This document shows, piece by piece, positions 1 to 64,000 of a DNA stretch of 64,000 nt. How positions within the stretch are numbered: position 1 is the first letter of the stretch; each line of letters opens with the position of its first letter. The translations under genes were made by a program, and so were the position numbers. Where the stretch lies: contig JAPOXD010000019.1 of NCBI GenBank assembly GCA_026707285.1, positions 62,001-126,000 of the forward strand, read 5' to 3'. This stretch comes from Chloroflexota bacterium. GTDB lineage: Bacteria > Chloroflexota > UBA11872. The notes beneath the pieces are model-generated. The model made no database searches. It worked only from the letters and a program-made list of their open reading frames with translations, and was not told the DNA's origin.

Positions 1-2
1 TT

Positions 3-293
3 CACACCGGGCTGTTGCTGCTTGCTATCGGACTGTCGATCCGATTCCCTCGCGGCTTCCAAAAGATTGTCGCGCTGCTTGTGATTGTCATTTCAACCAT
101 CGGGGTTATTGCCGCAATCATTACCGAACATGTGCATGGCACCGATTTCCAACTGATCTTTAGGTTGAATAGATCCCTTATTTCTGTCTCGAGCATTTGG
201 CTGATCGTCCTTGGTATTGGCATGTACCGCGGCATCGCCGCGCTCAACCCTTCCGCATCCTCGGGCAGCGAGGCAAACAGCCGTCCGCGCTGA
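3..293 (+). CDS. Membrane protein, 5'-truncated by window edge
   Basis: The reading frame is open from the first bases of the window, so the start lies upstream; a TTG at 15 is only an internal candidate. The visible part has two hydrophobic segments: a leucine-rich stretch followed by LLVIVISTIGVIAAII, and SSIWLIVLGIGMY near the end. The C-terminus is short and polar (serine-rich, then Arg). No family is recognised. It could be the C-terminal end of a small multi-pass protein. Seen: hydrophobic pattern and open frame. Inferred: membrane location. Confidence 0.5.
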   Translation, partial: HTGLLLLAIGLSIRFPRGFQKIVALLVIVISTIGVIAAIITEHVHGTDFQLIFRLNRSLISVSSIWLIVLGIGMYRGIAALNPSASSGSEANSRPR

Positions 294-475
294 TTTACGG
301 TGCGCGAGCGCCATCTGGCGAATTGACAGAGGTGGGGTGCGCGCCCCAATCATGGTGAGGCGCCGCGACCGGATTCCGCACGCCTCAATGAAGTCTGAAC
401 ATCCACAGTGAGCCGGCTATCCGTCCTTTCTCTCGCATTCTCCGGGATGCTCAAGAGCCCCCTGGCCGGCGCCCG

Positions 476-1633
476 ATGAAGATCGCCAGCGTCCAAGCCG
501 TCGCCCTCGACCTCGGCGTGCGGCGCGCCATTAGCAGACCGCGCGCGTCGTGGACCGAGGACGCCCGCGTGGCCTCGCCCATGGCCCGCTATCCGCGCTA
601 TGCCGAGGTGCGCGCCAGCTGGACGCCGAACTGGTCCGGCGTGGGCGTGGTGGTCACCGCCGAGGACGGCACGCAGGGTCTCGGCATCGGCGCGCTTGGC
701 CGGCCGGTGGCCGCCCTGGTGGACGACTACCTCGGCCCCCGCATCGTCGGCGAACCGGCGCTCGCCACGGAGCGCGTCTACGACATGATGATCCGGCTGT
801 GCTCGCCCTTCGGCGCCACGGGACTGGCCTCCTACGCCGTGAGCGCCATCGATCTCGCGCTGTGGGACCTCAAGGGCAAGGTGCTGGATCGCCCGGTGTA
901 CGAGCTGATGGGCGGCCCCGCGCGCGACGAGATCGTCTGCTACGCCACCGGCCCGCAGCACGAGTGGCACCTGGAGTTGGGATTCACCGCCACCAAGCAC
1001 CCCTGTCGCTTTGGACCGTCGGACGGCCTGGACGGCCTGCGCCGCAACGTCGACGACATCGCCGCCCTGCGCGACCTGGTCGGCCCCGACGTCGAGCTGA
1101 TGCTGGATTGCTGGATGTCGCTCGACGTGGAGTACGCCGTGCGCCTGATCGAAGAGCTGCGCCCGTTCAAGCTCAAGTGGATCGAGGAAGTGCTGCGGTC
1201 CGAGGACATGGACAGCCACGCCGCGCTGCGCGACCGCGTGCCCTGGCAGACCCTCGCGACCGGCGAGCACTGGTATACCCCGGTGCCGTTCCAGCACGCC
1301 GCCAGCCGCCGCCTGGTGGACATCCTGCAGCCCGACATCATGTGGGTGGGCGGCATCACGGCCCTGATGCGCATCCACGCCATCGCCGACGCGGCGGGCC
1401 TGGCGGTCATCCCGCACGGCGGCGTCAACGAGCCCTACGGCCAGCACGCCTGCTACGCCCTGCCCGGCATTCCCTGGGGTGAGTGTTTCGTGGCGTCGGG
1501 ACCCGGCGTTGACCTCGCCGACGCCGTCTCAGTTCCCGGCGCAGCCCACCCCGTTAACGGCCGCCTGCGCCCCTCCGACGCCCCAGGCTTCGGCATCGAA
1601 ATCGACCTGACGACGCTGCAACCCTACGGCTAG
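476..1633 (+). CDS. rhmD: L-rhamnonate dehydratase-like enolase-superfamily enzyme
   Basis: Predicted Mg-dependent dehydration of L-rhamnonate to 2-keto-3-deoxy-L-rhamnonate in the cytoplasm (385 aa, near the usual size). The N-terminal capping domain carries SPMARYPRYAEVR. The barrel carries LMLDCWMS (D211), LKWIEE (E237) and GEHW (E264), the three expected metal ligands, then QPDIMW (D287) and IPHGG (H314), the expected Asp/His dyad. The spacing is in register with characterised RhmD (D226, E252, E280, D302, H329 as recalled). The C-terminal HPVNGR and PGFGIEID motifs also match. A rhamnosidase and an HpcH/HpaI aldolase occur 12-17 kb away. The family is secure; the exact substrate is likely but inferred from motif conservation. 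Confidence 0.82.
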   Translation: MKIASVQAVALDLGVRRAISRPRASWTEDARVASPMARYPRYAEVRASWTPNWSGVGVVVTAEDGTQGLGIGALGRPVAALVDDYLGPRIVGEPALATERVYDMMIRLCSPFGATGLASYAVSAIDLALWDLKGKVLDRPVYELMGGPARDEIVCYATGPQHEWHLELGFTATKHPCRFGPSDGLDGLRRNVDDIAALRDLVGPDVELMLDCWMSLDVEYAVRLIEELRPFKLKWIEEVLRSEDMDSHAALRDRVPWQTLATGEHWYTPVPFQHAASRRLVDILQPDIMWVGGITALMRIHAIADAAGLAVIPHGGVNEPYGQHACYALPGIPWGECFVASGPGVDLADAVSVPGAAHPVNGRLRPSDAPGFGIEIDLTTLQPYG

Positions 1634-1639
1634 AGATCC

Positions 1640-1660
1640 GGGCAGCCACAAGGGCTGCCC
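1640..1660. repeat. Inverted-repeat hairpin, 'ccacaagg' family
   Basis: GGGCAGCC (1640-1647) and GGCTGCCC (1653-1660) form a perfect 8-bp stem around the loop ACAAG, followed by CCTACA. The same architecture (ACAAG loop, then CCCTACA) recurs at 51119-51141, so this is a dispersed repeat. Lying just after the rhamnonate dehydratase stop, it may also act as a terminator, although no U-tract follows. Confidence 0.7.
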
Positions 1661-1761
1661 CTACAGCCGAGGGACGCCCCCGTGTAAGCGCCCTTCCATT
1701 CGCCGTCCCGGCCCGCTGGTAGGCTCGCCGCAGCACCGCGCATCGTTCGTCGGAGGACTCC

Positions 1762-2787
1762 TTGCAACGTCAACCCGCCGTCGTGGTCCAGGGCCTGGAA
1801 AAGACCTACCCCGGCGGCACGCGCGCCATCGACGGCATCGACTTCACCGTCGAGCAGGGCGAGTTCTTCGGCTTCCTCGGCCCCAACGGCGCGGGCAAGA
1901 CCACGACCATCAAGATCCTGGCCACGCTGCTGCCCAAGAGCGCGGGCCGGGTCCACGTCGCCGGCATCGACGTCGACCGGGACGCGCGCGGCGTCCGGGC
2001 GTCCATCGGCGTCGCCCTGCAGGAAGTCGGCCTCGACGATCTCTCGAAGGGTCGCGACTTCCTGGTCTTGCAGGGGCGCCTCTACGGCGTCGGGCGCGCC
2101 GAGGCCAACCGCCGCGCCGATGAACTGCTGGAACTGGTGGGGCTCTCGGGCGTCGGCAAGCGCAAGATCGGCTCCTACTCCGGCGGCATGCGGCGGCGCA
2201 TCGACCTGGCCGGCGCGCTCATGCACCGTCCCAACATCCTGTTCCTGGACGAGCCCACGTCCGGCCTCGATCCCCAGAGCCGCCTGGCGATCTGGGAGCA
2301 CCTAGAGCAGCTCAACGCCCAGGGCGTGACCGTGATGCTCACCACCCAGCACATGGACGAGGCCGACCGGCTGTGCCGCCGGCTCGCCATCATCGACCAC
2401 GGGCGTCTGGTGACCGAAGGCTCACCCACCGCGCTCAAGGCCGGGGTCGGCGGCGATGTCGTGCGCGTGAGCTTCGGCCCGATGGAGCCCCCCGACGGTC
2501 GCGCCGACACGGCGCTCGGCGCCCTGCGCCAACTCCCGTCGGTGCAGGAGGCCGACGCCACCCCGGACGGACTGACCGCCACGGTCGACGATGGCGGCGC
2601 GGCCGCGCCCGCGATCCTGCGCGCCCTCAACGACGTGGAAGTCCCCGTGGCCAACCTCGCCGTCACCCGCCCATCGCTCGACGACGTATTCCTGCATCAC
2701 ACCGGACGCGAGATTCGTGAGGCCGCCGCCGACGAGGACGCCGAGTCGCGCGTCTGGGGCCAGTGGATGGGCGTGAACCGGAGGTAA
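1762..2787 (+). CDS. ABC exporter ATPase, DrrA type
   Basis: Cytoplasmic ATPase subunit of an ABC-2 export system (341 aa). Walker A is GPNGAGKTT, the signature is YSGGMRRR, Walker B is ILFLDEPT and the switch histidine lies in TTQHMDEADR. The roughly 100-residue C-terminal tail ending in PSLDDVFLHHTGREIR is typical of daunorubicin-resistance type (DrrA/CcmA) subunits. The start is TTG at 1762, preceded by GGAGGA about 5 nt upstream. The permease follows 2 bases after the stop, so the pair forms one operon. The exported compound cannot be told from sequence. Confidence 0.9.
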   Translation: MQRQPAVVVQGLEKTYPGGTRAIDGIDFTVEQGEFFGFLGPNGAGKTTTIKILATLLPKSAGRVHVAGIDVDRDARGVRASIGVALQEVGLDDLSKGRDFLVLQGRLYGVGRAEANRRADELLELVGLSGVGKRKIGSYSGGMRRRIDLAGALMHRPNILFLDEPTSGLDPQSRLAIWEHLEQLNAQGVTVMLTTQHMDEADRLCRRLAIIDHGRLVTEGSPTALKAGVGGDVVRVSFGPMEPPDGRADTALGALRQLPSVQEADATPDGLTATVDDGGAAAPAILRALNDVEVPVANLAVTRPSLDDVFLHHTGREIREAAADEDAESRVWGQWMGVNRR

Positions 2788-2789
2788 CC

Positions 2790-3554
2790 ATGCTGATCCT
2801 GCGCGAAAGCTCCTACATCTACGTCCGGAATCTGAAGACCTGGCTGGCGCAGCCTTCGATGATCGTGGCCGCCGTGTTCTCGTCCGCCGTCATGTATCTC
2901 TTCTTCGGCGAGCCGCTGCGCGGCATCACGGGCCTGCCCGGATTCCCGGCCACGGACTATCAGGCCTTCCTGACCGCCATGGTGATCGTGATGGCCGTGG
3001 TCTTCAGCGGCAGCGACATGGCCATGGTGCTGCTCACCGACATCATGTCCGGCTACGTCGACAAGCTGCTGCTCTCGCCGGTCAACCGCTTCTCGATCCT
3101 GCTCGGCACACTCGCCATCGGCGCCACGCGGGCCATCGCCCAGGTGGTCGCGATCGTGCTGGTGGCCACGGCCATCGGCGTGCGGTTCGAAGGCGGCGTG
3201 CTGGGCATCCTGGCCGTCATCGTGGGCACGACGCTGCTGGGCGTGGCCATGGGCTGCGTGGGCCTCATCATCGCCGTGCGCACGCGCAGTGTGCAGGTCA
3301 CCGTGAACAGCTGGCTGCTGTTCATGCCGCTGGCGTTTCTCACGTCGGCCTTCATGCCGCGCGACCTGATCACCGGCTGGTTCCAGTTCGCCGTCGGCCT
3401 CAACCCCATCGAGTACATCCTGGTCGCCGTGCGCACCATCATCATCGACGGCTGGATCTGGGAGCACATCGTCCCCGGCTTCTGGGTCCTCCTCGCCACC
3501 AGCGCCGTCCTCGTCGCCGCCGCCACCTACGAGTACCGCCGCGCGACGAACTGA
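2790..3554 (+). CDS. ABC-2 type permease (DrrB type)
   Basis: Membrane partner of the preceding ATPase, 254 aa. It starts at ATG 2790 behind GGAGGTAACC, which decides this start against longer in-frame extensions. Six hydrophobic stretches are visible, beginning with PSMIVAAVFSSAVMYLFF and including TAMVIVMAVVFSG, VAIVLVATAIGV, LAVIVGTTLLGVAMG and a final FWVLLATSAVLVAAA. The NPIEYILVAVRTIIIDGW region before the last helix is typical of DrrB-type ABC-2 permeases. Role: an efflux channel for an unknown drug-like or lipid-like substrate. No Ile/Arg-rich binding protein is nearby, which fits export rather than import. Confidence 0.87.
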   Translation: MLILRESSYIYVRNLKTWLAQPSMIVAAVFSSAVMYLFFGEPLRGITGLPGFPATDYQAFLTAMVIVMAVVFSGSDMAMVLLTDIMSGYVDKLLLSPVNRFSILLGTLAIGATRAIAQVVAIVLVATAIGVRFEGGVLGILAVIVGTTLLGVAMGCVGLIIAVRTRSVQVTVNSWLLFMPLAFLTSAFMPRDLITGWFQFAVGLNPIEYILVAVRTIIIDGWIWEHIVPGFWVLLATSAVLVAAATYEYRRATN

Positions 3555-3646
3555 GCCGCGGTCGGCTGGGTGTGGACCGAATGACACCTACCGGCGGGTC
3601 GTCCACAATCGCCGCCTGAGGTGATTCACGACCGGAGCGCCGCGCG

Positions 3647-4798
3647 ATGAAGATCACCGATGTCCGCACGTTTCTCTATCGGGCCGGTGGGGCCAACCGG
3701 CGCTATGGGCCGATCCTGTTCGTACGGGTGGACACGGACGCGGGCATTTCCGGCTGGGGCGAGGGGTCGACCTGGGCGGGCGGGTCGGCGCTGATCGCCG
3801 ACTTCGGCATCGGGCAGGTCCGGGACATGCTGATTGGCCGCGATCCGTCGGAGATCGAGGCCATCTGGCACGCCATCTGCCGCCGCTACACCTACATGGG
3901 CTCGCGCGGGATGCCGACGCAGGTGCTCAGCGCCATCGACATCGCGCTGTGGGACATCAAGGGCAAGGCGCTGGAGCGCCCGATCTACGACCTCCTCGGC
4001 GGCAGGGTGCGCGAGACGGTGCCGGTCTACGCCAACGCCTGGTGGCCCGACGGCGCGCGCGAGCCGCAAGACTACGCCGACGCCGCCCTGCGCACCGTCG
4101 ATACCGGCCACCGGTCCCTCAAGTTCGACCCCTTTCTGGAAATGGCGGAGGCCTTCTACGCCTACGTCAGCGGTGAGATCACGCCCGAGCACGAATCGGC
4201 GGGCATCGCGCGCGTGGCGGCGGTGCGCGAGGCCGTGGGACCCAACGTCCACATCCTGATCGACGCCCACGGCCAGTACGACGTGTCCAGCGCCATCCGC
4301 ATCGCCGACCGCCTGGCCGAGCTGGACGTCGCGTGGCTCGAGGAGCCGGTGCCGCCCGAGAGCCACGACGCCCTGCGGCAGGTGCGCGAGAACACGGCCG
4401 TGCCGATCTGCGTGGGCGAGCGACTCTTCACGCGCTTCGACTTCGCGCCGATCCTGGAGCGGCGCCTGGCCGACTTCGTCATGCCCGACGTCTGCTGGAC
4501 CGGCGGCATCAGCGAACTGCGGCGCATCGGCGCCCTGGCCGAGGCCCACTACGTGCCCCTGAGCCCGCACAACGCCGCCGGTCCCATCCAGATCGTGGCC
4601 GGCTCGCACGTGGGCCTGACGACGCCGAACTTCTACCGGCTGGAGCACGCCATGGGCTGGATTCCGGTCTACAACGCGCCGCTGCGCGAGCCGCTGGGAT
4701 TCGAGCGCGACTTCCTGACCGTGAGCGACCGTCCGGGGCTGGGCATCGAGGTCGACGAGGACTACCTGGAGCGGCACCGCTACACCGAGTCGGCATGA
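3647..4798 (+). CDS. Mandelate racemase/galactonate dehydratase-like enolase-superfamily enzyme
   Basis: 383-aa member of the enolase superfamily, probably a sugar-acid dehydratase. The capping domain has AGISGWGEG. The barrel shows the ligand series LIDAHGQYD, WLEEPVPPE and CVGERLFTR, then GGISELRRIGALAEAH and LSPHNAAGP. This last element resembles the D-galactonate and D-mannonate dehydratase branches. The C-terminal RPGLGIEVDEDYL is the usual end. Its TGA overlaps the ATG of the next enolase-superfamily gene (ATGA), so the two are translationally coupled and probably act on related acids. Substrate is unassigned. Confidence 0.85.
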   Translation: MKITDVRTFLYRAGGANRRYGPILFVRVDTDAGISGWGEGSTWAGGSALIADFGIGQVRDMLIGRDPSEIEAIWHAICRRYTYMGSRGMPTQVLSAIDIALWDIKGKALERPIYDLLGGRVRETVPVYANAWWPDGAREPQDYADAALRTVDTGHRSLKFDPFLEMAEAFYAYVSGEITPEHESAGIARVAAVREAVGPNVHILIDAHGQYDVSSAIRIADRLAELDVAWLEEPVPPESHDALRQVRENTAVPICVGERLFTRFDFAPILERRLADFVMPDVCWTGGISELRRIGALAEAHYVPLSPHNAAGPIQIVAGSHVGLTTPNFYRLEHAMGWIPVYNAPLREPLGFERDFLTVSDRPGLGIEVDEDYLERHRYTESA

Positions 4799-6063
4799 GG
4801 ATCACGGGCGTCGAGCGCATTGAGCTTGACGTCGGGTTCACCCCGCGCACCGAGCCGCACATGCGGCGCGGCATCACCAACTTCTCACTCATCGAGATCT
4901 GCCGCGTCTCCACCGACGCCGGCGTGATCGGCTGGGGCGAGTCCCGCGCCATGCACAACTGGGATCGCGACGTGGCCGCCGTGGACGCCGGCGTAATTGG
5001 CCGCAACCCGGCGGAGCTGCTCTGGCGCGACGAGCTTGGTTCCGGCTTACAGCAGGCCATGTTCGACCTCACCGGCAAGGCGCTCGGCGTACCGGCGCAC
5101 CGTCTCATCGGACGCCAGGCGCGCGGCTGGGTCCCGCTGGCGTGGTGGTGCTACGACATGCCGCCGGAGGATTGGGCCGCCGAGGCCGAGGACGCCATCG
5201 CCGCGGGCTACACCGCGTTCAAGCTCAAGCCTCGTCCCTGGTTCGACCTGATCGCGCAGATGGAGGCCATCAGCGCCGCCACCCCGGACCACGCCACCTT
5301 CGATCTCGACTTCAACGGCTTCCTGCTCGATGCCGGATTCGCGCAGCAGGTCCTGGCCGAGCTCGAGGCGTTTCCCAAGATTCACATGTTCGAGACGCCC
5401 ATTCCCCAGCGCGACGTCGCCGGCAACGCGGCGCTGCGGGCCAAGTCTCCGCGCGCCATCGCGTTGCACTTCGAAGAGCCGGACTTCCTCACCGCCATGC
5501 GGGAGGGCGTCTGCGACGGCTTCGCCGGTCATGGCGAAGGCGCCGCCAGCACGCTGCACTACGCCGCGCTGGCCCACGCGGCCAACCTGCCGTTCTTCGT
5601 GCAGCTCGTGGGAACGGGCATCACCACCGCGTTCGCCGCACATCTGGCCGCCGCGCTGCCCGCGGCCCGCTGGCCGGCCGTCACCGCGTCGAATGTCTAC
5701 GCCGACGATCTGCTCCGCACGCCGCTCGACATCCAGCGCGGCTACGTCCGCGTGCCCGAGGCGCCCGGCCTGGGCGTCGAGATCGACGAGCAGGCGCTGG
5801 AGAATCTGCGCCGAGACGCGACCGGTCCGAAGCCCCTGCCGCGCGCGATCTACACGGTTCGCTGGGCCGACGGCAGCACCGCCGAGTACGTCTCGGTTCG
5901 CGCCTACGAACGCGACTTCTCGCTCGGCAACCAGCCGGCCTTCGAACGCGGAGTCACGCTCACCACGCGCGAGGACGACGGCAGCGTCGAGTTCGACAAC
6001 CGCAACCGCGCGGTGGCGGCAGGCGGCATCGCTCCCCCGTCGCCTCCAATGCCCAAGTTCTAG
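4795..6063 (+). CDS. Divergent enolase-superfamily protein with C-terminal extension
   Basis: 422 aa, starting at the ATG that overlaps the upstream stop. The N-terminal capping domain ends near GVIGWGESRAMHNW. The barrel keeps a K-x-K pair (AFKLKPR), DLDFNG and MFETPIP as first and second metal-ligand regions. In place of the usual GE/DE third element it has ALHFEEPD, and in place of the GGIT strand it has GFAGHGEGAAST. About 70 residues after the normal PGLGVEIDEQAL end form a charged extension containing YTVRWADG and GSVEFDNRNR. Function is unknown; it may be an acid racemase or dehydratase coupled to its upstream neighbour. Confidence 0.75.
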   Translation: MRITGVERIELDVGFTPRTEPHMRRGITNFSLIEICRVSTDAGVIGWGESRAMHNWDRDVAAVDAGVIGRNPAELLWRDELGSGLQQAMFDLTGKALGVPAHRLIGRQARGWVPLAWWCYDMPPEDWAAEAEDAIAAGYTAFKLKPRPWFDLIAQMEAISAATPDHATFDLDFNGFLLDAGFAQQVLAELEAFPKIHMFETPIPQRDVAGNAALRAKSPRAIALHFEEPDFLTAMREGVCDGFAGHGEGAASTLHYAALAHAANLPFFVQLVGTGITTAFAAHLAAALPAARWPAVTASNVYADDLLRTPLDIQRGYVRVPEAPGLGVEIDEQALENLRRDATGPKPLPRAIYTVRWADGSTAEYVSVRAYERDFSLGNQPAFERGVTLTTREDDGSVEFDNRNRAVAAGGIAPPSPPMPKF

Positions 6064-6207
6064 ATGGGAGAGGGTGACGGGCTCGACACCACCGTTTCGC
6101 CCAGATCTCCCTCAACCTTGTCTTCGCCCACCAGGGAAACCTTTGGGTAGTTCGGGCAGCCGAATACTGACCATGCGAATCCCGTCCGCCCGCAGGTTCA
6201 GTGAAGG

Positions 6208-6253
6208 GTGGATTCCCGCCTTCGCGGGAATGACGAACGGATTACGCAACGGG
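6208..6253. repeat. TTCCCGC...GCGGGAATGACG palindromic repeat
   Basis: TTCCCGC (6213-6219) pairs with GCGGGAA (6224-6230) around a CTTC loop and is followed by TGACGAACGGATTACGCAA. Degenerate copies with the same ATGACGGAGGGGTTACGCA tail occur at 6338-6376 and 49735-49810, so this is a dispersed repeat family. Confidence 0.65.
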
Positions 6254-6287
6254 CTCCACCAGGGATACATCTAAGAAAACGAGGTAG

Positions 6288-6307
6288 GGGCGGTCCGCGA
6301 ACCGCCC
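6288..6307. repeat. GGGCGGT/ACCGCCC hairpin repeat
   Basis: A perfect 7-bp stem (6288-6294 with 6301-6307) and a CCGCGA loop, preceded by GTAG. A similar GTAGGGGCGGG hairpin occurs at 49679-49699, which places both in one dispersed family. Confidence 0.6.
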
Positions 6308-6337
6308 GTCCGCAGTGCAACCAGTTTCGTCCGGACT

Positions 6338-6376
6338 GGATTCCGGCCTTCACCGGAATGACGGAGGGGTTACGCA
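6338..6376. repeat. Degenerate copy of the ATTCCGG...ATGACGG repeat
   Basis: TTCCGG (6341-6346) and CCGGAA (6353-6358) flank CCTTCA; the tail ATGACGGAGGGGTTACGCA is almost identical to the copy near 49785-49800. Confidence 0.55.
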
Positions 6377-6488
6377 GAGGTCTCGCTAGGGAGAAGGGAC
6401 CGGATTCGCTCACGCGGCGTCCCGACCCGATAGAATCATGGCGTTGGCCATGTTCCGGTGCGCCGACGCTCGGCAGAGGAGACTCCCC

Positions 6489-6671
6489 ATGCGCGTCATC
6501 CTCGCGCTGCCTCGTTTCGTCATGCGCCTCGTGCGCAGATTCTCGAGCTGGCTGAACCCGTCGGCCGAACTGCGGATGCGCTCGACGCTTCACAAGCGAG
6601 ATGCTCGCCAAAAGGGCTACGACGCCCTGCGCGACCACTACCCCCGTGCCGGCGGGCCCGGCTGGCGCTAG
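6489..6671 (+). CDS. Small basic hypothetical protein
   Basis: 60 aa starting at ATG 6489, preceded by AGAGGAG with about 6-nt spacing, which is the main support. The peptide is strongly basic with an amphipathic N-terminus (MRVILALPRFVMRLVRRFSS) and ends in a polar HYPRAGGPGWR tail. No known family. It abuts the convergent oxidoreductase, sharing no bases. It could be a membrane-associated small protein or a chance frame. Confidence 0.35.
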   Translation: MRVILALPRFVMRLVRRFSSWLNPSAELRMRSTLHKRDARQKGYDALRDHYPRAGGPGWR

Positions 6672-7706
6672 CTAGCCGAACGGCCGCCGTTCGTTGCGGT
6701 CCAGCGGCAGCGAGACCGGCTGGCCGCCTTCTTCGACCGAGATGTAGGCCGCCTGCATGATCTCGACCGCGCGCAGGCCGTCCTCGCCGGTCAGCACCGG
6801 CGGCTCGTCGCGCAGCACCCAGGCGGCGAAGCTGTCCCACTCGGTATCGAACGCCTCCTCGAAGCCGTAGCCCTCGAAGAATGTCGTCTGCATCGGGCCG
6901 TCGTGCGTGGCGTAGTGCACCGCCACCTGCCGCGGGTCATAGGCGATGCCGCCGTGCTCGCAGGCGATTTGATAGCTGAACGACGTGCGGTAGGTCGCCA
7001 TGGGAAAGGCCGTCGTGACCTGGATGGATCCCAGCGCGCCGCTGCGGAAGCGCAGGTTCACCGCGATCGCGTCGTCGTAGTCGGTCACGTCGGGAAACAG
7101 CTTCGGACCGGCCATGGCCGAGACCGTGTCGACCTCGCCCAGGTAGTGCCGGATGGTGTCCACGTCGTGCGTGCCGGCCCAGTACAGCAAGCCACCGTTG
7201 GCCGCCCGGCGGGACCAGAATCCGTGAATCCGCCGTCCGAAGTAGCCGTGCACGTTGATGGAAAGCGGCCGGCCAAACTCGCCGGTGTCGAGCAGGCGCT
7301 TAATCTCGGCGTGCGCGCCGCGGAAGCGTCGCTTGTGGCCGATCATCAGCTTCACGCCGTGCTCGTCAGCGGCTTCGATCATGTCGTGGCACTCGGCCAC
7401 GGTGATCGCCATGGTCTTCTCGCAAAAGATGTGGCGCCCGGCCGCCGCCGCGTCCACCACGATGTCCCGGTGCGTGTTGTGCGGTGTGGCGACGGCCACC
7501 GCGTCGCACTCGCACTGGGCCAGCAGGTCGCCGTGATCGCCCCACCACGGCACGCCGTACATTTCGCCGCGACTCCGCGCGGCGTCGGCGTTGACGTCGG
7601 CCACGCCGACCAGCTCCAGCTCCGGGCGCCGGGCGACGATCTTGGCCACCTCCCCGCCGAAGTTCCCCGCGCCGATCAGTCCGACGCGTACAACCGATTG
7701 CGACAT
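6672..7706 (-). CDS. Gfo/Idh/MocA family NAD(P)-dependent oxidoreductase
   Basis: 344 aa; start chosen at the ATG at 7706 (MSQSVVRVGLIGAG) because the Rossmann fold begins right there. GLIGAGNFGG is the dinucleotide-binding turn, and HIFCEKTMA is the EKP-type motif with Pro replaced by Thr-Met. Later GTHDVDTIRHYLGE supplies the conserved Asp/His pair. Predicted to oxidise or reduce a sugar, inositol or sugar acid in the cytoplasm. It is the downstream gene of a minus-strand run with an iron-alcohol-dehydrogenase-like protein 13 bp upstream, so co-transcription is likely. Substrate unknown. Confidence 0.85.
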   Translation of the reverse strand: MSQSVVRVGLIGAGNFGGEVAKIVARRPELELVGVADVNADAARSRGEMYGVPWWGDHGDLLAQCECDAVAVATPHNTHRDIVVDAAAAGRHIFCEKTMAITVAECHDMIEAADEHGVKLMIGHKRRFRGAHAEIKRLLDTGEFGRPLSINVHGYFGRRIHGFWSRRAANGGLLYWAGTHDVDTIRHYLGEVDTVSAMAGPKLFPDVTDYDDAIAVNLRFRSGALGSIQVTTAFPMATYRTSFSYQIACEHGGIAYDPRQVAVHYATHDGPMQTTFFEGYGFEEAFDTEWDSFAAWVLRDEPPVLTGEDGLRAVEIMQAAYISVEEGGQPVSLPLDRNERRPFG

Positions 7707-7719
7707 TCGCCCGCCGCCG

Positions 7720-8748
7720 CTATGCCGCGTCGATGGCCGCGGCCATCCGCTCGAACGACGCGTCGCTGAGCGTGCGGTGGTGGAACCAGTTGGGCGGATT
7801 GCCCAGGAGATCGTGCAGCTCGTTGATCCTGCCAATCACCGTCTTCACCTCGTCCCAGGTGCAGCCGATCTCGGCGGGACGGTAGCGCACGCGGCACAGA
7901 TCCAGCAGCGCCTTGGTCTCGTCGAACCCCCACGCGTACACGTGCGCGTTGATGAGCGAGCCCAGCGACACCACCTCCGAGTGAATCAACTCGCGGCCCA
8001 GCACCCACTCGAACGCGATGACGAAGGTGTGATCGATGCTGCGCGAGATCTTCATGTCGAAGGTCGGCACGTCGTAGCGCTCGCGGTTGATCTCGCTGGC
8101 GATGCGGATGGCGTCGTCGTTCAGTTGGCCCAATTCGTCCAGACCAGCGGCGAACTGGCGGCACCGTGCGTGGATCCACGCCAGCGTCCCATCCGCCGCG
8201 GCCTGGTCCACTGGCGGGAGCCCCTCGAGACCCTGCTCCGCCCACCAACGCCACGACGCCACATGCCCCAGGTTGCAGATGCACTCGCCCATGCCGGCTC
8301 GGTTGAGATGCGGGGGCGCCGCCGCGATCACGTCGTAGTCCAGCAGCAAGTAGTCGGGCGCGACGGTGTCGAAGCAGAACTCCCAGATTTCCTCCCGGCG
8401 GATCGCCACCGGCGCCTGGAAGATCGCGCCGGTCGACACAATCGTGGGAATCAGGACGAGCGGCTTTTCCAGCTTCCAAGCGACGTATTTCCCCACGTCG
8501 AGCGCGTTGCCGCCGCCGATGCCCAGCACCACTTCCGCATCGGGCAATCGTTCGATCAGCGGCTCGACATATTCCTCGGCCATGCCTTGCTGGAATTCGA
8601 GCTGCCGCGGCGGGTGGGGAAAGAACTCCTCCACCACGGCCCACGCGCTCGGCGAGGTGATAGCGAGATAGGAGGTGTAGGTCGGCCCGTAGGCCGCGAG
8701 CAGATCGTGACCGTAACGTGCGTCCCACTTTCGGCTATCGAGCACCAT
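7720..8748 (-). CDS. Iron-containing alcohol dehydrogenase/glycerol-1-phosphate dehydrogenase-like protein
   Basis: About 342 aa from ATG 8748, which has GGAG about 8 nt upstream; a GTG at 8769 is the alternative. LGIGGGNALDVGKYVAW is the GGGxxxDxxK nucleotide-binding motif of the DHQ-synthase/Fe-ADH fold. The second domain has AGMGECICN, SRSIDHTF and ELIHSEVVSLG, matching the metal-ligand regions of AraM/EgsA-like proteins, with Glu at the usual Asp position. It likely reduces or oxidises a polyol or sugar-derived alcohol. It sits between a Gfo/Idh/MocA gene and a DapA-like gene, so a role in sugar-acid metabolism is more likely than archaeal-type lipid synthesis. Confidence 0.75.
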   Translation of the reverse strand: MVLDSRKWDARYGHDLLAAYGPTYTSYLAITSPSAWAVVEEFFPHPPRQLEFQQGMAEEYVEPLIERLPDAEVVLGIGGGNALDVGKYVAWKLEKPLVLIPTIVSTGAIFQAPVAIRREEIWEFCFDTVAPDYLLLDYDVIAAAPPHLNRAGMGECICNLGHVASWRWWAEQGLEGLPPVDQAAADGTLAWIHARCRQFAAGLDELGQLNDDAIRIASEINRERYDVPTFDMKISRSIDHTFVIAFEWVLGRELIHSEVVSLGSLINAHVYAWGFDETKALLDLCRVRYRPAEIGCTWDEVKTVIGRINELHDLLGNPPNWFHHRTLSDASFERMAAAIDAA

Positions 8749-8797
8749 GTGCGCATTCTCCGCCGTCACGGCCCGCCGCCATCATACGCCGGAGCGG

Positions 8798-9709
8798 CTA
8801 GTCGACGGGATACCGCTCGGCCAGCTCCAGCCGGTCGATCAGCTGCCCAATCTCCTCCCGCGTCGCCTTGTCGATCGCGGGCGCCGGATCGCGCACCGTC
8901 GCGTGGTCGATCAGCCCCCGCCGCTTGAGAATCTCCTTGCGCACCGCCCACATCAAGCCGGGCCGCGCGTCCAACGCCGTCAGCGGCATCAGGCGGTCCC
9001 ACAGCGCATTCGCGCCCGCCGCGTCGCCGTCGTGGAACAGCGCCAGCGTCTCGACGATGACCTCGGGATAGGGATAGCCGGTCATCATGCCGCTCGATCC
9101 CCGCTCCAACTCCTGCACGAACGACGTTCCGGCGGCCGAGTACAACGGGCGCGCGTCGCCGACCAAGGCCCGCACCGCGCTCAGCCGTTGCGTCACCGGC
9201 TGCCCTTCGACCTTGAACGCGGCAACGCCCTCGACCTCGCGGGCAATGCGCGCCACTAGCGCGGCGCTCATGGCCACGCCGCTGGTGTTCGGCTCGTCCT
9301 GGACGATCACCGGCGCGTCCAGCGCTTCGGTGACCGCCGCGTAGTGGCGTACCACGGCGTCGTCCGTGGGCGCCGTGGCATACGGCGGCAGCACTACGAC
9401 GCCGGACGCCCCGATATCGGTCCAACGCCGGCCCAGCTCGATGACGGCAGCCGTGGCCGGCGCATAGGCCGCGACCAGCACCGGCAGCCGCCCGTAAAGC
9501 TCGCGCATCACGAGGCTGACGACTTCCTCCTGCTCGGAGCGGCTGAGGAACATGGCCTCGGACGCCACGCCCAGCAGAAACAGCCCGTCGCAACCGCAGG
9601 TTTCGCGGTGGCGCAGCAGACGCGCCAGGCTGGCGCGGTCGATTGCGCCGTCGGCGTCGAACGGCGTTTGCAAGATCGAGTAGAACCGCCCGAGCGGAGC
9701 CGCGCTCAC
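8798..9709 (-). CDS. DapA/N-acetylneuraminate lyase superfamily protein
   Basis: 303-aa (beta/alpha)8 aldolase-type protein. GVASEAMFLS stands where family members have GTTGE, VVLPPYA carries the tyrosine region and VAAFKVEG contains the Schiff-base lysine. It therefore looks like a catalytically competent class I aldolase or dehydratase acting on a 2-keto-3-deoxy acid. The GTG start at 9709 overlaps the TGA of the upstream galactonate-dehydratase-like gene (GTGA), implying coupled translation. A dehydratase followed by a keto-deoxy acid aldolase is a coherent pair. It is not the housekeeping DapA by context. Confidence 0.82.
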   Translation of the reverse strand: MSAAPLGRFYSILQTPFDADGAIDRASLARLLRHRETCGCDGLFLLGVASEAMFLSRSEQEEVVSLVMRELYGRLPVLVAAYAPATAAVIELGRRWTDIGASGVVVLPPYATAPTDDAVVRHYAAVTEALDAPVIVQDEPNTSGVAMSAALVARIAREVEGVAAFKVEGQPVTQRLSAVRALVGDARPLYSAAGTSFVQELERGSSGMMTGYPYPEVIVETLALFHDGDAAGANALWDRLMPLTALDARPGLMWAVRKEILKRRGLIDHATVRDPAPAIDKATREEIGQLIDRLELAERYPVD

Positions 9710-10863
9710 CAGTTGGTATACGACCCGTCGCGGCGGCGCAGGTGCGGCGCTTCCCAGAACATCGTTGGGTGGTCCGCCAGCGCGTCCTCGTTGAGCTTGA
9801 CGCCCAGGCCTGGCGCCTCGGGCAACGGAAACGCGTCGCCCTCGATGTCCAGACCCTCCGGGAACAGGTCCGGCGGGCGCGCCCGCGTGTGCCAGTTGTA
9901 TTCGAGCAGGGCGAAGTTCGGCACAGCCGCGCACAGGTGCACCGCCGCCGCCGTCGAAATGGGGCCAAGCGGGTTGTGGGGCATCAGGTCCAGGTAGTGC
10001 GCTTCCGCCATGCCGGCGACCTTCCGCGCCGCGGTGAATCCCCCGACGTTGCACACATCCAGCCGCACGTAGTTGCTCAGGCCGCGCTCAATGAACGGCG
10101 CGAACACGTAGATGCCCGAAAACTCCTCGCCGATGGCGAAGGGAATGTCGGTCATGGCGCGAAGCGAGGCATAGGCGTCGGGACTTTCGGACCGGATCGG
10201 CTCTTCCAGGAACATCAGATTGACGTCGTCGACCAAGCGGCAGAACTCGGCGGCGTCGGCCACGCTGAGGCGGTGGTGGAAGTCGATGCCCATACGCACC
10301 CGCGGACCCACGCGAGCGCGCACCGCGCGCAGCATCTCGGCCGAATCCACCACGGACTCCCACGGCTCGTAAATTTCCTCGGGCGCGTCCGGATCGCCGT
10401 CGGTCAGCGTCACAGGGCTGAAGCGAATCGTGCCCCATCCCTTGGCCGCCAGGTCCGCCGCGCGCTCAGGCATGGTCGCGCCCTCGCCAGCGACGGCGTC
10501 CGCGAAGCACGTCACCTTGTTTCGCGACGCCCCGCCTAAGAGCTGCCAAATGGGCGTGTTGAGGTGCTGGCCCAGGATGTCCCACAGGGCAATGTCGATC
10601 GCCGAGGCGGCGGCGGTGATGACGGTGCCGCCTTCGAAGTACTGGCTGCGGTACAGCACCTGGTGAATGTCTTCGATCCGCCGCGGGTCCTTGCCGATGA
10701 GAAACTCGCGGTAGTGGTCGAACATGCCGCCGACCGCCCGCTCACGGCCCGCCGTGCCGGACTCTCCCAGCCCGGAGATGCCGGCGTCGGTCTCGACCTT
10801 CACGACGATCTGGGGCCGCATGCCCACCGTGGGCGCAAAGTGCTTGACGTCGGTGATCCGCAT
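9706..10863 (-). CDS. D-galactonate dehydratase-like enolase-superfamily enzyme
   Basis: 385 aa. Ligand motifs run GIDFHHRLS, FLEEPIR and IGEEF, followed by GGFTAARKVAGMAEAH and the MPHNPLGPIS histidine element characteristic of the DgoD branch. The N-terminal AGISGLGESG belongs to the capping domain. Expected reaction: dehydration of an aldonic acid to its 2-keto-3-deoxy form. Its stop overlaps the start of the DapA-like gene, which would cleave that product. Exact sugar stereochemistry cannot be read from the sequence. Confidence 0.83.
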   Translation of the reverse strand: MRITDVKHFAPTVGMRPQIVVKVETDAGISGLGESGTAGRERAVGGMFDHYREFLIGKDPRRIEDIHQVLYRSQYFEGGTVITAAASAIDIALWDILGQHLNTPIWQLLGGASRNKVTCFADAVAGEGATMPERAADLAAKGWGTIRFSPVTLTDGDPDAPEEIYEPWESVVDSAEMLRAVRARVGPRVRMGIDFHHRLSVADAAEFCRLVDDVNLMFLEEPIRSESPDAYASLRAMTDIPFAIGEEFSGIYVFAPFIERGLSNYVRLDVCNVGGFTAARKVAGMAEAHYLDLMPHNPLGPISTAAAVHLCAAVPNFALLEYNWHTRARPPDLFPEGLDIEGDAFPLPEAPGLGVKLNEDALADHPTMFWEAPHLRRRDGSYTNW

Positions 10864-10989
10864 GTCGCCTCCCCCGCCAGGATTGGGTCCGCTCGCACCC
10901 GCCGAACCGGGGGCCTATGATCGCATGCTGCCCCAGGAGTTTGGCGCCCGCTGCCGGTGGGCCGCGGGCGAGCAAAGGCGGACCATCCC

Positions 10990-11940
10990 GTGGACCTGCT
11001 GTTCTGCAACGACTACATGCCGGACCTCTCGGGCGGTATCCAGGCGGCCCTTCCCGGTCACCGCGTGCGCACCTGTCCTCAAGAGAAGGTCGCGGAGTAT
11101 GCGGGTGACGCCGCCGTCCTGCTTCCAGCACGGGCCATCATCGATGCCACCGTCCTCGACGCGTCCCCGAAGCTGCGCCTGGTCCAGCAGCCCGGGGTCG
11201 GACTGGACGCCATCGACGTGGCCGCGGCGAACGCCCGCGGCGTGCGCGTCGCCAACGTGCCCTCGGCCGACGGCGGGCTGGCGCAAGCCGTGGCCGAAAT
11301 GGCCCTCTTCCTGCTGATCGGCGGCGGACGCCGCTATCCGCGTCTGCTCGAGGGCATTCGCACCCAAGACTGGAACGTCCCGTTCGGCCACTCGCTGTTC
11401 GGCTCCAGGGTTTGCGTCATCGGCCTGGGAGGCATCGGCAGCCAGCTCGTGCGGCTCTTGCAGCCGTTCGGCTGCGACATCGTCGGCGTACGCCGCACGC
11501 CCCGCGATACCGACGTGGAGGAGCTCGGCCTGGTGTCGGTGCACTCGCCCGACGAGCTGCACGAGGCCGTGCGCGGCTGTCGCTTCATCGCGCTGGCCAC
11601 GCCCCTCACGCCGGAGACCGAGGGCATGATCAACGGCGACTCCATCGCCGCCATGGACGACGACGCCGTGATCGTAAACGTGGCGCGGGGTCACGTGATC
11701 GACCGCGAGGCGCTGATCGACGCGCTGCGCCGCGGCAAGCTGAGCACGGCTGGGATCGACGTCTTCTGGGAGGAACCGGTCGATCCCACGGACCCCATCT
11801 TCGACTACGAGGTGTTCGTCACGCCGCACGCCTCCAATGCCTGCGACGTATTCGTCCGGGAAACCGCGGCCGGCGTCGCCGAAAACGTGCGGCGGTTGAT
11901 TGCGGGTGAGCCGCTCCTCTGGGAGGCGAAAGCGTCGTGA
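10990..11940 (+). CDS. D-isomer-specific 2-hydroxyacid dehydrogenase
   Basis: 316 aa from GTG 10990, chosen because the fold starts at VDLLFCND. The NAD-binding turn is GLGGIGSQL, the catalytic arginine lies in NVARGHVIDREAL, the acidic residue in GIDVFWEEPVDP and the catalytic histidine in VTPHASN. All catalytic residues of the phosphoglycerate/2-hydroxyacid dehydrogenase family are therefore present. Its TGA overlaps the GTG of the amidohydrolase (GTGA), forming an operon. Likely reduces or oxidises a 2-keto acid produced by sugar-acid breakdown. Confidence 0.87.
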   Translation: MDLLFCNDYMPDLSGGIQAALPGHRVRTCPQEKVAEYAGDAAVLLPARAIIDATVLDASPKLRLVQQPGVGLDAIDVAAANARGVRVANVPSADGGLAQAVAEMALFLLIGGGRRYPRLLEGIRTQDWNVPFGHSLFGSRVCVIGLGGIGSQLVRLLQPFGCDIVGVRRTPRDTDVEELGLVSVHSPDELHEAVRGCRFIALATPLTPETEGMINGDSIAAMDDDAVIVNVARGHVIDREALIDALRRGKLSTAGIDVFWEEPVDPTDPIFDYEVFVTPHASNACDVFVRETAAGVAENVRRLIAGEPLLWEAKAS

Positions 11941-12779
11941 TCGTCGACGTCCACACCCACCTGAGCACCACCGAGCAATGGGGCCCGCAGTTCAGCCGGG
12001 CCATCGAGTTGACCTATCCGCCGGACGTGCTCGACATCAACGTCACGCCCGAGCGGCATTGGGAGGCCGAGAAGACTGCCGACCGGGTGATCGTGTTCGG
12101 CATCAACTCGATCGCGATGGAAATGAGGACGCCCAACGACCACATCGCTGCCTACGTGCGCCAACACCCCGAGAAGCTAATTGGTTTTATGTCAATTGAT
12201 CCGAATCAACCGGACGCTCTCGACGAGATCGACCGCTCCGTGACCGACCTCGGCCTGCGCGGCATCAAGATGAGCCCCGTCTATCAGCACTACCACCCCA
12301 ACGACCCGAAAGCCGGACGTGTCCATGCGCGCGCCCAGGAGCTGGGGCTGCCGATCCTGACCCACGCCGCCTACCAGGGCATGGCCAACACGCCGATGGA
12401 GTTGGCCAGTCCGCTGCTCTACGACCCGGTGGCGCGCGAGTTCCCGGACCTCAGGATCATCCTGGCGCATATCGGCCTGCCGTGGTTCGCCGACGCCATG
12501 GTCGTGGCGCGCAAGCACCCCAACGTCTTCACCGACGTGTCGGGTCTCGAGAACAAACCGTGGTGGCTCTACCAGGCGCTGGCCATGCTCAGCGAGTTCG
12601 GCGCCATCGACAACGTGCTCTTCGGCAGCGATCTGCCCTTCAGCACCGTCGACGGCACCATCAACACCCTGCGGAACATCAACGCCGTCACCGAGGGCAC
12701 CGGGCTGCCGAAGATCCCGTCCGAGGAGATCGAGGGCATCATCCACCGCGACAGCCTGAGCCTGCTGGGCCTCGAGTAG
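11937..12779 (+). CDS. Amidohydrolase (PF04909 type), candidate lactonase
   Basis: 280-aa TIM-barrel hydrolase. DVHTHLS is the N-terminal HxH metal motif, LTHAAY and LAHIGLPW give the later histidines and FGSDLPFS the final aspartate. Start is the GTG overlapping the upstream stop. This family includes decarboxylases and sugar lactonases such as rhamnono- and fuconolactonases, so a lactonase step in sugar oxidation is plausible but unproven. It lies between a 2-hydroxyacid dehydrogenase and a convergent HpcH/HpaI aldolase. Confidence 0.8.
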   Translation: MIVDVHTHLSTTEQWGPQFSRAIELTYPPDVLDINVTPERHWEAEKTADRVIVFGINSIAMEMRTPNDHIAAYVRQHPEKLIGFMSIDPNQPDALDEIDRSVTDLGLRGIKMSPVYQHYHPNDPKAGRVHARAQELGLPILTHAAYQGMANTPMELASPLLYDPVAREFPDLRIILAHIGLPWFADAMVVARKHPNVFTDVSGLENKPWWLYQALAMLSEFGAIDNVLFGSDLPFSTVDGTINTLRNINAVTEGTGLPKIPSEEIEGIIHRDSLSLLGLE

Positions 12780-12782
12780 CCC

Positions 12783-13607
12783 TCAGTCCAGCAGCCGGTC
12801 GCCCAACAGTCCGCGCACGCCGCCGACAAACTGCTTCGACGCCTGCATGAGCATGTCGCCGTCGTAGCCGTAGCTCATGAAGGTCGCGCCTTTGTCGGCC
12901 CACTCCAGCGACTCCTCGATCGACGCGATATGAGGGCCGCCCGCTATGCCGTGGCGCTTGACCGCCTCCAGCATTCGCTCGACAGAGTCCCTGATGTCGG
13001 GATGGTGGATCTGACCCGGAATTCCAATCGTCGCCGACAGGTCCGTGCGGCCGATGAGGATGGCGTCCAGACCGGGCGTCGCGGCGATCTCGTCGATGTT
13101 CTCGATGCCGAGCCCGCTCTCTACCTTTACGGCGGTCAGGATTTCGCGGTTTTGTCCCTCGGTCAGCTCCTTGCAGTCCGGCTCCGAGAACTCCGTGTGC
13201 ACGCCCGCCGTCAGCACGCCGCGCTTGCCCTCGGGCGGGTACTTGCTGTAGCGCACGGCCATGGCCGCCTGCTCGGCGGTCTCGACGTGCGGCACGATCA
13301 CGCCCATGGCCCCGGCATCCAACGGGCGGGCGATCAGGTGATCCTCGACGCTCGTCGTGCCGGCAATGGGCACCATCCCGGTCAGCTTGGACGCCATGCA
13401 GATCGTCGCCAGCTCCGGATAGCCCGGCTGCCCGTGCTCCATGTCGATGTAGTAGAAGTGGAACCCGGCCGAACCGAAGATCTGGGCCACCGGCGGAGAC
13501 GCAAACGAGATGCTGCACGCCCCCAAGACCACCCGGCCTTCCCGTAGGGCCCGCGTCACGGGGTTGGATTGATGGTTGATCGCGGGACGGACGGCGTAGC
13601 TGCTCAT
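12783..13607 (-). CDS. HpcH/HpaI aldolase family protein, candidate 2-keto-3-deoxy-L-rhamnonate aldolase
   Basis: 274 aa from ATG 13607. Recognised by HFYYIDMEHGQPGYPE, GVIVPHVETAEQA, TAVKVESGLGIENIDEIAA and AILIGRTDLSATIG, which together are the class II (metal-dependent) pyruvate aldolase signature including the VESxxGxxN region. Family members split 2-keto-3-deoxy-L-rhamnonate or hydroxyheptenedioate into pyruvate and an aldehyde. With the RhmD-like gene at the left of the window this is the natural next step of rhamnose breakdown; the assignment to that substrate is inference. Confidence 0.8.
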   Translation of the reverse strand: MSSYAVRPAINHQSNPVTRALREGRVVLGACSISFASPPVAQIFGSAGFHFYYIDMEHGQPGYPELATICMASKLTGMVPIAGTTSVEDHLIARPLDAGAMGVIVPHVETAEQAAMAVRYSKYPPEGKRGVLTAGVHTEFSEPDCKELTEGQNREILTAVKVESGLGIENIDEIAATPGLDAILIGRTDLSATIGIPGQIHHPDIRDSVERMLEAVKRHGIAGGPHIASIEESLEWADKGATFMSYGYDGDMLMQASKQFVGGVRGLLGDRLLD

Positions 13608-13720
13608 GGAGGTCCTCGGCGGCGGGGGCTCAAACCGCGTCAATGTATCGCAGCACCGTCGGCGGGCCGTGGGCCGTCACGCGATACGATCATGCGCGCC
13701 GCCTCATCCTGGGGTCCCGC

Positions 13721-14662
13721 ATGACTGAATCGCCGCTCAAAGTCGTCGCCACGTTCGACGCGCACGGCGTGGCCGAGGCGCTGGCGGACGTGCCGGGCGT
13801 GCGCCTCGCCGCCGCGGGGGATGCCGATGCCGTGGCGCCCCACATCCCGACCGCCGACGTGCTGTTGGTGGGAGCCTTCGACGCGCCGATGCTGGCCCGC
13901 GCCAAGCGGCTGCGCTGGGTACACGCGGCCTCGGGCGGCGTCGAGAAGATGCTCTTCCCCGAGTTCGTCGCCAGCCCCATTCCGTTCTCCTGCTCCAAGG
14001 GCGTGTTCGACACGCCGGGCGCCGAGCACGCGCTGGCCTCGATGCTCGGATTCGCCCGCAACCTGATCTACGACGTGCAGCATCGCCCCACGCGCGACTA
14101 CGTCTACGGCTCGCCGACCGAGCTGCGAGGTAAGACGCTCGGGATCGCTGGGCTCGGTCGCATCGGGCGCGAATTGGCGCGCCTGGCCCAGGCATTCGGC
14201 ATGCGCGTGATCGCGCTGCGTCGGTCCGACGCCGGCGACCACCCGAACGTCGACGAAATGCTGAATCGGGATGATCTCCCACGCCTGCTCCGCGAGTCCG
14301 ACTACGTCGCCGTGGCCGTGCCCAATACGCCCGAGACTCAGCAGCTGATTGGCGCGCCGGAACTCGCGCTGATGAAACCCACCGCCTACTTGATCGACGT
14401 TTCCGGGCGCGACGCCATATACGACCTGGACGCCCTGGCCGACGCCCTGCGCGACGGGCGCTTGGCCGGCGCCAGCCTGCAGATCGCCCCGCCGCCCGAA
14501 GACTCGCCGCTCTGGGACATCGACACCTTTCATCTCTCGTTCCACCGGGCCACCTCGACGGAAGAAGAGCGCCGCTGGCTGGACCTCTTCACCGACAATC
14601 TGCGCCGGTTCCAGGCCGGCGAGCCCCTTCTCAGCCTGGTCGACAAGCGCGCGGGGTACTAG
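13721..14662 (+). CDS. 2-hydroxyacid dehydrogenase-like protein with altered catalytic site
   Basis: 313 aa from ATG 13721. GLGRIGRELARLA is the NAD-binding turn, and SGRDAIYDLDALADALRDGRLAGASL matches the region holding the catalytic arginine. The segment that normally reads DVFxxEPLP is QIAPPPEDSPLW, so the usual catalytic-support glutamate is absent. The final histidine region is LSFHRATS rather than TPHxSG. The fold is secure, but activity may be unusual or reduced. It runs divergently from the aldolase and ahead of a Gfo/Idh/MocA gene. Confidence 0.78.
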   Translation: MTESPLKVVATFDAHGVAEALADVPGVRLAAAGDADAVAPHIPTADVLLVGAFDAPMLARAKRLRWVHAASGGVEKMLFPEFVASPIPFSCSKGVFDTPGAEHALASMLGFARNLIYDVQHRPTRDYVYGSPTELRGKTLGIAGLGRIGRELARLAQAFGMRVIALRRSDAGDHPNVDEMLNRDDLPRLLRESDYVAVAVPNTPETQQLIGAPELALMKPTAYLIDVSGRDAIYDLDALADALRDGRLAGASLQIAPPPEDSPLWDIDTFHLSFHRATSTEEERRWLDLFTDNLRRFQAGEPLLSLVDKRAGY

Positions 14663-14734
14663 TCGCCCGGCGCCGGTTGCCACTGCGGGTGCTGGCCGAC
14701 ACAATCCGCCAACGTCACCGCAAGGACCCTCCCC

Positions 14735-15766
14735 ATGAGCGACCAACTCCGCCTGGCCATGCTGGGCGCCAAGCACGGACACGCGCGCACGAAGACCCGC
14801 TGGCTGCGTGACACCCCCGATATCGATCTCGTCGGCATCTACGAGCCAAGCCTCGAGTTCCGCGCCGACCGCGAGACCACGCCCGAATACCAGCACATCA
14901 CCTGGATCGACGACATCGACGACATCCTTGGCGACGCGTCCGTCGAGGGCGTCGTCATCGGTGGGGCCGAGGTCGAGAATCCGTCCTACGCCCGCCGGGC
15001 GCTCGCCGCCGGCAAGCACGTGCTCATGGAAAAGGCCTGCGGCTGGACCAAGGCTCACGCCGACGAGCTGATCGGCACGGCCGAGCAGAAGGGCTTGCTC
15101 TTCCAGGTCGGCTATAACTTCCGCCCGCTGCCGCCGTTTCGACGCGTGATCGACATGGTCCGCGCCGGCGACTTCGGCACCGTGCACCTCGTGCGCGCGC
15201 ACATGGGCTCGCCGTTCAGCGCCGACGTGCTCCCGCGCCAGCTCGGCGGGCCGTACTTCCGCGGCGGCGCCTTCTACAACCTGGGCTGCCACGCGCTCGA
15301 CATGGTCATGGCCGTGGCCGGCACGCCCGACGCCGTCCACCCGTTCAGGCGCCAGGTGCGACCCGAGTCCCAGGCGCAGGACTACTTCGACCTCAACATC
15401 GTCGTGCTGGAGTATCCCGAGACGCTCGCCTCGATCGAGCTGAGCTTCCTGGAAACCGAGAATCGGCGTCCGCGCAGCTTCGAGGTCTACGGCTCGGAGG
15501 CCCAGGCCATCGTGACGCCGTTCATGATCGCGGGCGACCGCGTGCCGTCAGCGGCGATCCACACCGGCGGTCCGGGCGCCGGCGCCGACGGCTGGCACAC
15601 CTACGGCGCCGATCCCTTCGAGCCGTTCCGCGCCGACATCGACGAGTTCGCGGCCTGCATCCGCGGTGAAGCGCAACCCTGGATCGACTATTCGCACGAC
15701 TTGGCCGTCCACCACACGCTGATGGACATCTGCGGCGAGAGCGACGTGGAGGAGCTACACAGCTAG
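14735..15766 (+). CDS. Gfo/Idh/MocA family oxidoreductase
   Basis: 343 aa. AMLGAKHGHARTK replaces the common GxGxxG turn, HVLMEKACGW is the EKP-like motif with Pro changed to Ala, and NLGCHALDMVMAVAG gives the conserved His/Asp catalytic region. The divergent glycine motif (GAKHGH) suggests altered cofactor binding or a non-standard nucleotide. Start ATG 14735 lies 72 bp after the hydroxyacid dehydrogenase, so co-transcription is possible. Substrate not assigned. Confidence 0.82.
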   Translation: MSDQLRLAMLGAKHGHARTKTRWLRDTPDIDLVGIYEPSLEFRADRETTPEYQHITWIDDIDDILGDASVEGVVIGGAEVENPSYARRALAAGKHVLMEKACGWTKAHADELIGTAEQKGLLFQVGYNFRPLPPFRRVIDMVRAGDFGTVHLVRAHMGSPFSADVLPRQLGGPYFRGGAFYNLGCHALDMVMAVAGTPDAVHPFRRQVRPESQAQDYFDLNIVVLEYPETLASIELSFLETENRRPRSFEVYGSEAQAIVTPFMIAGDRVPSAAIHTGGPGAGADGWHTYGADPFEPFRADIDEFAACIRGEAQPWIDYSHDLAVHHTLMDICGESDVEELHS

Positions 15767-15802
15767 GAGAGTCCTTAGCAGATCTTCGAGCCGCGCCCCG
15801 AT

Positions 15803-15862
15803 CCGTTCGCCCTGAGCGAAGTCGAAGGGCCGTTCATGGTTCGACTAGCTCACCACGAACGG
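15803..15862. repeat. CGTTCGCCCTGAGCGAAG / CGTTCGTGGTGAGC repeat copy
   Basis: Contains CGTTCGCCCTGAGC, GAAGTCGAAGGGC and an inverted CACGAACGG. Related copies occur at 52353-52436 and 54230-54392. The element lies in the gap between convergent genes and has no coding potential. Confidence 0.65.
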
Positions 15863-15908
15863 ACGGGGGCATTTGTATGCCAAGGTCCCCTGCTCGTTCA
15901 GAGTCTTC

Positions 15909-17561
15909 CTATATGCCGCGCGTGCGTCCCTCCAGCGAGGCGCGCGCCTCGGGCTGCCCTTCGACGAGGCGCTGATCGCGCAGCGTGCCGCCCAGCGCCT
16001 GCGCCTTGCGAATCGCCGCGGCGTCGCCCAGCTCCGAGTCGATCAACTCCGCCAACAGCCGGTCCGTCAGCTCGCGCCGCACATTGGCGTACTCCGGGTC
16101 GTCCCAAAGGTTGTTGATGTCCTCCGGGTCGTTGACTACGTCGTATAGCTCGCCGTAGGGCTGTCCGCCGTAGTGCAGCAGCTTCCAACGGTCGGTCACC
16201 AGCATCTTGACTCGAATCTCGAACGGCTGGTCGTGGTTCCGCGGCCAGCTGCCGAGCCCAGGCCCGCGTCTCTCTTGCTTCGAGTCCATCAATCGCCGGC
16301 CGCCGCCGCCCATCACCGTGATCCGCTCCACGATCACGGCGTCACGGTGCGTGTCGGTCTCGCCCCGCAAGAGCGGCGCGAACGAGCGGCCTTCCATCCC
16401 GAGCAGGGGCTCGGCCCCGGCGAGATCGAGCACGGTGGGCGTGAAGTCCAGGTGCGTCATCACGCTGTCGTACCTCCCGCCGGCAGCCACTGTCGGCGGA
16501 TGCCGCCAGAGGAAGGGCACGCGGTTCACGGCCTCGTAGGACATCATCGGCTTGGCCGCCACGCCGTGGTCATTCAGTCCCTCGCCGTGGTCCGAGGTGA
16601 ACACGACGTGGGTGGAGTCGCGCAGGCCCAACCGGTCGAGTTCCTCCAGCACCCGCGCCATCACGTCGTCGATGAACGTCGTGAGCCCGTAGTAGTGCGC
16701 CACGATTTCGCCGAAGTGGTCGCCCGACCACCCGACGTGCGTGTTGTAGCCGCCGTAGGGCATGCCGTCGCGGGCCCACTGATAGGCGGGCGGCTTGCGG
16801 CTCACGTCCTCACGCGGCACCGCCGGGGGCATCGCCGCCGGGTCGTACATGTCACAGTAGGGCCGCGGCGGAGCGAACGGCTGGTGCGGATCGGCGAATG
16901 ACATCCACAGGAAGAACGGCTGATCGTCATCGCGCCGGCGGAGCCACTCGATGGTGCGATCGGCCGTCCAGTGGGTGTAGTGCCACTCGGCCGGGATCGA
17001 GTTTTTCCAGCTGGCGAAGGCGCCGCTGGGCTCCTCCAGCGCCTGGTCCTGCCGCCAGAGGCGCAGACCCTCGGGATGGTTGCGCTCCAGCCACACGCGC
17101 CAGTGGCCGGCGGGGTAGGCGTGGCCGGTGTGGATCTCCGCGTAGTCGAAGCCGAAGTACGGCCCGTACCACAGCCCGTCCTCTTCGCTGACCGGCGCGC
17201 CGGGCGGCGGCTCATCCGGCAACACGTCCTCCAGGTCGGCGGTCTTGAAGTGCGCCTTGCCGATCAGCGCCGTGGTGTAGCCCGCCTCCCGCAGCGAATC
17301 TCCCAGCACCGGGATCGACTCACTCATGTTCACCGCGTGGTCAAAGACCTGGTGCCCGCGCTGGCTGCGGCCGGTGATCATGCTGGCACGAGCCGGCATG
17401 CAGATGGCGTTCGTCGGATAGGCCCGGTCGAACCGCATCCCGTCGCGCGCCAACGAGTCCATGGCCGGCGTGCGGATGTGGGGGTTGTTGTGCCCCATGG
17501 CGTCCCAGCGTTGCTGGTCCGTGGTGATGAAAAGGAAATTCGGTCGCTGCTGGTTCGCCAT
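15909..17561 (-). CDS. Sulfatase (formylglycine-dependent arylsulfatase family)
   Basis: 550 aa with metal-binding TTDQQ near residue 15, the modification motif NAICMPARASMITGR (Cys54, CxPxR type, converted to formylglycine by FGE), GKAHF, and FTSDHGEGL near the middle. PQ-type C-terminal KLLHYGGQPYGELYDVVNDP is typical of sulfatases acting on carbohydrates or choline-sulfate-like substrates. ATG at 17561 has AGGAG upstream. No signal peptide is visible, so it is predicted cytoplasmic. It lies 11 bp downstream of the rhamnosidase-like gene, suggesting joint desulfation and deglycosylation of imported oligosaccharides. Confidence 0.88.
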   Translation of the reverse strand: MANQQRPNFLFITTDQQRWDAMGHNNPHIRTPAMDSLARDGMRFDRAYPTNAICMPARASMITGRSQRGHQVFDHAVNMSESIPVLGDSLREAGYTTALIGKAHFKTADLEDVLPDEPPPGAPVSEEDGLWYGPYFGFDYAEIHTGHAYPAGHWRVWLERNHPEGLRLWRQDQALEEPSGAFASWKNSIPAEWHYTHWTADRTIEWLRRRDDDQPFFLWMSFADPHQPFAPPRPYCDMYDPAAMPPAVPREDVSRKPPAYQWARDGMPYGGYNTHVGWSGDHFGEIVAHYYGLTTFIDDVMARVLEELDRLGLRDSTHVVFTSDHGEGLNDHGVAAKPMMSYEAVNRVPFLWRHPPTVAAGGRYDSVMTHLDFTPTVLDLAGAEPLLGMEGRSFAPLLRGETDTHRDAVIVERITVMGGGGRRLMDSKQERRGPGLGSWPRNHDQPFEIRVKMLVTDRWKLLHYGGQPYGELYDVVNDPEDINNLWDDPEYANVRRELTDRLLAELIDSELGDAAAIRKAQALGGTLRDQRLVEGQPEARASLEGRTRGI

Positions 17562-17572
17562 GACTGCTCCTG

Positions 17573-20158
17573 CTAGTTCGCTGCTCGAAGGTGAAATTCG
17601 TGCGCGCCGGCGCCGACGGACGCAATCGTGACCGTATCCGCGGCAACTTGGACGCCCGGCGGCGGCCGGTCAAACGGCGACGTTTCGCCGTCGATTACCA
17701 GTTCGTTCTGCGCCGCGTCCGTTCGCGGCAGCACCACATCCGCTGCCACACCGTCGGGCACCGTCACTTGAAGCTCGAAGGCGCCGTCGCGTCGCTGCCA
17801 GGCGACCTCGATATCCCCCTGCGGCGCAGGGTGGACGCCGCGCGCCCATTCCAATCCGCCGGGCCGGGGGCGAATCTCGCAGGTCGAGAATCCGGGGCCG
17901 GTCGGGTCCACGCCCAGCACGCGCGCCAAAAGCACGGTTCCGGTGAGCACCCCGCCGCTATGGACCAGGCTGCGGACGCCTGCGGGACGCACGCGTTGCT
18001 CGGTGGCCCAGGTGGCCATCTGCTCGTCGCGCACGATGCCGTTGCCCGCCGTGAAGTTGTCCCAGCCCTCCCAGATCGTGGGTTGGTCGGACGCGCCCAT
18101 CATGTAGGCGTAGCGCTCACCCAGCCGCTCGGTGCCGCCGGGCCGCGGCCCGGCCAGCATCAGCGCGTCGGCCACGTAGCCGTAGAACAAGGGGCTCGTC
18201 GGCACCATGTCCTCCGGCGGGTTCGCCAGGTGGTCGGCGATGCTCGCGGTCTGCTCCGGCGTCGCCACGCCATACATGATCGCCAGGGAGTTCCCCAGCT
18301 CGCTCACCACCGGCGATTGCGCGCCGTCGCGCACCGCGTCGACGAACAGCCCGCGCGACTCGTTCCAGAACTTCTCCCGCACCGTCGGGCGTACCTGTCC
18401 TGCAATCTCGCGCCAACGCGCGGCGTCGTCGTCCCGACCCACGTCGTCCGCCAGCGCCGCCGCGTCTTCCAGGCTCGCCACGTACAGGCAATTGGCGATG
18501 ACGCTCGCCCCGCGAAAGTCGTTGGGCGTCCAGTCGATGTGATAGAGCGGGTGCACCCAGGTCAGCAGGCCGGTGGTCCGATCACGGTGCGGGACGAACC
18601 AATCGAGCTGCTTCCGCACGCTCGGATACAGCTCATCCAGCACCCAGCGACGCCCGCCGTAGAGGTAGATTTCGCGAATGCGCGTGCTCCACTGGAGCAT
18701 GAAGTGCTGGTTAACGTGCGTCGGCCAAAAGCTGGGCGGGAACGCCATCATCAGGTTGCCGTCGCCGCGGTCGCTCAGCGTGAACAGGCGGAAGTAGCGG
18801 TCCACCACGGGCAGGTCGCCCCACGCGACGTGGGTGAAGCGTCCGCCATGGCTGCCGTCGCCGGCGCTCCAGGGCACGCGCTCGCGGTAGGAGTCGCAAA
18901 CGATCGTGTCCTCGATGTGCGACTCCATGGTGTCGACGCACGCCGTCCATACCTTGTTCAGCACCTCGTCCGAGCACTCGAAGCGCGCACGGACATCGGC
19001 CGGATAGCGATATTCGTTCAGGCCGATCGACTGGAGCCGCACCGGCTCGAGCCGGCTTCGCACCGTGACGTGCAGGTAGCGGAACTGTCGATACTCGCCG
19101 ACCTGCCAGGTCTGTCGGCCCTCGCGGGTGATGACGCGGTCGCCGTAGCGCAGCGCGGCCGGAATTCGCCCGCCCAGCAGCTGCTGGCCGTAGGTCACGT
19201 CCAGGATGGCCCCTGCCGGCGCCTCGAACTCGAGTCGGGGATAGCCGAAGAGCTGGCGCCCGAAGTCCACCACGACGTACGGAGCCCGAATCCCCTCGCC
19301 GGGGGCGAACACGCTCTGGAGCGTTGCCGCCGAATGGTCCGGTGTCAGCGTCGCCGACACCTCGTCCGCAATCGCGTTTTCCAGCGGCAGGTGTGGCTCG
19401 CTGTACAGCAACTCGGGGATGTCGATCTGCCCCGCGCGGCCCAGGTCGATGGTCTCGCCGATGTCCACGACCGCTCGCGGATAGACCATGCGCTCTTCCA
19501 TCTGCGGGATCTCGCGCTTCTCGAAGACGAACCACTCCACGTCGTTGCCGGTGATCTCGACCGCCCGCGACCAACCGCCGTCGTCGAAGTCCAACTCCAT
19601 CCAATCCGCCGGGTCGGCCCCGGCGTCGTAGACCTCGATGAATCCCACGAGGCTGTTGATCAGCTCGACGTCGGTGCGCCATCCGCGCGCGGGCTGCAAC
19701 ACCCAGTCCGAATCGGTGCCGATGGTCTGTGCCGAGCCGTCATCCAGGGTGAGATCGAGCTGCGTCCAGAACCCCGCCCGCTCACCGACCGAGTAGGACG
19801 AGCCGCTGCTGCTGCCCCAGCCCGTGCCGCGGCTGCCTTCGATGCCGTAGTGGTAGACCTGCACGGCGATCACGTTGCGTCCCGACGTCAGGTGCTCCGC
19901 CACGTCATGCGTGTCATAGCTTTTGCGCCGGGGATCGCTGCGCGCCGGTCCTCGGCCCACATAGCGTCCGTTGACCCACAGCACGTAGCGGTCGGCGGCC
20001 GATATGTGCAGCTCCGCCTGCGCGGCGTCTCTGCCCAACTCGAACGTCCGCCGGGCCATGAGATAGCAGTTGCGCGGCTTCGGGTCGCCGTCGGTCCAGA
20101 TCCACCGAGCCGGCCAGTGCGATACCGCCGTCAGTTCCGGCGGGGTAGTCGAATACAT
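17573..20158 (-). CDS. Alpha-L-rhamnosidase-like glycoside hydrolase (GH78-like)
   Basis: 861 aa. N-terminal beta domains (ARWIWTDGDPKPRNCYLMAR, DRYVLWVNGRYVGRGPARSD) are followed by an (alpha/alpha)6 barrel starting near VLNKVWTACVDTMESH. The active-site segment CDSYRERVPWSAGDG lies near residue 415-430 and matches the DxxRERLxWxGD motif of alpha-L-rhamnosidases. A C-terminal beta-sandwich ends the protein. No secretion signal is seen, so intracellular trimming of oligosaccharides is inferred. Together with the adjacent sulfatase it points to sulfated rhamnose-containing glycans. Substrate specificity inside GH78-like families varies. Confidence 0.82.
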   Translation of the reverse strand: MYSTTPPELTAVSHWPARWIWTDGDPKPRNCYLMARRTFELGRDAAQAELHISAADRYVLWVNGRYVGRGPARSDPRRKSYDTHDVAEHLTSGRNVIAVQVYHYGIEGSRGTGWGSSSGSSYSVGERAGFWTQLDLTLDDGSAQTIGTDSDWVLQPARGWRTDVELINSLVGFIEVYDAGADPADWMELDFDDGGWSRAVEITGNDVEWFVFEKREIPQMEERMVYPRAVVDIGETIDLGRAGQIDIPELLYSEPHLPLENAIADEVSATLTPDHSAATLQSVFAPGEGIRAPYVVVDFGRQLFGYPRLEFEAPAGAILDVTYGQQLLGGRIPAALRYGDRVITREGRQTWQVGEYRQFRYLHVTVRSRLEPVRLQSIGLNEYRYPADVRARFECSDEVLNKVWTACVDTMESHIEDTIVCDSYRERVPWSAGDGSHGGRFTHVAWGDLPVVDRYFRLFTLSDRGDGNLMMAFPPSFWPTHVNQHFMLQWSTRIREIYLYGGRRWVLDELYPSVRKQLDWFVPHRDRTTGLLTWVHPLYHIDWTPNDFRGASVIANCLYVASLEDAAALADDVGRDDDAARWREIAGQVRPTVREKFWNESRGLFVDAVRDGAQSPVVSELGNSLAIMYGVATPEQTASIADHLANPPEDMVPTSPLFYGYVADALMLAGPRPGGTERLGERYAYMMGASDQPTIWEGWDNFTAGNGIVRDEQMATWATEQRVRPAGVRSLVHSGGVLTGTVLLARVLGVDPTGPGFSTCEIRPRPGGLEWARGVHPAPQGDIEVAWQRRDGAFELQVTVPDGVAADVVLPRTDAAQNELVIDGETSPFDRPPPGVQVAADTVTIASVGAGAHEFHLRAAN

Positions 20159-20237
20159 GGCTCACTCCCGGCAACGCCCAATCGCCGCATGGTAGCGCCA
20201 GCGGCGGCGGTCAACTGACGCGAGGTCAGTGACGGAC

Positions 20238-21842
20238 TTACTCGGGCGTCACCTCGACCGTCAGTCGCCGCACGTCGGTTCCGGCAAGCTCAGGACCCGA
20301 CGCGCGGCCGTACAGCGTGAGGTAGCACAGCCCCGGAGCATCGCCCTGGATTGGCAACCGGCGCTCCGAGCCGTTTGCACTCACGATCACCTCGCCTCGG
20401 CCGATGTCCCAGGCCACGGTTACCGGCGTCCAAATGCCCGCCGGCAACTCCACGATGCCCAGGGACGCGTCCACGGCGGCGTCCGTCCGGCGATCGTTGG
20501 GACGCCAGAACGCCTCGTCCAACACGAGGTCGACGCCAAGCGCGTCCGCCGCGCGCCGAATCTCGAAACGCAGCTCGCCCTTCGGACCAAACGGGAAGTT
20601 CCGCTCAGCCGCCGTGGGCCGCTCGTCCACGCGGCGCAAGCGCAGCATCGCCTCTCCGTCCTCGTGGGCCACGCCGACCCCGCCGCAGCCGTTAGTGGAC
20701 CACCCGCGCAGGCCATGGGTGAAGTCGTCGGCGTCGGTCGTTTCGGTCAGCACGTCGGGATCGAATACCACGTAGTCCGTCTCCACCCGCCGCCAGCCGG
20801 CAATCACGTGCGCAAACTGAACTAGGACGCGGCCGTCGGACAGCGGGTTGATGATCGGGTAGCTCACCTGGTCGTCCACGTTGTCGCGGTCGATCTGCCG
20901 CGCGAACTCGCGGTAGCCCTGCCAGGTGGCCCCGTCGTCATCTGATATGGCGGCATTCATGACATGCCGGGACGCATGCACCTGGCGCGTTTCGCCGCCG
21001 AATGGCGGGCCCTGCGTGTTGTTCCAGACGAGCATCAACCGACCGTCGGCCAAGCGCGCCACCGAGCACGGAGAATTAGGTGCCCGGAAACGCGTCCGTT
21101 GCGGCGGGCTCCAGGTACGACCATCGCTCGAGAACGACTCATAGAGCCGACGGAACTGGGTGCGAATGACCATCCAGACCCGACCGTCGCCAAGCTCCGC
21201 GGCCGTGGGCTCGACCGCCCCGGAGTGGCTGTGGCGCCCGCCGGAGGGCACTGGCAGCTCCGTCGAGTCGGCGTGCCAGGTGCGCCCGCCATCGTCCGAA
21301 TAGCACGACTTGGCCACGTTCTTCCCGGCCTCGCGGTCGAAGTCATAGAAGTGCAGCGGCAGCAGCAGTCGCCCGCTGGACAGCTGCGTGAACCCCAGCA
21401 GCGCACCGGTGTACTCATGGCCGTAGTCCACGCGGTGCGGCGGCTCCCAGGTAGTGCCGCCGTCGCGGGAGGCGACGTGAAAGACGTCGCAGCGCATTTC
21501 GTCGCGACCCGGACGCTCGATGTCCTTCGGCCACTTGAGAAACCGCATCCCGATCCCGTGCAGGTCGCCGTTTCGGTCGACGAGAGCGCGACCAAGCGTC
21601 CAGAGCCCCGCACTGCCGGGCATGGTGTGGACCACCTCCGGCTCGGACCAGACGACGGGTATGCCGCGACCGCGTCGCATCACCAGGCGCTCCGGCGTCC
21701 ACGGATCGTCGAAGGCCGCGCCCCCCAGCGTCTCTTGAAAGGGCGGCTTGCCCTCGGCGGTCAGCGTGAAGAACTGCCCGTCGGGCAGCTCGACGATCTG
21801 CCCGAGCCTGGTGCCGGCGCGGTAGCGGGGGGTAGCGAGCAT
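20238..21842 (-). CDS. Asp-box (BNR) sialidase-like protein with C-terminal jelly-roll region
   Basis: 534 aa, starting at ATG 21842 (AAGGAAGA upstream). Asp-box repeats are visible: SRDGGTTW, SDDGGRTW, SSDGRTW and SDDDGATW, as in six-bladed sialidase propellers. A typical GGRHSHSGAVEPT and VWNNTQGPP pattern accompanies them. The last ~150 residues (GLRGWSTNGCGG onward) look like a separate beta-rich carbohydrate-binding-like region. No signal peptide. It could be a glycosidase or a carbohydrate-recognising propeller; sialic acid activity is not implied. It sits upstream of the rhamnosidase and sulfatase on the same strand. Confidence 0.75.
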   Translation of the reverse strand: MLATPRYRAGTRLGQIVELPDGQFFTLTAEGKPPFQETLGGAAFDDPWTPERLVMRRGRGIPVVWSEPEVVHTMPGSAGLWTLGRALVDRNGDLHGIGMRFLKWPKDIERPGRDEMRCDVFHVASRDGGTTWEPPHRVDYGHEYTGALLGFTQLSSGRLLLPLHFYDFDREAGKNVAKSCYSDDGGRTWHADSTELPVPSGGRHSHSGAVEPTAAELGDGRVWMVIRTQFRRLYESFSSDGRTWSPPQRTRFRAPNSPCSVARLADGRLMLVWNNTQGPPFGGETRQVHASRHVMNAAISDDDGATWQGYREFARQIDRDNVDDQVSYPIINPLSDGRVLVQFAHVIAGWRRVETDYVVFDPDVLTETTDADDFTHGLRGWSTNGCGGVGVAHEDGEAMLRLRRVDERPTAAERNFPFGPKGELRFEIRRAADALGVDLVLDEAFWRPNDRRTDAAVDASLGIVELPAGIWTPVTVAWDIGRGEVIVSANGSERRLPIQGDAPGLCYLTLYGRASGPELAGTDVRRLTVEVTPE

Positions 21843-21953
21843 CTGGTCTTCCTTGCCTGAGCGATTCGAAACCGGCGAGCGGCGCGCAAGCCTACCAGCG
21901 GGGCAGGGAATCCTTGGGATACGCTGCGGAGTCCCCCGCCGGGAGCACCGCGC

Positions 21954-22892
21954 ATGGCCAAGCCGCACCGAATGACGCCCGACGAGATCAAAACACAGCT
22001 CGAGGGCCCGGTGATGTCGATTCCCACCAGCTTTCTGGCCGACGGCCCGATCGACTACGACGGCGTCGCCAACATCATCGAGACCGGCATCGCGGGCGGG
22101 ACGCAGGTCGCGCTGCTCACGATCGGCGACAGCCAGTTCGCCTACATGCGCGAGCAGGAAGTGGCGGACATCACGCAATTCGTCGTGGAGCGCACGGCTG
22201 GACGCGCAATGGTCGTCGCCGCCACCGGCCTCTGGGCCACGACCCAATCCGTCGAGTTCGCGCACTACGCGCGGGACGTCGGCGCGGACGTGGTGATGGC
22301 GGCGCCGTCCGGTCAGCTGGGCGATCCGGTCGGCATGGCGGCCCACTACAAGGCCGTGGCAGCGGTCATGCCGGTGATGGTCGTCGGCTTTCCGCCGCAC
22401 GAGATGCTGCATCGGCTGGTGGACGAGCCGAATATCTGCTGCATGAAGGAGGACGGCACGGACGCCTACGCCGTGCAGACCATCGAGGAATTCGACGGCC
22501 ACTGGAAGTTCATGAGCGGCGGCAAGCTTGGGCGTCACATGCTGCAGTGGACCTACGGCTGCCGCAGCTTCATGGACTGGTCCACCAGCTTCGCGCCCCA
22601 TGTCGGCCGGCGGTTCTGGGAGTCGCTCCAGTCGGGCGAAATCGCCGACGCGGCGAAGGTGGTGCGGGACATCGAGACGCCGCTGTTCGATTTGTCCGGC
22701 CACCCCAAGGTCGTCCGCATCGGCAAGGCATTTCCCGGTGGGTGGCAGTCGCTCTGGCGTGCCTGCCTGGAGCTCAACGGCATCGCGTCGCGGCACCTAC
22801 GGCTGCCGCACACGTCGGCGGATGAGGCCGACCTCGATCAAGTGAAGCCGGAGCTCCAGCGACTGGGTCTAGTGGGGACGTCCGCCGGCTAG
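21954..22892 (+). CDS. DapA superfamily protein (paralogue of the 46.8-49.5 kb array)
   Basis: 312 aa. LEGPVMSIPTSFLADGPIDYDG is the first strand; LTIGDSQFAYM occupies the GTTGE position; CMKEDG holds the Schiff-base lysine. The N-terminal layout DEIKTQLEGP..S.PT resembles the three tandem paralogues at 46.8-49.5 kb, so all share an origin. Typical for a keto-acid aldolase or dehydratase with a modified substrate pocket. It is divergent from the Asp-box gene, with about 110 bp between the two starts that should hold both promoters. Confidence 0.8.
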   Translation: MAKPHRMTPDEIKTQLEGPVMSIPTSFLADGPIDYDGVANIIETGIAGGTQVALLTIGDSQFAYMREQEVADITQFVVERTAGRAMVVAATGLWATTQSVEFAHYARDVGADVVMAAPSGQLGDPVGMAAHYKAVAAVMPVMVVGFPPHEMLHRLVDEPNICCMKEDGTDAYAVQTIEEFDGHWKFMSGGKLGRHMLQWTYGCRSFMDWSTSFAPHVGRRFWESLQSGEIADAAKVVRDIETPLFDLSGHPKVVRIGKAFPGGWQSLWRACLELNGIASRHLRLPHTSADEADLDQVKPELQRLGLVGTSAG

Positions 22893-23035
22893 GAGACGTC
22901 GCCGCGGCCCTACGAATGAGCCGGGCATTGCCGAGTTGAACAGCATCCAGGCCGCAAGAGTGTCACCGGCACAGGATCCCTGACCTCGGTGGGGAAGCCT
23001 TCGGGCTCGGGCGAACGATCGGCTGGAGCTAGCGG

Positions 23036-24007
23036 CTACTCGCCCGACTGGCTGCGCCCGCGCACGTCGAACGCGTCGCGCAAGCCGTCACCCATGAAGT
23101 TGATGGAAAGCACCGCGATGCTGATCGCGGCGCCCGGAGCGATCCACAGCCACGGGAAGCCAGCCAGGAAGGCAATGCCGCGCGCGCTGTTGATCATGGA
23201 GCCCCAGCTCGCGGCGGGCTCCGTGACGCCGAATCCGAGGAAGCTCAGCCCGGCCTCGGCCAGAATCGCGCCGGCCACGCCCAGCGTGATCGCCACGGTC
23301 ACCGGGCCGACGATGTTCGGCAGGATGTGGCGCGAGATGATGTGCCGTTGACCGGCGCCCAGCGTGCGCGACGCCATAACGTATTCCAACTCGCGCATCA
23401 CCAAGATGTTGCCGCGGAACAGCCGCGCCAAGCCAGGCCAGCCGAAGATTCCAATGATTACCATGATGTTGAAAATATTCGGACCAGTAATACCGGCCAG
23501 GATGATGATGAGAATGAACGTGGGAAAGGTCATCACGAAGTCCGTAAATCGCATCAGTGCATCGTCGATGTAGCCGCCGGCAAGCCCTGCTATGGACCCG
23601 ATGATGAACCCGATGACGACGTAGATGGAAACCGCCACGATGCCCACCGACAGCGACACGCGCGCGCCCTGCAGGATGCGGCTGAACACGTCACGCCCGA
23701 CTTGATCGGTGCCCATCCAGTTCACGGTGTCCGGGGGCCGGTTGACTTTGAACAGGTGGGGCTTCTCGGGGTCAAACGGCGACACGATGGCCTGGCTAGC
23801 GGCCAGCAACGCCATGATGATGAGACAAATGAATCCCGCCAGGGCCAGCTTGTGCGAGAGGAATCGACGAATCGCCCGCCGAAACGGCGACAACTCCGGC
23901 GGAAGGTGAATGAGGTCGTCGTCGGCCGCCAGATCGGCAGCCGCTTGGGACCTGGCTGCACCCGGTTGGGCGCTGTCGTCGTCCATCGCTCGGCTCTCGG
24001 TGCTCAT
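23036..24007 (-). CDS. Dipeptide/oligopeptide-type ABC permease (DppC-like)
   Basis: 323 aa from ATG 24007. A roughly 50-residue cytoplasmic N-terminus precedes the first helix, LALAGFICLIIMALLAASQ. MGTDQVGRDVFSRILQGARVSL is the DppC/OppC signature, and RTLGAGQRHIISRHILPN is the EAA-loop that contacts the ATPase. The ending AISIAVLSINFMGDGLRDAFD is standard. It follows the DppB-like gene by 19 bp. No ATPase or binding protein is adjacent, so its partners must be encoded elsewhere. Likely imports peptides or, in this context, oligosaccharides. Confidence 0.9.
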   Translation of the reverse strand: MSTESRAMDDDSAQPGAARSQAAADLAADDDLIHLPPELSPFRRAIRRFLSHKLALAGFICLIIMALLAASQAIVSPFDPEKPHLFKVNRPPDTVNWMGTDQVGRDVFSRILQGARVSLSVGIVAVSIYVVIGFIIGSIAGLAGGYIDDALMRFTDFVMTFPTFILIIILAGITGPNIFNIMVIIGIFGWPGLARLFRGNILVMRELEYVMASRTLGAGQRHIISRHILPNIVGPVTVAITLGVAGAILAEAGLSFLGFGVTEPAASWGSMINSARGIAFLAGFPWLWIAPGAAISIAVLSINFMGDGLRDAFDVRGRSQSGE

Positions 24008-24026
24008 GCGCCCCTTCGCTCCCGAC

Positions 24027-24995
24027 TCACGTGTGGCGCACCCGCGGGTCGACCCACGCGTACGCAATGTCTGTAAGGAGATTCGCCGCCAGCGTAATCA
24101 CCGACGAGATGATCAGCACGCCCATGATGACCGGGTAGTCACGCTGCAACAGGGCCGTGTAGCCCAGCAAGCCGATGCCCGGCCAGCGGAATATCGTTTC
24201 GACTATCAGCGCGCCGCCGAACAGCACCGGCAGTCGCAGTCCGATTAGCGTGACGATGGGGATCAGCGCGTTGCGGAACACATGCTTCCAGAGAATGAGC
24301 CGCTCACTCAGGCCCTTGGCCCGGGCCGTCGTCACGAAGTCGGCGGAGATGGTGTCGAGCACGGACGCACGCGCATAGCGCATCAGGCCGGCGATGTCGT
24401 TCATCGCCAGCGCGAACACCGGCAGCACCGCATGGTGCAGCAGGTCCCAGTTGATGCCGGTTTCGCCACCGGGCGTCCACATGCCGAACGTCGGGAACCA
24501 CCCCAGCGTCACCGCGAAGATGAACATGCCCATCAGGGCGAAGAAGAACTCCGGCACCGACAGCATGAAGAAGGCGCTGATCGTGAGCGTGTAGTCCAGG
24601 CGCGAGTATTGGTAAAGCGCGGAAATCACACCGAACAGCAAGCCAAGGGCCAGGCCCACCGCCACCGTGGCCGTCATCAAGCTGATCGTCGGCGGCAGCC
24701 GGTCGATGATCAGTTCCAGCACGGGAACATTGTGCGTCTGGATGGAGTAGCCCAGATTGCCTTGGATGGCCTCCTTCAGCCAGAGGAAGTACTGCACCGG
24801 CACCGGCTTATCGAGGCCGTATTCCTTGAGGAGCTCCTCGATGTCATGGGGCCCCATGTAAAGCATCTCTTCGGGATCGATCAAGGCCTGAATCGGGTCG
24901 CCCGGTGCGAGCTGGAAGACGATGAACGAGGTCAGGGACAGCAAGAACATCAGCGGAATCGAGATAAGTACGCGGCGGATGATGTATTGGGTCAT
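24027..24995 (-). CDS. Dipeptide/oligopeptide-type ABC permease (DppB-like)
   Basis: 322 aa. The N-terminal YIIRRVLISIPLMFLLSLTSFIVFQLAPGDP is the classic DppB/OppB opening. Later ARASVLDTISADFVTTARAKGL is the EAA-loop and FRWPGIGLLGYTALLQRDYPV the C-terminal signature. Six membrane segments. It is the promoter-proximal gene of a two-gene permease unit with the DppC-like gene. Family assignment is firm; the cargo is unknown. Confidence 0.9.
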   Translation of the reverse strand: MTQYIIRRVLISIPLMFLLSLTSFIVFQLAPGDPIQALIDPEEMLYMGPHDIEELLKEYGLDKPVPVQYFLWLKEAIQGNLGYSIQTHNVPVLELIIDRLPPTISLMTATVAVGLALGLLFGVISALYQYSRLDYTLTISAFFMLSVPEFFFALMGMFIFAVTLGWFPTFGMWTPGGETGINWDLLHHAVLPVFALAMNDIAGLMRYARASVLDTISADFVTTARAKGLSERLILWKHVFRNALIPIVTLIGLRLPVLFGGALIVETIFRWPGIGLLGYTALLQRDYPVIMGVLIISSVITLAANLLTDIAYAWVDPRVRHT

Positions 24996-25243
24996 GTCAT
25001 CCCCTCACGCCGAAGCGTGGTCCCTGAGTAGCGCGTCCGCTGCACGCAAGAGTCCCGAGTACGGGCATGCTACTCAATTCACGTTGTGACCGGCAACACG
25101 ACCGACGGCACGCCTGACAACCCGCGGAGTCCCTGGGACGCGATCACCGTCGCACTCGCGGGATTCGCGCAGCGCGAGCCGTCGTGGTGTACTCGGTCTG
25201 CGAAGCCTCCGCAGCCCGGCAGGGCTCGAAGGAGCTCAGGCCC

Positions 25244-26452
25244 ATGCTGACCCAGGCCACCTACGCTCGCGACGGCCGACGCGCCACCATTTCGGTCGAG
25301 CGCATCGACACGTTTCTCGAATACACGGACACCATCGTGAACTTTCCGGGAATCGTCGTGCTCGACGGGGATCGGCTGGTGCTGAGCGCCAACCACGCCC
25401 GTCACGGCGACTGGGACGGCGAGCCGCTCCGCACGTTCCTGTCCGAGGACGGCGGCGCTTCCTGGACGCTGCTGGGGCTCGACAGCCCGTTCCTCAACGC
25501 CCACCCGCTGACCGGTGAGAACTACCTCACCTTCGCCGGCGGCAACCGCGGATACATGCGGGACGGCACCATCACCCACATCGACGTCCACCAGGCCGAC
25601 CTCGAGAAACGCGCGTGGAGCCGGCGCGAAGGCCCGATGCACGCCATCATGCAAACGCCCGACCCCACGTTTCGCTGGCGTCGCTGGAGTGCGTCCGGCG
25701 AGCCGCTGGAGAACCGCCTCATCACCCTTCAGCACACGCCCTGGGAGACGGGGTCGTACGAAAACTACGCCAGGATTCTCGAACTCGGCGACGGGGAGCT
25801 GCTCACGGCAATGGGCGTGCTCGCCGGCGCGCCGCCGCGCCTGCCCGGCGTGGACCGCCGCGGCCGCCCCCACTACAACATGCGCTTTTCGGCGTGCATC
25901 GTCCGCTCACACGACAACGGTCAAACCTGGGAGGTCACGGCGGCCTTCCATCCCTGGGAGCACGAGCAGGTCTACGGCCCGCACGACCGACCCGTCGACG
26001 AAGGATTCGACGAAGCCGACCTGGAGATCGCGTCCAACGGCGACCTGGTGCTGATCATGCGCAGCGGCTCGTACTCGCCGATTTTCCAGACGCGTTCCAC
26101 CGACGGCGGCGAGACCTGGTCCGAGCCTGAAAACATGGGCTGGCCCGCCGTGAAGCCCCGGCTTCACCTTCTGTCGAACGGCGTATTGGCGGTCGTCTCG
26201 GGTCGGGGCGGCTATGGGCACCCGCAGATCACGCACGTGACCCTGAGCCTCGACGGCACCGGCAACCACTGGGAGATGCCCTTCGCCTTCCACACCGGAC
26301 CCGGGTGCTCCTACACGACGACCTTCGTCAAGGACGGCCAGCTGCACGTCGTCTTCTCGCACTCCGACTTCACCCGCGAGATGGGCGCCCACCAGCTGCC
26401 CTCGCAGCGCATCCGGCGCGCGGTGATCAATGTCGAAGCCCACGATGGCTAA
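25244..26452 (+). CDS. Asp-box (BNR/sialidase-like) paralogue 1 of 4
   Basis: 402 aa from ATG 25244 (AAGGAG upstream, 10 nt). Asp-boxes: SEDGGASW, SHDNGQTW, STDGGETW and a variant SLDGTGNHW. A hallmark shared with the next three genes is the N-terminal ISVERIDTxxE..D.I.NFPG and the C-terminal AFHTGPGCSYT...SDFTREMG..LPSQRIRRAVI. No signal peptide or membrane segment. Predicted beta-propeller, possibly a carbohydrate hydrolase or binding protein; the absence of a recognised Arg triad by eye argues against a classical sialidase. First gene of a same-strand tandem set. Confidence 0.75.
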   Translation: MLTQATYARDGRRATISVERIDTFLEYTDTIVNFPGIVVLDGDRLVLSANHARHGDWDGEPLRTFLSEDGGASWTLLGLDSPFLNAHPLTGENYLTFAGGNRGYMRDGTITHIDVHQADLEKRAWSRREGPMHAIMQTPDPTFRWRRWSASGEPLENRLITLQHTPWETGSYENYARILELGDGELLTAMGVLAGAPPRLPGVDRRGRPHYNMRFSACIVRSHDNGQTWEVTAAFHPWEHEQVYGPHDRPVDEGFDEADLEIASNGDLVLIMRSGSYSPIFQTRSTDGGETWSEPENMGWPAVKPRLHLLSNGVLAVVSGRGGYGHPQITHVTLSLDGTGNHWEMPFAFHTGPGCSYTTTFVKDGQLHVVFSHSDFTREMGAHQLPSQRIRRAVINVEAHDG

Positions 26453-26464
26453 TCGGAGGCACGC

Positions 26465-27664
26465 ATGATCGAAAGCGCCATTTACACCGACGGCTCGCGC
26501 TCCGTGCGCATCTCCGTCGATCGGATCGACACCTGGCTGGAAGACCACGAGTCCATCATCAACTTCCCCGGCGTCGTCGAGCTCGACGGCGACCGGCTCT
26601 TCATGACGATTCATCACGGCCGCCACGGCGGCGAGGAGCCCACGTGGGCCTTCCTGTCCGACGACGCCGGCGCGACCTGGCGCCGCTTGCCCAACGACTT
26701 TCCCTTGCTCTCACGGGATGCGCGCACGGGACTCATCAACGAGACCCATGACTCGGGGGTAACCGGGCACCTGCGCGACGGCTCCTTCGTGCGCATCAAC
26801 CACAGCACCGAGCACGCCCTGTCCGTGGGATACGACCGCGCGCGCGGGACGTATCACGAGCAGTTCCAGGAAGAAGACCCCACGTTTCGCTTCCATCGCT
26901 GGACCGGCGACGCCACGCCAATCGAGAGCCGCCCCTTCATGGTGCGCGGGATCCCGTGGGATCGCGCGTCCTACCAGTGCTACTCGCGACTGCTCGAGCT
27001 CGACGATGGCGACTTCCTCACCGCGTTGGAGTGGGTCAGAATCGTTCCGGAATCGGAATGGCAGACCCTGCCCAACGGCCGCGTGCGCAAGACGATCACC
27101 AGCGTCTTCATCGTGCGCTCCAGCGACCGCGGCAAGAGCTGGGACTTCGTGCACGCCTTCGACGCTTACGCGCTCAAGCCGACCTACGGCCTCGCCGACC
27201 GACCCTTGGACGAAGGCTTCAACGAGGCCGACCTGGTCAGGCTCGCGAACGACGACATTCTCTGCATGTTCCGCACCGGGTCCTACTCACCCATGCACAT
27301 GTCGCGCTCGGAGGATGGCGGGCGCACCTGGTCGACCCCGGTCAACACCGGATGGCAGGGCGTCAAACCGCGCCTGGAGCTGCTGCCGAACGGCGTGCTG
27401 GCCTGCGCCGCCGGTCGCGGGGCCTACGGCCACCCGCAGGTAACCCACGTGACCCTCAGCCTAGACGGCACCGGCCGCCACTGGGAAGCGCCGTTCGCCT
27501 TCCACACCGGGCCCGGCTGCTCCTACACCTCGACCATGCAGCGCGACGACCGGCTGCACGTGGTCTACTCGCACTCCGATTTCACCCGCGAAATGGGCAC
27601 CAACGAGCTGCCGTCGCAGACTATTCGCCGGGCCGTTCTGGACATTTCGGTTCTCGATGATTGA
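26465..27664 (+). CDS. Asp-box (BNR/sialidase-like) paralogue 2 of 4
   Basis: 399 aa, 12 bp after paralogue 1 with a strong GGAGG before the ATG. Asp-boxes: SDDAGATW, SSDRGKSW, SEDGGRTW and SLDGTGRHW. It shares IDTWLEDHESIINFPGVVEL and HHGRHGG with paralogue 4 and FAFHTGPGCSYTSTM with paralogue 3. An EADLVRLANDDILCMFRTGSYSPM segment near the middle is conserved in all four and probably forms the rim of the propeller. Cytoplasmic by sequence. Function unknown beyond the fold. Confidence 0.75.
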   Translation: MIESAIYTDGSRSVRISVDRIDTWLEDHESIINFPGVVELDGDRLFMTIHHGRHGGEEPTWAFLSDDAGATWRRLPNDFPLLSRDARTGLINETHDSGVTGHLRDGSFVRINHSTEHALSVGYDRARGTYHEQFQEEDPTFRFHRWTGDATPIESRPFMVRGIPWDRASYQCYSRLLELDDGDFLTALEWVRIVPESEWQTLPNGRVRKTITSVFIVRSSDRGKSWDFVHAFDAYALKPTYGLADRPLDEGFNEADLVRLANDDILCMFRTGSYSPMHMSRSEDGGRTWSTPVNTGWQGVKPRLELLPNGVLACAAGRGAYGHPQVTHVTLSLDGTGRHWEAPFAFHTGPGCSYTSTMQRDDRLHVVYSHSDFTREMGTNELPSQTIRRAVLDISVLDD

Positions 27665-27718
27665 TCGACCGCATCCCATAACACCGTCGGGCAGTCGGCG
27701 CCCAGGAGGTCCACCCCC

Positions 27719-28885
27719 ATGATCGAGTCCGCCACCTACACCGACGGCCAGCGCACCGCGACCCTGAGCGTCGAGCGCATCGACACTTGGCAGGAAGACA
27801 CCGAGGTCATCCTCAACTTTCCCCACGTCATCGAGCTTGCCGACAACCGCCTCTTCATGCGCTTCAGCCGCTCGCAGCACGCCATCGCCGACGTGGAACC
27901 CAAGCGCGACGTCTTCTCGACCGACGACGGCGAGACCTGGGGCGACCCGCCGCCCGGGATGGACTTTGGCGGCGGCAGTCTGGGATATCTCCGCGACGGC
28001 ACGATCATGCGGCTGGAGCACAACACGGTGGAGGCCAACCGGCGCACCTGGGACAAGCACGTCGGCCCGTTCCACCTGGTGATGCAGGAGGACGACCCGA
28101 CGTTTCGCCTCCGCACCTGGCACTCCAACGGCGACCCCATCGACAGCCTCGAGTTCAAGATCGACGGTCTGCCGTGGGAAACGGCCTCATACCAGACCTA
28201 CGCGAAGATCCTCGACCTCGACGACGGCAGCCTGCTCGCCGCCATGGAGGCCCAGGTCGGCCCACCGAGAATGACCGACCAAGTCCGGGAGGACGGCCGG
28301 CACCGCTGGGAAATCACCATGACGACCTTCATCGTCCGGTCGCGCGACCGCGGCCGGACGTGGGACTTCGTCACGGCGTTCCGCCCCGAAGAGCTGAACC
28401 TGGTCTACGGAGGGGGCGACCGTCCCGTGGACGAGGGGCTCACCGAGGCCGACCTGGTCGTGGCCGCCAACGGCGACATCCTCTGCGTCAACCGCACCGG
28501 GTCGTACTCCCCCATGTGGCAGACGCGCTCGACCGACGGCGGACACACCTGGGGCACGCCCGCGCCGGTCGGCTGGCAGGGCGTCAAGCCGCGGCTCAAC
28601 CTGTTGCCCAACGGCGTGCTCACCTGCGCCGCCGGCCGCGGCGGCTACGGTCACCCCCAGGTCACCCACGTGATGGTGAGCCTGGACGGCACGGGTAGCC
28701 ACTGGGAAGCGCCCTTCTGCTTCCACACCGGACCGGGCTGCTCCTATACCTCCACGCTGGTCCGCGACGGAAAACTGCACGTCGTGTTCTCCGACTCCGA
28801 TTTCACGCGGCCCTTCGGCACGCACAACCTGCCCTCGCAGCGCATCCGGCGCGCCGTGATCGACGTGCGCCTGCACGAAAGCTGA
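27719..28885 (+). CDS. Asp-box (BNR/sialidase-like) paralogue 3 of 4
   Basis: 388 aa, preceded by AGGAGG with an 8-nt spacer. Asp-boxes: STDDGETW, SRDRGRTW, STDGGHTW and SLDGTGSHW. It begins MIESATYTDGQRTATLSVERIDTW, nearly the same opening as paralogue 2, indicating recent duplication. The blade after the N-terminus is shorter (no HHGRHGG; instead FSRSQHAIADVEPKRD), so the copies have diverged around one surface. No export signal. Substrate unknown. Confidence 0.75.
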   Translation: MIESATYTDGQRTATLSVERIDTWQEDTEVILNFPHVIELADNRLFMRFSRSQHAIADVEPKRDVFSTDDGETWGDPPPGMDFGGGSLGYLRDGTIMRLEHNTVEANRRTWDKHVGPFHLVMQEDDPTFRLRTWHSNGDPIDSLEFKIDGLPWETASYQTYAKILDLDDGSLLAAMEAQVGPPRMTDQVREDGRHRWEITMTTFIVRSRDRGRTWDFVTAFRPEELNLVYGGGDRPVDEGLTEADLVVAANGDILCVNRTGSYSPMWQTRSTDGGHTWGTPAPVGWQGVKPRLNLLPNGVLTCAAGRGGYGHPQVTHVMVSLDGTGSHWEAPFCFHTGPGCSYTSTLVRDGKLHVVFSDSDFTRPFGTHNLPSQRIRRAVIDVRLHES

Positions 28886-28915
28886 GCGGCGACTCAAGCG
28901 GCGACTCAAGCGGCG
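28886..28915. repeat. 12-bp tandem repeat
   Basis: GCGGCGACTCAA occurs twice in direct succession (28886-28897, 28898-28909), followed by a half copy GCGGCG. It starts right at the stop of paralogue 3. It may be a slippage-prone tract; no function is evident. Confidence 0.6.
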
Positions 28916-29147
28916 CAGTCGAGCCGCCTCCGTCACCTCCGTGCCGCCCCGAGCTCTCCGTGTGCGTCCCGTCCCCATCGCTCCGAGCGCAGCGAGGGAT
29001 TTAGAGCCCCGACAACCGTCGCCGGAAATCAATCACCCGCGACTCCGGCCTGATCGCCGACACACGCCCGAATCGACGCTTCCGAGGTTCGACACGCACC
29101 GAGCCCCGGGGCTAGCATTTCCGCGCCCGACACCTGGAGCTGCATCC

Positions 29148-30347
29148 ATGCTGCGGCAAGCCGTCTACGAGCGAAACGGTCGCTCCGCATCGATCAGCGT
29201 CGAGCGCATCGACACCTGGTTCGAGACCACCGACTCGGTCATCAACTTTCCCGGGCTGGTGGAGCTCGAAGGCGACCACATGTTCCTGAGCTATCACCAC
29301 GGGCGTCACGGCGGCCACGAGCCCCTTGAGCTCGCCGTCTCGGTCGACGCCGGCGCCACCTGGCATGAAGCGCCCGACGATCACCCCATGGTCTATATCC
29401 ACCCGGCAACGGGCCGCAAGGGCATCGAGTTTGCGTCCGGCGTCTTGGGATACCCGCGCGACGACACCATCGTGTACATCGACCACGACACGGTGGAGGT
29501 GTCGGATCGCTGGAAGGACCGCACCTCGGGCTCCTACCACGAGGTGGGGCAGGTGGAGAGCCCGACATTCCTTTGGCGGCGCTGGTCCAAGGCCGGCGAG
29601 CCGCTGGAGAAGCACACGTTCAAAGTTCGCGACCTGCCCTTCGCGCGCGCGTCCTACCAGTCCTACAGCTCGCTTATCGAGCTGGACAACGGCGACTACC
29701 TGACGGCCCTCGAGTGGGTGGACATGCTGCCGGCCGACGAGTGGTCCACCGACACCCGCGGCCGCATCCGCAAGACGCGCATCGGCGTCTTCATCGTGCG
29801 TTCGAGCGACCAGGGGTACACCTGGGACTTCGTGCACAAGTTCGACGCCGGCGAGCTTAAGCCCGCCTACGGCCACGCCGATCGCGCCGTCGACGAGGGA
29901 TTCGACGAGGCCGATCTCGCCGTCACGGCCAACGGCGACATCCTCTGCGTGATGCGCACCGGCAGCTATTCGCCGATGTTCCAATCGCGCTCCACGGACG
30001 GCGGCCGCACCTGGTCCGAGCCGACCAACACCGGCTGGCAGGCGGTCAAGCCGCGGCTCACGCTACTGCCCAACGGCATCCTCGCCTGCGCCTCCGGGCG
30101 TGGGGCTTATGGGCACCCGCAGGTCACGCACGTGATGCTGAGCCTGGACGGCAACGGCGAGCACTGGGAGACGCCCTTCGCGTTTCACACGCGCGGCGGC
30201 TGCTCCTACACCTCCAAGATGTACCGGGACGACCGGCTGCACGTGATCTACTCAGACTCGGACTTCACCCGCGAGCTCGGGACCATCGGTCTGCCGTCGC
30301 AGCGAATCTGCCGCGCGGTGATCGACGTGCAGAGCCCGGCGCCCTAG
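29148..30347 (+). CDS. Asp-box (BNR/sialidase-like) paralogue 4 of 4
   Basis: 399 aa; ATG 29148 chosen (GGAG upstream, and the paralogues start at the equivalent residue), although the frame is open for longer. Asp-boxes: SVDAGATW, SSDQGYTW, STDGGRTW and SLDGNGEHW. The conserved rim motif reads EADLAVTANGDILCVMRTGSYSPM and the end TRGGCSYTSKM...SDFTRELG. A 262-bp spacer with a short tandem repeat separates it from paralogue 3, so it may have its own promoter. Cytoplasmic propeller of unknown activity. Confidence 0.75.
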   Translation: MLRQAVYERNGRSASISVERIDTWFETTDSVINFPGLVELEGDHMFLSYHHGRHGGHEPLELAVSVDAGATWHEAPDDHPMVYIHPATGRKGIEFASGVLGYPRDDTIVYIDHDTVEVSDRWKDRTSGSYHEVGQVESPTFLWRRWSKAGEPLEKHTFKVRDLPFARASYQSYSSLIELDNGDYLTALEWVDMLPADEWSTDTRGRIRKTRIGVFIVRSSDQGYTWDFVHKFDAGELKPAYGHADRAVDEGFDEADLAVTANGDILCVMRTGSYSPMFQSRSTDGGRTWSEPTNTGWQAVKPRLTLLPNGILACASGRGAYGHPQVTHVMLSLDGNGEHWETPFAFHTRGGCSYTSKMYRDDRLHVIYSDSDFTRELGTIGLPSQRICRAVIDVQSPAP

Positions 30348-30380
30348 CCTGCCGCCAATACCCCGCGCGGTGCGTTAGCC

Positions 30381-31379
30381 ATGCGACTGGGCCTGCTGGT
30401 TCGCCTGTTCACGGCGACGCATGGCCGGATCGACGTGGAGTCGAGCGCCGCCGCGGCCAAGCCGCGCTGGGAGCGATCCACCGTCACCCGGGCCGAGTTC
30501 GAGGCGTCGCTCGACCTGGCGGCCGAAATCGGCGCCGAGGTGGTAGAGATCACGCAAGCCGGTCAGCCGGCGGCGGCCGAGCTTCTGGTGGCGAGTCCTC
30601 GGCTGCGGCGCGAGTTCAGCGCCATGGTCGCGGACCGTGGACTCTCGATCGCGGCGCTCAACGCCGCCGGTATGCCGCTGCACCCACGTAGCGGCGGGCG
30701 CGCCCGGCGGCTCATCCGGCGCACCATCGAGCTTGCCAGCCTGCTCGACGTTCGCACCGTCATCAGCATGTCCGGGACGGGCGGCGACGGACCGGCAGCC
30801 AGCACGGTCAACTGGGTCAGCTTTCCCTGGCCCGAGGAGTCGGTCGCCCTGCGCGAGCGCCACTGGCAAGCGGCCGTGGGCCTCTGGCGCGACCTGGCGG
30901 GCTACGCGACCAGCCGCGGGATCGAGCGCGTAGCCCTGGAGCTACACCCCATGCACCTGGTGTACAACGTGCCGACGTTCCATCGGCTGCACGCGGCGGT
31001 GGGATCCGTCATCTCAGCCAACGTGGATCCCAGCCACCTCTTCTGGCAGGGCATGGATCCTTCCGCGGTCGTGCGCGCCCTCGGCGACTCGGTGGCGCAC
31101 GTGCACGTCAAGGACACGCAGCTCGTCGCGGACGAGCTCGCCACGGCGGGCGTGCTGGACGGACGTCCGTTCGGCGCGGACGCCCCGCGAGCCTGGGTGC
31201 ACCGGACCGTGGGCCACGGGCACGGTGACGACGTGTGGACGGCGTTCTTCCGGGCGCTGCGGGACGGTGGCTACAGCGGCGCGCTGAGCCTCGAGAATGA
31301 GGACCCCTATCAGAGCTACACGGAGGGCGTGCGGGAAGCCGCCACCTACGTGCGACCGATCCTGCGGGGGCTCAAATGA
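30381..31379 (+). CDS. Xylose isomerase-like TIM-barrel (sugar phosphate isomerase/epimerase)
   Basis: 332 aa. ERVALELHPMHLVYNVPTFHRL, SANVDPSHLFWQGMDP, AHVHVKDTQ and GALSLENEDPYQS supply the Glu, Asp, His and Glu metal-binding positions of the AP-endonuclease-2/xylose-isomerase-like superfamily. Predicted to isomerise or epimerise a sugar derivative. Its TGA overlaps the ATG of the next Gfo/Idh/MocA gene (ATGA), a frequent partnership in inositol-like or keto-sugar catabolism. It follows the Asp-box array by 33 bp, so it may belong to the same transcript. Confidence 0.84.
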   Translation: MRLGLLVRLFTATHGRIDVESSAAAAKPRWERSTVTRAEFEASLDLAAEIGAEVVEITQAGQPAAAELLVASPRLRREFSAMVADRGLSIAALNAAGMPLHPRSGGRARRLIRRTIELASLLDVRTVISMSGTGGDGPAASTVNWVSFPWPEESVALRERHWQAAVGLWRDLAGYATSRGIERVALELHPMHLVYNVPTFHRLHAAVGSVISANVDPSHLFWQGMDPSAVVRALGDSVAHVHVKDTQLVADELATAGVLDGRPFGADAPRAWVHRTVGHGHGDDVWTAFFRALRDGGYSGALSLENEDPYQSYTEGVREAATYVRPILRGLK

Positions 31380-32503
31380 TCCTCCAAGAGCCGGAAACGC
31401 CCCCGCCGGCTTCTCTCGAAGCAGTCACGGCTGTTCCGCTGACGCCACCCTCGCTCGGCAAGCCAATCCCGCAGCAGTTTCGGGTCGGTCTCATCGGCGC
31501 GGGTCGCGTGGTGCAGAACTCGGTGCTACCGGCCTATCGGCAGGCCGGGATCACCCCCGTGGCCGCCGCCGATCCCGACCCCGAGGCGCGCGCCGCCGTG
31601 CAGCGCCGCTGGGGCATCACGCCGGTGTTCGCGAACTTCCGGGAGATGTTCGACGCAGTCGATCTCGACGTGGCGGACGTCAACATTCGCTGGGACGTTG
31701 GGCTCTCGCCAACGCGCGTCGCGTCGGTCGAGGAAGCCGCGCGCCGGGGCATCCATGTGCTCATGGCCAAGCCCTTCGCCGCCACCTACGCCCAATGCCG
31801 CACCATGGTCGAGGCCGCCAAGGACGGCGGCGTCACGCTCGCGGTCGACCACAACACGCGCTTCGCTCCGGTGCCCTTCGGCATCCGGTCGCTGATCCGG
31901 GCCGGCGTGACGGGACCGCTGATTTCGGCCTCGTACCTCTACCACTCCGCCGTGGGACGCCAGCACACCAACGCTTTCGATGCGGCGTACGACAACGTGG
32001 TCCACGCCGCCGACACCCTGCTGACCTGGTTCGAGCAGGAGGCGGAGGAGGTCTACGCGCATTGGAGCCGTCGGGTCGATGGCGTGGGCTCGGTGTTCAG
32101 CGGCACGCTCAGGTTCGCCGACGGCGCCAACGCCACCATCCTCTTTGACTTCGCTACGCGCCACCGCCGCCAGATGGACTTCGTGGCCGTGGGCGAGCGC
32201 GCCAGCGTCGACGGTCGCCAGGACGCCGGCGCGCCGCCGCCCGCGACGATGCGGCGACCGACGCTGCGCTACGGACCGCACACGCCACGCGGGCTCGTGG
32301 TCGAGCTGCCGCTGCACCACTCCCTGATGCCGGATTCCTTCCTGGCCTCCCGCGCCGACTTCCTGCAGGCCACTGCCGAGGGGCGCGAGCCGTGGGCGAA
32401 CGGCGCACAGGTGCTGCGCACCATGCGCACGCACATCGCGCTATGCCGGTCCGCCGCAGAGGGTCGCCCCGTCCGGCCTGCGTCGATCGAAGAGTCAGCC
32501 TAG
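31376..32503 (+). CDS. Gfo/Idh/MocA family oxidoreductase
   Basis: 375 aa. After a proline-rich 30-residue N-terminal tail comes VGLIGAGRVVQNSVLPAY, the Rossmann turn. HVLMAKPFAATY is the EKP motif with Ala in place of Glu, and DNVVHAADTLLTWF covers the catalytic His/Asp region. Start is the ATG overlapping the isomerase stop, although an internal start closer to the fold is possible. Expected NAD(P)-linked oxidation of a sugar-like substrate delivered by its coupled neighbour. The E-to-A change in the EKP motif is unusual. Confidence 0.83.
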   Translation: MILQEPETPPPASLEAVTAVPLTPPSLGKPIPQQFRVGLIGAGRVVQNSVLPAYRQAGITPVAAADPDPEARAAVQRRWGITPVFANFREMFDAVDLDVADVNIRWDVGLSPTRVASVEEAARRGIHVLMAKPFAATYAQCRTMVEAAKDGGVTLAVDHNTRFAPVPFGIRSLIRAGVTGPLISASYLYHSAVGRQHTNAFDAAYDNVVHAADTLLTWFEQEAEEVYAHWSRRVDGVGSVFSGTLRFADGANATILFDFATRHRRQMDFVAVGERASVDGRQDAGAPPPATMRRPTLRYGPHTPRGLVVELPLHHSLMPDSFLASRADFLQATAEGREPWANGAQVLRTMRTHIALCRSAAEGRPVRPASIEESA

Positions 32504-32563
32504 GCGACACCCCGGTCCGCCTGTGGCATCGTGCCGGTGCGCCGCCTACCCGAGGAGCAACCG

Positions 32564-33175
32564 GTGGCCGACATCGACGTGCGCCCGCTCTCCGTCCGTC
32601 CGCTGGAAGCAGTGGCGTTCCGCCCGTTCGGTGCGGTGATCGCGCCCGAAACCGCCGACGCCCCGAGCCTGAACCGCTCGCCGGGCAATCTGGGCTTTCT
32701 CTGGGTGCACAAGGAGCTGGAGTTCCCCAAGGCGGCCTATATGTGCAGCCTGCGGTACTACTACCGCGGCAACCGCTGCGAGTTCCTGCAGAAGCACCCC
32801 GAGAGCACCGTCACGCTCATTCCCGTCAGCGGCGTGAGCGCGATCGTGGTCGCCCCGGATGATGCAAGCGGCGGCCCGAACGTGGACGCGGCGCAGGCCT
32901 TCCTGCTGGAGCCGGGACGCGGCGCGGTGATTCACCTCGGCGTGTGGCTGCGCTATGCCTATCCCCTCACGCCGTTCGCCGATTTCGCCTACGTGACCCA
33001 GCGTGTCGACCCCGCCACGGCCAACGTCAGCGACGACACCGTGCGGGTAGACCTGGACACCGACCTCGGCCTGGTGTTCGACCTGGTGTTTGACGTGCCG
33101 GCGGGCGAGGGCTACGCCCACACGCCCAGCGGCGCGCTGGCTGCGGCCCCGGAGCGAAACCCGCCGCACGGCTAG
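32564..33175 (+). CDS. Ureidoglycolate lyase (AllA)-like protein
   Basis: 203 aa from GTG 32564, which has GAGGAG 7 nt upstream. VRPLEAVAFRPFGAVIAP is the family opening, HPESTVTLIPVSG and IVVAPDD follow, and AVIHLGVWLRYAYPLTPFADFAYVTQ corresponds to the GxWHxxL segment. Here the first histidine is replaced by leucine. AllA-type cupin proteins release urea from ureidoglycolate, but no purine or allantoin gene is nearby, so another small hydroxy acid is possible. Family placement is moderately sure. Confidence 0.62.
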   Translation: MADIDVRPLSVRPLEAVAFRPFGAVIAPETADAPSLNRSPGNLGFLWVHKELEFPKAAYMCSLRYYYRGNRCEFLQKHPESTVTLIPVSGVSAIVVAPDDASGGPNVDAAQAFLLEPGRGAVIHLGVWLRYAYPLTPFADFAYVTQRVDPATANVSDDTVRVDLDTDLGLVFDLVFDVPAGEGYAHTPSGALAAAPERNPPHG

Positions 33176-33218
33176 TCGCGCGTACACTCGCGCCCTCGCC
33201 GGGGGAAAGGCACCCAGA

Positions 33219-34244
33219 ATGCTCCAGATCGGGCTGATTGGACTGGGCGGCATCGCCTCCGCGCACCTGGAAGGCCTCGCCCTGCTCGAGGCCAAAGGCC
33301 TGGCCCGCTGCGTGGCCGGCGCCGAGCCTGTCGACGAGCGACGCGAGGAGCGCCGCAAGGCCTTCGGCATCCCCAAGGTCTACGCCAGCCACCGCGATCT
33401 GCTGGCCGACGCGGACGTCGAGGCCGTGGGCATCCTCTTGCCCCATCACCTGCATGCGGGCGTCACCGTCGAAGCCCTGGACGCCGGCAAGCACGTGCTG
33501 GTCGAGAAGCCGATGGCCGTCACCATGGACGAGTGCGACCGCATGATGGAGGCCGAAGCGCGAAACGGTCGGCGCCTGCAGATCGGCCTCACCGGCCAAT
33601 ACCGTCCGGCGATGCGCACAGCGCGGGCCTTCCTGGACACCAACGCCCTCGGCCCTGTCATCCAGGTGCTGGCGCTGGTGAGCGCCAAGCTGCCCTACGA
33701 GCACCGCGACCGCTATATGCGAACCCGCTCCATGGGCGGCGGCCAGTGGCTCGGCGACGGCGCCCACATGGTCGACTGGGTGACGCATCTAATCGGCACC
33801 AAGGCCGTGTCGGTGAAGGCGGTTCTCGGGAACTACATGCACCACATGTCGGGGGACGACACCGCCACCGTGCTCATCCAATACGCCAACGGGGTCGCCG
33901 GCGTGGTGATCATGGTGGCCCATTCACGCGGTCCCGACGAGACGGGGATGGTCGACGTGCACGGCGCCCAAGGGCGCCTGCAACTGGATTGGGTGAGCGA
34001 CGCCGGACCGCACGGCCAGGTGCGCGTGGGACAGGACGGCGCCTGGCGCGACCTGGAAATCGAGCCCATCAACGACTTTGCCGAGCAATACCGCGACTTC
34101 GCCACCGCGATCGCGACGAATGACCGTCCGCCGGCCAGCAGCGCCTACGGCCGCCACATCATGGAAGTCCTGTTTGCGGCCGAGCGCTCCAGCGTCACCG
34201 GCCGCGAGGTCGTGTTGGAGCCGCTGGAACGGGAGCCCTGGTAG
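33219..34244 (+). CDS. Gfo/Idh/MocA family oxidoreductase
   Basis: 341 aa from ATG 33219. GLIGLGGIASAHLEG is a canonical Rossmann turn, HVLVEKPMAVTMDEC the intact EKP motif, and WLGDGAHMVDWVTHLIG the catalytic Asp/His segment. This is the most canonical of the six family members here. Its last 12 codons (VVLEPLEREPW and stop) reappear almost perfectly at 35592-35627 beyond the ankyrin gene, so this 3' end has been duplicated. Substrate unknown. Confidence 0.87.
   Translation: MLQIGLIGLGGIASAHLEGLALLEAKGLARCVAGAEPVDERREERRKAFGIPKVYASHRDLLADADVEAVGILLPHHLHAGVTVEALDAGKHVLVEKPMAVTMDECDRMMEAEARNGRRLQIGLTGQYRPAMRTARAFLDTNALGPVIQVLALVSAKLPYEHRDRYMRTRSMGGGQWLGDGAHMVDWVTHLIGTKAVSVKAVLGNYMHHMSGDDTATVLIQYANGVAGVVIMVAHSRGPDETGMVDVHGAQGRLQLDWVSDAGPHGQVRVGQDGAWRDLEIEPINDFAEQYRDFATAIATNDRPPASSAYGRHIMEVLFAAERSSVTGREVVLEPLEREPW
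34209..34244 (+). repeat. 36-bp direct repeat, left copy (end of oxidoreductase gene)
   Basis: GTCGTGTTGGAGCCGCTGGA and the following 16 bases are the 3' end of the oxidoreductase gene including TAG. The right copy at 35592-35627 differs at one base. The two copies bracket the ankyrin lipoprotein gene. Confidence 0.85.
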
Positions 34245-34418
34245 AGATCTAGCGGCTCGGCGTTGAGCCGCGAATCGTGGATGGAGGGACAGGGGCCTTC
34301 GTGGCGGTCCAACGGACGCGAGGCCTCCAGAGGGTCTTCTCAGGTGATGCCAACCGGGACACCGGCTTGGCGGTCGTCCCGCCACGTGGCAGGTGGTCCG
34401 CCCTTCCACAACGCTCGA

Positions 34419-35480
34419 CTAGCCGCCGGCTCCGTACTCCCGAAATACCTCCAGAGCCGCTGAGTTGTTGGCGTTGACGGCGATACCCGCAGGGGTGTTT
34501 CCGGCAATGTCTCTGGCCTCAATGTTCGCGCCGCGCTCGAGCAACAGGCGAGCCATCGCCGGATTCTTGTTGGTTGCAGCCCAGTGCAAGGCCGTCCAGC
34601 CGTTGTCGGAGGTTGCCTCGATGTCGGCGCCCCGATCCAGCAGCAGCGCCAGAATGTCGGGGGAGTCATTCAGGGCTGACGCCTGATGAATGGGTCTCTC
34701 ACCTCTTTTGGTTGTTGCCTCGATGTTGGCGCCCGAGTCCAGCAACGCCTCGATCATGAGTTGCTGGCTGGTCACGGCCGCCGCGAAGTGCAGGGCGGTC
34801 CAGCCATTCTCGTCCACCGCGTTGACCTCGGCGCCACGGTTGAGTAGCTCGCTGACAACTGCCGGCACGACGGCAAAGGCCGCGGCGGTGTGGAGCGCGG
34901 TCCACCCGTCATCGTCCGTTGCCCGGATGTCGGCGCCTCGGTCCAGCAGCAGGGCGACGAGCGTCGGTTTATTGCTGAGACCGGCCGCCAGATGCAAAGG
35001 CGTCCAGCCGTCGGCGTTTGTCGCCTCGATATCCGCACCGCAGTCCAGCGCGGCTCGCACTTCCGATGCCGCCGAATAGCTCCAGAAGTAGTCGCCGAGC
35101 CAAACCGCCTCCACCACGGCACCACGACACGGCTCGGGCGTAGGCGTGCCTGCCGGGGCGAGAGTGGGCGTGGGGGATGGTCGGGGCGTTGACGTTGGGG
35201 ACGCGGTAGGTGTGGGGGACGGTTGAGGCGTAGCCGTAGGGGCCAGGGTAGGCGTGGGCGACGGCTCAGGGGTCGCGGTCGGCGTTGGGGAGGGCTGCGG
35301 TGTGGACGTAGGCATCGCTGTCGGCGTCTCGGTCGTTGCCGTCGGTGCGGCTGCCGCCTCCGCCGTTTGAGTTGGGCTTGACGCATCACCGCAGGACGCC
35401 AGCAGGAGGATCCCAACGCCGAGAGCCGCACACCGCGCGGCAGTTCGCAAAACGGATGGAATTGTCGACACGACGAACAC
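34419..35480 (-). CDS. Ankyrin-repeat lipoprotein with Pro/Thr linker
   Basis: 353 aa. The N-terminus has a signal sequence ending in the lipobox LLLASC (Cys30). A roughly 75-residue linker of repeated PTPT, PSPTPT and ATPEPSP units follows. Then come about six ankyrin repeats, e.g. [53 protein letters not shown] and [12 protein letters not shown]. Predicted to be anchored on the outside of the membrane and extended by the linker, so a protein-protein interaction role at the cell surface is likely. Ankyrin proteins of this type are common in sponge and other host-associated bacteria. It is flanked by the 36-bp direct repeats. Confidence 0.88.
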
Positions 35481-35591
35481 TCAACCCCCGGCGGTCATCG
35501 CAATCGCACCAGCGCGGTCAGGGTGGCGCTGGTAGCGCAAGATCGGGAGCACAAGCATAGTCGCGAGCCGCAAGTCGGCATCTCGCGCGAC

Positions 35592-35627
35592 GTCGTGTTG
35601 GAGCCGCTGGAACGGGAGCCGTGGTAG
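35592..35627 (+). repeat. 36-bp direct repeat, right copy (orphan gene end)
   Basis: Matches the oxidoreductase 3' end at 34209-34244 in 35 of 36 positions, including the stop codon, but no coding frame precedes it. It is the scar of a duplication or insertion between the two copies. Confidence 0.85.
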
Positions 35628-35687
35628 CGCTTTCAACCGGTCGTCGGTGAGTTCACTTTCGATACGACGGACGGCGTCTCGTTACCA

Positions 35688-36920
35688 TTGACGCGTGCGG
35701 CGCTGCCGCCCGGGAGGACTTCGCTGCCCATTCGCCGCTCCGTCGCGTTCGTCGCCGCCTACCTGGCCTTCGCGCTGGGCGTCCTGGCGCTTGCGGCGCT
35801 TGCGGTGGGCCTGGTGATCAGCCAACCGTTCGCCATCGTCGGCGCGTGCACCATTGAGTCCGAATTCACGGCGGTTTGGCGTGATGAGCCCACCAACTGT
35901 CCCGACCGCGACCTGGTCGACGTTGACCTTTCAGGCGCGTACCTCCGCGACTCCATCTTTTCCGGCGCGGACTTATCGGGAGCCAACCTCAAGGGCGCGG
36001 ACCTTCGGTTCGCCGACTTTATCGACGCCACGCTGGACGGCGCCGATCTTTCCGACACCGACGTCTACGGGGCCACGTTCCGGGACGCCCGGCTGATCGC
36101 CGCTCGGTTCGACGGCGCCACCATGACGGGCGCAAACCTGCAGAACGCCGACCTCAGCGATGCGAGCCTGCGCGATGTCAACGCCTCCTGGATCGAACTG
36201 GATAACTCCGTCGCGGCCAATGTCGACATGCACGGAGCCGAACTCAGCCGAGCGCGGTTCTATAGCACGCAGCTCCCTGGCGCCGACTTGAGCAACGTCG
36301 AGCTCACGAACTCCACCATGATCCGCGTCGATATGTCGGGCGGCGCCTTGCGCGACGCGATGATCATCAACACGGACGTCTACGCCTCGAACTTCTCCCA
36401 GGCGCAGCTAAGCGGCATGCAGGTGTATGGGTCCGAGTTTCGCCGCACCGACTTCAGCGGCGCGGTGCTCACCGACGTCACCGTTTCGGGCACCTTGCTC
36501 ATGGATTCCGACTTTTCCGGGTACGAGGAATACGGCGCCAGTGCTGACTTTCGCGGGGCCACCATACGCGCCTCGGTCTTCGACGATGGCGACTTCTCGC
36601 ATGCCAACGTGACCGACATGAAAACGTTTGCCGTGGGATTCCGTCGCTCGAACCTCCAAAACGCCGACTTCAGCCGTGCCGAGCTGATCCGCGCCGCGTT
36701 CACGAACGCCGACCTGCGCAGCGCCCAGTTCACCGACGCCGATCTCTCGGGATCGAATCTGGACGGCGCGATGCTGCAAGACGCCGACCTGACCAACGCC
36801 AACCTCAGCGGCGCCGAGCTTATCGGCGCGGACCTGACCGGCGCCGTGCTCGAAGGCACGAACCTCACCGACGCGCTCTTCAGCGAGCGGATGCGGCAAC
36901 GAGACGACCGCAGTCCGTAA
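35688..36920 (+). CDS. Pentapeptide-repeat protein with N-terminal membrane anchor
   Basis: About 410 aa. An N-terminal helix (AYLAFALGVLALAALAVGLVI) anchors it, followed by a Cys-containing segment (GACTIESEF, TNCPDRDL). The remainder is about 60 A(D/N)LxX pentapeptides, e.g. ADLSGANLKGADLRFADF and ADLSGSNLDGAMLQDADL, which fold into a right-handed beta-helix. Start uncertain: TTG 35688 gives the longest form; CTG 35724 or nearby codons behind GGGAGGA are alternatives. Function unknown; the anchored, probably extracytoplasmic, helix argues against gyrase protection. Confidence 0.8.
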   Translation: MTRAALPPGRTSLPIRRSVAFVAAYLAFALGVLALAALAVGLVISQPFAIVGACTIESEFTAVWRDEPTNCPDRDLVDVDLSGAYLRDSIFSGADLSGANLKGADLRFADFIDATLDGADLSDTDVYGATFRDARLIAARFDGATMTGANLQNADLSDASLRDVNASWIELDNSVAANVDMHGAELSRARFYSTQLPGADLSNVELTNSTMIRVDMSGGALRDAMIINTDVYASNFSQAQLSGMQVYGSEFRRTDFSGAVLTDVTVSGTLLMDSDFSGYEEYGASADFRGATIRASVFDDGDFSHANVTDMKTFAVGFRRSNLQNADFSRAELIRAAFTNADLRSAQFTDADLSGSNLDGAMLQDADLTNANLSGAELIGADLTGAVLEGTNLTDALFSERMRQRDDRSP

Positions 36921-36937
36921 CGCGAGTCTTCACCGAC

Positions 36938-36964
36938 TTGAGATACCACTAGTGGTACCATAAT
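36938..36964 (+). promoter_or_regulatory. hicAB promoter with embedded 14-bp palindrome
   Basis: A -35-like TTGAGA (36938-36943) and a -10-like CATAAT (36959-36964) flank the perfect palindrome TACCACTAGTGGTA (36944-36957). A repressor bound there would cover the promoter, as expected for autoregulation by the HicB DNA-binding domain. The -10 lies 7 nt from the hicA ATG, so the transcript may be leaderless. The 15-bp spacing is short but tolerable. Confidence 0.55.
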
Positions 36965-36971
36965 CGAAGGC

Positions 36972-37226
36972 ATGCGCCTTCGACACCGGCGAACCTTGCG
37001 GCGGCTCTTCAGCAAACCAACGCCGGCGGGGATCCGCTGGATCGAAGTTGAGGCACTGCTCCAGGCTATCGGAGTTGAGGTGATCGAGCGGTCGGGTTCG
37101 AGAGTGCTGTTGCGGAAGGGAACGGATCGAATGGTCGTGCACCGCCCACATCCCCGACCGGAGATCGGAAGAGCCACCGTGCGCGCCATCGCGGCATTCT
37201 TGGCGGCGCTAGGAGTCGAACCATGA
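36972..37226 (+). CDS. hicA: HicA-like mRNA interferase with altered catalytic motif
   Basis: 84 aa. The double-stranded-RNA-binding-like fold is visible in IRWIEVEALLQAIGVEVIERSGSRVLLR and HRPHPRPEIGRATVRAIAAFLAALG, which align with E. coli HicA (GVDVANGSNHLKL, RHPCDEIKEPLRKAILKQLG). The catalytic histidine of the GSxH segment is replaced by arginine (SGSRVLL), so RNase activity may be lost or changed. The ATG overlaps nothing upstream and lies close to the -10. The hicB start overlaps the stop by 4 bp, giving toxin-first order as in E. coli. Confidence 0.72.
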   Translation: MRLRHRRTLRRLFSKPTPAGIRWIEVEALLQAIGVEVIERSGSRVLLRKGTDRMVVHRPHPRPEIGRATVRAIAAFLAALGVEP

Positions 37227-37573
37227 TGGAGTACAAGGGCTACCTGGCCGAAGTCGAATACGACGACTCCGTGCGACGGCTGCACGGGCAGGTGATCAAT
37301 ACCGGCGCTTATCCCATCGCTACCTTTGAGACCGCCGATCCAGAGCGCCTGCGGGAGGAGTTCCACAGATCCATTGACGAGTACCTCGCGTCGTGCGTCG
37401 AGGACGGCGTCGAGCCCATTCCACCCTTCTCCGGCAAGCTCCAGCTGCGACTCGGCAGCGACCTCCACCGGCGTGTCACCGTGGCCGCTGCCGAGAGCGG
37501 CCAGAGCATCAACGGATGGATTACGCAAGTGCTAGACGAGCGGGTGCGTTCGGCCGTCGGCGACGCTCCTTAG
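37223..37573 (+). CDS. hicB: HicB-like antitoxin
   Basis: 116 aa. The N-terminal half (YKGYLAEVEYDDSVRRLHGQVIN, ATFETADPERLREEFHRSIDEYLASC) is the partially degraded RNase-H-like HicB domain. The C-terminal LRLGSDLHRRVTVAAAESGQSINGWITQVLDERV is a ribbon-helix-helix-type DNA-binding segment. It would neutralise HicA and repress the palindromic operator. It overlaps hicA (ATGATGG over TGA). Confidence 0.85.
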   Translation: MMEYKGYLAEVEYDDSVRRLHGQVINTGAYPIATFETADPERLREEFHRSIDEYLASCVEDGVEPIPPFSGKLQLRLGSDLHRRVTVAAAESGQSINGWITQVLDERVRSAVGDAP

Positions 37574-37591
37574 AAGCTCCCCAGACCGCGG

Positions 37592-39358
37592 CTATCCCGG
37601 CGCGATGACCGTCATATCCCAACCGGCGAGGTCGTGCAGGGGCACCGTCCAATCGCCCAGCGCCGGCTCGCCGGCCGCCACCCATTCGGCGATCTCCTCG
37701 CGGTGACCCAGCCGCCGCAGGGCGTTCCACATCGGTTGCGAGTTGGCGCGTCCGCCAGGACCCGCGCAGTCCCAGAAGAACAGATGCTCGGCCCCGGTGC
37801 CGTAGATCAGGTGCGCCTTGCGCCGGAAGTCCTCGGGGCTCATGTGCCGCGGCATCACGTTCGGCGCCAGCGTGCAGGCGGTGCCGCGCGTGGCCTCAAC
37901 AAACGGCGTCAGCTGCTCCGGCGCTGACCACGTGTCCTCGTCGGTGGGCATCGCCAGCGGCGCGGCGCTATAGGGAATCAGCGCGTCGATCAACCCCTCA
38001 CGCGCCCAGGTAGCGATGTCGCAGCCAAACAGCACGTTTTCCGCCATCAGGCCCTGCACGCACGCCGAGACTTCGATGCGGCGCCGTCCCTGCTCACGCG
38101 CGACGGCGTCCATCTCCTGCCGCACCCGACGCATGAACCCGGTCAGCACGCCCGCGCGATAGGTCAGCCACTCGGGATCGTCCTCGGGCAGCTCCCGCGG
38201 GTCGGCGCCGTGGCTCGCGGCGAATCCCTCGATCAACGGCTGCTCGTACATCAGGTACGGCGGACGGCGGTTGAACAGCAGGCAGATGCCGTCGAGGTCG
38301 AACTCGGCCATCTCGCGCAGCGCGGCCAGGCAGTAGTCCTGCACCTCGGGAAAGGCGTAAGACATGCGCGGCAGCTCGCGCCCGTCACGATCCAGGCAGC
38401 GCCACTGGGGGTTGTCCTGGAAGTACCCGTCCAGATACTCCTGGTTCATCGGCGGCGGGTAGGTCCAGGCGGCGAGACGGTAGGCGGCGTGGAACTCCAT
38501 CCCCAGCTCGTGGGTGTGCTCCAGCGCCACCTGAAACGGGTCGATGCCCTGCTCGTGAAAGCTGCGCCAGCTTTCGGCCAGGAGCCGGTCCCCGACGCGC
38601 GGAAACATCTCGACGCCGTGCGCGGTTGCCGTGCGGCCGATCTTGGTGAAGTAGCGCATCAAATCGCCCGCGCCGGATTCCCAGTACATGCGGCTGAAGT
38701 CGGTGTCGCGATAGGGCTCTATCTCGCGCCTGACCTCCTCGGCGGTCGTCATGCGGTAGGTGTAGTGCGGGCCGTGCGCGTCGTTGTGCGCCCAGAGGCG
38801 GCGGTCCCGGCCCGACGTGCGCTCACCGACCAGGTCCTGCACCTCATCCTCCGCCAGGGGCACCAGCTTCAGGTAGGCGATGCGCGCCGAACCGGACTGC
38901 ACCGACCCCAGCCCGTCGCCGGAATCGATGCGCCGGTGCAACTGCGAGAACACCACCTCTTGGCCCGTGAGATCGGCGACCTTCCAGAAGATCTCCTGCA
39001 GCTCCTTGCGGCGCAGGTGGTGGCCCTCCGTGCTCCAGGTCAGCGTTGAGAAGGCGGAGTCGCCGCTGAGCATCACCTGGACCAGCGCGAAGTCGCTTTC
39101 ACCTCCCGCGGTCGGATGCACGCCCACCGAGATTGCGTGCCAGCCGTCGACCCGCAGCGGATAAGTCACGTCCGGCGCCAGAGTCTCCGGGCCGGCGAAG
39201 AGCATCGTCCCGGACACTCCCTCTGCCTCGAAGGACAGCGTCTGCCAGCGGCCCCGGGTGGCGTCCGTTGCCAGCGCCTCGGCCGGCGTGCAGCGGTCGA
39301 AATCGGCGACGTAGCGCGGCGCGGCGCGGAATCCACGGTCGGTGATGGCATCGGACAT
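37592..39358 (-). CDS. TIM-barrel glycosidase-like protein, paralogue A
   Basis: 588 aa. The N-terminal ~190 residues look like a beta-sandwich (GVSGTMLFAGPETLAPDVTYPLRVDGWHAISVG). The second part looks like a family-10-like glycosidase barrel: LWAHNDAHGPHY, SRMYWESGAGDLMRYFTKIGR, MEFHAAYRLAAWTYPPP and LDGICLLFNRRPPY. The C-terminal TGAEHLFFWDCAGPGGRAN and LRRLGHREEI are shared with paralogue B. No signal peptide. Acidic residues sit at barrel positions, but the catalytic pair cannot be assigned by eye. It follows paralogue B by 13 bp on the same strand; function unknown, polysaccharide-related by fold. Confidence 0.65.
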   Translation of the reverse strand: MSDAITDRGFRAAPRYVADFDRCTPAEALATDATRGRWQTLSFEAEGVSGTMLFAGPETLAPDVTYPLRVDGWHAISVGVHPTAGGESDFALVQVMLSGDSAFSTLTWSTEGHHLRRKELQEIFWKVADLTGQEVVFSQLHRRIDSGDGLGSVQSGSARIAYLKLVPLAEDEVQDLVGERTSGRDRRLWAHNDAHGPHYTYRMTTAEEVRREIEPYRDTDFSRMYWESGAGDLMRYFTKIGRTATAHGVEMFPRVGDRLLAESWRSFHEQGIDPFQVALEHTHELGMEFHAAYRLAAWTYPPPMNQEYLDGYFQDNPQWRCLDRDGRELPRMSYAFPEVQDYCLAALREMAEFDLDGICLLFNRRPPYLMYEQPLIEGFAASHGADPRELPEDDPEWLTYRAGVLTGFMRRVRQEMDAVAREQGRRRIEVSACVQGLMAENVLFGCDIATWAREGLIDALIPYSAAPLAMPTDEDTWSAPEQLTPFVEATRGTACTLAPNVMPRHMSPEDFRRKAHLIYGTGAEHLFFWDCAGPGGRANSQPMWNALRRLGHREEIAEWVAAGEPALGDWTVPLHDLAGWDMTVIAPG

Positions 39359-39371
39359 GGCGCTTACCTCC

Positions 39372-41165
39372 CTATCCCGGAGTCACGTACGAAAGATCCC
39401 ATCCATCCCATTCGCGCAACGGCATCGACGGACGCGGCAACTCGGGCTCGCCGGCTTCGAGCCACGCCTGGATTTCGTCCACGTGGCCCAACCGCCGCAG
39501 CACGTTCCATTCATGCCCAAAGTTTGCGCGGCATCCGCCGCCCGCCGAATCCCAGAAGAACAAGTGCTCGGCGCCCGCCGCATAGATGGTCGCCGCCTGC
39601 CGCCGGTAGTCCTCCGCCGACATCGACCGCGGCATGACGTTTGGCGCCACCAGGCACGACGAATCCGCCACTGTTTCCGCCAGGAATCTGAGCTGCTCGG
39701 AATCGGTCCACACCATGCCGCCGGGCTCGTTGAAGAACGGACGAAAGTTGGTGCGGGCGCTGTAGGGAATCAGCGTATCCACGAGGCCCTCGCGCACCCA
39801 TGTCGCCAGATCGAGGCCCTGCATCAGGTTCTCCGCCTCGGACGCGGCAACGATGGCCGAAACCGCAATCCGCCGCGGACGATCCCGCGACGCCTCGTCC
39901 ATCGCCGCGCGCACGTCGCGCATGAATTGCGTCAGCGTGCCCGCGCGATAAGCCAGCCAATCTGGATCGTCCTCCGGCAGCGTCCGGGGATCGCACCCGA
40001 ACTCACGCGCGAATTCCTCTACCAACGGCAGTTCGTATTCCACCACCGGCGGGCGGCGGTTGTAGAGCAAGCACACCCCATCGATGGGTCGCTCAGCCAT
40101 CTCGCGCAGCAACGACAGCACGAACTCGCGCACTTCCGGATAGCTGTACGAGATGCGCGGCGTCCGGTTGCCCTCCCGGTCCTCGCCGTAAAACTCCGGA
40201 TGCCGCACGAAGTACGTGTCGCCGTGATTGTGATGGTCCAACGGCGGCGGGTATTGGAATCCGGCCACCCGATAGCCGGCGTGAAACTCCAGGCCGACCG
40301 CATGCGTCTGCTCGAGCGCCACGTCGAACGGGTCGACGCCCGCGTCGCGAAACACGCGCCAGCTCTCGGCGTGCATGCGATCGCCGCGGCGGCCGTAATC
40401 CTCCAGGCCGTCCAGCGTGTGCCGCCGCCCAATTGAACTGAAGTAGGACATCAGATCGCCGCCGCCGGCCTCCCAGTACATTCGCGAGAAATCGCTCTCG
40501 TGGTACTGCTCGATCTCGCGCCGCACGTCGTCCGCCGAGGTAAGCCGGAAGAGGTATTGAGCAAAGTGGGCGTCGTTGTGCGCGAACAGGCGTCGGGTGT
40601 CGGCGCGAGCTTGATCGGCGCGCCACGCGGCGATTTCGGCGTCAGTGAGCGGCACGAGTTTTATGTAAACCACCCGCGCCGCCGCGCAGGCGAACGCCCC
40701 GGCCCCGTCGCCCTCGCCGGCCCGCGCGCTCGCCTGTCCGATGTCCAATGCTTGTCCGGTGAGGTCGGCGACCTTCCAATACATCTCCACGACGTCCACG
40801 CCGTGGTCCGGCCGCCGGTACGCCTCCATCGTCAGAAACGAGTACGCGTCGTCGCCGCTCAGCTTCAGCGGCATCCCCAGCGTCAGCCCCTCGGCGGGGG
40901 TCCGGATCGGCACGGTGCCGATCGAGATGGCGTGCAGGCCGCGAGCGTCGAGCGGCAAGCGCACCGTGGGCGCCGCCGTCTCGAGTCCGGCGGCAAGCAT
41001 GGTGCCGCTCAGCGAGTCGGTGCGATACGACATCGCGCGCCAGTGACGCAGTTCGGGCGTGGAGCGAATCGCGGAAGCGGGCTCGGCGCGGTCCAGGTCG
41101 GTCAGATACCGCGGCGTGCCGCTGAGCCACGCGTCGCCGATGCGGTCGGTCAAGGGAACGGCCAT
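39372..41165 (-). CDS. TIM-barrel glycosidase-like protein, paralogue B
   Basis: 597 aa, same architecture as paralogue A. Shared blocks include LSGTMLAAGLETAAPTVRLPLDARGLHAISIG, WKVADLTGQALD, LFAHNDAHFAQYLF, DFSRMYWEAGGGDLMSYFSSIGR and GVCLLYNRRPPVVEYELPLVEEFA. AEHLFFWDSAGGGCRANFGHEWNVLRRLGHVDEIQAWLE ends it. Tandem duplication is evident. Cytoplasmic by sequence. The family appears specific to this kind of genome by my recognition; a barrel hydrolase or transglycosylase role is inference. Confidence 0.65.
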   Translation of the reverse strand: MAVPLTDRIGDAWLSGTPRYLTDLDRAEPASAIRSTPELRHWRAMSYRTDSLSGTMLAAGLETAAPTVRLPLDARGLHAISIGTVPIRTPAEGLTLGMPLKLSGDDAYSFLTMEAYRRPDHGVDVVEMYWKVADLTGQALDIGQASARAGEGDGAGAFACAAARVVYIKLVPLTDAEIAAWRADQARADTRRLFAHNDAHFAQYLFRLTSADDVRREIEQYHESDFSRMYWEAGGGDLMSYFSSIGRRHTLDGLEDYGRRGDRMHAESWRVFRDAGVDPFDVALEQTHAVGLEFHAGYRVAGFQYPPPLDHHNHGDTYFVRHPEFYGEDREGNRTPRISYSYPEVREFVLSLLREMAERPIDGVCLLYNRRPPVVEYELPLVEEFAREFGCDPRTLPEDDPDWLAYRAGTLTQFMRDVRAAMDEASRDRPRRIAVSAIVAASEAENLMQGLDLATWVREGLVDTLIPYSARTNFRPFFNEPGGMVWTDSEQLRFLAETVADSSCLVAPNVMPRSMSAEDYRRQAATIYAAGAEHLFFWDSAGGGCRANFGHEWNVLRRLGHVDEIQAWLEAGEPELPRPSMPLREWDGWDLSYVTPG

Positions 41166-41287
41166 CGGCCAGGCGCGGAAACGGGAACATTCACCGGCAT
41201 CGGCGGCCCATCCATGTCTCCCGACCGGTGAACGTTGGTGTACCTTACGCCGCGGCCTATCGGACCATCAATCGCTCGGCGCGAACC

Positions 41288-42793
41288 ATGCCTGAACCGC
41301 GATCGTCGGTGAACGACGCGGCGGCATCCGAGAGCGACCCCGGCGGCTGGCTGAAGCTGGTGCGCGATCCCAAGTGGCGCGGCCTGAGCGTCATCCTCAT
41401 CGGCACGTTCCTCAGCGTGATCGTGCACAACATCGCCACGGTCACGCTGCCCAGCATCGCGGCGGACTTCGGCGCCACCCTGGCCGAGGTGCAATGGGTC
41501 GCCATCGCCGTGTCGCTCACGACCGCCGCCGTGGTCATGCCCGCGGGTTACCTGGCCGACCGGTTGGGCCGCCGCGCGTTCTTCATCGGCGGCATGGCGC
41601 TCTTCGCCGCCGCTTCATTGATGGCCGGATGGGCGCCGTCGCTCGAATTGCTGATCGCGGCGCGGCTGCTGCAAGGCGCGGCGACGGCCATCGTGGGCGC
41701 CAACGGCATCGCCATCGCCGTCACCATCTTCCCGGAGGGCGAGCGCGGCAAGGTGCTCGGACTCTCCTCCGCCACGGTCGGATTCAGCGCCCTGGTGGCG
41801 CCGGCGGTCGGCGGCATCGTCGTCGAGGCGGGCGGCTGGCGCTGGGCCTATCACGCCTTGGCGCTGCCCGCAGTCGTCGGAGCGGTCGGCGCCTGGCTGG
41901 TGCTCGAGGCCGGTCGGTCGGCCGAATCCGCCGACGGGCCGGGCCGGTTCGATTGGTTCGGCTCGAGCGCCATCGCCGGAATCGCCGTCACGCTCGTGCT
42001 CGGCTTGACCATGGGGCCGGTGATCGGCTGGGGCGAGCCTTTGATTTGGACGTCCATTGCGGCAGCCGCGGCGCTGGGCGTCGCCTACGTCTGGTGGGAG
42101 CTGCGCACGCCTCATCCGGTGTTCGAACTGCGCCTGCTGCGGCGCCGCGCCGTGGTCACGCCGCTTGGCGCCCGCATCGTGCTGCTGATGGGCCTGTCGG
42201 GCGGCGGATTCCTGGTGCCGTTCTACATCCAGGGCGTGCTGGGTTTCAGCGCGCGCGATCTGGGGTTCATCCTCGTGCCGGGCTTCGCCGTCTACACCCT
42301 CGTCGCCACGCTCGCCGGACGGTTCTCGGATCGCTGGACGCCGCGGCCGTTCCTGATTGCCGGGCCGCTGGTGGGCCTCGTCAGCGTCCTGGCGCTTTCG
42401 AGCTTCGGCTCGGACACCCCGCTGGTCGTCGTCGTGCTGGTGCTGGTCGTCAACAGCGCCAGTCTCTCGCTCGTGACCTCGCCCAGTACCAACGCCATGC
42501 TTGGCGCCGTGCCGGAGCAGGTCTACACCGTCGCCGTCGCGTTCATGAATCTCGCCGGCACCATTGCCAGCATCGTCGCCCTGGCCCTGATCACCGCCAT
42601 CGTCACCGCGGTAATGGCCAACGCCGGCGCCGGAGCCAGCGTCAGCGCCGTGGCCTCGGACCCCACCACTACCAGCGCCTTCCTCGACGGCTGGCGCGTC
42701 GCCTTCCTGGTCCAAGCGGTCTTCATGACCACGGCCGCCCTGATCGGATTGATGTATCAGCCACGAGAACCAAGCAATTGCGGATCACCTTAA
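41288..42793 (+). CDS. Major facilitator superfamily exporter, DHA2 type
   Basis: 501 aa from ATG 41288. Fourteen hydrophobic segments, AGYLADRLGRRAFF as the inter-helix 2-3 motif A, ARLLQGAATAIVGAN as motif C-like region and GRFSDRWTPRP later. Typical of EmrB/QacA drug exporters, moving toxic organics out by proton antiport. The left neighbour is convergent-divergent (minus-strand glycosidase). The AT-rich island starts right after its stop. Confidence 0.87.
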   Translation: MPEPRSSVNDAAASESDPGGWLKLVRDPKWRGLSVILIGTFLSVIVHNIATVTLPSIAADFGATLAEVQWVAIAVSLTTAAVVMPAGYLADRLGRRAFFIGGMALFAAASLMAGWAPSLELLIAARLLQGAATAIVGANGIAIAVTIFPEGERGKVLGLSSATVGFSALVAPAVGGIVVEAGGWRWAYHALALPAVVGAVGAWLVLEAGRSAESADGPGRFDWFGSSAIAGIAVTLVLGLTMGPVIGWGEPLIWTSIAAAAALGVAYVWWELRTPHPVFELRLLRRRAVVTPLGARIVLLMGLSGGGFLVPFYIQGVLGFSARDLGFILVPGFAVYTLVATLAGRFSDRWTPRPFLIAGPLVGLVSVLALSSFGSDTPLVVVVLVLVVNSASLSLVTSPSTNAMLGAVPEQVYTVAVAFMNLAGTIASIVALALITAIVTAVMANAGAGASVSAVASDPTTTSAFLDGWRVAFLVQAVFMTTAALIGLMYQPREPSNCGSP

Positions 42794-43166
42794 ATCAGGC
42801 GACGATGTGCACTTTCTCAAAAGTCGGCAAAGGGAGCTCATAACGCACGCCGATTCGGCTATTCTCCCCTCGCAACCCGACGATCAAGCAGCAAGACTGT
42901 GAAATCATCTAGACATCCGTTGAGAATAAAATACACACCGGACATTAAACCATGAATCAATTCGTTCCATTCAGGCATGAGCAGCCCGCGAACACGGCAC
43001 ACCGCACCGGGCCATTAGTCTGCTGCACCGCACTGCATTCGCACACGCGACCGAGTATTGAATGACCTTTACGAATCTATGATCACAAGTATAATAACAT
43101 AGTGATTGTGTCCCGAGAGCGTCCTCCTCACCAAATGCCATCGATCCCAAAAGAGTATGATCTTTA
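42794..43166. other. AT-richer intergenic region at island edge
   Basis: Base composition drops sharply here (runs such as GAATAAAATACACACC, AAGTATAATAACATAG). Short frames exist on both strands, but none has a ribosome site or recognisable domain. No gene is called. It probably belongs to acquired DNA. Confidence 0.5.
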
Positions 43167-43799
43167 GTGCCTCTCTTGCGCACCTACTTTTCCCAGCGTT
43201 GGGTTCGCATATTGGGCGTATCACTGACAGGCTTGGCCATCGCCGGAGGAATTGTAGGTTTAGTTGTCGACGTACCAGAAGTCTTGACAATGGCGGGCAA
43301 ACACTTTGGCTGGGCTGACGACCCTACACCAACTCCTGAGCCAACTCCTACAGCTACACCGACGGCTACCCCCGCACCGACGTCGACACCGACTGTTATA
43401 CCGACACCAACAGTTATTCCAACTCCGACAGCCATTCCGACACCCACTTCGACTCCTGACTCAATATGCTACGAGGTTCGGGGTATTGTAGATACAGCCA
43501 AGTACATATCTGACGACTTCAAGCACGACGAGGCAGTGTGGGGCGCTGTGGAGAATGCTCTGCCCTACAAGTGCTTTGAAGTCGGGATTTGGGCAGCTAG
43601 CAACGTCAGGCTCACAAACTGGAATTCATTCATCCTATGGCACGTTGCATTCTGCGCGGTGTATGATCGAAGTTACGAGGTGGCGAAGACTGCAGCGTAT
43701 AGCATGCGGGACGTCGACAGAAGGCTCGCGATGCTAGATTCGATCTTCGAATATGAGCACAATCCTGATCGAAACTTGGCAAAACTAGAACAATGCTAG
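43167..43799 (+). CDS. Membrane-anchored protein with Pro/Thr linker, unknown C-terminal domain
   Basis: 210 aa from GTG 43167. One membrane segment ([22 protein letters not shown]), then a linker of [20 protein letters not shown]-type repeats to about residue 97, then a ~110-residue globular region ([43 protein letters not shown]) with three cysteines. It resembles the ankyrin lipoprotein in architecture but not sequence. Unrecognised family. The gene has lower GC than its surroundings, suggesting acquisition. Confidence 0.5.
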
Positions 43800-44164
43800 A
43801 TATCCCAAGGCACATTATTCAGATTTGCTCTCGGGAATTGCAGAACAGAATCTCCTCAATTCAGTGGCAAGATTGTTGCCAGAATTACCGTTCGTGATTT
43901 GGGCTTTAGTGAAGATGCACATGTGAGACCACGCTTTCGTGCATTTGCCGGACCCAGTTTCTGTTTGCCAGTGGTGAGAGAACCAGATTACTGCCCTACT
44001 GTCATACTCAAGTTGCCCATAGATCCAAAACGAATGCACATGGTAAAGCAGCCAACGGTGCGATTCCCGAAAAGTAAAGGCTGAACGGGCGCACTGACTT
44101 GCCCTTCACACGACCTGTGAACCGTTTCGACGCTTGCCCGTCGGCGTTCGTGGACGAGGCACCC
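43800..44164. other. Non-coding AT-richer stretch
   Basis: No supported gene. A 74-codon minus-strand frame (43815-44039) has no ribosome site or family. Near 44060 composition rises toward the pseudogene. Confidence 0.45.
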
Positions 44165-44380
44165 CTACAGCAGTTCCCACCTTTGCGGCAAGTCCTGCAT
44201 CTGCTCCAATTCCTCCCCGGTGGCTCTTGGCGCAGGCGATCGGTGCCAACGGAGAGCGACACCGTAGACCTCGATAATCGTGCGCACGAAGCCGTCGCCA
44301 CCGGCCGGGAACCGCGACCAAACCTCCCAGATCGGCTACCACTAGTGCCTCGGCAAAGTGTTCGCTTGCTGCATGGCACA
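44165..44380 (-). pseudogene. 3' fragment of a DapA-like paralogue with two nonsense codons
   Basis: Reading the minus strand toward the stop at 44165-44167 gives PIWEVWSRFPAGGDGFVRT, IIEVYGVALRWHRSPAPRAT and GEELEQMQDL. This aligns closely with the C-terminus of the intact gene at 46848-47735 (PIWDLWPVFRAGGDGLVHT, MIEVCGVAPRWRRSPAPNAT, EEEMEQVRDM). Immediately upstream the functional CAC TAC GAG CAG is CAC TAG TGG TAG, so two in-frame stops have appeared. Earlier sequence is deleted or too decayed to follow. The ORFs that cross this fragment in other frames are not genes. Confidence 0.85.
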
Positions 44381-44445
44381 ATTGTCTAACGACAGCCAGC
44401 CGGCAGCGAAGCGGGAGGGTTTCCTCGCGAGGATGCGAAGTTCTC

Positions 44446-44790
44446 ATGCCAAAGCCAGTACTTCTGACCGCCGAAGAACAACAAGAAAGGCTGGATCAGA
44501 TGGTTCGTATAGCTGAGCAGCAAGGTTGGATTAGAAGCGGCGGCATTGTCGAGAATGGAGCTACAGGAATCCAACAGGACATGTATAAGATCGGAAGACT
44601 CGGCAAGGTGACTGGAGTCCTTAATCTGATCGCCGGACAAACTGGGCACACCCACGAGACTGTTCGTTATACATCGTGGTGGTTTTTCGAGGAGAAAGGA
44701 TATCAGCTGTTTCTTGCAACACTTGCGACAGCAGCTACGATTTGCGCGGCCGCCGCTGCCATAGCGACTTGCGTACGGCCCATCACCTAG
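44446..44790 (+). CDS. Small protein with C-terminal hydrophobic segment
   Basis: 114 aa. The polar N-terminus (LLTAEEQQERLDQMVRIAEQQGWI) is followed by a basic helix region (YKIGRLGKVTGVLNLIAGQTG) and a C-terminal hydrophobic tail (LFLATLATAATICAAAAAIATC). No recognised family. It faces the convergent DUF262 gene. It may be a small island protein; the start has only weak ribosome-site support. Confidence 0.4.
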   Translation: MPKPVLLTAEEQQERLDQMVRIAEQQGWIRSGGIVENGATGIQQDMYKIGRLGKVTGVLNLIAGQTGHTHETVRYTSWWFFEEKGYQLFLATLATAATICAAAAAIATCVRPIT

Positions 44791-44943
44791 CTGACCGGTT
44801 GTCCAGCCTGCGATCGGCATGTCATGGAATGGGATACCTCGACTACCCTGAATCGTGTAGAGCGCTGTCCGCCGCGCTGAACCATGCCTGCGGATCTACG
44901 GTGGTCGCTGCTTTCCGGTCAAATTCGCGATTTAGAAACACTC

Positions 44944-46659
44944 CTACTCTTCTCCGCTACACAGCCTCCTAATGACTTCGTGAACGGATTCGGCGCGCGA
45001 ACGGAGGAATCGCCGATAGTCGGACTTGATTCTCGCCGACCTCTCACTCTTACACTCGATATCAGAGTAGCCTCCGACATTAAGTTTCACGAATGGAATC
45101 AGATGTGAATTCACTCGACGTCGAATCTGCTCCTCACCAAGCGGGGCTCGCTCGACGCGCTCACGCAAGTAGGCGAGTGGCTCTTTCGCCGAAATGTTCC
45201 GGTTTGTATTCCAAGTGACCAGGGCACAATTCAACGCCCGGTTAATCTCGGAATCGCCTAGGCACCCATCATTCTTGAGAAGCGCCTCTGGGAATAGATG
45301 GTGATATTCCCGTCTGGAAAGCGATTCCCGAGTGGCCGGTGTTCCGTCGGCGAAGTCCATGCCGCCGTCCCGGAGGGAAACGGCCAAGATGGCACGGGAA
45401 AGAGTGTTCCTTAGGCGAGGCCATGGGGCAGTCTCCAACGCTTCAACCTCCGCAATTGGAAACCTAGCTTCATCGAGTACCGGAATTGAAGCCGATGCTT
45501 GGCCGCTGACGAGTCGCGCTCTCAGGCCGCGATGGTCCTGATGGGCCGCGGTGGCCGCCGCGCGATCATACCGTTCCGTGAAGAATGATCGCCACAGGTA
45601 TTGGCGAAGTAGCGTACGCGCCTGGCCGTGTGCATCGAGCGCCTGAGGCATCTGGCTCCAAATTGAGGCAAGAACCGGGACGACCGCGACAGTAGGTAAC
45701 CGATCCCGGTCGAAGACCTTCTCCTCTTCCAGGAATCTGATAGCCCCGTCAACACCACGTTCGATCGTCTCCCACTCGTTTGATAGCCGCTGAAGATCAA
45801 GACGCAGGAACGACGATTCCGTTGGCGGCCGATCCTCTCGCAGTGCAGCGACGCGCAGCACGAGGTCTGGGACTTGTACATATCGTTCCGCAGCTGGTAC
45901 AGCTGAACGTAACAATCCCTCAAGGTCGTGCAGGGATTGCCTATTCGCGGCTTCAAACTGAGCGACGACGATATCGAAGGCCGAGAGTCTTACCGACGTG
46001 GTGTTCATCCTGATAAAGACACCAATAGCCTCGTCCGGCGGTGTTGCAATCGGTAGGGACAAATAGGGAAGGTTCGCCTCTCGCACAGCAGTGCGTAGGG
46101 GCCTTACTTGTCTTGCAACAATGCGACTGTCCTCAATGGAACTCGTAGCTTTGTCGGACCACTCGTCAACTTCACCGTCGTCAGCATCCGGATGCAAGAG
46201 GCGCATTGGTGCCAGATGGCGCTTCCACTGTTCCTTCGGCTGATCGGCCCAGATTGGATAAATTTGCCCGTTTCTCACCCAACGACTGATTCCAACAGCC
46301 AGTGAATCATCCTCGGCTTCAGGATTCAGCAGAGCAAAGTAGGTTCGATTCTCATAACCGTCGTTGAGCGCTTTCCAGAGCGCCGTCAATCGCTGCTGGC
46401 CATCTAACAGATGTTCCGTAGTACGTTCGGTAGGTTCGGGCGCACCTGCCATGACCCGGCTGAAGAATGGCTCGTTGTCGCCAATCTGGAGCACTAGAGC
46501 CGCGCCAACCGGTCTCCCTCGCAGGACCGAATCCAGCAGGGTGACCACCTCCGGATGGCTCCAACTCTCAAATCGCTGAAAGCGTGGCAGCTTTACCTGC
46601 CCTGTCCGTACTCGGGTAAACCAGTCGGGTAGAGATCGATTGCTAGCGTTCATCCCCAT
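44944..46659 (-). CDS. DUF262/HNH (GmrSD-like) nuclease, candidate phage-defence protein
   Basis: 571 aa. N-terminal DUF262 features: KLPRFQRFESWSHPEVV and EHLLDGQQRLTALW (DGQQR motif, about residues 84-95), and FIRMNTTSVRLSAFDI. C-terminal HNH/DUF1524 region near residues 448-500: REYHHLFPEALLKN followed by NCALVTWNTNRNISAKEPLAYL. This layout is that of GmrSD-type modification-dependent restriction proteins and related defence nucleases. The start is ATG 46659 or 46653; both overlap the end of a truncated upstream frame. It lies in the AT-richer island. Confidence 0.8.
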   Translation of the reverse strand: MGMNASNRSLPDWFTRVRTGQVKLPRFQRFESWSHPEVVTLLDSVLRGRPVGAALVLQIGDNEPFFSRVMAGAPEPTERTTEHLLDGQQRLTALWKALNDGYENRTYFALLNPEAEDDSLAVGISRWVRNGQIYPIWADQPKEQWKRHLAPMRLLHPDADDGEVDEWSDKATSSIEDSRIVARQVRPLRTAVREANLPYLSLPIATPPDEAIGVFIRMNTTSVRLSAFDIVVAQFEAANRQSLHDLEGLLRSAVPAAERYVQVPDLVLRVAALREDRPPTESSFLRLDLQRLSNEWETIERGVDGAIRFLEEEKVFDRDRLPTVAVVPVLASIWSQMPQALDAHGQARTLLRQYLWRSFFTERYDRAAATAAHQDHRGLRARLVSGQASASIPVLDEARFPIAEVEALETAPWPRLRNTLSRAILAVSLRDGGMDFADGTPATRESLSRREYHHLFPEALLKNDGCLGDSEINRALNCALVTWNTNRNISAKEPLAYLRERVERAPLGEEQIRRRVNSHLIPFVKLNVGGYSDIECKSERSARIKSDYRRFLRSRAESVHEVIRRLCSGEE

Positions 46660-46840
46660 CCAGAATTGCCTCCTCCCAACGCTTCCTGGCCACTAGTCCG
46701 GGCAGTGATTCGGTCAGGCCCAATTGCACATGATCCCGGGGCAACTCCACGGCCCAGGATAGGAGACGATGGTGTCCTGTCGTCCAGGCTAGCCAGCCGC
46801 AGAGAGCTCCACTCTTTGCGGCGTCAGCATAAGCAACCTG
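46643..46840 (-). pseudogene. Truncated ORF coupled to the DUF262 gene
   Basis: A minus-strand frame reading VAYADAAKSGALCGWLAWTT, GHHRLLSWAVELPRDHVQLG and ending VARKRWEEAILDGDER stop. It overlaps the DUF262 start (GATGAACGCTAG), as a partner gene in an operon would. It has no proper start: upstream it runs into the stop region of the DapA-like gene, so its 5' part has been lost at the island border. Family not recognised; it may be the missing component of the defence operon. Confidence 0.55.
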
Positions 46841-46847
46841 AGGCCCT

Positions 46848-47735
46848 CTAGAGCAATGCCAACCCGCGCAGCATGTCCCGTACCTGCTCCATCTCCTCCT
46901 CGGTGGCGTTGGGAGCGGGAGATCGCCGCCAGCGGGGGGCCACGCCGCAGACCTCGATCATGGTGTGCACCAGACCGTCGCCGCCGGCCCGGAACACCGG
47001 CCACAGGTCCCAGATCGGCTGCTCGTAGTGCCGGGCCAGGCGCCAGGCTTCGGGCAGGTCGTCGCGCTTGATGGCGTCCCAATAGAGCTTCTGGGGGAGC
47101 AGATTGCAGTAGATGAACACGTCCAGCCAAGAATTGCAGTTGCCGTGCGGCCACAGCACGTAGTGGCGCTTGATGCCGCCGCCGCCGGCCATCGGCCAGC
47201 GGTCGCCCCAGCGCATCAGCACCTCGTGCGCGTAGTCCAGGCCCAGGTCTTCCTTGAAGGCCCACATGTTCGGGTCGTCGGCGACTAATTCGAGGGTGCG
47301 GATCGGCACGTCGCCCACGAACATCACCGGCGCCACCTGGCCGCAGGCCTTGTAGTAGTCCGCCAGGGACTCGGGCGTGCCCTTGGCCCAGTCGGCCGGG
47401 CGCACCATGTAGAGGTCGTAGCCCAGCTCGCGCACGAAGCGCCCGAACTCGATGGCCTTGTTGAGGCCCCACTGGTTGTCGCAGGCGATGGTGAGCGCGC
47501 GACCGTCCACGTGGTCGATCACCACCCGGTGCAGCTCCGCCACCTCGTCGTCGGTGAGCAGTGAGATGAGGCTGTCGCCCCAGGTGAGCATGATGACGTT
47601 GCAGCTGCCTTCGAGCGACTTGTCGATCACCGCCCGCGTGCCGTCCCAGTCGATCTCGCCGGATTCGGTGAAGATCGTGGGCAGCGAGTTGATCGGGCCG
47701 TCGAGCAGGGCGCGGACTTCGTCGTGGTCACGCAT
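46848..47735 (-). CDS. DapA superfamily protein, array copy 1
   Basis: 295 aa from ATG 47735 with GGAGG upstream. LDGPINSLPTIFTESGEIDWDG is strand one, LTWGDSLISLLTDDE the GTTGE-equivalent and MWAFKEDLGLDYAHE holds the lysine. The end GVAPRWRRSPAPNATEEEMEQV identifies the subfamily. Family chemistry is class I aldol cleavage or dehydration of a keto-acid. It is the last intact gene of a three-gene minus-strand array; a dead fourth copy lies beyond the island. Confidence 0.83.
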   Translation of the reverse strand: MRDHDEVRALLDGPINSLPTIFTESGEIDWDGTRAVIDKSLEGSCNVIMLTWGDSLISLLTDDEVAELHRVVIDHVDGRALTIACDNQWGLNKAIEFGRFVRELGYDLYMVRPADWAKGTPESLADYYKACGQVAPVMFVGDVPIRTLELVADDPNMWAFKEDLGLDYAHEVLMRWGDRWPMAGGGGIKRHYVLWPHGNCNSWLDVFIYCNLLPQKLYWDAIKRDDLPEAWRLARHYEQPIWDLWPVFRAGGDGLVHTMIEVCGVAPRWRRSPAPNATEEEMEQVRDMLRGLALL

Positions 47736-47752
47736 CGGAAACCTCCGGGCGG

Positions 47753-48640
47753 CTACATCAGGCCAATGCCGCGCAGCCAGTCGCGCAGCTCGTCGAGTTC
47801 TTCGTCGGTCGGATCGGGTGCGGGTGAGCGGCGCCAGCGCGGCGCGACATCGTAGACCTCCAGCAGCGCGTGGGCGAACAGCCCGTCCTTTTCGTAGCGG
47901 ACCTGCGCGGCGAGGTCCCAGAACTTCTGCTCGTAGCGCATGGCGATATCCCAGGCCGTGCGGGTGTCGTCGCGCTTGAGGGCGTTCCAGTAGTCGACCG
48001 TCGGCTGCGGGTGAAAGCGGATGAAGATATCCAGCCACGCCCGCGGGCCGTGGGGATGGAACAGCACGTGCCGCTTGTGCGCGCCGCCGGTGACCATGGC
48101 CCAGCGGTCGCCCCAGCGCATCTGCACCTCGTGCGCGTAGTCGATGGCCAGGTCTTCCTTGAACGCCAGTACGTTGGGCACGTTTTCGATCAGCTCGCAG
48201 GTGCGCAGCGGCACCATGCCCACCAGCATCACCCGGGTCACCTGGGCGATGGCCCGAAAGTGCTCGGCCAGGGTCTCCGGCGTGCCCTTGGCCCAGTCCG
48301 CCGGGCGCACCATGTAAAGGTCGTACCCGAGCGCGTCTACATAGCGACCGAATTCCAGCGCCTTGGGCAGCGCCCACTGGTTGTCGCAGCCGATGGTCAC
48401 GGCGCGGTTGCCCACGTGCTCGATCACGTTTCGATGCACCTGGGCCAGCTCGGTGTCGGTGAGCAGCGAAACCAGACTGTCGCCCCAGGTCAGCATCACG
48501 ATCTGGCACCCGGCGTCCAGCGCCACGTCGATGACGTTGCGCATGCCCTCGTGATCGACATCTCCGTCGCGCTTGAATACCGTCGGCAGCGAAAGGCAAG
48601 GGCCCTCCATGAGGCCGCGGATTTCGTCGGGAGACTTCAT
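47753..48640 (-). CDS. DapA superfamily protein, array copy 2
   Basis: 295 aa from ATG 48640, overlapping the end of copy 3 (ATGA). MEGPCLSLPTVFKRDGDVDHEG, LTWGDSLVSLLTDTE, LAFKEDLAIDYAHEVQMRWGDRW and APRWRRSPAPDPTDEE line up with copies 1 and 3. The lysine at FKED is conserved. GAHKRHVLFHPHG replaces GGIKRHYVLWPHG, so pocket residues differ. Probably the same chemistry with a different substrate; 17 bp to copy 1. Confidence 0.83.
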   Translation of the reverse strand: MKSPDEIRGLMEGPCLSLPTVFKRDGDVDHEGMRNVIDVALDAGCQIVMLTWGDSLVSLLTDTELAQVHRNVIEHVGNRAVTIGCDNQWALPKALEFGRYVDALGYDLYMVRPADWAKGTPETLAEHFRAIAQVTRVMLVGMVPLRTCELIENVPNVLAFKEDLAIDYAHEVQMRWGDRWAMVTGGAHKRHVLFHPHGPRAWLDIFIRFHPQPTVDYWNALKRDDTRTAWDIAMRYEQKFWDLAAQVRYEKDGLFAHALLEVYDVAPRWRRSPAPDPTDEELDELRDWLRGIGLM

Positions 48641-49545
48641 GACGCCACCGGCTGCGTTTGGGGACCGAGTCCGGCCAGGAACTCTCGCAACTCGTCCATC
48701 TCTTCCTCCGTCGGGTTGGCCGCCGGCGACCGCCGCCAGCGGGGAGCCACGCCCGCAGCCTCCACCATCGCATGCTTGACGAGGCCGTCGGGTCCATAGC
48801 GCACGCGCTGCGCCATTGCGCGCAGCGGAACTTCGTATTGCATCGCCTGCGCCCAGGCCGCCGCGATGTCGCCGCGCCGCAGCGCGCGCCAATAGTCCTG
48901 CGACACCGCCGGGAAGGTGCGGCAGAAGCCGTCGAGCCACGTGTCGCAGTGGCCGTGGGCCCACAGCAGGTGGTGGCGCTTCATCCCGCCGCCGCCCACC
49001 ATCGGCCAGCGGTCGCCCCAGCGCATGATGATCTCGTGGGCGTAATCAAGGCCCAGGTCTTCCTTGAAGGCCCACATGTTCGGGTCGTCGGCGAGCAGCT
49101 CGAGGGTGCGCAGCGGCGCGTCGCCCACGAACATCACCGGCGACTCGCGCCCGCAGGCGGTGTAGAACTCCGCCAGCGACTCCGCCGTGCCCTTGGCCCA
49201 TTCGGCTGGGCGCACCATGTAGACATCGAAGCCAAGCTCGCGCACGTAGCGCCCGAACTCGACGGCCTTGTTGCGGCCCCAGATGTTGTCGCAGGCGATG
49301 GTGACCGCGCGCTCGCCGGTCTGGTCGATGACGACCCGGTGCAGCTCCGCGACCTCGTCGTCGGTGAGCAGCGAGATCAGACTGTCGCCCCAGGTGAGCA
49401 TGATCACGTCGCAGCCGCCCTCGATGCTGAAGTCGATCAGGTTGCGGATGGACGGGTAGTCGATCGTGCCGTCCTCGTGAAAGATCGTCGGCACGGAGTT
49501 GCACGGCCCGACCAGCCGCGCGTCGAACTCGTCCTTCGACTTGAT
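48637..49545 (-). CDS. DapA superfamily protein, array copy 3, unusual ATC start
   Basis: Homology to copies 1 and 2 (which begin MKSPDEIRGLMEGPCLSLPT) requires the protein to begin at IKSKDEFDARLVGPCNSVPT, i.e. at an ATC codon at 49545. GGAG is about 8 nt upstream and a TGA lies two codons before, so no ATG, GTG or TTG is available at this end; the first conventional start is GTG 49494, which would drop 17 residues. LTWGDSLISLLTDDE and MWAFKEDLGLDYAHE (Schiff-base Lys) are intact. The gene may use a rare ATC start or have lost its ATG. Confidence 0.75.
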   Translation of the reverse strand: MKSKDEFDARLVGPCNSVPTIFHEDGTIDYPSIRNLIDFSIEGGCDVIMLTWGDSLISLLTDDEVAELHRVVIDQTGERAVTIACDNIWGRNKAVEFGRYVRELGFDVYMVRPAEWAKGTAESLAEFYTACGRESPVMFVGDAPLRTLELLADDPNMWAFKEDLGLDYAHEIIMRWGDRWPMVGGGGMKRHHLLWAHGHCDTWLDGFCRTFPAVSQDYWRALRRGDIAAAWAQAMQYEVPLRAMAQRVRYGPDGLVKHAMVEAAGVAPRWRRSPAANPTEEEMDELREFLAGLGPQTQPVAS

Positions 49546-49678
49546 GGCTCAGGCTCCGTGGCAGGCGGTCCTGAGCGCCACGATATCCGAATGGCTGCTT
49601 TAGCGCCGCTCCGGCGCCTCTCCTTTGACGAAGTCCCCCGTCACTCCCGCGAAGGGAGACCTCTGCATAGTCCTGTAG

Positions 49679-49699
49679 GGGCGGGTCTAAGACCCGCCC
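49679..49699. repeat. GGGCGGGTC hairpin repeat
   Basis: A perfect 9-bp stem (49679-49687 with 49691-49699) with TAA loop, preceded by TGTA. Sibling of the hairpin at 6288-6307. Confidence 0.65.
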
Positions 49700-49734
49700 G
49701 ACGCCTAGCATCCGGCGCGCTTCCAGGTTCGACC

Positions 49735-49810
49735 GGGCTGGATTCCGGCTCCCCGCCTGCGCGGGGACAGGCTCCGCCGGAATGACGGAGGGGTTACGCA
49801 AAGGTCTCCG
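49735..49810. repeat. Copy of the ATTCCGG...ATGACGG repeat family
   Basis: Holds GGATTCCGGCTCCCCGCC, an internal CCCCGCCTGCGCGGGG palindrome and the tail CCGGAATGACGGAGGGGTTA, as in the 6.2-6.4 kb copies. Confidence 0.65.
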
Positions 49811-49920
49811 AAAGCAGGAATCCAGATCCGTCGAACTCCGAGGCGCAGTCAAAACTTCGGGCTAGCGTCTGCACCGCACTTGGATCGGTCGGGGAAGGAT
49901 TCAATCCCGCCCGATCGGCG

Positions 49921-50070
49921 CTATGGAAGCATCGAGCCTTCCCAGCCTCCGCAGGCATCGGTAATGACTATGTAACTTCCGACGAAGTAGATCACCATAA
50001 TCCAGAACACCACCCCTGCCAGCATCGAGCAACCCTTGAGGTAGTCCGCCTCGCGCAGTTTTTCCAGCAC
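49921..50070 (-). CDS. 49-residue single-span membrane protein
   Basis: A GTG start at 50070 immediately follows the TAA of the SGNH gene, so translation could be coupled. The product begins MLEKLREADYLKGC, has one hydrophobic span (MLAGVVFWIMVIYFVGSYIVI) and ends DACGGWEGSMLP. The charged-then-hydrophobic layout is typical of small membrane proteins. No family known. Confidence 0.5.
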   Translation of the reverse strand: MLEKLREADYLKGCSMLAGVVFWIMVIYFVGSYIVITDACGGWEGSMLP

Positions 50071-51066
50071 TTAGATTTCCCACGCCTTTCCGATCAACCT
50101 CGTCAGGCCCGAAGCAATTGCCGCGAACCCCTCGTCGTTCGGATGCACCAGGTCCGCCATGCGGGACTCATTGCCGGGGCCGATGAGGCTGCATCCCTCT
50201 AGCATCACGAGATTGGCATCGCCGGCGGCCACGCGGTCGCTCACGGCGTTGCGGATGACCTGTCGATACTCCTCCACGCTGGCGCCCGTGTCGTTTCGAT
50301 GGTGAGCTTCAGGGACATACCAGGTGGGCGTGATGACCACGATGGGCGTCTGGGTGTGGGAGGCGCGAACGGTTTCGAGAAAGTCAGCATAGATTCGGCC
50401 AAACTCGATCGGGTCGGTTTTCCCCTGCCCGTAGGTGTTGATGCCGTAGTAGAGCGAGATGGCGTCGGCCGGCAGGTCGGCCACGATTCGCGCCATGCCG
50501 GGCTCGCCCCTGGCCGATCCGCCGAAGCCCAGGTTGATGAAATCGGCGTCCAGCGCCCGAGCCACCCGCGACGGATAGGCCAGCCCCGAGCGCGTGGTGA
50601 TGGCGCCATGCGTGATCGAGTCGCCGTGGAACGTGATGAAGCGGGAGGGACGGCTGGCGGGAGCCGCCAGGCTGGCGCCGGGCGCGAGTCCCAGCGACTT
50701 GAGCCGCACCTTGGAGTACGGCGGCATGTGCAGCTCGATTTCATGGGTACCCGCCAGGCCTTCGAGGAGATCGGCGGTGCATGGACCCGAATCGTCACCG
50801 CCGTCCGTGCCTGCGAACCGCCCGTCAACGTAGGCATCGACCTTGCTGGCGCGGCTGGGCCGGGCCAGATACTCGAAGTGCAGGGCCACACGCGGGCTGT
50901 CTGTCTCAAAGACTAGCCGCACGCCCGAGGACATCTCCGAGCGCTCCCAGGTGTCAGCCGGCAGGCTGTTTCGGTGCTCCTCCGGAATCCGATGGAGCAG
51001 CGCACGCGGCGCACCCAGCAGACCCCGCATTTCGACATCCGGCGACGGCAGCGCGATCCATTGCAT
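50071..51066 (-). CDS. SGNH/GDSL-type esterase with N-terminal beta-sandwich
   Basis: 331 aa; ATG 51066 has AGAGGAA upstream. The N-terminal ~135 residues form a carbohydrate-esterase-like beta domain. The catalytic part has FHGDSITHG (Ser150), LGFGGSARGEP, YYGINTYG and the C-terminal DLVHPND with the Asp/His pair. Such enzymes remove acetyl or other acyl groups from sugars. No signal peptide. It probably deacetylates intracellular oligosaccharides; adjacency to the tiny membrane protein is of unknown meaning. Confidence 0.8.
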   Translation of the reverse strand: MQWIALPSPDVEMRGLLGAPRALLHRIPEEHRNSLPADTWERSEMSSGVRLVFETDSPRVALHFEYLARPSRASKVDAYVDGRFAGTDGGDDSGPCTADLLEGLAGTHEIELHMPPYSKVRLKSLGLAPGASLAAPASRPSRFITFHGDSITHGAITTRSGLAYPSRVARALDADFINLGFGGSARGEPGMARIVADLPADAISLYYGINTYGQGKTDPIEFGRIYADFLETVRASHTQTPIVVITPTWYVPEAHHRNDTGASVEEYRQVIRNAVSDRVAAGDANLVMLEGCSLIGPGNESRMADLVHPNDEGFAAIASGLTRLIGKAWEI

Positions 51067-51118
51067 GTCCGGTTCCTCTGGCGGCAGTCAGCGGCATAGT
51101 AGGTGCCCGTGACTTCGA

Positions 51119-51141
51119 GGGGCGTCCACAAGGGACGCCCC
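51119..51141. repeat. Inverted-repeat hairpin, 'ccacaagg' family copy 2
   Basis: GGGGCGTCC (51119-51127) and GGACGCCCC (51133-51141) pair perfectly around ACAAG and are followed by TACA, matching the copy at 1640-1660. Confidence 0.7.
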
Positions 51142-51250
51142 TACACGGAGCGGGACCGCCATTGGCCTGGCCGCCCGACCTGCCCGGCATAATCGACGCA
51201 GATGCAGGCCGCCGTCGCGGATGCGCCGGCCACTGGAAGGAGCCGCGCCA

Positions 51251-52327
51251 ATGGCGACCCAGCTGCGCAAGATCTGGCTCTCGGTTCACTCGCTGACCTG
51301 GCTCGCGCTGCCGCCCGACAGCCGCGAGCGCATGGACCGCATGTGGAACCAGTTCACTGAGCGGATCCCATTGGCTTATCCGCTCGAGCAGAAGCTGCAG
51401 CGGGAATACCAGCGCCTCATCGACGCCGCCGGTGAGGACGAGGCGATCTACTTCCTCCCGACGCAGCTCGAGGCCGCCGACGAGATCATCGAATACGCCG
51501 ACGCACGGCTCGGCGACCGGTCGATGGCGTCGCGCGTCGAGGGCGGTGCCGCGGCCAAGGAACGCGCGCTCGGCGGCGATTTCTTCCAGGGCGTCGAGGA
51601 CGACCAGCGCGCGGCCATTTGCAACCGCGGGCTCGCCGACGGAGTGCTGACGGCTGACCAACTGCGGCAGGACGGCGCGGCTCGCGACAAACGCCCCAAC
51701 CTGCCCGGGGGCGGGTTGCAGCAGACCGAGATTCGCGGCTGGATGCAGGCCAAGGCCTGGGGATTGGACCTGCTGGCCCAGGCCGAGAGCCGTGGACTCG
51801 AGTTCGACCCCGCGACAGTGGAGATGGAGGCCTTCGGCGGCGACTGGTGCTATTGCGCCGCGAGCTTCCCCATCCAAATCGGGCGCGCGATGGGACTCTC
51901 GAATCCCATCGAGCGGCGGTTCGATTTGATCAACCCCGCCGAAGGCCCCGTGCTCCTGCAATCTGAAGTGGTCGAGCAGAACATTCGGCTGGCCGACAAC
52001 ATTCGGCTATTCATCTGGGAGTACACCGATTCGCACGGCCCGCGCTACCTGGCGCAGTTTTGGGAGGGCATCCGCGGCATCATGGACCGCACCCACGAGG
52101 CCGTCGTCGACCTGCCGGCCGACGCTGCGCAGATCGTGAACCTCTGGGGCTTCCCGGAAACCCGCGCCCGCGGCGTGGATACTCCTCCGCGGCATGAACC
52201 GCTGCGCCTCAGCGTCGGGTCCGGCGGTCACACGCCAATCGCGTCGTCGATCGTCATGACCGACGGCCACCTGCCGCTGAATGAGTTCCGGGATGCCTTG
52301 ACGTCGGCCGAGATTCGCCGGTGCTAA
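51251..52327 (+). CDS. Conserved-looking protein of unknown function
   Basis: 358 aa from ATG 51251 (GGAAGGAG upstream). Sequence is soluble and mixed alpha/beta: LRKIWLSVHSLTWLALPP, LPTQLEAADEIIEYADARLGDRS, TEIRGWMQAKAWGLDLLAQ, VEMEAFGGDWCYCAASFP, LFIWEYTDSHGPRYLAQFWEG and a C-terminal SIVMTDGHLPLNEF. The Glu/Asp/Cys-rich pattern suggests an enzyme with an isochorismatase-like or TIM-like fold, but I do not recognise the family. Genes on either side are unrelated. Confidence 0.55.
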   Translation: MATQLRKIWLSVHSLTWLALPPDSRERMDRMWNQFTERIPLAYPLEQKLQREYQRLIDAAGEDEAIYFLPTQLEAADEIIEYADARLGDRSMASRVEGGAAAKERALGGDFFQGVEDDQRAAICNRGLADGVLTADQLRQDGAARDKRPNLPGGGLQQTEIRGWMQAKAWGLDLLAQAESRGLEFDPATVEMEAFGGDWCYCAASFPIQIGRAMGLSNPIERRFDLINPAEGPVLLQSEVVEQNIRLADNIRLFIWEYTDSHGPRYLAQFWEGIRGIMDRTHEAVVDLPADAAQIVNLWGFPETRARGVDTPPRHEPLRLSVGSGGHTPIASSIVMTDGHLPLNEFRDALTSAEIRRC

Positions 52328-52352
52328 GTGAAGGACCAAGGAGGCCCGGATT

Positions 52353-52436
52353 CCGTTCGTGGTGAGCCCCGAGCCGTTCGTGGTGAGCTTGTCGAACCAT
52401 GAACGGCGCCCTTCGACTTCGCTCAGGGCGAACGGG
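52353..52436. repeat. CGTTCGTGGTGAGC / CGTTCGCCCTGAGC repeat cluster
   Basis: Two CGTTCGTGGTGAGC motifs in tandem, an inverted CCATGAACGG and GACTTCGCTCAGGGCGAACGG; same family as 15803-15862 and 54230-54392. Confidence 0.65.
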
Positions 52437-52480
52437 CCTGATTATTCGGACGGACTCCTGAGGAAAACGGTCAAATCACT

Positions 52481-53122
52481 TTGGGCAACCTGACTTTCCT
52501 CACCGACGGTCAAGCCGACGCGGCGGACCGTTTCGTGCTGGCCCACGGCGCCGGGGCGCCCATGGACAGCCCCACCATGGAAGCCATCGCCACCGGCGTG
52601 GCCGCCGCCGGAATCCGGGTCGTTCGTTTCGAATTCCCTTATATGCGCCAGCGCCGCGGTGGCGGACGCCGCAGGCCGCCCGACCGGCAGGCCGTGCTCC
52701 TCGAGACCTGGCACGAGGTCATCGGCTGCTTGGGCGGGTCCGAGAGCCTGGTGATCGGCGGACGCTCCATGGGCGGCCGCATGGCCAGCCTCATCGCCGA
52801 CGCGGTTGGCGCTCGTGGGCTGGTGTGCCTGGGCTATCCGTTCCACCCGCCCGGCAAGCCCGAGAAGCTCCGCACCGAGCACCTAGCCGACCTGCGCACG
52901 CCCACGCTCATCGTGCAAGGCGAGCGCGACGCCTTTGGCTCCAAGGCCGAGGTCGGCGGCTACGCCCTCTCGGACGCCATCCGGGTCCACTGGCTCGCGG
53001 ACGGCGACCACTCGTTCGTCCCGCGCAAGAGGTCCGGTCACACCGCGGCGGGTCATCTCGCGGAAGCCGCCGCGGTCACCGCCGAGTTCATCCAATCACT
53101 GTCCCACGCAACGCGCGGCTAA
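52481..53122 (+). CDS. KANL3/Tex30-type alpha/beta hydrolase
   Basis: 213 aa, TTG start at 52481 (weak ribosome site). HGAGAPMDSPTM is the oxyanion region, VIGGRSMGGRMAS the nucleophile elbow (Ser96), LVCLGYPFHPPGKPEKLRTEHL a family hallmark, LIVQGERDAFG the acid and ADGDHSF the histidine. All triad residues present. Cytoplasmic esterase or acyl-transfer enzyme of unknown substrate. Confidence 0.84.
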   Translation: MGNLTFLTDGQADAADRFVLAHGAGAPMDSPTMEAIATGVAAAGIRVVRFEFPYMRQRRGGGRRRPPDRQAVLLETWHEVIGCLGGSESLVIGGRSMGGRMASLIADAVGARGLVCLGYPFHPPGKPEKLRTEHLADLRTPTLIVQGERDAFGSKAEVGGYALSDAIRVHWLADGDHSFVPRKRSGHTAAGHLAEAAAVTAEFIQSLSHATRG

Positions 53123-53173
53123 GGCTGGCACCATACCGGGCAGCGAGCACGACGACCTGAGCAGGAGATCGAC

Positions 53174-54220
53174 ATGAAGACCTACCGCGCCGCCATTCTC
53201 GGCCTGGGCCGCATGGGCAACACCATCGACGACGAGATCCCGCCGTCACGCGACTTCATGCTGCCCTATGGCTTGCCCGGGGCCTGCCAGGCCGTCGAGC
53301 AGCTCGATTTGGTGGCGGGGTGCGACCTGCTGCCCGAGAAGCGCGCCAACTTCAGCGAGCGCTGGGGCGTGTCGGCGGTTTACGAAGACCTCGACGAGAT
53401 GATCGCCAAGGAGCAACCCGACCTCGTCGCCATCTGCACGCGGGCCGACGTGCACTCGGAGCTGGCCGTCCGCGTGGCGAACGCCGGCGTGCCCATGATG
53501 TACCTGGAAAAGGCCATTGCCTGCTCACCCCGCGAGGCCGACGACGTGCTGGCGGCCTGCCAGGCGCACGGCACCGTGTTCAACTCGGGCGTCCTCAATC
53601 GCTTCTCGAAGACCTTCGGCGCGGCGCGCGACCTGATCGTTCAGGGCCGCATTGGCGAGCCAAAGGCCGCGATCCAATTCCCCGCACGGAGCCTGCTGCA
53701 CGGCCACATCCATTCGGTCGACGCACTTTCGTATCTGCTCGGCGACCCCCGAATCGCGCGCGTGCGCGGGGAGCTGCATCCCCGTGATCTCGAGATTGTC
53801 GACGGCAGGCTCGACGACGACCCGATGGCGACCTATCACCTGGAATTCGAGAACGGGGTGGAGGCGTGGAACATTTCGGCCGGGCAACACGAATTCGAGA
53901 TCGTGGGAACCGAAGGCGTCGTGCGCACGCTCAACAACGCCGAGGGTTTGTCCCTGCGCATCAACCAGCCCACCGACTCGACGCGCCACCGCGAGTGGCA
54001 CGCCGAGCCGCTGCCCGAGGTCGAGAAATCAAGCTCGGTCGTGGCCTGCCTGGAGGACTTGATCGAGGCCCACGAAACGGGACGGCCGACGCTGAATCAC
54101 ATCGAGCAGGCGCACCACGTCACGGAAGCGTGCTTCGCCATCGCCGAAAGCCATCGCCAGGGCGGCGCCTGGGTGGACCTGCCGCTGACTGACCGCGATC
54201 TCTACATCTATCACGTGTAG
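53174..54220 (+). CDS. Gfo/Idh/MocA family oxidoreductase
   Basis: 348 aa, ATG after CAGGAGATCGAC. ILGLGRMGNTIDDE is the Rossmann turn; MMYLEKAIACSPRE is the EKP-like motif with Ala instead of Pro; LLHGHIHSVDALSYLLGD covers catalytic Asp/His. The N-terminus is longer between strand 1 and helix 2 (GNTIDDEIPPSRDF) than in the other five copies. Substrate unknown. Confidence 0.84.
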   Translation: MKTYRAAILGLGRMGNTIDDEIPPSRDFMLPYGLPGACQAVEQLDLVAGCDLLPEKRANFSERWGVSAVYEDLDEMIAKEQPDLVAICTRADVHSELAVRVANAGVPMMYLEKAIACSPREADDVLAACQAHGTVFNSGVLNRFSKTFGAARDLIVQGRIGEPKAAIQFPARSLLHGHIHSVDALSYLLGDPRIARVRGELHPRDLEIVDGRLDDDPMATYHLEFENGVEAWNISAGQHEFEIVGTEGVVRTLNNAEGLSLRINQPTDSTRHREWHAEPLPEVEKSSSVVACLEDLIEAHETGRPTLNHIEQAHHVTEACFAIAESHRQGGAWVDLPLTDRDLYIYHV

Positions 54221-54229
54221 CGGGTGCCG

Positions 54230-54392
54230 CCGTTCGTGGTGAGTCCTTCGACCGGCTCAGTACAGGCCGGTTCGAACCACGAACAGCGCCCTTCAACTTC
54301 GCTCAGGGCGAACGGAAATTGCCCACAACTCGCCCGTCGGCCGTCGCGGAGAGCCGGTACCGTTCGTGGTGAGCCCGTCGAACCACGAACGG
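54230..54392. repeat. Long cluster of CGTTCGTGGTGAG / CACGAACG repeats
   Basis: Contains CGTTCGTGGTGAGTCC, CCGGTTCGAACCACGAAC, CAACTTCGCTCAGGGCGAAC and again CGTTCGTGGTGAGCCC with CACGAACGG. Complementary halves can fold into hairpins. It fills the gap before the convergent VOC gene. Confidence 0.7.
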
Positions 54393-54405
54393 TGCTTCGG
54401 CCGGC

Positions 54406-54891
54406 CTAGTCGGTCGTTTGCACCGAATCCCGCACCCGCCGCGCGAACTCCGAATCCATGTCGGCGTCTGGATCCGGCTGGGTGAACACCACCAGGTGCC
54501 CGTCGGCGTCGCGGAAGTGCAGGTCGCGCGTGTTCCAGGGAGTGCGCATTGGACCTTCGACCGTGCCGCCGGACTCGCCGGAGGCAATGGCCGCCCGCGC
54601 GTCCAGGTCCTCGTCCCCGGCGGCGAACGAGACGCGCACGCCCGACGCCTGGTCCTCGGGATCGCGTCCCGGCACCAGCAGGATGTCCTGGTATCGAAAC
54701 CGCCGCAGGTGGACCAGCACCGGCTCACCCTCGGGGCCGGGCAGCACCGCCAGCTCCACAAATCCGAGACCGCTCACATACCACTGCCGCGAGGCGGCCA
54801 TGTCCGAGACCTCGAACGTGACGAACTGCGGCATCACGTAGATGCCGCGGTCGATGGTCGTGCTTGGAAGCGTGGCGTCAGGCGCAGTCAT
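54406..54891 (-). CDS. Glyoxalase/bleomycin-resistance (VOC) family protein
   Basis: About 161 aa from ATG 54891 (54912 is an alternative). VTFEVSDMAASRQWYVSGLGFVELAVLP is the first beta-alpha-beta-beta-beta module and TRDLHFRDADGHLVVFTQPDP the second, ending with the metal-binding-type DxDGHLVVF. VOC dimers are metal-dependent dioxygenases, isomerases or binders; function here unknown. It follows MoeB on the same strand by 47 bp. Confidence 0.8.
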   Translation of the reverse strand: MTAPDATLPSTTIDRGIYVMPQFVTFEVSDMAASRQWYVSGLGFVELAVLPGPEGEPVLVHLRRFRYQDILLVPGRDPEDQASGVRVSFAAGDEDLDARAAIASGESGGTVEGPMRTPWNTRDLHFRDADGHLVVFTQPDPDADMDSEFARRVRDSVQTTD

Positions 54892-54938
54892 CGAAGGATT
54901 CCGGTGGCCCATGCTGCGTGCAGCATGGGAACGCGCTC

Positions 54939-55778
54939 CTACCCCGCGACGCCGGCCTCAACCGGCTGCGAGGCGCGGTCGCCGCCGGCGAAGCCGCAGA
55001 ATTCCTCGTAGTCGATCAGCTCGGTGACGGTGGGGGAGTCGCCGCACAGCGGGCAGTCCGGGTCTCGCCGGAGCTTGAGCTCGCGAAACTCCATGGCCAG
55101 CGCGTCGAACAGCAGCAGACGTCCGGCCAGCGTGTCGCCCGTGCCCAGGATCACCTTGATCGTCTCCGTCGCCTGGATGAGGCCGACCAGGCCCGGCAGC
55201 ACGCCCAGCACGCCGGCCTCGGAGCAGCTTGGCGCCATCTCGGGCGGCGGCGGCGTTGGGTAGAGGCAGCGGTAGCAGCCTTCGCCCGGAACGAAGATGG
55301 TCGACATGCCCTCGAACCGCAGCACGCTGCCGTCCACCACCGGCTTGCCCAGCATGTACGCGGCGTCATTGACCAGGTAGCGCGTGGGGAAGTTGTCGCA
55401 GCCGTTCACGATCACGTCGTAGCCGCCCAGGACCTCCATCGCGTTTTCGGAGGTCAGCGGCTCGTTGTGCTCGATCACCTCCACGTCCGAGTTGAGCCCG
55501 GTGAGGGTCTCGGCCGCCGACCCGGTCTTGGGCAGCCCTACGCGGTCCTCGCGGTGCAGGATCTGTCGCTGCAAGTTGGAGCGATCGACGACGTCGAAGT
55601 CCACCACGCCGAGCCTGCCCACGCCGGCCGCAGCCAGGTAGTAGAGCACCGGCGAGCCCAGCCCGCCGGCTCCAATCGCCACCACGCTGGCGTTCAAGAG
55701 CTTCTGCTGACCGACGACGCCAACCTCCGGCAGCAGCATGTGCCGGCTGTATCGCTGAACCTGCTCGACGTTGAACAC
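54939..55778 (-). CDS. moeB: MoeB/ThiF-type adenylyltransferase
   Basis: 279 aa from GTG 55778. RYSRHMLLPEVG is the N-terminal family hallmark, IGAGGLGSP the ATP-binding loop, DFDVVDRSNLQRQ the next strand, NGCDNFPTRYLVND the substrate loop and the Cys pairs GCYRCLYP and DCPLCGD the zinc site. It activates the C-terminal glycine of a ubiquitin-like sulfur carrier (MoaD or ThiS). The rhodanese gene 45 bp upstream is the usual sulfur donor partner. No MoaD/ThiS is in the window. Confidence 0.88.
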   Translation of the reverse strand: MFNVEQVQRYSRHMLLPEVGVVGQQKLLNASVVAIGAGGLGSPVLYYLAAAGVGRLGVVDFDVVDRSNLQRQILHREDRVGLPKTGSAAETLTGLNSDVEVIEHNEPLTSENAMEVLGGYDVIVNGCDNFPTRYLVNDAAYMLGKPVVDGSVLRFEGMSTIFVPGEGCYRCLYPTPPPPEMAPSCSEAGVLGVLPGLVGLIQATETIKVILGTGDTLAGRLLLFDALAMEFRELKLRRDPDCPLCGDSPTVTELIDYEEFCGFAGGDRASQPVEAGVAG

Positions 55779-55823
55779 GCGCCTACCCTCGTTCCCTAGA
55801 CCTCAACATGCGCCGTGCCGGCC

Positions 55824-56177
55824 CTAGTGGCCGGCGGGCGGCTCCTCGGTGTCGTAGCCGGCGGCCTCCCAGGCCTCCATGCCGCCCTGCATGTTATAGG
55901 CCTGATTCAGCCCCAGGGCGGTCGCCATCTGCGTGGCGACGCCGCTGGTCTGGCCGACGTTGCAAATGAATAGGATCGGCTTGTCGGTCGGGATGGCCTC
56001 GGTGGGACGCGCCAGGATGTCTTCGAGCGGCACGTACTCCGCCCCGGGCATGGCCGGAAACGGGAACTGTGTCCGAACGTCGATCACCCGAACCTCGTCC
56101 TGCTCGACCAGCTTCTTGGCCTCGTGGACGTCGACTTCGTTGGAGGGCATTTGTGCTGCAGCCACGTTAAACCTCAC
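55824..56177 (-). CDS. Rhodanese-like sulfurtransferase
   Basis: 117 aa from GTG 56177 (ATG 56150 alternative). EVRVIDVRTQFPFPAMPGAEYVPLEDI and ILFICNVGQTSGVATQMATALGLNQAYNMQGGMEAW: the active-site loop is CNVGQTSG with the persulfide-forming Cys. Single-domain, cytoplasmic. It precedes moeB and likely supplies sulfur for thiocarboxylation of a MoaD/ThiS-type carrier, in Moco, thiamine or cysteine synthesis. Confidence 0.88.
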   Translation of the reverse strand: MRFNVAAAQMPSNEVDVHEAKKLVEQDEVRVIDVRTQFPFPAMPGAEYVPLEDILARPTEAIPTDKPILFICNVGQTSGVATQMATALGLNQAYNMQGGMEAWEAAGYDTEEPPAGH

Positions 56178-56367
56178 CGCCGGGAAACCACCCGCCTCTT
56201 GTTGCGATCTTCGCGCCGCGTCCGCCGCGAGTCAATCCCAGCACGGCGGAGGCGGCGAATTCCCCGCGCCAGCGACCTGTCGAAAAGCCGCATGCGGCTT
56301 TTCTCACCGAGCACCTCGCCAGACGCGGCTATGATTCAGGGTGCGTGCCACCCGGGCGGAGACCACC

Positions 56368-57939
56368 GTGAACCCAGCCGACCTGCGGACCCGCCTCGCC
56401 GAGGCCAATCTGCCGGACGACGCCGCCCAAGCCCTGTCCACCCGCTTGGACGACGGCGACGCCAACTCCGCCAGCGTCGCGCGCGCCCTCGGGCTGCCGT
56501 GGACGCCCGGGCACGCACGACCGCTCGCGATCGCCCCGGTGCAAAACGCCCTGGAGTCGGAGCATTTGGCGCCGCCCCAGGCAGTAGCCGCCATCGTCGA
56601 GCATGTGACGGCTCACGACGCTCGAGCAACTGCGGCTCAGACCTCGCACGCTCCGCTGCGCCTCCTCTGTATGCACGGACCCAACGGCGTGGGCAAGACG
56701 GCCGCGGCGCGAACGATGGCGCGCGCCCTGGACCGACCCTGCGAGGTCATCGACCTGGCGCAACTCGGCACGGCCGAGGAAATCTGGCGGCGCGACGGCC
56801 AGCCGGGCGCGCTCATGGGCGCCGTCGAGCGGGCGCAATCCGCGGAGGCCGTGGTCGTGCTGGCCGGGATCGATCGCGCGGCCGAGCGTTGGGGCGCCCA
56901 GGCCAGCACGCTCCTGGCCCGGCTGACCGATCCCCATCGCCGCGCCGACGTCGTCGACCCATACTTCGGCGTTCCATTCGACCTGTCGCGCTTGCTCCTG
57001 GTCGTCACCTGCCGCTGGACCCAACCGCTGGCGACGGACGACTTGTCGAGACTGGATCGCGCAGAGTTTCCCGGTTTGCTGATCAATCAGAAGGCCGAGT
57101 TGGCCCGGCGAACCCTGATCCCGGCCGCGCTCGCCGACCATGGGCTGTCGCCCGACGCTCTGACGTTTGACGGCAACGCCCTGCTGGTACTGATCCGGAG
57201 CTACACCGACGAGGCTGGCGTCGCGCACCTGGACGAGCTTCTGCGGTGCGTCGTTCGCCGGTCACTGGTCGCCGGCACGCTGCGCGGCGGCGACCAGGGC
57301 GTCGTTGCGAGCGAGCACCTCTTCGATCTGGCCGGTCGGCCGCCCGTCCCCGAGCGTCCCGACCGCCGCGCGCAGCGCCGCGGTCTCACGGCCGCGCTGG
57401 TGGTTGATGAGCGTGGCGGCCGGCACGGCGCCGTGATGGCCGTGCTGATGCCGGGACTCGGCCACGCGTTGGTTTCGGGGCTGGGTCGGATCTCGATGCT
57501 GGACTCGAACGGCGCCAATGTCTCAGGGGAGCTGGCCGTCGTCACGGCGGCTATCCGCTCGCGCCTGTCGGACCTCGATGTGTCGGCGCGCTTCATGCAG
57601 GAATTCGACATGCAGGTGCATGTTCCGGCAAGCCGGATCGCCGACGACTCCGGTTCGATCGGCCTCGCCGTGTCCATCGCCATTGTGTCCCTCGCCCGCG
57701 ATCGCCCGGTAGACCCGGAACTCGCCGCCACCGGCAGCCTGTCGGTCGACGGTCGGATCGAGCCGACCGTCGCCATCGCGCCCAAGATGCTGGCGGCCCA
57801 TCGCGCTGGCGTGCGTCGGGTCCTGCTGCCGCGCGGCAACGAACGCGACCTGGACGACCTGCCGCCCCGGATCCACGACGACATCACCTTTATTCCGGTG
57901 GACGACATCGCGCAGGCGCTGCACGTCGCGCTGCGCTGA
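56368..57939 (+). CDS. Lon-like protein with degraded ATPase and protease motifs
   Basis: 523 aa from GTG 56368 (GGAG 7 nt upstream). It lacks the Lon N-domain and aligns along AAA+ and protease parts of Lon. Walker A GPNGVGKT is intact, but Walker B (LLDEIDK in Lon) reads VLAGIDR, sensor-1 N is Arg (VVTCR) and the sensor-2 arginine of YTREAGVR is lost (YTDEAGVA). In the protease part the catalytic serine context is DDSGSIG (PKDGPSAG in Lon), while the GGLKEK lysine is Ala (VAIAPK). LAAHRAG and LLPRGNERDLDDLP match Lon strongly. An intact frame with lost catalytic residues points to a pseudoenzyme or scaffold role. Confidence 0.78.
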   Translation: MNPADLRTRLAEANLPDDAAQALSTRLDDGDANSASVARALGLPWTPGHARPLAIAPVQNALESEHLAPPQAVAAIVEHVTAHDARATAAQTSHAPLRLLCMHGPNGVGKTAAARTMARALDRPCEVIDLAQLGTAEEIWRRDGQPGALMGAVERAQSAEAVVVLAGIDRAAERWGAQASTLLARLTDPHRRADVVDPYFGVPFDLSRLLLVVTCRWTQPLATDDLSRLDRAEFPGLLINQKAELARRTLIPAALADHGLSPDALTFDGNALLVLIRSYTDEAGVAHLDELLRCVVRRSLVAGTLRGGDQGVVASEHLFDLAGRPPVPERPDRRAQRRGLTAALVVDERGGRHGAVMAVLMPGLGHALVSGLGRISMLDSNGANVSGELAVVTAAIRSRLSDLDVSARFMQEFDMQVHVPASRIADDSGSIGLAVSIAIVSLARDRPVDPELAATGSLSVDGRIEPTVAIAPKMLAAHRAGVRRVLLPRGNERDLDDLPPRIHDDITFIPVDDIAQALHVALR

Positions 57940-57994
57940 GTCCGGGTACAGCCGCCGCCCACAGAGGCGCCGCCCGGCATTGGCCTGAACTGGC

Positions 57995-59026
57995 ATGCGG
58001 CGTCGCGTAGGAATCGCAGGAGCGCTCGCGGTCGGGATGGCCCTCGTCGTGCTGGGCGTCCTGGCGCTGGGGTGGGCGATTCGAGGCTCCGCGGATGCAC
58101 CCCAGATAGCGCGGCCGCCCGCTGACCTACCCGATCCGCACGAGCGAATGATGTTCGACTCGGCCTACGACCAACGCCTCAGCCGCGACGCCATCCCACC
58201 CATCTACCAGCCGCACTTCGTGGCCGCCGCCGTAGCGCCGCTCCAGCCGGACGAGCTGGTCATCGGGCTGGTCGTCGACGGCGAGGCGCGGGCCTACCCC
58301 GTCACGACGCTCAATCGGCGCGAGATGGTCAACGACGTCGTCGGCGGCACACCGGTGCTCGTCACCTGGTGACCGCTCTGCTACACTGGTCTCGTGCACG
58401 ACCGGCGGTTCGAGGGCCGGACCCTGGTCTTCGGCAATCAGGGCGCGCTGTACAAGACGGCCATGACGTGGTTCGACCACGGGACGGGCAGCATCTGGAG
58501 CCAGCCGATCGGCCGAGCCCTGGTCGGCGAACTGCGGGGCGCGACGCTCACCCAGATTCCCTCGACCCTGGATACCTGGGAGGGCTTCCACGCCCGGCAC
58601 CCCGATGCGCTGGTCCTGTCCAACGGCCTCGACGGACCGCGGCTCATCCTCGCGTCGCCGCGGGAGAACTGGGTGATCGGCCTTGCCCTTGGGGACGCGG
58701 CCGCAGCCGTCGACTTCAGCCACGCGCGTGCCGCGGCCCTGGTGCAGCTGACGGTGGGTAATGAGCCCGTGGCGGTCTGGGTCGACTCGACTACCGGAAC
58801 CGTGCGGGCTTATCTGCGGCGGGTGGCGAATCGCCTGCTGGATTTCGAGCCGGCGGGCGACGGCGCCCTGCGCGACCGCGAAACGGGATCTCTCTGGAGC
58901 GCGGCAAAGGGCCTGGCGCTCAGCGGTCCGCTTGCCGGCCAAGCCCTCAGCCCGGTGCCGTGGACGTCCGCGTTCGACTGGGCCTGGCGCGACTTTTACC
59001 CGAATTCCACGTTTATTGGGGCCTGA
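57995..59026 (+). CDS. DUF3179 protein with in-frame UGA (candidate selenoprotein)
   Basis: One continuous frame of 343 residues interrupted only by TGA at 58370-58372 (codon 126). Before it: an N-terminal membrane helix (ALAVGMALVVLGVLALGWAI), DAIPPIYQPHFVAA, LQPDELVIGLVVDGEARAYP and EMVNDVVGGTPVLVTW. After it: PLCYTGLVHDRRFEG, FGNQGALYKTAMTWFDHGTG and SIWSQPIGRALVGELRG. DUF3179 proteins carry VTYCPLCxTG here, so UGA replaces the first Cys of CPLC (UPLC). Downstream is intact for 217 codons. Alternatives are a nonsense mutation or sequencing error. Function of the family is unknown; a thiol-type redox role is inferred. Confidence 0.75.
58386..58405 (+). promoter_or_regulatory. Candidate bacterial SECIS stem-loop
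   Basis: CTGGTC (58386-58391) and GACCGG (58400-58405) form a 6-bp stem with one U-G pair around the loop TCGTGCAC. The stem begins 13 nt after the UGA and the loop 19 nt after it, within the range seen for bacterial SECIS elements. The loop lacks G in its first two positions, a weak point. Confidence 0.4.
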
Positions 59027-59256
59027 ATTCGCCTGAGATTGCCGTTTGGGCGATGCGGCCCGAGCAATCGCACACCGAGAGAGCGGGAGTTTTTTGGCAC
59101 GTTCGGCGTTTAACTTCGATGCCGAATTACTTCCGCAATGAACCGCGAATGCGGCCTGACCGGTTGGCGCATTGCGGCCGTGGGGTATGAGCAAATCTAC
59201 ACACGGCGTCGACGCAGTGGGACAATTGACCACTTCGAACCCGATTTCGCGCACCC

Positions 59257-60564
59257 ATGCAAGACTCCCGGTCTCCGGCAAGCGCCGCGATGTCCGCCAT
59301 GCGTCATGCAGGGCGCGAGATTGTCGAATCTCTGCAGCTTGCGGTGGCGCCGATCGTGGTGGGTGCGTTCATGGCGTGGGAACGCCTGGAATCCGGCGTC
59401 GCCTTCAACTTGGCGTCCAAGCGGTTCAGGAACAACCCCTACCCGATGTACCGGGAGGTGCAGCAGCAAGATCCAGTTCACCGCCTGCGGCTGGTCGACG
59501 CGTGGGCGCTGACGCGCTACGACGACGTGGATGAATTGCTGCGCGATCATCGACGCTTCGGCAACGAGGGGCGCGACTACGGCTATCTCGACTACGTCAC
59601 GCTGCTCGACCTCGATCCGCCCGATCACACCAGGCTGCGGTCGCTCGTCTCCAAGGCGTTCACGCGGCGAACGGTTGCGGACCTCGAGTCCCGGATTCAG
59701 CGAATCGTCGACGAACGCCTGGACGCCGTCGCCGATCGGAAGCAGTTCGACCTGATCGAGGCCCTGGCCTACCCGCTGCCTATGATCGTGATCGCCGAGA
59801 TGCTGGGCGTGCCCGCGCAGGACATGGATCGGTTCGAGGCCTGGTCCAAGGACATCGCCCTGGTTGTCGAGCCGGTGCTTCGCGGCCGGGATATCCGTCG
59901 AGCCCGAAAGGCGAGCGATGCGTTATTCGAGTATTTCGAGGGCATCATCGAGCAACGACAGCGCGACCCGCAGGACGACCTGATCAGCGCGCTGCTGGCG
60001 GCCGAGGAGTCCGGCGATCAGCTGACCCGCGACGAGATGCTGGGAACGCTCGTCCTGCTGCTGGTGGCCGGCAACGAAACGACCCGCAATCTCATTGGCA
60101 ACGGCACGCTGGCGCTGCTCAAGAACCCGGACCAGCTGCAACGGCTCTCCGAGGATCCGAGCCTGTTGAACTCAGCCATCGAGGAGCTGCTGCGCTACGA
60201 CAGCCCGGTCCAACTGGACTCGCGCATCGCTCGCGAGGACGTGGTGCTCGGGGGCAAGCGCATTCGCGCGGGTCAGCAGGTCATCGCCGTGCTCGGAGCG
60301 GCGAATCGGGACCCCGCGGCCTTTGACCGACCCGACACGCTGGACATCGGGCGCGGTGAGAAGAACCACCTGGCGTTTGGACGCGGCATCCACTATTGCC
60401 TCGGTTCGTCGCTGGCGATTCTCGAAGGCCGCATTGCCTTCACCAGCATCCTGGCGCGGTATGCCTCCATCCGGCTGGTTGCCGAACCTGCCGTTCGCAA
60501 TCAGATCGTGCTGCGGGGGTTGGAGGAGCTGTGGGTCGAGGTTGAGCATTCGCCGCGGACTTAG
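59257..60564 (+). CDS. Cytochrome P450
   Basis: 435 aa. VLLLVAGNETTRN is the I-helix oxygen-activation motif, EELLRYDSP the ExxR K-helix and HLAFGRGIHYCLGSSLAILEG the haem loop with ligand Cys381. ANRDPAAFDRPD precedes it. Typical soluble bacterial class I P450 (CYP107-like spacing), requiring a ferredoxin and reductase not present nearby. The start is uncertain since ATG 59257 has no clear ribosome site; ATG 59290 is possible. Likely hydroxylates a hydrophobic compound. Confidence 0.9.
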   Translation: MQDSRSPASAAMSAMRHAGREIVESLQLAVAPIVVGAFMAWERLESGVAFNLASKRFRNNPYPMYREVQQQDPVHRLRLVDAWALTRYDDVDELLRDHRRFGNEGRDYGYLDYVTLLDLDPPDHTRLRSLVSKAFTRRTVADLESRIQRIVDERLDAVADRKQFDLIEALAYPLPMIVIAEMLGVPAQDMDRFEAWSKDIALVVEPVLRGRDIRRARKASDALFEYFEGIIEQRQRDPQDDLISALLAAEESGDQLTRDEMLGTLVLLLVAGNETTRNLIGNGTLALLKNPDQLQRLSEDPSLLNSAIEELLRYDSPVQLDSRIAREDVVLGGKRIRAGQQVIAVLGAANRDPAAFDRPDTLDIGRGEKNHLAFGRGIHYCLGSSLAILEGRIAFTSILARYASIRLVAEPAVRNQIVLRGLEELWVEVEHSPRT

Positions 60565-60607
60565 ACCCCGAGACTCGAGGAGCCGCGCCCCGATAGGCCC
60601 CGCGCGT

Positions 60608-60640
60608 CATTGCGAGCCGCAGGCGAGGAATCTCAGGGGC
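60608..60640. repeat. CATTGCGAG...AATCTCAGGGGC repeat
   Basis: The sequence CATTGCGAGCCGCAGGCGAG followed by GAATCTCAGGGGC belongs to a class of dispersed intergenic repeats in related genomes by my recollection. Only one copy is in this window, so it is recorded tentatively. The rest of 60565-60770 shows no gene. Confidence 0.4.
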
Positions 60641-60770
60641 GTGGAGACGACGCAACGGCCTTAGATTCTTCACGTTCGTTCGGAACGAGAGGAGGAGTCA
60701 TTCGGCATGACAGGTTGGACGCATTCGGGATGACAAATCGCCGGCCGTCCGCGTCAAGTCACCTCTGGCG

Positions 60771-61403
60771 CTAGTCCAAGTCAGCCGACGAGTCAGGGAC
60801 CGTCGACTCGCCACTCAAATTCGCGACGACTGGAATCTCGACGCAATGGTCGAGCAGGGGACACACCGCGCAGTCGATGATGAGCTTCGCCGGGGGCCGG
60901 GTCGCCCGGCAAAAGCCGGCCCGCTCGAATAGCCCAACCACGTCCCGGTTCACGAGCGAATAGAGCTGTCCGAATCCCCGGGACCTGGCTTCGGCCTTTG
61001 CCGTTTCGATCAGCTGCAAGCCGAGCTGTCGACCTCGATAGTCGTCGCTCACCGCCAGGGAGCGCAGCTCCGCCATCTGGCCAAGATCGTCGTTGGCATC
61101 GTGCTGAATCCAAAAGTCGTCCGCTGGGAGCCTGTCCGCCAGCCAAGCGATGATCTCTTGGTGGTTCGACGGCATGCCGTAGACAGCCACCGAGACGCAG
61201 CCGACGACCTCACCCGAGGGCAGGACTGCCGAGTAAAAGCGACCTAGGCTCTCATCCCCCAACATCCGGAGGACTTGCTGCGGACTCACCGGGAGCAACG
61301 CTCCTGAGCCATCCGGCCGAAACCGGTTGGCCGCGATGAGGGCCGCGACGCTTGGGATGTCGTCGAGCCTCGCGGGTCGAATCACCGCTCGCTCGTTGCC
61401 CAT
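60771..61403 (-). CDS. GNAT N-acetyltransferase, short-NAGS/ArgA-like
   Basis: 210 aa from ATG 61403. AVIRPARLDDIPSVAALIA, ELRSLAVSDDYRGRQLGLQLIETAKAEARSRGF (acetyl-CoA loop RGRQLG) and YSLVNRDVVGLFERAGF are the GNAT motifs. The C-terminal DCAVCPLLDHCVE is a Cys cluster seen in short N-acetylglutamate synthases. It may acetylate glutamate or a related amino acid. It runs opposite to the P450. Confidence 0.75.
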   Translation of the reverse strand: MGNERAVIRPARLDDIPSVAALIAANRFRPDGSGALLPVSPQQVLRMLGDESLGRFYSAVLPSGEVVGCVSVAVYGMPSNHQEIIAWLADRLPADDFWIQHDANDDLGQMAELRSLAVSDDYRGRQLGLQLIETAKAEARSRGFGQLYSLVNRDVVGLFERAGFCRATRPPAKLIIDCAVCPLLDHCVEIPVVANLSGESTVPDSSADLD

Positions 61404-61458
61404 CAATGCTCAGTCTCTCGTCGGGTCATGCGATTTCGATCGGTCGGTGTGACCGGAG

Positions 61459-62514
61459 CTACGCTGAACGGTAGAGGTCGGCGATCGTGACCGGATCGCC
61501 GCCGGCGGCCGAACGATACGCCGCGTCGACGATCTCCACCGACCACTGCGCAATCGATCCCGGCGACAGATTCGGCGCGCGGTCCAGCACCACGTCGGCC
61601 AGGTTCTGCGCCGGCGCCCGCAGCGGGTAGTGCAGCGAGACATCCTCCTCGCGCATTTCTTCGCCGCCGCCGTCATAGCGATGCAGCGTCAGGCGCGGCG
61701 CCCGCTCCATGTCGATTTCCATCCAGCCCCGCGAGCCAAAGATGCGCAGCTCGTTGTGCGGGGTGTCGTCGCCGGGTTTCGTCCCGATGCTGGCCACCGT
61801 GCCCAACGCGCCCCTGGTGAAGCGCACGCTCAACGCGTCCACCGCGTCGACGGGCACTTCGAGATTCGACATATACCCATGGACCGACTCCGGCCCGTCG
61901 TCGATCACGAAGGCCGCCAGCGCCGCCGAGTGCGTGAGCTGATTCTGCCCCTGCCCATGGGCGCTGAAGTTTTGTCCCGTGGGGCCGTGCACCGGAAAGT
62001 CCCAGCCCTCGAGCACGTCCGGCTGCCGGACGAGCTGGATGGCGGAGCTGGCGAAAAGGCTATGAACCAATTCGACCTCGCCGATCGCTCCGCCGGTGAT
62101 CAACTCGCGGGCGCGCCGCGCCAGCCGCGTGTAGTGAAACGTGTGGCCGACGACGATCTCGGTGCCGGCGCGCTCGGCCGCTTCCAGCAGCACCCGGCCC
62201 TCGGGCGCGATCTCGGTCATGGGCTTCTCGATTAGCACATGCAGCCCCGCATCGATGGCCTTTCGCGCCAGCTCGAAATGCGTGGCGTTGCTGCTGGCGA
62301 CGACCAGTCCGTCCAGCGACTCCCGCGCCAGCATGCGGTCGAGGTCGTCGTAGACCGCGGCCACGCCGTAGTGCTCGGCCGCGCGCGCCGCGCGCTCCAC
62401 ATCCAGGTCGCAGAGCGCCGCGACCTCGGCCTGTGGATGCTCGATGAGCCCCGGAATGTGCGCCTCGGTGGCCCACCACCCCGTACCCACGACCCCGATC
62501 CGTGCCGCCGTCAT
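61459..62514 (-). CDS. Gfo/Idh/MocA family oxidoreductase
   Basis: 351 aa. IGVVGTGWWATEAHIPGL is the Rossmann turn, HVLIEKPMTEIAPEG the EKP motif, and SAHGQGQNQLTHSAALAAFVI covers the catalytic region where the usual DxGxHxxD is changed to a Gln-rich form. It lies downstream of the M24-like gene by 66 bp on the same strand. Substrate unknown; a changed catalytic segment suggests a divergent specificity. Confidence 0.85.
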   Translation of the reverse strand: MTAARIGVVGTGWWATEAHIPGLIEHPQAEVAALCDLDVERAARAAEHYGVAAVYDDLDRMLARESLDGLVVASSNATHFELARKAIDAGLHVLIEKPMTEIAPEGRVLLEAAERAGTEIVVGHTFHYTRLARRARELITGGAIGEVELVHSLFASSAIQLVRQPDVLEGWDFPVHGPTGQNFSAHGQGQNQLTHSAALAAFVIDDGPESVHGYMSNLEVPVDAVDALSVRFTRGALGTVASIGTKPGDDTPHNELRIFGSRGWMEIDMERAPRLTLHRYDGGGEEMREEDVSLHYPLRAPAQNLADVVLDRAPNLSPGSIAQWSVEIVDAAYRSAAGGDPVTIADLYRSA

Positions 62515-62580
62515 GCCGTTCGTCGCTCCTGGACTACGTCCGCTCCGCCACGGGCAACATAGCGCACGGTCGCGCCCTCG

Positions 62581-63804
62581 CTAGCCGAGGCGAATCGGGT
62601 CGCGGGGATAGTCGGTGAGCACCTCGCAGCCGTCGGCGGTGACGGCCACCGTCTCGCTCACGCCCACGCCGGCGCGGCCCACGTCGCGCGCGACCGCCCG
62701 CACGTGAAACACGTGACCCGCCTCGAGCGTCGGGTAAGTGGCCACCGACCGCTCGGTGCGGCCGCTGCGCGGGCAGATCTGCAGGCCGGGCACGTCCATC
62801 CAGTCCGGCTCGAAGCTCAAGCCCACCGAATACCCGCGATTGCCGTCCCTGAAAATGCGCGATGGCAACTCGTTCAGCGGCTCGGATGCGTACTCCCCAA
62901 GCTCGAGCGTGGACACGCCGGGCCGCGTGCCGGCGATCGTTCGCTCCACCGCCGCGACGCAGGCCGCGTACATCGCGTCCCAAACCGGGTCGGCCAGATC
63001 GCCGATCACGCCCGTGCGGATCATGGGCGCGGTGTAGCGCTTGACGCAGGCGCCCCACTCCAGAATCGCCGGGTGCCCCGGCGTCAAGCGGGAACGCCCG
63101 AAGGTGGTGTGCGGAATGCCGGAGTTTCGGCCGGCGGTGATGATGGGCTGAATCGACATGCGCTCGCTGCCGGCGCCCACCAGCGCCCGATAAGCCGCCG
63201 CCGCCACGTTGGTGTCCGGCGCGTTCGGGCGCAGCTCGGCCCGGGCGGCGTCGAACCCGCGCGGCGTGATCGCTCCGGCCGATCGAATGGCGGCGATCTC
63301 GGCGGCGCTCTTTTGCGCCCGCACCCCGTCCACCAGCCAATGCACATATTTCCAAGAGGCGCCCACCGACTCCGCGGCGTGCAGGTAGCTCTGGTGCGCC
63401 CCGCCGTGCTGATGGTGCTCCCAGCCCAGCCTGGCCTTGGCCCAGCCGCGATGTCGCAGCACGTCGACGAGCACGGCGGCGGGGTCCTCCGACCACGGAT
63501 ACGTGACCACGTCCTCGACCCAACTCGAGACCAACGCGTTGAAGACCTCGAAGTCGTCCACGAGCAGCGTGGGCTCGCGGTCGATTCCGACGATGAGGAA
63601 CGCGGGCACGAACGACGCCAGCGTCTCGTAGCCGCTGACATAGCAGACGCTGGGCGCAAAGGTGCACACCAGCGCATCCAGACCCTCTTCCGCCATGGCC
63701 GTTCGCAGCGCCTCGTGCCGCCGCCGAAACTCGGATTCGTCAAAGGTCAGCGACCGGATGTCGCCGGAATCCGCCGGACGCTCGAGCTCACCAAACAGCG
63801 GCAT
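62581..63804 (-). CDS. M24-fold (creatinase/ectoine-hydrolase-like) hydrolase lacking canonical metal ligands
   Basis: 407 aa: N-terminal creatinase-type domain (MPLFGELERPADSGDI onward) then the pita-bread domain. Canonical M24 metal residues are changed: the first Asp region reads LEWGACVKRYTAPMIRT, GHGVGL is GYSVGLSFEPDWMD and the first C-terminal Glu site is HVFHVRA; VSETVAVT keeps one Glu. This matches the metal-free creatinase/ectoine-hydrolase branch, especially GYSVGLSFEPDW. It would hydrolyse an amide or cyclic amidine. It is divergent from the gene at the window end. Confidence 0.78.
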   Translation of the reverse strand: MPLFGELERPADSGDIRSLTFDESEFRRRHEALRTAMAEEGLDALVCTFAPSVCYVSGYETLASFVPAFLIVGIDREPTLLVDDFEVFNALVSSWVEDVVTYPWSEDPAAVLVDVLRHRGWAKARLGWEHHQHGGAHQSYLHAAESVGASWKYVHWLVDGVRAQKSAAEIAAIRSAGAITPRGFDAARAELRPNAPDTNVAAAAYRALVGAGSERMSIQPIITAGRNSGIPHTTFGRSRLTPGHPAILEWGACVKRYTAPMIRTGVIGDLADPVWDAMYAACVAAVERTIAGTRPGVSTLELGEYASEPLNELPSRIFRDGNRGYSVGLSFEPDWMDVPGLQICPRSGRTERSVATYPTLEAGHVFHVRAVARDVGRAGVGVSETVAVTADGCEVLTDYPRDPIRLG

Positions 63805-63973
63805 GGGCCCTTTTTTTCCTCAGCAACCGGCTGCACGGACTGAAGATCGCACAGCAGCCACTAGCATGCGTTGCGGATCGGGAATCGCAGTGCCCCGGCC
63901 TGACGTGGCACGATAGCGGCTAGGATTCGGAGTCTAAGCCCGTCCGTCGGCTGAGAGTGTGAGGTGTGCGCCA

Positions 63974-64000
63974 GTGCCCTACGACCTTGCGGAGAACAAG
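63974..64000 (+). CDS. Possible gene start truncated by window end
   Basis: GTG CCC TAC GAC CTT GCG GAG AAC AAG is open to the edge. A weak AGGTG lies about 10 nt upstream. Only nine codons are visible (VPYDLAENK), so no function can be inferred. Confidence 0.25.

Follow-up and report, generated by a model that had tools for sequence, protein, structure and literature searches.

An in-frame UGA in a DUF3179 gene of a Chloroflexota bacterium is very probably read as selenocysteine

Introduction

The DUF3179 gene described here raises a simple question: is the TGA codon that interrupts its reading frame a stop, or is it translated as selenocysteine (Sec)? The gene lies in a 64,000-nucleotide stretch of Chloroflexota DNA, here called the window. 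A sequence-only reading of this DNA proposed that the UGA replaces the first cysteine of a CPLC motif to give a UxxC motif, and that the gene is a candidate new selenoprotein. The question has practical consequences, in that standard annotation would cut the gene into two, an error that the Sec reading mends.

The word new requires correction. DUF3179 (pfam11376/PF11376, with the motif UxxC/T) is named among the known selenoprotein families in passages of two reviews, both of which credit it to Zhang & Gladyshev 2007, who worked on the Olavius algarvensis symbiont (PMC9312934, PMC13188914). Novelty is therefore wrong at the level of the family, and the well-supported position is that the family is known and the selenoprotein call is new for this gene. 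DUF3179 is mentioned rarely in the literature, and the passages that deal with it assign no function.

The gene and its reading frame

Re-reading of the frame bore out its description as a single frame with a lone TGA, and the six assemblies available for the genus agree. It runs from an ATG at 57995 to a final TGA at 59024-59026, a total of 343 codons, and the one internal TGA (58370-58372) corresponds to residue 126 of 343, in the context VTW-TGA-PLCYTG, with 217 codons downstream. The Pfam profile PF11376 (DUF3179) matches the read-through protein at 5e-64, with 217 bits against a curated cut-off of 27, in two stretches that cover most of its length, and the CPLC-type motif is invariant. 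The source genome (3.2 Mb, 97% complete) has four DUF3179 loci, of which only the gene in the window contains a TGA, the other three paralogues having none. The features of the locus are as follows.

57995 to 59026, plus strand: DUF3179 gene, very probably encoding a selenoprotein of 343 residues with Sec126 (frame, Pfam match, six genus genomes, dN/dS)
58004 to 58084, plus strand: hydrophobic N-terminal helix, residues 4-30, a probable membrane anchor (AlphaFold2 helix and composition, which suggest the topology)
58370 to 58372, plus strand: UGA codon, very probably Sec, that opens the UPLC motif (TGA in the genus and in another family, TGC or TGT in the sister genus)
58379 to 58381, plus strand: second Cys of UPLC (Cys129), probably the resolving Cys (invariant in 43 aligned homologues)
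58386 to 58405, plus strand: probable bacterial SECIS hairpin, with 5' arm 58386-58391, loop 58392-58399 (UCGUGCAC) and 3' arm 58400-58405

The surrounding gene order is the same in all six species: GFO/IDH/MocA, ThiF, rhodanese, Lon-like and DUF3179, followed by GFO/IDH/MocA and M24. No obvious functional partner adjoins the selenoprotein gene in this conserved neighbourhood. The ThiF-family and rhodanese genes, which precede the Lon-like and DUF3179 genes, are adjacent to each other (54939-56177, minus strand) and are 96-100% identical across the six species. A cytochrome P450 gene (59257-60564), between the DUF3179 gene and the next conserved genes, is peculiar to the window; in the other five species of the genus, the 10-kb neighbourhoods that were compared showed no sign of it.

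Conservation of the UGA codon and exchange with cysteine

The 343-codon frame, including the position of its TGA, is shared by all six species of the genus, with protein identities to the window of 83-92%. Pairwise dN/dS values within the genus are 0.15-0.32 before the TGA and 0.14-0.28 after it, being about 0.2 on both sides, so that constraint is equally strong on the two sides of the UGA. Decay downstream of the TGA, which would have told against the Sec reading, is hence not seen in these close relatives. A sequencing error concealing a TGC or TGT at 58370 is likewise countered, since separately assembled relatives carry TGA.

The sequence-only reading had suggested aligning orthologues and looking for exchange between Cys and UGA at this column. 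Such exchange is found: homologues in a sister genus have TGC or TGT at the Sec column, as against the TGA of the genus. TGA occurs again in all three orthologues, from three genomes, of another family of the same order, at about 47% protein identity. In a quick tree, calculated without L002, L034, L042 and L043, minus-strand matches whose translations had been made from the plus strand, the homologues from the genus, the sister genus and the other family form one clade with 100% SH-aLRT support. Most of the other sequences in the tree were chosen by their UGA pattern, and it therefore gives no count of Sec/Cys switches across the family. Among 43 aligned homologues the motif never varies at its P, its L or its second C. 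The gene thus presents an in-frame UGA that aligns with Cys and has conserved flanks, which is one of the marks by which bacterial selenoproteins are recognised.

In the short flanking stretches that were compared, no neighbours were found that the sister-genus loci have in common with those of the genus. In a different genome, a Cys-type DUF3179 gene (L268, G022:C42) has a TAG where the Tyr of RAY should be encoded, and is probably a pseudogene or a sequence error; it was rejected as a Sec-site case because the TAG sits at the Tyr codon and not at the Sec site.

The selenocysteine machinery

The window itself was reported to hold none of the Sec machinery, and a search of the remainder of the genome was proposed, absence of the machinery being grounds for abandoning the idea. 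The search found all of it. The source genome has SelA (495 bits), SelB (309 bits, above the cut-off), a tRNA-Sec (71 bits, also called by ARAGORN, with anticodon tca) and a SelD that has one in-frame TGA. The genome therefore contains selA, selB, selC and selD together, a further mark of a bacterial selenoprotein. The tRNA-Sec scores above the cut-off in all six members of the genus, and all 19 family genomes have SelA. SelD with an in-frame TGA is likewise present in 19 of 19 family genomes (L023 and L249-L266), with the TGA in the GUACK motif wherever this was read, and from their sequences these look like Sec-SelD proteins. The position of the TGA within GUACK gives the organism a further candidate selenoprotein, independent of the first and belonging to a well-known kind. 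The same codon also serves as a normal stop, ending both the DUF3179 gene and the Lon-like gene upstream.

The candidate SECIS hairpin

The stem-loop that had been noted 13 nt after the UGA is real, its 5' arm beginning at 58386. It has a 6-bp stem and an 8-nt loop, with 13 nt from UGA to stem and 19 nt from UGA to loop, and its minimum free energy (MFE) in the window is -9.3 kcal/mol, as against -10.6 to -11.5 kcal/mol in the other five species of the genus. The bSECIS model, as set out in a passage of one review, allows an upper stem of 4-16 bp, a loop of 3-9 nt, a UGA-to-loop distance of 16-37 nt and an MFE of -7.5 kcal/mol or below (PMC13188914), and the window hairpin lies within these limits for stem, loop, spacing and MFE. 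The strict loop rule of the model is satisfied only if U58392 pairs with A58398 to close the apex CGUGC. That fold lies 3.2 kcal/mol above the minimum, as computed on the genus consensus hairpin, and it would place G second in an apex C-GUG-C that resembles the apex of the wider family. The objection that the loop lacks an early G therefore holds for the plain 8-nt loop, but falls away if U58392 and A58398 pair in this non-minimal fold.

The clade to which the window belongs has the stem CCGGUC and GACCGG around the loop UCGUGCAC, the window itself having U at 58387 and so a G-U wobble. The homologues from the other family retain ACC GGU CUC GUG CAC/CAU GAC CGG despite only 47% protein identity, whereas the Cys homologues do not. 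Among 70 distinct UGA-containing sequences outside the genus, a hairpin is possible around codon 8 (mostly GUG) with an apex C-GUG-U, and the stem of the window clade is one base out of register with that of this wider family. In the wider set two pairs show compensatory changes, their members varying in concert: position 3 of codon 5 and position 1 of codon 11 can pair in 89% of sequences (47% after shuffling), and position 3 of codon 6 and position 1 of codon 10 in 99% (59%); neither value was reached in any of 2000 shuffles, which take no account of phylogeny and were applied to a set selected for UGA, and the pairing is lost when the partner is slid.

Against synonymous recodings, the hairpin region has a higher stability than expected in most UGA genes but not in the Cys homologues of the sister genus. 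The z score is -1.4 for the window, -2.0 to -2.5 for the other five species of the genus, -2.3 to -3.1 for the other family, and on average -2.2 in 67 other UGA genes, as against -1.0 to +0.9 for six sister-genus homologues with Cys. As many as 12.8% of recodings equal or exceed the stability of the window hairpin, which is less extreme than those of its relatives because of the wobble at 58387. On this evidence from sequence, the hairpin is with high probability a SECIS element. A Cys-type DUF3179 paralogue elsewhere (L216, G029) has a very stable hairpin after its CPLC codon, only 1% of recodings being as stable, and hence the contrast between UGA and Cys genes is not absolute; this hairpin perhaps reflects a past change from Sec to Cys, or chance.

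Distribution of UGA-containing DUF3179 genes

GTDB species genomes were scanned with a degenerate DNA pattern, x-T-x-UGA-P-[LF]-C-x-x-G, which gave at least 119 matches. Among the 80 matches listed, 75 proved to be DUF3179 genes that carry UGA at this motif, the other five being apparent chance matches. There are thus at least 75 further UGA-DUF3179 genes, in a set selected for UGA, and they come from at least nine phyla as judged by titles and tree labels: Chloroflexota, Zixiibacteriota/GN15, Acidobacteriota, Methylomirabilota (NC10), Rokubacteria, Marinimicrobia (Fidelibacterota), Calditrichota, Planctomycetota and Tectomicrobia. UGA-containing DUF3179 is therefore widespread, although almost nothing has been written about it. 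Some genomes of the class have several such genes (L208, L209, L270 and L271 of G024 and G025; L269 of G022), and among these are variants in which UTLC or UVVC replaces UPLC.

Predicted structure and possible mechanism

The AlphaFold2 model has a mean pLDDT of 88, with a helix at residues 4-30 and two apparent repeated β halves. The hydrophobic helix comes after a positively charged start, an arrangement that suggests an N-terminal membrane anchor with the remainder outside the cytoplasm. A sequence search of the PDB gave no entry that matches the DUF3179 protein.

A possible mechanism can be outlined. SelB carrying Sec-tRNA would bind the hairpin just past the UGA, and selenocysteine would be inserted at residue 126. 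The N-terminal helix would anchor the protein in the membrane with the two β domains outside, and Sec126 and Cys129 would be a UxxC couple, alternating between the selenolate/thiol and selenenyl sulfide states and serving as a redox site of the thiol-disulfide or peroxide type. The motif points to such an extracytoplasmic redox role, the likeliest of those considered, at about even odds. Confidence in any specific substrate is very low. A broader picture, which is speculative and on balance rather doubtful, is that DUF3179 may be a family of exported selenoenzymes, with a UxxC/CxxC redox hairpin and two Rieske-like β domains that have no iron-sulfur cluster. Within such a family, lineages would change between Sec and Cys, and the register of the SECIS could shift by one base while the GU apex was kept.

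Alternative explanations

If the UGA were an ordinary stop, or else a recent nonsense mutation or an assembly error, the locus would be a pseudogene or two separate frames, and there is indeed a 125-residue frame that stops at the UGA and a 210-residue frame that could start from a GTG at 58394, just downstream. This is hardly conceivable, given that six species assembled independently, and another family as well, carry the very same TGA, that selection is purifying on both sides, and that the residues PLC, encoded after the UGA and ahead of this GTG, are invariant. The UGA might instead be read by a normal tRNA, such as that for Trp, or be reassigned; a UGA followed by C, as here, is a leaky stop context. 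However, the column is Cys and never Trp in the sister-genus homologues and paralogues that were read, the genome has the full Sec machinery, the hairpin is selected in UGA genes, and TGA serves as a normal stop elsewhere in the window; the probability of either version is negligible. The comparative data led us to reject a pseudogene, an assembly error, two genes and ordinary read-through. Given the machinery, the conserved TGA, the exchange with Cys and the hairpin, the proposal that the UGA encodes Sec and gives a UxxC motif is strongly supported, and the gene almost certainly encodes a DUF3179 selenoprotein.

The remaining alternatives accept the selenoprotein and concern what its motif does. 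Metal binding is common for CxxC-type pairs, and DUF3179 has no known substrate or partner, so UxxC could be a metal or metalloid site rather than a thiol-disulfide redox pair. The 43 aligned homologues have no other invariant Cys or His to complete such a site, and Sec would usually be retained for redox chemistry; we therefore consider a metal site unlikely, though to be taken seriously. It is much less probable that DUF3179 is a Rieske-type iron-sulfur protein with the Sec or Cys as a cluster ligand. The best Foldseek matches are Rieske ferredoxins (E 3.6e-3, TM about 0.6 when normalised to the target), but no match has E below 0.001, profile comparison with Rieske sequences gave 6% probability, and by eye the hairpin that bears UPLC is not the one that holds the Rieske ligands. 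The CxH and CxxH ligand pairs that define Rieske 2Fe-2S proteins were not found conserved in the 43 aligned homologues. A Rieske identity is thus unsupported by fold search, profile comparison and PDB sequence search alike.

Comparison with known systems

Sister genera with Sec and Cys forms, and with the hairpin only in the Sec form, offer nature's own clean comparison for testing how the SECIS works, and comparison of the Sec and Cys forms could address the biochemical role of DUF3179. The Cys-type DUF3179 proteins (CPLC or CTLC) share the domain and the motif with the window protein, which very probably has Sec in place of Cys; the Cys homologues of the sister genus have no selected hairpin after the codon. 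The predicted β fold has a weak likeness to the Rieske ferredoxin domains (PF00355), but DUF3179 differs from them in having no 2Fe-2S ligands and no significant sequence similarity, and in having UPLC at a different loop. The closest resemblance is to the known DUF3179 selenoproteins (PF11376, UxxC/T), which belong to the same Pfam family and have Sec first in a CxxC-type motif. The window clade differs in being a separate subclade, whose sister genus has the Cys form, and in that its hairpin is one base out of step with that of most UGA-containing members.
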